A DNA stretch of 9,708 bases from an uncultured Oscillibacter sp. (GTDB lineage: Bacteria > Bacillota_A > Clostridia > Oscillospirales > Oscillospiraceae): the NCBI GenBank assembly GCA_948902155.1, contig CAQVQZ010000075.1, positions 1 to 9,708 on the forward strand, given 5' to 3'. Positions 1 through 9,708 of the stretch are shown here, piece by piece. The translations under genes were made by a program, and so were the position numbers. Position 1 is the first letter of the stretch. Each line of letters starts with the position of its first letter. A model generated the notes under the pieces. That model saw nothing but the letters and a program-made list of their open reading frames with translations, did not search any database and was not told the DNA's origin.

Positions 1-1
1 C

Positions 2-2353
2 AACAACGGGACCATCCACGGCCGGAAGGACGTGGGCGGCATCGTGGGCCAGGCGGAGCCCTGGCTGGTGCTGGACCCCGGTTCCCAGACCCTGGACCGC
101 CTGCGCACGGAGCTGGACACCCTGGACCGGCTGATCGACCGGGCCCTGAGCGACGCCGGGCACACCGGAGATCAAATCTCCGCCCGGCTCACCGCCATGG
201 GGAACTTCACCGGCGCGGCCAGGGAGAGCTCCAAGCGCCTGCTGGACCACACCGTGGACTTTGTGGACGAAAACGTGGCGGAGGTCAACACTCTGGCCGC
301 CGACGTGACCAACGCCCTGGACAAGATATCCCCCGCTATGGACGACCTGTCCGGCGCGGGAACGAGGCTGGAGGATTTGTCCCGGCAGCTGGACCGGGCC
401 CTTCGGGACCTGGAGGACGCGTCGGAGTCCGGCGGGGCGGTCTTTGATATCCTCCGCTCCTCCGCCGGGGACCTGCGTCAGGGCCGGACGGAGCTGCAAA
501 CAGCGATGCAGGAGTTCCGGGCGGCGCTGGACGCCATCCACAGCGCGGTGCTCCCCGGCGGATTCCCCGCTCTTCCCTCCCTGGGGGAGCTGGCGGCGCT
601 CCGGGCGGAGGTCCGCAGGGCCTTTGAGCGTATGCAGGGCGCGGGGAACCGCCTGGACAGGGCCCTATCCGGCCTCCAGCGGGCCATGGAGGAGGCCGGG
701 GACATGTCGGACCAGCTGGGGGAAGCCCTGGAGGACCTTCAAGATACGGCCAAATCCTCCGCCGCCATCGGGCGGCTGCTGAAAAGCGCCTTCCGGTCCA
801 TCGGCGACGGCGTGGACCAGCTGACCCAGAACGGCCCCGCCCGGTTCACCAATCTGGGGGAGGAGGCCCGGGAGGCCGGGGGAAGCCTCTATGACGCTTT
901 GGGCGGGCTGTCCGGCGAGATGGAGGGGCTGAACTGCGCCGTTCAGAGCGGAAACCACACCCTGACCGGCGATCTGCGGGCCGTCAGCCGCCAGTTCAAC
1001 ATTATCTGCAATGTGATGATGGACGCCATAGACAACCTGGACCAGCGGCGGCAGGAGGGGGCCGGGGGCCTCGTTCAGGACACCTCCGACGAGGATATCG
1101 CCGCCACACGGGAGGGCAAGGTGGCCGACTGCTCCAACACCGGAGCCGTGGAGGGCGACCGGAACGTGGGCGGCGTCGCCGGAGCCGTGGCGGTGGAGGT
1201 GGACCTGGACCCGGAGGACGATGCCCGGCTGTCCCTCGGCGCTGCCTACGAGACCAAGGCGGTCCTCCAGGGCTGTGTGAGCCGGGGGAGCGTCACCGCC
1301 AAGAAGAACTGCGCCGGGGGAATCGCGGGCCGGATGGACCTGGGAGCCGCCCTGGACTGCCGGAGCTATGGCCCGGTGACCAGCACCGGGGGAAACTACG
1401 TGGGCGGCGTCGCCGGGTGGGCGGACGCCTCCGTCCGGAGCTGCTGGGCCAAGAATACCCTGTCCGGCGGGAACTACGTGGGCGGTATCGCCGGATGGGC
1501 CGGACGCCTGCAAGACTGCCGGGCCATCGCCACCATCCCGGAGGGAACGGAGTACCTGGGAGCCGTGGCCGGATGGGCGGAGGAGGGCCTGTCCGGAAAC
1601 TGCTTCGTGAACACCGGCTGGGCCGGTGTGGACGGCGTCAGCTACGCGGGCCGGGCGGAGCCCGTACCCTTTGAGGAGCTGGCCGCCCTGCCCGATGTCC
1701 CCGCAGAGTTCACCGCCTTCACCCTGACCCTGACGGCGGATGGAGAGACGGCGGCTCAGCTCCCCTTCTTTTACGGGGACGACCTGACCCGCCTCACTCT
1801 CCCCGAGGTGCCGGAGAAGGAGGGCTGCTATGGCGTGTGGCCGGAGTTCGACGCCTCCGGCGTCCGCTCTGACATTACGGTAGAGGCGGTGTATACCCCC
1901 TGGGTCACCCTCCTGGCCAGCCAGGAGACCCAGGAGGGCAAGCTGGCGCTGGCCCTTGCAGAGGGCAGGTTTACCGAGGAGGCGGTCCTCCACATCCAGC
2001 CCGCCGCGCTGTCCTCCACGGCCCCAACGGAGGGCGTGCTGTGGGACGTTTCCCTCACCGGGACAGACCTGGAACAGGGGGAGGACGTGACGCTGCGCCT
2101 TTTGAACACCACGGGGGGCCGGGCTGAGGTCCGGCGGTATCAGGACGGACAGTGGGTCCTCCTGGACGCCGAGGCCAACGGCAGTTACCTGATCGTGACG
2201 ATGCGGGGCCCCTGCGGAACCTTCAACGTCGCTCCCGCCCAGGGCATTCTGTGGATGATTCCCGCCGCCGTAAGCGGCGGGGCCGCGCTGACGGCGCTTG
2301 CGCTGATTGCGGGTAAGCGCCAACGGGCGAAAAAGAACGCCAAGGCGAAGTAA
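2..2353 (+). CDS. Large surface protein with GLUG-type repeats and a long helical region, C-terminally anchored (5' end outside window)
   Basis: The frame is open from base 2, with a GLUG-like motif (VGGIVGQ) at residues 11-17, so the true start lies upstream and the GTG at 32 is only an internal codon; 783 residues are visible. Residues about 25-345 are almost wholly helical and heptad-like, rich in Leu, Asp, Arg and Gly, with a Pro-rich break (PGGFPALPSLGE) near 182. GLUG-type repeats resume at about 373-530 (VGGVAG, AGGIAG, VGGIAGW, LGAVAGW). Two beta-rich segments follow (about 555-640 and 650-745), the second resembling Ig-like modules of clostridial surface proteins. Residues 749-771 form a hydrophobic helix, followed by a basic tail (KRQRAKKNAKAK). 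No LPXTG motif is present, so anchoring is by the membrane helix. GLUG repeats occur in bacterial surface and adhesin-like proteins; an adhesive or structural role is inference. The signal peptide would be upstream. Confidence 0.85.
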   Translation, partial: NNGTIHGRKDVGGIVGQAEPWLVLDPGSQTLDRLRTELDTLDRLIDRALSDAGHTGDQISARLTAMGNFTGAARESSKRLLDHTVDFVDENVAEVNTLAADVTNALDKISPAMDDLSGAGTRLEDLSRQLDRALRDLEDASESGGAVFDILRSSAGDLRQGRTELQTAMQEFRAALDAIHSAVLPGGFPALPSLGELAALRAEVRRAFERMQGAGNRLDRALSGLQRAMEEAGDMSDQLGEALEDLQDTAKSSAAIGRLLKSAFRSIGDGVDQLTQNGPARFTNLGEEAREAGGSLYDALGGLSGEMEGLNCAVQSGNHTLTGDLRAVSRQFNIICNVMMDAIDNLDQRRQEGAGGLVQDTSDEDIAATREGKVADCSNTGAVEGDRNVGGVAGAVAVEVDLDPEDDARLSLGAAYETKAVLQGCVSRGSVTAKKNCAGGIAGRMDLGAALDCRSYGPVTSTGGNYVGGVAGWADASVRSCWAKNTLSGGNYVGGIAGWAGRLQDCRAIATIPEGTEYLGAVAGWAEEGLSGNCFVNTGWAGVDGVSYAGRAEPVPFEELAALPDVPAEFTAFTLTLTADGETAAQLPFFYGDDLTRLTLPEVPEKEGCYGVWPEFDASGVRSDITVEAVYTPWVTLLASQETQEGKLALALAEGRFTEEAVLHIQPAALSSTAPTEGVLWDVSLTGTDLEQGEDVTLRLLNTTGGRAEVRRYQDGQWVLLDAEANGSYLIVTMRGPCGTFNVAPAQGILWMIPAAVSGGAALTALALIAGKRQRAKKNAKAK
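1388..1621 (+). repeat. Tandem 78-bp (26-residue) GLUG repeat units
   Basis: Three consecutive units start at 1388, 1466 and 1544, exactly 78 bases apart, and encode GGNYVGGVAGW, GGNYVGGIAGW and GTEYLGAVAGW. The first two are nearly identical over about 35 bases at the DNA level, which suggests recent duplication or conversion; the third has diverged. A looser unit (AGGIAG) precedes them with a 29-residue spacing. The strict period fits one turn of a repetitive beta fold. Confidence 0.8.
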
Positions 2354-2377
2354 ACGATCCCCCGCTTCCAGGATCGT
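2354..2377 (+). terminator. Weak terminator-like hairpin after the surface-protein gene
   Basis: A perfect 7-bp inverted repeat (ACGATCC / GGATCGT) with a 10-base loop begins directly after the TAA stop. The T-rich stretch (TTTTCGTTTTT) starts only about 14 bases after the stem, so this is a poor match to an intrinsic terminator. It may instead be a 3' stabilising hairpin. Confidence 0.35.
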
Positions 2378-2440
2378 ATGGGACATTTGATTTTCGTTTT
2401 TCATCTGTAAGCGTAAAATAAAGAGGCACCTATTCCCCCA

Positions 2441-2449
2441 TGATAGAAT
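2441..2449 (+). promoter_or_regulatory. Possible extended -10 promoter for the sensor operon
   Basis: TGATAGAAT matches the extended -10 form TGnTATAAT with one mismatch. No good -35 hexamer lies 16-18 bases upstream. It sits in the only sizeable gap before the sensor operon, so a promoter is expected somewhere in 2378-2600. Another A/T-rich candidate, TAAAAT at 2414-2419, has TTGATT upstream, but the 21-base spacing is too long. Confidence 0.25.
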
Positions 2450-2543
2450 GAAGAAAAAAGGGGGGAAATCATGGCAGAAGCAGAGCCAGGAGCTGTGTAT
2501 CTGTATGAATGAGTACAGTGAGGATGTGAAGAGCGAGAGCTGA
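2448..2543 (+). other. Short reading frame(s) of doubtful status in the leader of the sensor operon
   Basis: An ATG at 2448 opens a 31-codon frame with a Lys/Gly-rich start (MKKKGGKSWQKQ) and a helical end (MNEYSEDVKSES) before TGA at 2541. Reading through that stop continues KLLREA before a second stop, so the segment looks like a coherent amphipathic helix that was cut short. No Shine-Dalgarno precedes this ATG. In another frame, the ATG at 2471 is preceded by AAGGGGGGAAATC and encodes 13 residues (MAEAEPGAVYLYE), ending at 2512. Either could be a leader peptide, a gene remnant or chance. I do not recognise a family. Confidence 0.2.
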
Positions 2544-2627
2544 AAGCTGCTGCGGGAGGCGTGATAAGACAACTGCGCCAAAATACGGTTTTTCATGTAG
2601 AATGCGAAGCATTTGAGGAGGCTGTTT

Positions 2628-3605
2628 ATGCGGAAAGAACCCATGCGGCTGCTGGAAGCCGCCGGTATGCTTTTGATTCTGGCGCTGGCGGCGGCTTTTC
2701 TCTATGTCCTGCTGCTTTATCCCGGCGACGTCTCCGCCCGGCAGACGGAGGACCGGCGCGTCTTCGGCGCGACCTACATGACCATGAACAACCCGTATTA
2801 CCAAGTCCTGGACAACTGCCTGCGCTCGGAGATCGAGGCCAACGGGGACATTCTCCTGACACGGGACGCCGCCATGGACCAAAGCCGCCAGAATGAGGAG
2901 ATTCGGGAGCTCATAGCCTCTGGGGCCCAGGTGATTTTCCTGACCCCCGTAGAGTGGGATACCGTCCGGTCGGGGCTGGAGGCCGCGGCGGAGGCCGGAG
3001 TGCCGGTGATCGTGGTGGACGCGCCGGTGCGGGATACGGAGCTGGCCGCATGCTCCATTCTCTCGGACAACTATCAGGCGGGCGTTTTGTGCGCGGAGCA
3101 TTTGATGTCCGTCCGGGACAAAGCCAAGATCATTTTGCTGGAACATATTTCCGCCAGCTCCGGCGTGGAGCGCATCCAGGGCTTCCGAGACGCCGTGGAG
3201 GGGCATGAGGGGTTTACCATTCTGGCCTCCGGCGAGTCCGACGGACAAATCGAAAACGCCATGCCGGTGATGGAGGACCTGCTCCGCCAGGCCCTGGAGG
3301 CGGACGTGCTCATGGCCCTCAACGACCCCAGCGCCTTCGGCGGGCTTGCCGCCATCGAAGGGGCGGGGCTCAGCGGGCGGTTCCTCATTTACAGCGTGGA
3401 CGGCTCTCCGGAGGCCAAGGCCCTGGTCAGCGACGGGCTCATGACCGGCACCTGCGCCCAGTTCCCCACCCGCATCGCCAGGGAGGCGGCGGCTCAGGGC
3501 TACCGGGCTCTGGAGGGCGGCTGTGACCGGCGGGAGATCATCCTGCCGGTGGAGCTGCTGACGAAGGAGAACGTACAGCGCTACGGAACGGACGGGTGGC
3601 AGTGA
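2628..3605 (+). CDS. Membrane-anchored RbsB-like (type I periplasmic fold) sugar-binding sensor protein
   Basis: The protein has 325 residues. ATG 2628 is chosen because AGGAGG (2616-2621) lies six bases upstream; an in-frame TTG at 2613 would overlap this site. Residues 12-30 form one hydrophobic helix without a lipobox cysteine, so it is a membrane anchor or a signal peptide (possible cleavage near VSA, 35-37). The rest matches the Peripla_BP_4/RbsB class: the strand and loop VFGATYMTMNNPYYQV (45-60) typical of these sugar binders, the ligand-site loops LNDPSA (231-236) and VDGSPEA (257-263), and Gln278. It is full length for the family. Its TGA overlaps the kinase ATG by one base, and no ABC permease or ATPase gene is nearby. 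A role as extracytoplasmic sensor feeding the kinase, as for ChvE-VirA, LuxP-LuxQ and XylFII-LytS, is inferred. The ligand is unknown, probably a mono- or disaccharide or a sugar derivative. Confidence 0.85.
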   Translation: MRKEPMRLLEAAGMLLILALAAAFLYVLLLYPGDVSARQTEDRRVFGATYMTMNNPYYQVLDNCLRSEIEANGDILLTRDAAMDQSRQNEEIRELIASGAQVIFLTPVEWDTVRSGLEAAAEAGVPVIVVDAPVRDTELAACSILSDNYQAGVLCAEHLMSVRDKAKIILLEHISASSGVERIQGFRDAVEGHEGFTILASGESDGQIENAMPVMEDLLRQALEADVLMALNDPSAFGGLAAIEGAGLSGRFLIYSVDGSPEAKALVSDGLMTGTCAQFPTRIAREAAAQGYRALEGGCDRREIILPVELLTKENVQRYGTDGWQ

Positions 3606-4936
3606 TGGACAACGAAAAAACCTTATCCAGCCTCTCCCGGCTGATGTTCGCTTTGAATCTGGCGATCATCCTGTTCTATTCCCTGGTCTGCCTGACCACG
3701 ACGCTGCGGGTCTGCGATTCCTTCGGCGCGTACAGCTTCCTGTCCTCCGCCGGGCAGGTCCCTCCGCCGCCCTGGCGGATGCCTTTGTGGGCCTTGGGAC
3801 AGTATCTGCTGCTGTGCGCTGTCAGCTTCGGGAAAAACCGCTGGGGCATTGAGCGCTTCGAGGTGCGGCTGCTGGTGTGTTTGGTGGAGATTCTGCTGTG
3901 CCTGGGCGTTACCGCTTCCCTGGAATTTTACTACAGCGGCGCGGCGCTGCTGGTGCTGGCGGACCTGGTCCACTATGTCCGCAACAGCTTTTACCGCATC
4001 TGTTTTACGGCGGCGCTGATTCTGTTGTTTTCCTTCGGGCGCTATGAGATTTTGTATCCCCTGACGGGGCGCATTGCGTTCAGCGCCTATCTGGACTACT
4101 ATAACCAGACGGTCCGGAGCTTTTTCGCCGGAACGGAAAGCCTGCTGATCTGTTTGAACGTGCTGCTGTTCGTCCTGTCCATGATTCTGCTCTTTACGGG
4201 CCAGAAGGCGGAAAACAGCCGCATCCGCAAGCTCAACAAGCAGCTCAACCAAGCCAACGACCGCCTCCGGGACTATGCCTTTGAGCTGGAGCGCATGACG
4301 GAGGTCCGGGAGCGGAACCGGCTGGCCCGGGAGATTCACGACACCCTGGGCCACACCCTGACGGGCATCATCATGGGCTCCGACGCGGGGCTGGCCCTCT
4401 TCGACGCCGCGCCGGAGGAGGCGAAAAAACGCATCCAAGTGGTGGCCCAGGCGGCACGGGACGGGCTCAACGATGTGCGCCGCTCCATCAAGGCCCTGCG
4501 GCCCGACGCCCTGGAAAACACCACCCTGGCGGAGGCGCTGGAGACGATGATTTCCAACTTCAAGGCGACGACCTCGGCGGAGGTCTTCTATGACCAGCAG
4601 GACGGACCTCTGGTGTTTGCCCAGGACGAGGAGGACACCCTGTACCGGGTGGTGCAGGAGAGCATGACCAACGCGGTCCGGCACGGCCATGCTACGGAGA
4701 TACACATTTCCCTGACCCGGCGGGACAACCTCCTGACCATCGACGTGCGGGACAACGGCCTGGGCGGCGGGGAGGACGTCAAGGAGGGCTTCGGCCTGCG
4801 GCACATGCGGGAGCGGCTGGAGCTGCTGGGAGGCTCCCTGACCTTTGGGAACCGGGAGACATTGGAGGAGGACGGAGAGCGGGGCTTTTACATTCTGGTG
4901 AGCCTGCCCATCCGGGAAAAGGAGGAGGAAGCATGA
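3605..4936 (+). CDS. Six-TM sensor histidine kinase, HisKA_3 (NarL/LiaS-type) family
   Basis: The protein has 443 residues from ATG 3605, which overlaps the upstream TGA (TGATG), so translation is probably coupled; an in-frame GTG at 3596 is the alternative start. Six hydrophobic segments lie at about 13-35, 60-76, 89-107, 109-124, 130-150 and 179-199. If the N-terminus is cytoplasmic, only two short loops (about 36-59 and 150-178) face outside, and there is no ligand-binding domain. A helical linker (about 202-240) leads to the HisKA_3 dimerisation box EIHDTLGH, with the expected phospho-acceptor His245. The ATPase domain shows the N box QESMTNAVRHG (Asn356), the D/G box DNGLGG, and GFGLRHMRERLELLGG. 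The short external part fits a kinase that reads bound proteins; the sugar-binding proteins encoded on both sides of the kinase-regulator pair are the obvious candidates. It should phosphorylate the regulator encoded next. Confidence 0.93.
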   Translation: MDNEKTLSSLSRLMFALNLAIILFYSLVCLTTTLRVCDSFGAYSFLSSAGQVPPPPWRMPLWALGQYLLLCAVSFGKNRWGIERFEVRLLVCLVEILLCLGVTASLEFYYSGAALLVLADLVHYVRNSFYRICFTAALILLFSFGRYEILYPLTGRIAFSAYLDYYNQTVRSFFAGTESLLICLNVLLFVLSMILLFTGQKAENSRIRKLNKQLNQANDRLRDYAFELERMTEVRERNRLAREIHDTLGHTLTGIIMGSDAGLALFDAAPEEAKKRIQVVAQAARDGLNDVRRSIKALRPDALENTTLAEALETMISNFKATTSAEVFYDQQDGPLVFAQDEEDTLYRVVQESMTNAVRHGHATEIHISLTRRDNLLTIDVRDNGLGGGEDVKEGFGLRHMRERLELLGGSLTFGNRETLEEDGERGFYILVSLPIREKEEEA

Positions 4937-5604
4937 TCCGAGTCTTGATCGTAGACGACCAGGAGCTGTTCCGGGAGAGTTTGAAGGTGGTCCTCAGCGT
5001 CAGCCCCGGCATTGAGGTCGTCGGCGCGGCCTCCGGCGTTCAGGAGGCCCTGAAAAGCGCCGCCGCCTGCCGCCCGGACGTGGTGCTGATGGACATCCGT
5101 ATGCCCGGTATGGACGGGGTGGAGGGGACCCGGCTGTTTAAAGAGCGCTGGCCCAATATGAAGGTCGTGGTGCTGACCACCTTTGACGATGACGAGTATG
5201 TTTTCGGGGCTTTGAAAAACGGGGCCAGCGGGTATCTCCTCAAGGGGAGCAGCGTCTCCGAATTGTCCAAGGCCATCCAGGTCGTCCACGAGGGCGGGGC
5301 CATGCTGAATCCGGAGATCGCCAGCAAGGCCATTCAGCAGTTTTCCAGCATGGCGAAGGGGACCGCCTCCCTCCAGGTGGACCAGCGGGGCGAGGCGGAG
5401 CTGAGCAAGAGCGAATGGCAGGTGATTCGGACCGTGGGCCGGGGACTGTCCAACAAGGAGATCGCCGGGGAACTGTGCCTCTCCGAGGGGACGGTGCGGA
5501 ACACCATCAGCGGCATCCTCAGCAAGCTGGACCTCCGGGACCGGACCCAGCTGGCCATCTGGGCCGTGCAGACCGGCGCGGTGAATCAGGGGATGTTCCC
5601 GTGA
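4933..5604 (+). CDS. NarL/FixJ-type response regulator (REC plus LuxR HTH)
   Basis: The protein has 223 residues. Its ATG overlaps the kinase stop (ATGA, four bases), with GGAGGAGGA at 4921-4929 as ribosome site. The receiver domain covers about 1-118: acidic pair Asp8/Asp9, phospho-acceptor Asp54 in VLMDIRMPGMDG, switch Thr82/Thr83 in VVVLTTFDDD, and Lys104 in YLLKG. A linker of about 35 residues leads to a LuxR/GerE helix-turn-helix at about 157-213 (LSKSEWQVIRTVGRGLSNKEIA, then LCLSEGTVRNTISGILSKL). All key residues are intact, so it should be a working partner of the HisKA_3 kinase. Regulators of this class bind short inverted repeats as dimers. The repeated TGTCA/TGACA sites ahead of the PTS operon are the best candidate target (inference). 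Confidence 0.95.
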   Translation: MIRVLIVDDQELFRESLKVVLSVSPGIEVVGAASGVQEALKSAAACRPDVVLMDIRMPGMDGVEGTRLFKERWPNMKVVVLTTFDDDEYVFGALKNGASGYLLKGSSVSELSKAIQVVHEGGAMLNPEIASKAIQQFSSMAKGTASLQVDQRGEAELSKSEWQVIRTVGRGLSNKEIAGELCLSEGTVRNTISGILSKLDLRDRTQLAIWAVQTGAVNQGMFP

Positions 5605-6848
5605 AGCGCCGCCTTGGAATCGCGGCCCTAGCCGCCGTTTTGATTGCCGCCGGGCTGTTTTGGGGGCTGGAGTCCCGGCGGGAGCCGGTGCTGACGGTGG
5701 GCGTTTACGCCGGGAGCTACTGGCAGACTCCCAACGGGGACTGCTATCAGATTCTGGACGACGCCATCGCCCTGTTTCAGGAAGCGCACCCCGGCGTGCG
5801 GGTGGAGTACGTCAGCGGCATCCCCACGGACGGCTACAGCGAGTGGCTGGCGGGGCGGATTTTGAAGGGAACGGAGCCGGACCTCTACTTCGTTTTACCG
5901 GAGGATTTCAACCTCCTGGCCTCCTCCGGGGCCCTGGCGGAGCTGGACGGCTTCATGGCCTCCGATGCGGAGTTTGACGCCGGCGCTTACTACGAGCCCT
6001 GCCTCCGGGCGGGGCGGCTGGGGGGGAAGCAGTACGCCCTGCCCCAGGAGAGCGTCCCCACCATCATGTTTGTCAACAAGACCTTGCTGGAGAGCCGGGG
6101 GATCCCCCTGCCGGACAACCGCTGGACCTGGGAGGATTTTTATGGCATCTGCGCCCAGGTGACGGACCTGGACAGCCGGACCTTCGGCGTCTACGACTAC
6201 ACCTGGCAGAACGCCCTCTACGCCAACGGGGCCAGCCTGTTTTCCGAGGACGGGACGGCCTGCTATCTGGCGGACGAGCGGGTCCAGGCGGCGGTGCGGT
6301 TTGCCAGGAGCCTGACGGACCTGAACGGGGGTTACACCGTCACGGCCCGGGACTTCGACTTGGGCCGGGTGGCCTTCCGGCCCTTCCTGTTCTCCGAGTA
6401 CCGGGCCTATCAGCCCTACCCCTGGCGGGTGCGGAAATACTCCGGCTTCGAGTGGGACTGCGTGTGCATGCCCGCCGGGCCCGACGGGGACAATGTTTCC
6501 GAACTCCACACCATGCTCCTGGGCGTCAGCGCCCGGAGCGGGCGTCAGGAGCTGGCCTGGGAATTGGCGAGACTGCTGTCTGCGGACGATGCCGTACAGG
6601 GCGACTTGTATGCTTATTCCCATGGCATCTCCCCCGTGCGGCGGGTGGCGGAAAACGCCAGGGACCTGGACCTGCCCGGCAGCTTCCCGGCAGAGCTCAT
6701 CCGGGAGATCATGGGCGCCGCCGTGACGGCTCCCCGCTTCGAGCGCAGCGACCAGGCCATGATGATGGCGGAGAGCGCCGTGGCGGAGGCCGGGGACCAG
6801 CGGATGCTGATCGCCCAGAGGGAGATCAACGTCTTTTTGAATCCGTGA
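5601..6848 (+). CDS. MalE-like extracellular solute-binding protein (SBP_bac_1 class), N-terminally membrane anchored
   Basis: The protein has 415 residues. GTG 5601 is chosen because it overlaps the regulator stop (GTGA, four bases), has AGGGGA at 5588-5593 seven bases upstream, and directly precedes a KRR plus hydrophobic signal/anchor (residues 2-22). No lipobox cysteine is present, which is unusual because Gram-positive transporter-linked SBPs are normally lipoproteins. Family features are clear: LTVGVYAG (31-38), a helix ending FQEAHPGVRVEYVSG, the hinge-region segment GRILKGTEPDLYFVLPEDF (85-103), GGKQYALPQESVPTIMFVNK (141-160), and the typical RWTWEDF (174-180). Length is normal. No ABC membrane or ATPase genes accompany it, and it is the last gene before a strong terminator. 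I therefore infer a second sensory input to the kinase rather than uptake, although it could serve an ABC transporter encoded elsewhere. The ligand is probably a carbohydrate. Confidence 0.85.
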   Translation: MKRRLGIAALAAVLIAAGLFWGLESRREPVLTVGVYAGSYWQTPNGDCYQILDDAIALFQEAHPGVRVEYVSGIPTDGYSEWLAGRILKGTEPDLYFVLPEDFNLLASSGALAELDGFMASDAEFDAGAYYEPCLRAGRLGGKQYALPQESVPTIMFVNKTLLESRGIPLPDNRWTWEDFYGICAQVTDLDSRTFGVYDYTWQNALYANGASLFSEDGTACYLADERVQAAVRFARSLTDLNGGYTVTARDFDLGRVAFRPFLFSEYRAYQPYPWRVRKYSGFEWDCVCMPAGPDGDNVSELHTMLLGVSARSGRQELAWELARLLSADDAVQGDLYAYSHGISPVRRVAENARDLDLPGSFPAELIREIMGAAVTAPRFERSDQAMMMAESAVAEAGDQRMLIAQREINVFLNP

Positions 6849-6865
6849 CATTTTTCATAATCGAG

Positions 6866-6918
6866 AGCGAAAGCCTGTTCGGAACCAGCGTCTTGGTTTC
6901 CGGACAGGCTTTCGTTTT
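6866..6918 (+). terminator. Strong intrinsic terminator of the sensor operon
   Basis: Bases 6868-6887 pair with 6894-6914. The outer 11 bp are perfect (CGAAAGCCTGT / ACAGGCTTTCG). The inner stem has one G-U pair and one bulged T at 6899, and the loop is six bases (GCGTCT). TTTT follows at 6915-6918. It lies 18 bases after the stop of the second binding-protein gene and separates the sensor and PTS units. Confidence 0.85.
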
Positions 6919-6959
6919 GCGCAATTTCGCCAAAAAGGGGAGGGCGTATTTTGAGAAAC

Positions 6960-7019
6960 TGTCAGCCGTGCTTGAACAGGCCGTAAATTCATGACAAATG
7001 TCACCCGGAAGTTGTGACA
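6960..7019 (+). promoter_or_regulatory. Candidate operator: clustered TGTCA/TGACA half-sites
   Basis: Half-sites lie at 6960-6964 (TGTCA), 6992-6996 (TGACA), 6999-7003 (TGTCA) and 7015-7019 (TGACA). The middle pair forms the palindrome TGACA-AA-TGTCA. TGTCAC (6999-7004) and GTGACA (7014-7019) form an inverted repeat with a nine-base gap, and TGACAAA is directly repeated 23 bases apart (6992, 7015), about two helical turns. A further TGACA lies at 7071-7075. The layout suits dimeric regulators such as the NarL-type protein encoded upstream; the assignment is inference. Confidence 0.5.
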
Positions 7020-7050
7020 AAGCTCAGGTGCGCAAAGGGGAGATTTTCGT

Positions 7051-7056
7051 TAAGAT
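7051..7056 (+). promoter_or_regulatory. Possible -10 of the PTS operon promoter
   Basis: TAAGAT lies 41 bases before the EIIA start and would give a leader of about 35 bases. The matching -35 region (around 7027-7033, GGTGCGC) is far from TTGACA, as expected for an activator-dependent promoter. The operator's inverted repeat would then be centred near -54. No -24/-12 sigma-54 signature was found. Confidence 0.35.
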
Positions 7057-7097
7057 GTACCCATCCTGAATGACACGACAGAAAGGGAGAAGACAAT

Positions 7098-7517
7098 ATG
7101 CGGTATCATTTGATCGTCAGCCACGGCGGCTTTGCCTCCGGATTGGCGGAGGCCCTGGGGATGCTGATGGGGAAGCGGGAGGACGTGCTCCAGGTCTCCT
7201 TCCGGGACGGGATGGCCCTCCCCGCCTTCCAGGAGCAGGTCCGGCAGGTCACCGCCCCCATCACGGCGGCGGACGAGGTCCTGGTCCTGGCGGACCTGGT
7301 GAACGGGTCTCCCCTGACCACCACCATGACGGTTCTGGCGGAGGGGCCGGGCCTTCAAAACGTCCGGGCGGTGGGCGGTATGAACCTTCCCATGGCCGTA
7401 GCGGCCATCGAGGGGGAGGACGACCCCCTGGACGAGGCGGTGGAGGCCATGAAAGCCTGCGCCGTGGACGAAGTCAAGCAGTTCAGTACCCGCGTAGACA
7501 GTGAAGACGATATCTGA
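7098..7517 (+). CDS. PTS mannose-family EIIA subunit
   Basis: The protein has 139 residues, a stand-alone cytoplasmic EIIA of the mannose/fructose/sorbose family (PF03610). His9 in IVSHGGFASGL is the expected phospho-acceptor from HPr, and VLVLADLVNGSPLTTTM (about 61-77) matches the conserved 'DLxGGSP' strand-loop, with Asn in place of the first Gly. ATG 7098 follows AAGGGAGA (7083-7090) by seven bases. It is the first gene of an A-B-C-D operon. It passes phosphate to the EIIB encoded next, which phosphorylates the sugar imported by EIIC/EIID. The C-terminus is acidic (VDSEDDI). EIIA is separate here rather than fused to EIIB as in E. coli ManX. The substrate cannot be read from the sequence. 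Confidence 0.93.
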   Translation: MRYHLIVSHGGFASGLAEALGMLMGKREDVLQVSFRDGMALPAFQEQVRQVTAPITAADEVLVLADLVNGSPLTTTMTVLAEGPGLQNVRAVGGMNLPMAVAAIEGEDDPLDEAVEAMKACAVDEVKQFSTRVDSEDDI

Positions 7518-7542
7518 ATTACATTTTTAGGAGGAGCTACTT

Positions 7543-8037
7543 ATGATTTCTTTCATCCGTATCGACGACCGCATGATCCACGGCCAGACCTGCACCCGCT
7601 GGTCCCTGGAGTACCCCTGCACCGGCCTGGTGGCCGTCAATGACGCCGCCGCCAGCACCCCGGTCCTGAAAGCCGCCTACAAGAACGCCAGCGACAAGAA
7701 GACCTTCGTCTGGACCCTGGCGGACTGGCAGGCCAAGAAGGAGAAGGTCCTGGCCAGCCAGGATCAGTATTTCCTCATCGCCAAGAACCCGGTGGACATG
7801 GCAAAGGTCCTGCTGGACCAGCCCTTTGACCCCGGTATCAAGGAAATCTGCGTCGGCCCCTGCAACGACCGCCCCGGCGCGGTGAAGCTGGGCAACAACC
7901 AGTCCATCACCCAGGAAGAGGCGGAAGCCTTTGAGAAGCTCATGAAGGCGGGCTACAACATCGAGTTTGCCCTCATCAAGGAGGCCGCGATCGGAAACTG
8001 GAAGAAGTTCCGGGGCCAGTTTGGTTTCAACGGCTAA
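7543..8037 (+). CDS. PTS mannose-family EIIB subunit
   Basis: The protein has 164 residues, the usual length for stand-alone EIIB of this family (PF03830, PTSIIB_sorb). The N-terminal signature IRIDDRMIHGQ carries the phospho-acceptor His13. The rest fits the family, including VAVNDAAA (29-36), where 'NDxxA' is typical. ATG 7543 follows GGAGGAG by about seven bases, 25 bases after the EIIA stop. The protein is cytoplasmic, receives phosphate from EIIA His9 and donates it to the incoming sugar. EIIB contributes to specificity, but no known residue pattern separates mannose, fructose, sorbose, GalNAc or glycated amino-acid substrates by eye. Confidence 0.95.
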   Translation: MISFIRIDDRMIHGQTCTRWSLEYPCTGLVAVNDAAASTPVLKAAYKNASDKKTFVWTLADWQAKKEKVLASQDQYFLIAKNPVDMAKVLLDQPFDPGIKEICVGPCNDRPGAVKLGNNQSITQEEAEAFEKLMKAGYNIEFALIKEAAIGNWKKFRGQFGFNG

Positions 8038-8048
8038 GCCCACTCCCG

Positions 8049-8086
8049 CCTCCGGGCCGGGCTGCTCACCTCTCCCGGCCCGGAGG
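8049..8086 (+). promoter_or_regulatory. Perfect 13-bp intercistronic hairpin between EIIB and EIIC
   Basis: CCTCCGGGCCGGG (8049-8061) and CCCGGCCCGGAGG (8074-8086) are perfect reverse complements with a 12-base loop. No T-run follows, so it is unlikely to be a full intrinsic terminator. A processing or 3'-stabilising element that raises the level of the EIIA/EIIB message over EIIC/EIID is more likely. Confidence 0.7.
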
Positions 8087-8087
8087 T

Positions 8088-8105
8088 TCCTCCCAAACAG
8101 GAGGA
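8088..8105 (+). promoter_or_regulatory. Small hairpin sequestering a strong Shine-Dalgarno sequence
   Basis: TCCTCC (8088-8093) can pair with GGAGGA (8100-8105) across a six-base loop (CAAACA), which hides the AGGAGG at 8099-8104. The same CCTCC could compete for GGAGG in the 3' arm of the preceding hairpin (8082-8086), although the gap there is too short for both to stack locally. The exposed AGGAGG sits eight bases before a TTG (8113) that is out of frame with EIIC. Confidence 0.45.
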
Positions 8106-8143
8106 TTCCCCTTTGAAACTTCAAGAGAAAGGAATCACTTGTT

Positions 8144-8992
8144 ATGACCATCAATGTTGTGCAAGCCGCCATTCTGGGCCTGTGCGCCTGTCTGTCCTCC
8201 ATGCCGGGCCTGGGCGGCACCACCTTCGGAAACTACACCCTGGGCCGCCCCCTCATCGGCGGTCTGGTCTGCGGCCTGGTACTGGGCAACGTCCCCATGG
8301 GCATCATGCTGGGCGCGGCGGTACAGATCGTGTACATCGCCCTGGTCACCCCCGGCGGCACCGTGTCCGCCGACGTGCGGTCCATCTCCTACATCGGCAT
8401 CCCTCTTGCCATGCTGTACGTCTCTTCTGTGGGGCTGGACCCCGCCACCGCCGAGGCCCAGGGCTTCGCGGTCTCCATGGCCGCAACCGTCGGCACCGTG
8501 GGCACGGTCCTGTTCTACGGCACCGCCACCATCAACCTGGTCTGGCAGCACATGGGCCTGGAGTGGGTCAAAAAGGGCCAGCTGAAAAAGCTCTATCTGG
8601 TGGACATGGTCCTGCCCTGGATTTCCCACATTCTCTGCTCCTTCATCCCCACCTTCATCATGTGCTACTTCGGCTCCAGCATGGTCCAGCTCATCAAGGA
8701 CTACCTGCCCATGGACGGCCTGGCCATGAAGACCCTCTTTACCGTGGGCTCCCTGCTTCCCGCCGTGGGCGTAGCCATCCTTCTTAAACAGGTAGTGTCC
8801 AAGCCTGTGGACTTCCTGACCTTCTTCTTTGGCTTCACCCTCTGCGCCTGCATGCACCTGAATCTGATCGGCTGCGCCATTGTGGGCGGCTTCTTCGCCA
8901 TCATCAACTACAACATCCGCTGCCTCGCCCTGCGGCCCGTTGCCGCCACAGCGGCTATTGGCGCGGGAGACGACGATGAGGAGGATATCTGA
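8144..8992 (+). CDS. PTS mannose-family EIIC membrane subunit
   Basis: The protein has 282 residues (PF03609, EII-Sor), a polytopic membrane protein that forms the sugar channel with EIID. Typical features are PGLGGTTFGNYTLGRPLIGGLVCG cut here to its core PLIGGLVCGLVLGN (36-49), MGIMLGAAVQIVYIAL (52-67), VTPGGTVSADV (68-78), and CMHLNLIGCAIVGGFFAIIN near the C-terminus. An in-frame TGA at 8114 makes ATG 8144 the first possible ATG start. Its own ribosome site, AAAGGA (8128-8133), is ten bases away and weaker than the out-of-frame AGGAGG at 8099. The acidic tail (GDDDEEDI) is partly imposed by the EIID Shine-Dalgarno (AGGAGG, 8979-8984) lying within its last codons. Confidence 0.95.
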   Translation: MTINVVQAAILGLCACLSSMPGLGGTTFGNYTLGRPLIGGLVCGLVLGNVPMGIMLGAAVQIVYIALVTPGGTVSADVRSISYIGIPLAMLYVSSVGLDPATAEAQGFAVSMAATVGTVGTVLFYGTATINLVWQHMGLEWVKKGQLKKLYLVDMVLPWISHILCSFIPTFIMCYFGSSMVQLIKDYLPMDGLAMKTLFTVGSLLPAVGVAILLKQVVSKPVDFLTFFFGFTLCACMHLNLIGCAIVGGFFAIINYNIRCLALRPVAATAAIGAGDDDEEDI

Positions 8993-8994
8993 CC

Positions 8995-9708
8995 ATGAAA
9001 AAGCTTTCGAAAAAGGCACTGAACCACTCCTTCCTCAACTGGTTCTACGGCCACCTGACCTGCTTCTCCCAGGAGCACATGCAGACCTTCGGCTACATGA
9101 CCGCCATGCTCCCCATTATCCAGGAGCTCTATGACACCAACGAGGAACAGACCGAGAAGACCCTGACCTATTCCACCTTCTTCAACACCGAGCCGCAGGT
9201 GGGCTCCATCGTGGTGGGCATCACCGCCGGTATGGAAGAAGCCCGGGCCAACGGCGAACCCGTGGACGACGAAACCATCAACGGCATCCGGGCCGGACTC
9301 ATGGGCCCCCTGGCTGGCATCGGCGACTCCCTGGTGGTGGGCACCCTGCTCCCCATCCTGCTGGGCATCGCCCTGGGCCTCTCCGGCGGCGGTTCCCCCT
9401 TAGGCGCGATTTTCTACATCCTGGTGTGGAACATCTGCATGTTCCTTATCATGCGCTTCATGTACTTCAAGGGCTATGAGCTGGGCGGCAAGGCCGTAGA
9501 GATACTCGTCGGCGAAAAAGCCAACGCTATACGGGACTCCATCATCATGCTGGGCACCATGGTCATCGGCGGCGTGACGGCCAGCTGGATCAACATCACG
9601 ACCTCCTTCCAGATGCTGGGCAGCGACGGCAGCGTCATCGTGGACCTCCAGAAAACCCTGAACGACGTGTATCCCTCCATCCTCAGCGCCGTGTTTGTGC
9701 TGATCTGC
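8995..9708 (+). CDS. PTS mannose-family EIID membrane subunit (3' end outside window)
   Basis: The first 238 residues are visible and the frame is open to the right edge; the family is usually about 270-300 residues (PF03613, EIID-AGA). ATG 8995 lies two bases after the EIIC stop, with AGGAGG at 8979-8984 ten bases upstream. Diagnostic segments are the N-terminal SFLNWFYGHLTCFSQEHMQ, FNTEPQVGSIVVGITAGMEEA (about 63-82), and GLMGPLAGIGDSLVVGTLLP (about 101-120), followed by hydrophobic segments (about 135-160 and 185-200). EIID is found only in the mannose superfamily and joins EIIC as the membrane channel. Later genes of the operon, which might reveal the substrate, lie beyond the window. Confidence 0.94.
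   Translation, partial: MKKLSKKALNHSFLNWFYGHLTCFSQEHMQTFGYMTAMLPIIQELYDTNEEQTEKTLTYSTFFNTEPQVGSIVVGITAGMEEARANGEPVDDETINGIRAGLMGPLAGIGDSLVVGTLLPILLGIALGLSGGGSPLGAIFYILVWNICMFLIMRFMYFKGYELGGKAVEILVGEKANAIRDSIIMLGTMVIGGVTASWINITTSFQMLGSDGSVIVDLQKTLNDVYPSILSAVFVLIC

What the first reader, a model, noticed from the sequence alone, without database searches (positions are those of the whole stretch)
2628..6848. Two different orphan binding proteins bracket one two-component system
An RbsB-like (type I fold) and a MalE-like (SBP_bac_1) binding protein flank an intact HisKA_3 kinase and NarL-type regulator. Every junction overlaps (TGATG, ATGA, GTGA), so all four are expected to be made together. 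No ABC permease or ATPase is present and neither binding protein has a lipobox cysteine, which points to membrane-tethered sensors rather than transporter parts. Single binding-protein/kinase pairs are known (ChvE-VirA, LuxP-LuxQ, TorT-TorS, XylFII-LytS). Two unrelated folds feeding one kinase that has only short outside loops would be a dual-input, four-component sensor that I cannot match to a described system.
Basis: partly seen in the sequence, partly recalled or inferred. Interest (0 to 1): 0.8.

Follow-up and report, generated by a model that had tools for sequence, protein, structure and literature searches.

The report
LevQRST-type four-part sugar sensor operon
Four genes that make two outside sugar-binding proteins, a membrane kinase and its gene switch sit next to a mannose-type sugar uptake system that they most likely turn on; this is a gut-bacterial relative of a sensor already known from the tooth-decay bacterium Streptococcus mutans.

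Summary
Window 2628-6848 holds four overlapping genes: an RbsB-like binding protein, a six-helix HisKA_3 kinase, a NarL-type regulator and a MalE-like binding protein. Sensor plus PTS is the layout of Streptococcus mutans levTSRQ-levDEFG (LevQRST, PMC3043104), the published four-component system with two binding proteins, induced by fructose and mannose. Residue positions published for LevQ fit the MalE-like family and not the other proteins. The four-gene order holds in 86 of 88 complete loci from several Bacillota families. A perfect inverted repeat, TGACAnnTGTCA, lies upstream of IIA in 35 of 47 loci (control mean 0.03); in the window its inferred position is -72 to -59, as reported for the S. 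mutans fruA dyad. In 11 of 81 loci checked, the sensor sits near a CUT2 ABC transporter, some with D-lyxose/D-mannose isomerase-type and PfkB genes; this points to mannose or fructose and suggests that the transporter was swapped. Verdict: a new member of a known kind. The swap, the operator and the wide spread are the new parts.

The parts
2628..3605 (+). LevT-like membrane-anchored RbsB-type (type I fold) binding protein, 325 aa
   Evidence: Pfam Peripla_BP_4; RbsB structures 2ioy/1dbp by sequence; N-terminal helix 4-30 then alternating strands and helices, pLDDT 84
3605..4936 (+). LevS-like histidine kinase, 443 aa, six predicted membrane helices, HisKA_3 plus HATPase_c
   Evidence: model helices 2-39, 58-80, 85-106, 112-124, 128-146, 168-265, mean pLDDT 76; best Foldseek match DesK
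4933..5604 (+). LevR-like NarL-family response regulator, 223 aa
   Evidence: Response_reg plus GerE
5601..6848 (+). LevQ-like membrane-anchored MalE-type (SBP_bac_1) binding protein, 415 aa, GTG start
   Evidence: its family fits published LevQ residue positions
6992..7003 (.). TGACAAATGTCA inverted repeat, inferred binding site of the regulator
   Evidence: exact in 35 of 47 loci upstream of IIA (window included); control mean 0.03, max 1
7015..7019 (+). TGACA half-site 11 bases after the inverted repeat
   Evidence: 19 of 33 loci have a further TGACA 8-11 bases on, 11 of 33 none in the next 30 bases; composite site in front of this PTS in 10 of 14 genomes
7051..7056 (+). TAAGAT, candidate -10 box of the PTS promoter (transcription start inferred near 7063)
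   Evidence: inference from sequence
7098..7517 (+). PTS IIA, mannose family (LevD position)
   Evidence: EIIA-man
7543..8037 (+). PTS IIB, sorbose/mannose family (LevE position)
   Evidence: PTSIIB_sorb
8144..8992 (+). PTS IIC, mannose/sorbose family (LevF position)
   Evidence: EII-Sor
8995..9708 (+). PTS IID, mannose family (LevG position), runs off the window
   Evidence: EIID-AGA

Best explanation
This is a LevQRST-type four-component system of an Oscillibacter-like gut bacterium, joined to the mannose-family PTS that it controls. The RbsB-like protein (LevT position) and the MalE-like protein (LevQ position) are held to the outer face of the membrane by their N-termini and bind an extracellular hexose, most likely mannose and/or fructose. 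They signal through the membrane helices and short loops of the LevS-like kinase. The kinase phosphorylates the LevR-like regulator, which binds the inverted repeat TGACAnnTGTCA plus a TGACA half-site upstream of the IIA gene and activates the PTS. Shown here: gene content, order, conservation, operator, co-occurrence, fingerprint fit of the MalE-like family to LevQ. Shown by others in S. mutans: need for LevQ and LevT, induction by fructose and mannose, binding of LevR to the levD and fruA promoters. Inferred: the ligand in this species, the physical contacts, and that this repeat is the regulator's site.
For: Same order of gene types and same neighbour as levT-levS-levR-levQ-levDEFG. LevS is class HPK7 and LevR NarL type in S. 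mutans; the window has HisKA_3 and a NarL-type regulator. Published LevQ positions C161, E170, C188, F292, C296, C336: the spacing 18-104-4 between the sites of E170, C188, F292 and C296 occurs in 44 of 91 MalE-like proteins; F283 is kept in 91 of 91, C184 in 85, C287 in 76. Without gaps 5 of 6 fit in 15 of 91 MalE-like, 0 of 88 RbsB-like and 0 of 90 kinases; of 300 random residue sets none reached 5 in a third (31) of the MalE-like set, where the real set did so once. Order kept in 86 of 88 loci. Operator in 35 of 47 upstream IIA regions, Markov control mean 0.03, max 1. Composite operator in front of this PTS in 10 of 14 genomes; reversed pattern 0 of 14. In the window the 14-bp dyad lies at inferred -72 to -59, as reported for S. 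mutans fruA. Kinase and MalE-like protein in the identical 17 of 299 genomes. PfkB genes in 8 and D-lyxose isomerase family genes in 5 of the 11 ABC-linked loci, and an isomerase gene overlapping the MalE-like gene in L137.
Against: No Streptococcus lev sequence could be fetched, so identity to LevQRST was not measured directly. LevT positions (C12, N60, D72, C149) did not tell the RbsB-like from the MalE-like family. The window protein itself is in the 37 of 91 with spacing 99, not 104, between C184 and F283, and has F at the C161 site and R at the E170 site. 44 of 91 MalE-like proteins fit only 1 or 2 of the 6 LevQ residues without gaps. LevS was described with up to 5 membrane helices; the model here shows 6. 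12 of 47 upstream regions lack the exact palindrome, and 11 of 33 palindromes lack a near half-site. The transcription start is inferred from a -10-like box. Ligand not tested.
Confidence: 0.88

Rival explanations
1. A new dual-input sensor unrelated to any described system.
For: Two different folds on one kinase is unusual; no NCBIfam equivalog in the rows shown reaches its cut-off for any of the four proteins.
Against: LevQRST has the same parts, order and neighbour, and LevQ's residue positions fit the MalE-like family.
Confidence: 0.03
2. The two proteins are the binding subunits of ABC transporters encoded elsewhere and only happen to lie beside a two-component system.
For: Both are of transporter-type families; 11 of 81 loci checked have CUT2 ABC genes near by; in L135 a transporter-type RbsB with RbsA and RbsC stands next to the kinase.
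Against: No ABC gene seen in the window; strict order in 86 of 88 loci; the neighbouring transporter is a PTS in 59 of 91 units; 10 of the 11 ABC-linked loci have a further RbsB gene; in S. mutans the only known role is signalling.
Confidence: 0.04
3. The system is LevQRST-like in mechanism, but the signal is another sugar (for instance an amino sugar, an oligosaccharide for the MalE-like protein, or an Amadori sugar), and mannose/fructose is wrong for this species.
For: Mannose-family PTS systems take many sugars (recalled), and the nearest NCBIfam models, all under cut-off, are galactosamine/N-acetylgalactosamine and mannose types; the nearest solved relatives of the MalE-like protein include an arabino-oligosaccharide binder; the position matching RbsB Arg90 (numbering recalled) is A, T or S in nearly all.
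Against: Inducers in S. mutans are fructose and mannose; D-lyxose/D-mannose isomerase-type and fructokinase-type genes in several ABC-linked loci (Pfam above cut-off, NCBIfam below cut-off).
Confidence: 0.3

Closest known systems
LevQRST (levTSRQ-levDEFG) of Streptococcus mutans
   Same: Two binding proteins around a kinase-regulator pair, HPK7-type kinase, NarL-type regulator, mannose-class PTS directly downstream, membrane-tethered binding proteins, kinase with little exposed sequence, no ABC transporter near, activator site upstream of the target promoter
   Different: S. mutans also controls fruA/fruB (fructan hydrolases), none of which is in this window; host is a gut Oscillibacter-like bacterium; some relatives elsewhere sit near a CUT2 ABC transporter instead of the PTS
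XylFII-LytS, ChvE-VirA, LuxP-LuxQ, TorT-TorS (recalled)
   Same: A periplasmic-type binding protein passes a signal to a kinase
   Different: One binding protein per kinase, other kinase types and sensor domains
BvgS/EvgS (recalled)
   Same: Two Venus-flytrap units act on one kinase
   Different: Both units are of one fold and fused to the kinase
DesK-DesR
   Same: Best Foldseek match of the kinase model; HisKA_3/NarL pair (recalled)
   Different: Senses membrane fluidity, has no binding proteins (recalled)

Membership tests
LevQRST four-component system | two sugar-binding proteins flanking a kinase and a regulator, in the order SBP-HK-RR-SBP | tested here: met
   window; 86 of 88 complete loci
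LevQRST four-component system | mannose-class PTS (levDEFG) directly downstream | tested here: met
   IIA-IIB-IIC-IID at 7098-9708; PTS near by in 59 of 91 units, downstream in 44
LevQRST four-component system | HPK7 kinase and NarL-type regulator | tested here: met
   HisKA_3 plus HATPase_c; Response_reg plus GerE; S. mutans classes in PMC3353171 (passages). That HPK7 equals HisKA_3 is recalled
LevQRST four-component system | LevQ residues C161, E170, C188, F292, C296, C336 | tested here: met
   met at family level: 15 of 91 MalE-like proteins fit 5 of 6 without gaps, none of 88 RbsB-like or 90 kinases. The window protein keeps C184, F283 and C287 but has F at the C161 site and R at the E170 site
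LevQRST four-component system | LevT residues C12, N60, D72, C149 | tested here: inconclusive
   best fits spread alike over both families; C142 of the window kept in 60 of 88
LevQRST four-component system | membrane-anchored binding proteins, kinase with little exposed sequence | tested here: met
   hydrophobic N-termini; kinase model with short links 40-57, 107-111 and 147-167 between membrane helices
LevQRST four-component system | regulator site: dyad about -72 to -59 of the target promoter | tested here: met
   6991-7004 relative to an inferred start at 7063; S. mutans fruA dyad position from PMC9241797 (passage); its letters were not seen
LevQRST four-component system | direct sequence homology to the S. 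mutans proteins | not tested
   no Streptococcus lev sequence could be reached
LevQRST four-component system | induction by fructose/mannose that needs both binding proteins | not testable with these tools
   needs experiment

The most novel reading that the evidence does not exclude
LevQRST is not a streptococcal oddity but a widespread, transporter-independent mannose/fructose sensor of gut Bacillota. It works mostly through one dedicated operator per genome. In at least two separated branches the sensor and operator were kept while the PTS was replaced by a CUT2 ABC transporter, in several loci with a mannose-isomerase/fructokinase route, so the uptake chemistry changed under an unchanged sensor.
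Probability: 0.6. Interest if true: 0.5.

Novelty: new member of a known kind. Interest (0 to 1): 0.33.

Why it matters
It ties a large set of unnamed gut-bacterial kinase and 'orphan binding protein' genes (179 relatives in one genome scan) to a genetically studied system, gives a likely signal (mannose/fructose) and target, and supplies a regulator site that can be tested at once. The ABC-linked loci offer natural experiments on how one sensor was kept while the transporter beside it changed, and L135 on whether a transport binding protein can take over the sensor's role.

Tried and rejected
Whole-genome look-up of the window: no genome held. Early literature searches with generic terms found nothing or, in the listing, unrelated three-component systems. 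The 2006 discovery paper is not held. In one search the LevQ fingerprint was first tried on the RbsB-like protein, a wrong assignment corrected after reading that the order is levTSRQ; redone. The LevT fingerprint does not discriminate. The small conserved gene after IID (cluster c9, 17 loci) has no Pfam (one member scanned) or NCBIfam (three members) match; left open. Rows dropped: only the best 80 of 179 genome contigs relatives were kept by the tool; of 91 units, 3 (L062, L065, L078) lack RBS and/or HK at contig ends. Of the 21 hits, ten were fetched with wide flanks; the loci were not examined for gene order. ABC genes were looked for in 81 of the 91 units; MalFG-type permeases were not searched for beyond the window. 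Complexes of the proteins could not be modelled. Fold search was run on the kinase model only.
Full report
1. The observation. RbsB-like 2628-3605, kinase 3605-4936, regulator 4933-5604 and MalE-like 5601-6848 are all open on the + strand and overlap at TGATG, ATGA and GTGA. Pfam gives Peripla_BP_4, HisKA_3 plus HATPase_c, Response_reg plus GerE, and SBP_bac_1. Both binding proteins begin with a hydrophobic helix and have no lipobox cysteine in the window. In the family, 20 of 91 MalE-like proteins match a lipobox regex and 71 look like a plain membrane anchor; of 88 RbsB-like proteins 1 matches, 81 look like an anchor and 6 are too short to judge. The kinase model (mean pLDDT 76, pTM 0.44) has six membrane-type helices with short links, the last helix running on into the dimerisation helix.

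2. Directly downstream lie the genes of a mannose-family PTS: IIA 7098-7517, IIB 7543-8037, IIC 8144-8992, IID from 8995 to the window end. A search of genome contigs with the MalE-like alignment found 179 relatives, of which the best 80 loci were kept. Of 88 with all four genes, 86 keep the order RbsB-like, kinase, regulator, MalE-like on one strand; in L044 and L045 the first gene is turned round. Transport neighbours of the 91: PTS downstream 44, PTS upstream 15, CUT2 ABC (RbsA and RbsC) 11, other or cut by a contig end 21; ABC genes were looked for in 81 of the 91 only. In wider draws the MalE-like protein occurs in 21 of 346 genomes of one class and 70 of 314 of one order, both at E up to 1e-30.

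3. The known precedent. PMC3043104 describes S. mutans LevQRST. Seen of it: abstract, introduction, the first part of the localisation section, the sections on loss of function, point mutations, LevQ, cysteines and LevT, the discussion, and passages elsewhere. [quoted passage not shown] the operon levTSRQ lies immediately upstream of levDEFG, a fructose/mannose PTS. levD expression is 474 on fructose and 870 on mannose against 2.8 on glucose; it falls to 0.4 or less without LevQ, and to 91 and 84 without LevT (Tables 1 and 2). The authors name similar operons in six other species, including Clostridium acetobutylicum and Dorea longicatena. PMC3353171 (passages) classes LevS as HPK7 and LevR as NarL type.

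4. Is it a member? No Streptococcus sequence could be reached, so published residue positions were used. LevQ has C161, C188, C296, C336, E170 and F292 (supplement legend; text). In the MalE-like family the aligned sites of the first five in sequence order are window 157, 166, 184, 283 and 287 (C336 has no single aligned site). F283 is kept in 91 of 91, C184 in 85, C287 in 76; E is the commonest residue at 166 (47), and 6 loci have C at 157. The spacing 18-104-4 holds in 44 of 91, while 37 of 91, the window among them, have 99 in place of 104. Without gaps, 15 of 91 MalE-like proteins fit 5 of 6 residues, 24 fit 4, and 44 fit only 1 or 2; no RbsB-like protein exceeds 3 and no kinase exceeds 2. 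Of 300 random residue sets none reached 5 in the 31 MalE-like proteins used for that control, where the real set reached 5 in 1 of 31; mean fit 2.90 against a control mean of 1.87 and a highest control mean of 2.77. LevT positions do not discriminate. By gene order the RbsB-like gene is in the levT place and the MalE-like gene in the levQ place.

5. The operator. Upstream of IIA, 35 of 47 loci (window included) carry an exact TGACAnnTGTCA; Markov-shuffled upstream regions give a mean of 0.03 and never more than 1 in 200 rounds. Upstream of the sensor operon it is in 9 of 75. In 1.40 Mb of locus sequence only 56 such sites occur: 39 before IIA or IIB, 11 before an RbsB-type gene, 1 before another gene, 5 inside called genes (two of these, in L016 and L037, probably over-long start calls). 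Allowing one mismatch, 34 of 37 PTS-downstream and 13 of 14 PTS-upstream loci among the first 81 have a site before IIA or IIB; L002, counted as a miss there, has the exact site. Of 33 palindromes with enough flank, 19 have a further TGACA 8-11 bases on, 3 at 20-23, and 11 none in the next 30. The composite site occurs 12 times in 14 whole genomes: by coordinates ten lie in front of this PTS and two (one each in G013 and G014) elsewhere; three genomes have none; the reversed pattern gives 0 in 14. In the window the repeat is 6992-7003, the half-site 7015-7019 and a -10-like TAAGAT 7051-7056. With a start inferred at 7063, the 14-base dyad 6991-7004 falls at -72 to -59. A dyad at -72 to -59 is required for S. 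mutans fruA and is the likely LevR target (PMC9241797, passage); its letters were not seen. The best Foldseek match of the kinase model is DesK.

6. Linkage. In 299 genomes of the family of G010 the MalE-like protein and the kinase were found, at E up to 1e-60 and with only the best few candidates per genome scored by the tool, in the identical 17 genomes, 18 copies each. RbsB-like matches were in all 17 and in 10 more, nine of these weaker (about 206-231 bits) and one at 297 bits. By coordinates, 15 of 18 copies have all three genes together, two appear split by contig ends (G331, G297), and one (L135) has a transporter-type RbsB followed by RbsA and RbsC in the sensor's place. The 297-bit case (L136, G386) is a lone anchored RbsB-like gene with an exact palindrome upstream and no kinase or MalE-like partner found. 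In 150 genomes of the family of G002 both binding proteins occur in the same 4.

7. The ABC-linked variant. In two separated branches of the tree, the Faecousia group and a Lachnospiraceae group (L066, L068-L070), with L012 a further single case, the unit sits near RbsA/RbsC genes; 10 of these 11 loci show a further RbsB gene, L006 does not. All 11 have a site at 9 or 10 of 10 positions outside called genes, in nine of them upstream of a called gene (HAD before ABC in four, PfkB in one, RbsB-type before ABC in four). PfkB genes lie in 8 and D-lyxose isomerase family genes in 5 of the 11; an isomerase gene also lies in the PTS-linked L050 (families from one representative each, Pfam above cut-off, NCBIfam fructokinase and D-lyxose/D-mannose isomerase below cut-off). 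In L137 an isomerase gene overlaps the MalE-like gene. Mannose to fructose to fructose-6-phosphate is the natural reading (inference) and agrees with the S. mutans inducers.

8. Mechanism and status. Shown here: anatomy, conservation, operator, co-occurrence. Shown in S. mutans by others: both binding proteins shape the response, LevR binds the target promoters, fructose and mannose induce. Inferred: the same in this bacterium, contact through membrane helices, the ligand. Novelty: a new member of a known kind; the wide spread, the operator letters and the apparent transporter swap were not seen in what I read of the papers found, most of which I saw as listings only.

Noticed in passing
window 2-2353 (+): Gene upstream of the sensor: long coiled-coil-like stretch, then VGG-type repeats and a C-terminal hydrophobic helix with lysine-rich tail; looks like a surface protein. 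Only sub-threshold family matches. Large genes of another cluster (c15) lie near the sensor in six other loci.
   Followed up: no
L135 2058-9093: Transporter-type RbsB-RbsA-RbsC directly followed by kinase-regulator-MalE-like, without a separate sensor RbsB: the transport protein may double as sensor.
   Followed up: partly
L136 1344-2312 (-): Lone membrane-anchored RbsB-like sensor gene with the exact palindrome at 2639 upstream and no kinase or MalE-like partner found in that genome.
   Followed up: partly
L025, L027-L029, L031, L032, L034, L048: In Erysipelotrichaceae and a Lachnospiraceae locus the palindrome also lies before the sensor operon itself, suggesting self-activation.
   Followed up: partly
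cluster c8, e.g. L002 14655-15494: A Cof-type HAD sugar phosphatase lies in 43 of 81 loci, often after the transporter genes, in PTS and ABC settings alike.
   Followed up: partly
cluster c9, e.g. L016 14246-14608: Small protein of about 93-120 aa right after IID in 17 loci without a Pfam or NCBIfam match in the members scanned.
   Followed up: no
L044, L045: The RbsB-like gene is turned round and divergent from the kinase while the rest of the unit is kept.
   Followed up: no
L052, L053, L057, L061 (Selenomonas): The upstream PTS is of a clearly different mannose-type subfamily (IIC 32-36 bits, IID about 130 bits against the window's proteins), so the partner PTS itself varies.
   Followed up: no
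L005 9370-11151, L013, L016: A gene for PTS enzyme I lies near the PTS and HAD genes.
   Followed up: no
G013:C34:174556-174582 and G014:C13:36039-36065: Two composite operator sites that lie away from the PTS locus, possible further targets of the regulator.
   Followed up: no
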